This document shows positions 1 to 6,070 of a DNA stretch of 6,070 nucleotides, in pieces; the stretch's first letter is position 1; each line of letters begins with the position of its first letter. Origin of the DNA: an uncultured bacterium (GTDB lineage: Bacteria; CALINM01); NCBI GenBank assembly GCA_938045315.1, contig CALINM010000113.1:1-6070 (forward strand), read 5' to 3'. Below the pieces are notes generated by a model. It made no database searches. It was given only the letters and a program-made list of their open reading frames with translations, and was not told where the DNA came from. The translations under genes and the position numbers were made by a program.

Positions 1-1
1 G

Positions 2-2110
2 TTTTTACAGAATGAAATAAATAATTTTAGGTGGCTTGGAGAGGGGATCATAGAAAAACTTATTGAAAGGGGGCTTAAAACTTATCGTGATGTTCTATTT
101 TTCCTGCCCAGCAAATATGTGGATAAGAGATTTATGATAAAAATATCAGAATTGAAACCTGGTATGAAGGCATATTTTAGAGGACGTATAATGAAAGTTG
201 AAAACTGGGGGAATAAAGGATTTCTAAATCTAAAAGGGAATGGACTGTTAGTGGAGGTATCAGATGGAACTGGGGTTATTGTGCTGAAATGGTTTCATAA
301 ACCACCAATATTTATAAGAAATCTTCTTAAAAAAGATCAAGATTTACTTATATTTGGTAATGTGGAAGTCTTTAGGGGTCAAATGGAGATACATCATCCA
401 GAAATCGAAAAATATGATGTTAACAGGAACAAAGAAATTGATGGGGGATACAATATATATCCTCTATATTCTGGACTGCCTGAAGGTGTAAGTGAAAAGT
501 TATATAGAAAAATGGTTTTTAATATAGTAGTTCAGGGTAAAGAAATTCTAAAAACATTAGTACCTTATCCTTTGAAATATGATTTAAATCTTGTTGAATG
601 GGGTGATGCATTATTTCATATTCATTTCCCTAAGGAAGATTTTAATCATGAAAAGTTTGAAAATTACAGAAGTCCCTATCATTTATCGCTGATTTATCAG
701 GAGCTTTTTCTTTTATTTTCCTTATTTGCAGTCAAAAAACAAGATGTTCAAAGGATAAATATAACACCCCTAAAGTTTTCTGGTGAGATGGCAAAAAGGG
801 TTTTAATAAATCTTGGATATAAACTCACTGATGCACAAAAAAGGGTACTTAAAGAAATAAAACAAGATCTTGAAAAACCATACCCTATGCAAAGATTGTT
901 GCAGGGTGATGTTGGCTCTGGTAAAACGATAGTAGCTTTTTTAGCGTCTCTATTTGTCATAGAAGCGGGTAAACAAGTGGCAATAATGGCACCAACTGAA
1001 ATTTTAGCGGAACAACATTTTATTAATTTTAAAAATTTAATTAAAGATAGGAATTTAAGGATTTGTTTGCTCACGTCATCATTGAAGAAAAAAGATAAAG
1101 AGTCAATATTGGATGATATTAGGAATGGGAGATACGACATAATTGTAGGGACACACGCTTTAATTCAAGAGAATGTGGATTTCAAAAATTTAGGCCTTAT
1201 TATTATTGATGAGCAGCATCGTTTTGGTGTTGAACAAAGAAACACACTTGTTAAAAAAGGAGATATTTTACCCCATGCATTGTTTATGACAGCAACACCA
1301 ATCCCTAGAACTCTTGCTATGACTATACATGGTGACTTAGATTTATCAATTATTGATGAAATGCCACCGGGACGCAAAGAGATAAAAACGATGGTATTAC
1401 CAGAGGGGCATAGAGATAGGGCTTTTAATATACTAAGTGAGGAACTTAAAAAAGGTAGACAGGCATACATAGTTTATCCCGTAATAGATGAAGATAATGC
1501 TTTAGAATTAAAGGCGGCCACAAAGATGTACGAACTAATAAAAGAAAAGTTCAGTGAATATAAAGTAGGTTTACTCCATGGGAGATTAAAAGCAGAAGAA
1601 AAAGAAGAAATTATGGATTTATTTAAAAAAAATGAGATATCCATTCTTGTTTCAACAACAGTTGTTGAGGTGGGTGTAGACGTGCCAAATGCTACTGTAA
1701 TGATAATTGAACATGGAGAAAGATTTGGGTTATCTCAATTACATCAATTACGAGGTAGAATTGGTAGAGGGAGTGAAGCATCAATTTGTATTGTTCTTGT
1801 GGATACAAAAAAGCTAAGTAATAAAGCAAGGGAGAGATTAATTTTTTTCAGGGATAATTTAGATGGTTTTAAATTAGCAGAATTTGATTTGAAAATGAGA
1901 GGTCCAGGGGAGTTATTGGGAACTAAACAATCGGGACTCCCAGAATTTTCAATTTTTGATTTGTTACGAGACGCTGGTTATGTGCAATATATGAAAAACA
2001 AATCAGAAGAATTACTTAAAAAAGTTGATAGTGATTTATTTCTTTCTCAAATTATAAGTATTACAAAGATTTATTTTGGAGAAAAAAAAGATTTTTTGAA
2101 CGCTGGATAA
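2..2110 (+). CDS. recG: ATP-dependent DNA helicase RecG (5' partial)
   Basis: RecG is a superfamily 2 DNA translocase that regresses stalled replication forks and processes branched DNA and R-loops. Numbered from the first visible codon (nt 2), the protein shows the end of the N-terminal helical region with FLPSKYVDKR (about 34-43), an OB-fold wedge domain (about 50-145), Walker A GDVGSGKT (302-309), the DEQH Walker B box (403-406) followed by RFG, the motif TATPIPRT (about 430-437), LLHGR (524-528), the motif VI segment QLRGRIGRG (582-590) and the RecG-specific TRG region (about 615-645). The frame is open to the left edge, with no ATG, GTG or TTG before nt 119. The GTG at 119 would cut through the conserved wedge entry, so the real start lies upstream of the window. 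The visible 702 residues already match a full-length RecG (E. coli 693), so only a short N-terminus is probably missing. The C-terminus is complete. The next gene has its own promoter, so recG is probably not part of the biotin operon. Confidence 0.97.
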   Translation, partial: FLQNEINNFRWLGEGIIEKLIERGLKTYRDVLFFLPSKYVDKRFMIKISELKPGMKAYFRGRIMKVENWGNKGFLNLKGNGLLVEVSDGTGVIVLKWFHKPPIFIRNLLKKDQDLLIFGNVEVFRGQMEIHHPEIEKYDVNRNKEIDGGYNIYPLYSGLPEGVSEKLYRKMVFNIVVQGKEILKTLVPYPLKYDLNLVEWGDALFHIHFPKEDFNHEKFENYRSPYHLSLIYQELFLLFSLFAVKKQDVQRINITPLKFSGEMAKRVLINLGYKLTDAQKRVLKEIKQDLEKPYPMQRLLQGDVGSGKTIVAFLASLFVIEAGKQVAIMAPTEILAEQHFINFKNLIKDRNLRICLLTSSLKKKDKESILDDIRNGRYDIIVGTHALIQENVDFKNLGLIIIDEQHRFGVEQRNTLVKKGDILPHALFMTATPIPRTLAMTIHGDLDLSIIDEMPPGRKEIKTMVLPEGHRDRAFNILSEELKKGRQAYIVYPVIDEDNALELKAATKMYELIKEKFSEYKVGLLHGRLKAEEKEEIMDLFKKNEISILVSTTVVEVGVDVPNATVMIIEHGERFGLSQLHQLRGRIGRGSEASICIVLVDTKKLSNKARERLIFFRDNLDGFKLAEFDLKMRGPGELLGTKQSGLPEFSIFDLLRDAGYVQYMKNKSEELLKKVDSDLFLSQIISITKIYFGEKKDFLNAG

Positions 2111-2135
2111 TTAATGCCATTATCAATTAATAGAA

Positions 2136-2167
2136 ATGTCAACCAGCAAATTTATTAAGGTTGACAA
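2136..2167. promoter_or_regulatory. Putative BirA (biotin repressor) operator upstream of bioB
   Basis: An inverted repeat ATGTCAACC-N14-GGTTGACAA has a perfect 8-bp core (TGTCAACC at 2137-2144, GGTTGACA at 2159-2166). It closely matches the known BirA operator form TTGTAAACC-N(14-16)-GGTTTACAA. The right arm completely contains the -35 hexamer of the bioB promoter, so bound BirA-biotinyl-AMP would exclude RNA polymerase. Position directly before bioB supports the call. It is a site inferred from pattern and context; the birA gene itself is not in the window. Confidence 0.8.
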
Positions 2168-2189
2168 TTTATCAAGAAATTTGTATTTT
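2161..2189 (+). promoter_or_regulatory. Sigma70-type promoter of the bioB operon
   Basis: A consensus -35 box TTGACA (2161-2166), a 17-bp spacer and a -10 box TATTTT (2184-2189) lie just upstream of bioB. The predicted transcription start is near 2196-2197, giving a leader of only about 16 nt before the ATG at 2213. The -35 box overlaps the right arm of the BirA-like operator, which gives a simple repression mechanism. No terminator-like hairpin separates it from recG, so some read-through from recG is possible. Confidence 0.75.
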
Positions 2190-2202
2190 AATTTAAAAAA
2201 AT

Positions 2203-2208
2203 GGGGGA
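2203..2208 (+). promoter_or_regulatory. Ribosome binding site deciding the bioB start
   Basis: The run GGGGGA can pair with the CCUCC of 16S rRNA using one G-U wobble and stands 5 nt before the ATG at 2213. The in-frame ATG at 2201 has only an A/T run before it and would lie about 5 nt from the predicted transcription start. The ATG at 2213 is therefore preferred. Confidence 0.6.
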
Positions 2209-2212
2209 TTTT

Positions 2213-3196
2213 ATGGAGAAAGCAATTCTTTTAAAAGAAAAAGCTATTCAACATAAAAATTTAAGTTTTGATGATGCCATGTTTCTTTATAATTTTGGTA
2301 TAGAACATCCTTTTTTGTTGTTCGGGCTGGCGTCGGAAATCAGAGAATACTATAAAGGCAAGAAGATAAATATGTGTGGTATTATAAATGCTAAATCTGG
2401 TAGATGTGGAGAAGACTGTAAATTCTGTGCGCAATCAGCACATTATGATACGGGAGTGCCTGTATATTCACTCTGTAGTGCGGATGAAATTATTAAGAAA
2501 GCTAAAGAGGCAAAATCCGCTGGCGCACATATGTTTGGAATTGTAACAAGTGGAACAAAAATCTCATCTGAAAACGAATGGGAAGAAATTTATAAAGCTA
2601 TTGAAGGAATTAATAGTCTTGGTATCAAGGCATGTGCTTCATTGGGGTTATTAGATGAAAGTAGGGCATTAGAATTGAAAAAAAGAGGACTTTTCAGATA
2701 TCATCATAACTTAGAAACTTCTGAAAGTTTTTTCCATAATATTTGTAGTACTCACAGTTATAAAGAAGATATACAAACTGTTTTATCAGCGAAAAAGGCT
2801 GGGCTTTCCACATGTAGTGGAGGCATAATCGGTCTTGGGGAAAGAATAGAACATAGAATTGAAATGGCTTTAACATTAAGAGAGTTAGATGTAGACTCTG
2901 TACCTGTGAATATTTTGAATCCTATTAGAGGTACTCCCCTTGAAAATGCTATACCTCTTCATCCTGTGGAAATTTTAGTCACAATCTCTATTTTTAGATT
3001 TCTTTTACCCGATAAAGATATTAAACTATGTGGTGGAAAGGAAAAAAATTTAAGACAGCTTCTACCCCTAGGGATTGTGGCGGGATGTAATTCTTTAATG
3101 ACAGGAAATTATTTAACTACAGCTGGGAGAGATACACAAATGGATATCGAGATGATAAGAGATTTAGGGATGGAAGCAGTTTATGAGGAGGTATAA
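2213..3196 (+). CDS. bioB: Biotin synthase BioB, anaerobe-type auxiliary cluster variant
   Basis: BioB is a cytoplasmic radical SAM enzyme that inserts sulfur into dethiobiotin to make biotin. Taking ATG 2213, it has 327 residues (331 if ATG 2201 is used); the family is usually 320-350. The radical SAM cysteines form CX3CX2C at C65, C69 and C72 inside [13 protein letters not shown]. Family motifs [16 protein letters not shown] and [14 protein letters not shown] follow, and [13 protein letters not shown] lies near the end. Counting against E. coli BioB, the auxiliary [2Fe-2S] ligands Cys128 and Cys188 are kept (C141, C201), but Cys97 is replaced by G109 and Arg260 by K271. Extra cysteines occur at C273 (KLCGG) and C292 (AGCNS). 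This fits the type II BioB of obligate anaerobes, which has been reported to carry a different auxiliary cluster; the assignment is inferred. The gene has its own promoter and BirA-like operator. Its TAA overlaps the next ATG by one base, so translation is probably coupled. Confidence 0.95.
3185..3192 (+). promoter_or_regulatory. Strong Shine-Dalgarno inside the end of bioB
   Basis: GAGGAGGT is close to the full anti-16S match and sits within the last codons of bioB, with 4 nt between GGAGG and the ATG at 3196. It supports efficient, coupled translation of the downstream J-domain protein and fixes its start. Confidence 0.75.
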
Positions 3197-5046
3197 TGAT
3201 ATTTCAATTAATAAAAACTCTTTATGTGGGGAATGATAATAAACATTTTGAATTAATTAGAAATAATTTGAAAGATTTAATACAAATCAGCCATTTTATT
3301 AATGATTCAATATCTTTCCTTGAGTTGCCACAAAGGAATTTTGAGATAATACTTGTTGATGGAGATTATAAAGATCCCCTTGCAATGATTGAAACAATAA
3401 GAAATTCTTATACTCATAATATCGAACCATACATTATTCTTCTCATAACACCAGAAAGGTTAAAAGATATAAAAAGAAAGTTTTCCGTGAGAAATTATCC
3501 TGATGAACTTTCTTATAAAAATACCAATACCACGCATCTGAGAAATCAGATTATTTTTAGTTTTAATTGCAAAAGAGAATTTAAAGATAATCTTAGAAAA
3601 AACTATAATGTAATAAATGGGAGTCTCGAGAAGGAACCATATGGAAAACTCTTATTTTATCTGTACAGGGGGAATTATACAGGAAAGCTTATAGTGGAAA
3701 GTTCAATTGATAAGGGTATTTTTTACTTTTATGATGGCTTGCCTATTGATATTAAGTTTAATAGATTGCAGTGTACATTAGGTAGAATGTTGTTGCGAAA
3801 GGGTATTATATCAGAAGAAACTTATTTAAAGTCCCTTGAACTTATGCTACAAAAAAAAATTAGGCATGGCGAAGCTTTACTCGAAATAGGGGCGATTAAG
3901 CCTTCTGAATTGGTGGATTATATCAATATTCAAAAAAGAGAAAAATTACTATTCTTTTTTGCTCGAGATAAGGGAAGTTATAAAATTATAAAAGAGAATG
4001 TTGATCCTGATCCAATAGTGCCAAAAATAGATATATTTTCTCTAATATACGATGGGGTTAAGTATTTTGCTCCTGTAAAGTATCTTGAAGAAAAGTTTTT
4101 AAAAGAAAAAGATAGGTATATAGCATTGACAGAAAATTTTGCCGTTTATAAAGAAAAATTTCCCTTTGATAATCTAGAAACGGAGTTTCTTGGTTTTCTA
4201 AATGAACATCCGAAGTTAACTCAGATACTTGAAAAAACAAGGCTATCAATATTAGATGCCCTTAAAATCTTAGAAGTTTTAGCCCTCTGTGAGATGATTA
4301 AATTTGTATTAGATTATGATACTGCGAAAAATCTAAGTGAATCTGCCAATCCAAAAATAATTCAGCTAAAGGAAGCTATACTAAGAGATTATTCAAGTAT
4401 GGAAAATAAGAATTATTATGAAATTCTTGGAGTGGGCAGAGATGCGTCATCCGAAGAAATAAAGAAATCATATTTGAGACTTGTTAAGAGCTATCATCCT
4501 GATAAATTTGCTCATCTTCCCTTAGATAAGGATATGATACAGAAAATAACTCAAATCTTCAATAAGATACAGACAGCATACGATACTTTATCGGATCCAC
4601 AAGCGAGGGCAAGTTATGATGAAGCACTTGATGCGCCAGATTTAAAAGAAATGATTGATCAAACAGAATCGATAGTTAATGCAGAGATTGCCTTTAAGAA
4701 AGGAGAGATTCTTTTAAAAAGTAGAAAGTATAATGAGGCAGAAAGATATTTTAGAGAAGCGGTATTATTAAATGGTAAGGAACCAGAATATTTATTGGCT
4801 CTTGCTATTTCACTACTTTATCAAAAGAATAAAAACTTTGATGAGTATGATGTAGAATCAAGGCAATTGCTTGAGAAAGCAATTTACATGAACCCTTACT
4901 TTGACAAAGGTTACTTTTATCTTGGAATTCACAATAAATTAAGGGGTGAAAATCAGGAGGCAGTTTTATGTTTTAAAAAAGCCCTTTCTATAAATCCCGA
5001 TTATAAAGAAGCCATGATGGAGTTAAAAAGCCTTGAAAAGTTTTAA
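3196..5046 (+). CDS. Receiver-like / DUF4388 / J-domain / TPR protein
   Basis: This 616-residue protein has no transmembrane segment or signal peptide that I can see, so it is probably cytoplasmic. Domains in order: a receiver-like domain (about 5-122) with D14, D55, T85 and K108 at CheY-like spacing (CheY D13, D57, T87, K109); a DUF4388 (PatA N-terminal type) domain beginning [16 protein letters not shown] (about 141-270), including [13 protein letters not shown] and a second similar repeat that recalls the GspE N-terminal fold; a possible winged-helix segment (about 328-372); a J domain (about 405-476) with NYYEILGV and an intact HPD at 434-436; and about three TPRs (about 497-612). There is no DnaJ zinc finger or G/F-rich stretch, so it is a class III-type J protein. 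The HPD motif implies it can stimulate a DnaK-family chaperone; the TPRs suggest a protein partner. Similar architectures are known from delta-proteobacteria-like genomes, but I know of no assigned function. It is translationally coupled to bioB and overlaps bioF, which implies co-expression with biotin synthesis. No direct role in biotin synthesis is visible. Confidence 0.85.
5019..5024 (+). promoter_or_regulatory. Ribosome binding site for bioF within the upstream gene
   Basis: GGAGTT lies 8 nt before the TTG at 5033. It is the only reasonable Shine-Dalgarno sequence close to a start that keeps the conserved BioF N-terminal helix, and it supports a TTG start overlapping the upstream gene. 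Confidence 0.45.
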
Positions 5047-6070
5047 TGAACTTTTGTTAAAAGAGTTAGAGGAACTAAAAGATAAGAATCTTTTTAGAAA
5101 TATGGCGATACTTCAGTCAGGTTGCCATAGACTGATTAAAATAGATAAAAAGACTTTTGTTAATTTTTGTTCTAATAATTATTTGGGATTAAATGGACAT
5201 GCAGAAATAAGAAAATCTATGGAAAAAGCTACTTTGAAATGGGGAACATCTTCATCAGCATCGAGATTAATAGCAGGCAATCTGGATTTATTTGAAATGG
5301 CAGAAAAGAAATTAGCCCAGTTTAAAGGATTAGAATCATCTTTAATTTTCCCTTCGGGATATCAAGCTAATGTTTCAGTAATATCCACATTAGTTGGTGA
5401 TGGTGATACTATCTTTAGTGATGAACTAAACCATGCAAGCATTATTGATGGATGTAGATTGAGTAAAGCTAAAATTTATGTATATAGACATCTTGATTTT
5501 GATGATTTACTGAAGAAGATAAAAAATGTAAGGGGAGGAAAAAAACTTATAGTTACAGATAGCGTTTTTAGTATGGATGGAGATATCGCTGATATAAAAG
5601 AACTGATTAAAATTGCTGAAAATCATGATTGTGCTCTTTTGATAGATGATGCCCATGCAACGGGGATTTTAGGAAGAAATGGCTCTGGTAGTTTAGAACA
5701 TTTTGGTATTAAGGGTAAAGATGTGATGGTTTTAGCTACTGGTGGTAAAGCTCTGGGGGTTTCAGGTGCTTTTCTTTGTTGTAATTACTTAGTTAGGGAT
5801 TATTTAATAAATAAATGCAGAGGATTTATATATAGTACTGGTGTTTTACCATTGATACCGGCAGGCCTTGTGACCTCTATTAATATAGTGAAAAAAGAAG
5901 TGTGGAGAAGAAAAAAATTAAAGGAGCTTTCTGAATATTTCTGGAAAAAACTAAATGAACTGGGAGTTAATACATCCAGTACTCCATCACATATTTTGCC
6001 CTTAATAATTGGTGATGCACAAAAGACTATGGAGATAACTAATAAACTTTACCAACAGGGGATTTTTGTT
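5033..6070 (+). CDS. bioF: 8-amino-7-oxononanoate synthase BioF (3' partial)
   Basis: BioF is a PLP-dependent alpha-oxoamine synthase that condenses pimeloyl-ACP or pimeloyl-CoA with L-alanine to form 8-amino-7-oxononanoate. 346 codons are visible; the usual length is about 385-395, so roughly 40-50 residues are cut off at the right edge. From the TTG at 5033, visible features are [10 protein letters not shown] (44-53), [13 protein letters not shown] (71-83), H134 in the NHAS segment (PLP-stacking His, E. coli H133), FSMDGD, D205 and H208 in DDAHATG (E. coli D204 and H207), and the Schiff-base lysine K239 in [11 protein letters not shown] (E. coli K236). The related enzymes KBL and HemA are possible on fold alone, but the SRLIAGN segment and the bioB neighbour favour BioF. 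The in-frame stop at 5024-5026 bounds the start. TTG 5033 retains the typical N-terminal helix ([15 protein letters not shown]); ATG 5102 would remove it. With TTG 5033 the gene overlaps the upstream gene by 14 nt. Confidence 0.93.

Follow-up and report, generated by a model that had tools for sequence, protein, structure and literature searches.

In all three genomes of its rare phylum that were available to our genome search, a bacterial biotin operon carries, between bioB and bioF, a gene for a J-domain protein in which a DUF4388 (PATAN) domain precedes the J domain and TPRs follow it. The reading that we favour on balance is that a PATAN-J-TPR co-chaperone was captured in the BirA-repressed operon of the phylum's ancestor, that its link to biotin is mainly regulatory or historical, and that its client lies outside the pathway. 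A direct role of this protein in making biotin is possible and unproven, because its relatives in other phyla lie in no biotin operon that we found. The parts themselves are known; brought together in a BirA-type biotin operon, they did not turn up in the literature searched. There, with subscription journals mostly absent, no biotin operon was described as including a J protein, and DUF4388 was named in a single paper, without DnaJ.

Gene layout and predicted biotin control

The window, that is, the whole 6,070-nucleotide stretch of DNA that was analysed, belongs to one of these genomes (G000; the other two are G001 and G002), and all of its genes lie on the + strand (Table 1). Its contig stops within bioF, and the order of bioA and bioD is therefore taken from G001 and G002. 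An earlier note, made from the window alone, had placed a receiver-like/DUF4388/J/TPR gene inside a biotin operon. The open reading frame is real, with a single full-length orthologue in each of the other two genomes, sharing 76% and 46% identity with it, and the description of the gene as locked inside the operon holds for the phylum: bioB, J, bioF, bioA and bioD follow in a row in G001, and the G002 contig, which begins just upstream of J, reads from the end of bioB through J, bioF and bioA to bioD, with the larger part of bioB on another contig. The order bioB-J-bioF is thus kept in 3/3 genomes, followed by bioA-bioD in the two where this can be seen. BioF of the window, being truncated, scores 380 bits over 329/365 positions of TIGR00858 (cut-off 426).

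The overlap with bioF that the note regarded as probable, which assumes a TTG start, recurs exactly in all three genomes, and its single-nucleotide overlap with bioB stands for G000 and G001 and gives way to a gap in G002. These overlaps, an operator and promoter ahead of bioB, and the lack of any terminator-like site between 2050 and 6070 agree with the note in pointing to co-transcription and probable translational coupling of the J gene with its neighbours.

The operator, a palindrome of 32 bases in which 9-base arms enclose a spacer of 14 bases, is found upstream of bioB in 3/3 phylum genomes. It agrees with the published BirA consensus, TTGTAAACC-N14/15-GGTTTACAA, as given in one account (PMC545781), the consulted passages of which describe an N14 operator of nearly identical sequence upstream of bioB in delta-proteobacterial BirA-repressed operons (Geobacter bioB) and mention no J-protein gene among the biotin genes. 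When the 1.86-Mb G000 genome was searched for TGTNAACC-N13..17-GGTTNACA, the sole exact match was the operator upstream of bioB, and the sites in G001 and G002 are each one base off this pattern. TTGACA, the -35 within the right arm of the G000 operator, recurs at the corresponding position in both of these genomes, and a promoter-like pair with 17-nt spacing is present in G000 and G001, in a region where promoter-like sites overall occur at chance number. Matches to BirA with a DNA-binding domain were obtained in G001 and G002 (42.6 and 45.5 bits; TIGR00122 cut-off 70), and the sequence in G002 looks like a complete ligase carrying an HTH. BirA was not found in the G000 assembly (92% complete, 244 contigs), which we count against our reading. 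Because a BirA operator precedes bioB in all three genomes, the J protein is very probably expressed under biotin control and apparently switched on by scarcity of biotin, much as the earlier note had supposed when it let expression follow biotin demand.

Table 1. Features of the window (nucleotide positions) and of the J protein (residues)
Feature	Position	Strand	Basis or remark
recG (end)	window 5' part, upstream of bioB	+	G000
BirA-type operator ATGTCAACC-N14-GGTTGACAA	2136..2167	+	upstream of bioB; arms and N14 also in G001, G002
sigma70-like promoter TTGACA-17-TATTTT	2161..2189	+	10/12 matches; -35 inside operator right arm
bioB, biotin synthase	2201..3196	+	TIGR00433 388 bits, cut-off 225; Radical_SAM and BATS
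J-domain protein ORF, 616 aa	3196..5046	+	Pfam domains; full-length orthologues in G001, G002
bioB stop/J start overlap, 1 nt (TAATG)	3196..3196	+	same in G001; 13-nt gap in G002
J end/bioF start (TTG) overlap, 14 nt	5033..5046	+	exact in G000, G001, G002
bioF, cut by contig end	5033..6070	+	TIGR00858; then bioA-bioD in G001, G002
J protein, receiver-like	residues 1-125		
J protein, DUF4388/PATAN	residues 141-289		Pfam
J protein, helical part	residues 290-404		
J protein, J domain	residues 405-478; HPD 434-436		Pfam
J protein, TPR	residues 479-616		Pfam

Domain architecture of the J protein

The J domain of the window protein matches PF00226 with an E value of 2.7e-19 (69.5 bits, cut-off 27.8) and an intact HPD motif, DUF4388 is matched at E 3.1e-8 (34.1 bits, cut-off 25) and lies above the cut-off in both orthologues too, and TPR models also exceed their cut-offs. 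HPD is invariant in 9/9 homologues in an alignment that spans DUF4388, J and TPR. The protein is most likely a targeting co-chaperone whose J domain is predicted to stimulate the cell's DnaK. DnaK is canonical and full-length in G000 and G002 and present as fragments in G001, and every strong full-length Hsp70 match in the phylum is of the DnaK type. Two more specific assignments were tried and rejected: HscB (TIGR00714, 20.4 bits against a cut-off of 46.75; a second HscB model, 27.2 against 189) and c-di-GMP binding through an MshEN-like stretch at residues 195-244 (NF053729, 21.6 bits against 38). The helical insertion of DUF4388 (3778-3927) weakly resembles the MshE-type c-di-GMP motif, for which the homologue in G289, a genome of another phylum, scores 34.9.

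The N-terminal part is more divergent. It has no Pfam match to Response_reg (PF00072), a comparison with PDB sequences returned nothing meaningful, and an AlphaFold model from the single J sequence is too poor to judge a receiver fold (mean pLDDT 44). An hhalign match of 106 columns spans the whole domain and is weak (E 0.013, probability 3.4%). We call this part receiver-like because of that weak profile match and because the G289 homologue carries a clear Response_reg domain at the same place; judged from sequence, it is likely a relict, degenerate receiver. The likely phospho-acceptor position holds an Asp in two phylum genomes and another residue in G002. Between G000 and G002, identity reaches 57-60% in the J and TPR parts, the best conserved in the phylum, and 33% in the receiver-like part, which is among the least conserved.

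Proteins with the order DUF4388-J-TPR also occur in other phyla (for example in G016, G022, G152 and G289), at 25-28% identity and with an invariant HPD, although most of them, unlike the window protein, lack the N-terminal receiver-like part. The cyanobacterial PATAN response regulators PatA, PixG, PixE and LsiR resemble the window protein in joining DUF4388/PATAN to a receiver; none of them is known to contain a J domain or TPR.

Conservation of the locus and neighbours of its homologues

The operon is preceded by recG in G000, by a DAHP synthase gene in G002 and, in G001, by an Ig-like reading frame, and downstream are TonB and murI genes in G001 as against unrelated genes in G002. Both outer flanks differ while J stays inside, and the operon therefore travels as one unit, J included. 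The comparison of gene order in close relatives that the earlier note had proposed thus found no scattered orthologues, the place among the bio genes being kept in 3/3. That the gene stayed as both flanks changed, though a gene of this size could have been lost, was counted against its being a passenger. As a background we used tight same-strand pairs (gap <=60 nt, first gene with an orthologue in the G002 sample) from part of G001: the neighbour was kept in G002 in 53/63 of them (84%), a rate that describes one genome pair and a contig sample and in which 3/63 pairs belong to the bio operon itself. The in-phylum conservation of J's place is close to this background, and J beside bioF is an ordinary case, since tight neighbours are kept at this rate anyway; in-phylum conservation as proof of function is ruled out by it. 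A plasmid search with the bioB-J DNA gave no match. In G002, the start of DUF4388 is repeated around a run of unreadable residues (C78, L090 1276-3078), probably an artefact of an assembly gap.

Beyond the phylum, the J protein is matched at 1e-25 in 22 genomes (25/386 when the phylum is included). A bioB match is present in 17/22, in no case beside the matched J homologue, and is missing in the other 5. No bio operon was seen around the outside homologues, in up to about 9 kb per side at 20 places and in shorter flanks at others; their neighbours, by sequence reading, include ilvE, a homocysteine methyltransferase-like gene and an antiporter/coaE-like pair, among others. In G022, G169 and G307, all of one family, the PATAN-J-TPR gene is followed, after a short gap on the same strand, by a branched-chain aminotransferase gene (by sequence reading) and then by an ion-channel-like gene (L069, L070, L072); the PATAN-J-TPR family can therefore adjoin metabolic genes without a common theme. 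Another pairing was seen in G289 and G151, both sampled genomes of their phylum, where a second J-TPR gene adjoins the PATAN-J-TPR gene on the same strand (L067 7634-10667 and L081 8517-10732).

One neighbourhood does touch on biotin. In G152, from an unrelated phylum that, like that of G289, was represented by two genomes in the search, the PATAN-J-TPR gene (C6, L071 9083-12203) lies divergently beside a true bioF (TIGR00858 462 bits, cut-off 426), about 0.4 kb away, with bioB on a different contig. This may be chance or a hint of a biotin link, and we counted it against the passenger interpretation. Because the outside homologues are not in bio operons and tight pairs are kept at the background rate, the placement in the phylum can be explained without any biotin function; the biotin-specific function entertained in the earlier note is not supported, some of the homologues' genomes also having given no bioB match.

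Possible clients and meaning

According to the capture reading, a PATAN(DUF4388)-J-TPR gene would have been taken into the biotin operon of the phylum's ancestor, and bioB-J-bioF-bioA-bioD would be transcribed from a promoter overlapped by the BirA operator. The J protein would probably be translated by coupling with bioB and bioF, and would be made when BirA releases the operon. Its TPRs, perhaps together with the PATAN and receiver-like parts, would pick a partner protein, on which the HPD-bearing J domain would stimulate the cell's DnaK.

BioB is an Fe-S enzyme and, in E. coli, binds the Hsp70 HscA. Because of this binding, help to BioB is the best functional rival, and BioB is, if a link to biotin exists, a better candidate client than a carboxylase. 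The J protein would be a dedicated co-chaperone that recruits DnaK to load or rebuild the Fe-S clusters of BioB or to refold it once it has turned over, replacing HscB/HscA, a role we regard as unlikely. It adjoins bioB, with which it is probably translationally coupled, and the DnaK-type proteins would be the Hsp70 partner at hand in this phylum. A complex of HscA with BioB that enhances cluster assembly in vivo is reported in the title of Reyda, Fugate and Jarrett 2009 (PMC2964542, reference 31). HscB, the J co-chaperone of Fe-S assembly, would then share with the window protein both a J domain and BioB as a common client, but the window protein scores far below the HscB cut-offs, its PATAN and receiver-like parts resemble signalling rather than Fe-S assembly, and the outside homologues do not accompany bioB even where the genome has it.

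This likeness to signalling proteins raises the possibility, to our minds a doubtful one, of a PATAN-type effector that acts through DnaK on the machinery of type IV pili or of polarity, comparable to the regulators of cyanobacterial phototaxis, and that stands in the operon by chance. PatA, PixG, PixE and LsiR have links to heterocysts or type IV pili, and the connection of cyanobacterial PATAN response regulators with type IV pili is documented (PMC7690835). Three further DUF4388 loci are present in G000 and more in G002, each phylum genome encodes several PilB/PilT/GspE-type ATPases, and an intact receiver precedes PATAN in the G289 homologue. Set against this, the receiver of the window protein is degenerate and less conserved than J and TPR, in G002 a residue other than Asp stands at its likely phosphorylation site, and no pilus gene was seen near J in the three phylum genomes. 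An assembly factor for a biotin-dependent carboxylase, as the earlier note had suggested, is highly improbable: predicted co-regulation with biotin synthesis is all that speaks for it, whereas the surroundings of the J copies viewed showed no carboxylase gene, homologues are present in genomes with no bioB match, and predicted expression peaks when biotin, and hence holo-carboxylase, is low.

We give little credence to the most novel claim that could be made, namely that the biotin pathway of this phylum relies on a J protein encoded in its own operon and controlled by BirA, which would direct DnaK to BioB or to some other enzyme of biotin synthesis. If it were true, chaperone supply would be matched to biotin demand. 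A functional J protein of this kind would amount to a co-chaperone that is specific to one pathway and controlled by a vitamin, and the rebuilding of BioB after each sacrificial turnover would become testable in a new setting. If the gene is instead a passenger, as the capture reading would have it, then operon capture can put a signalling-type co-chaperone under vitamin control.
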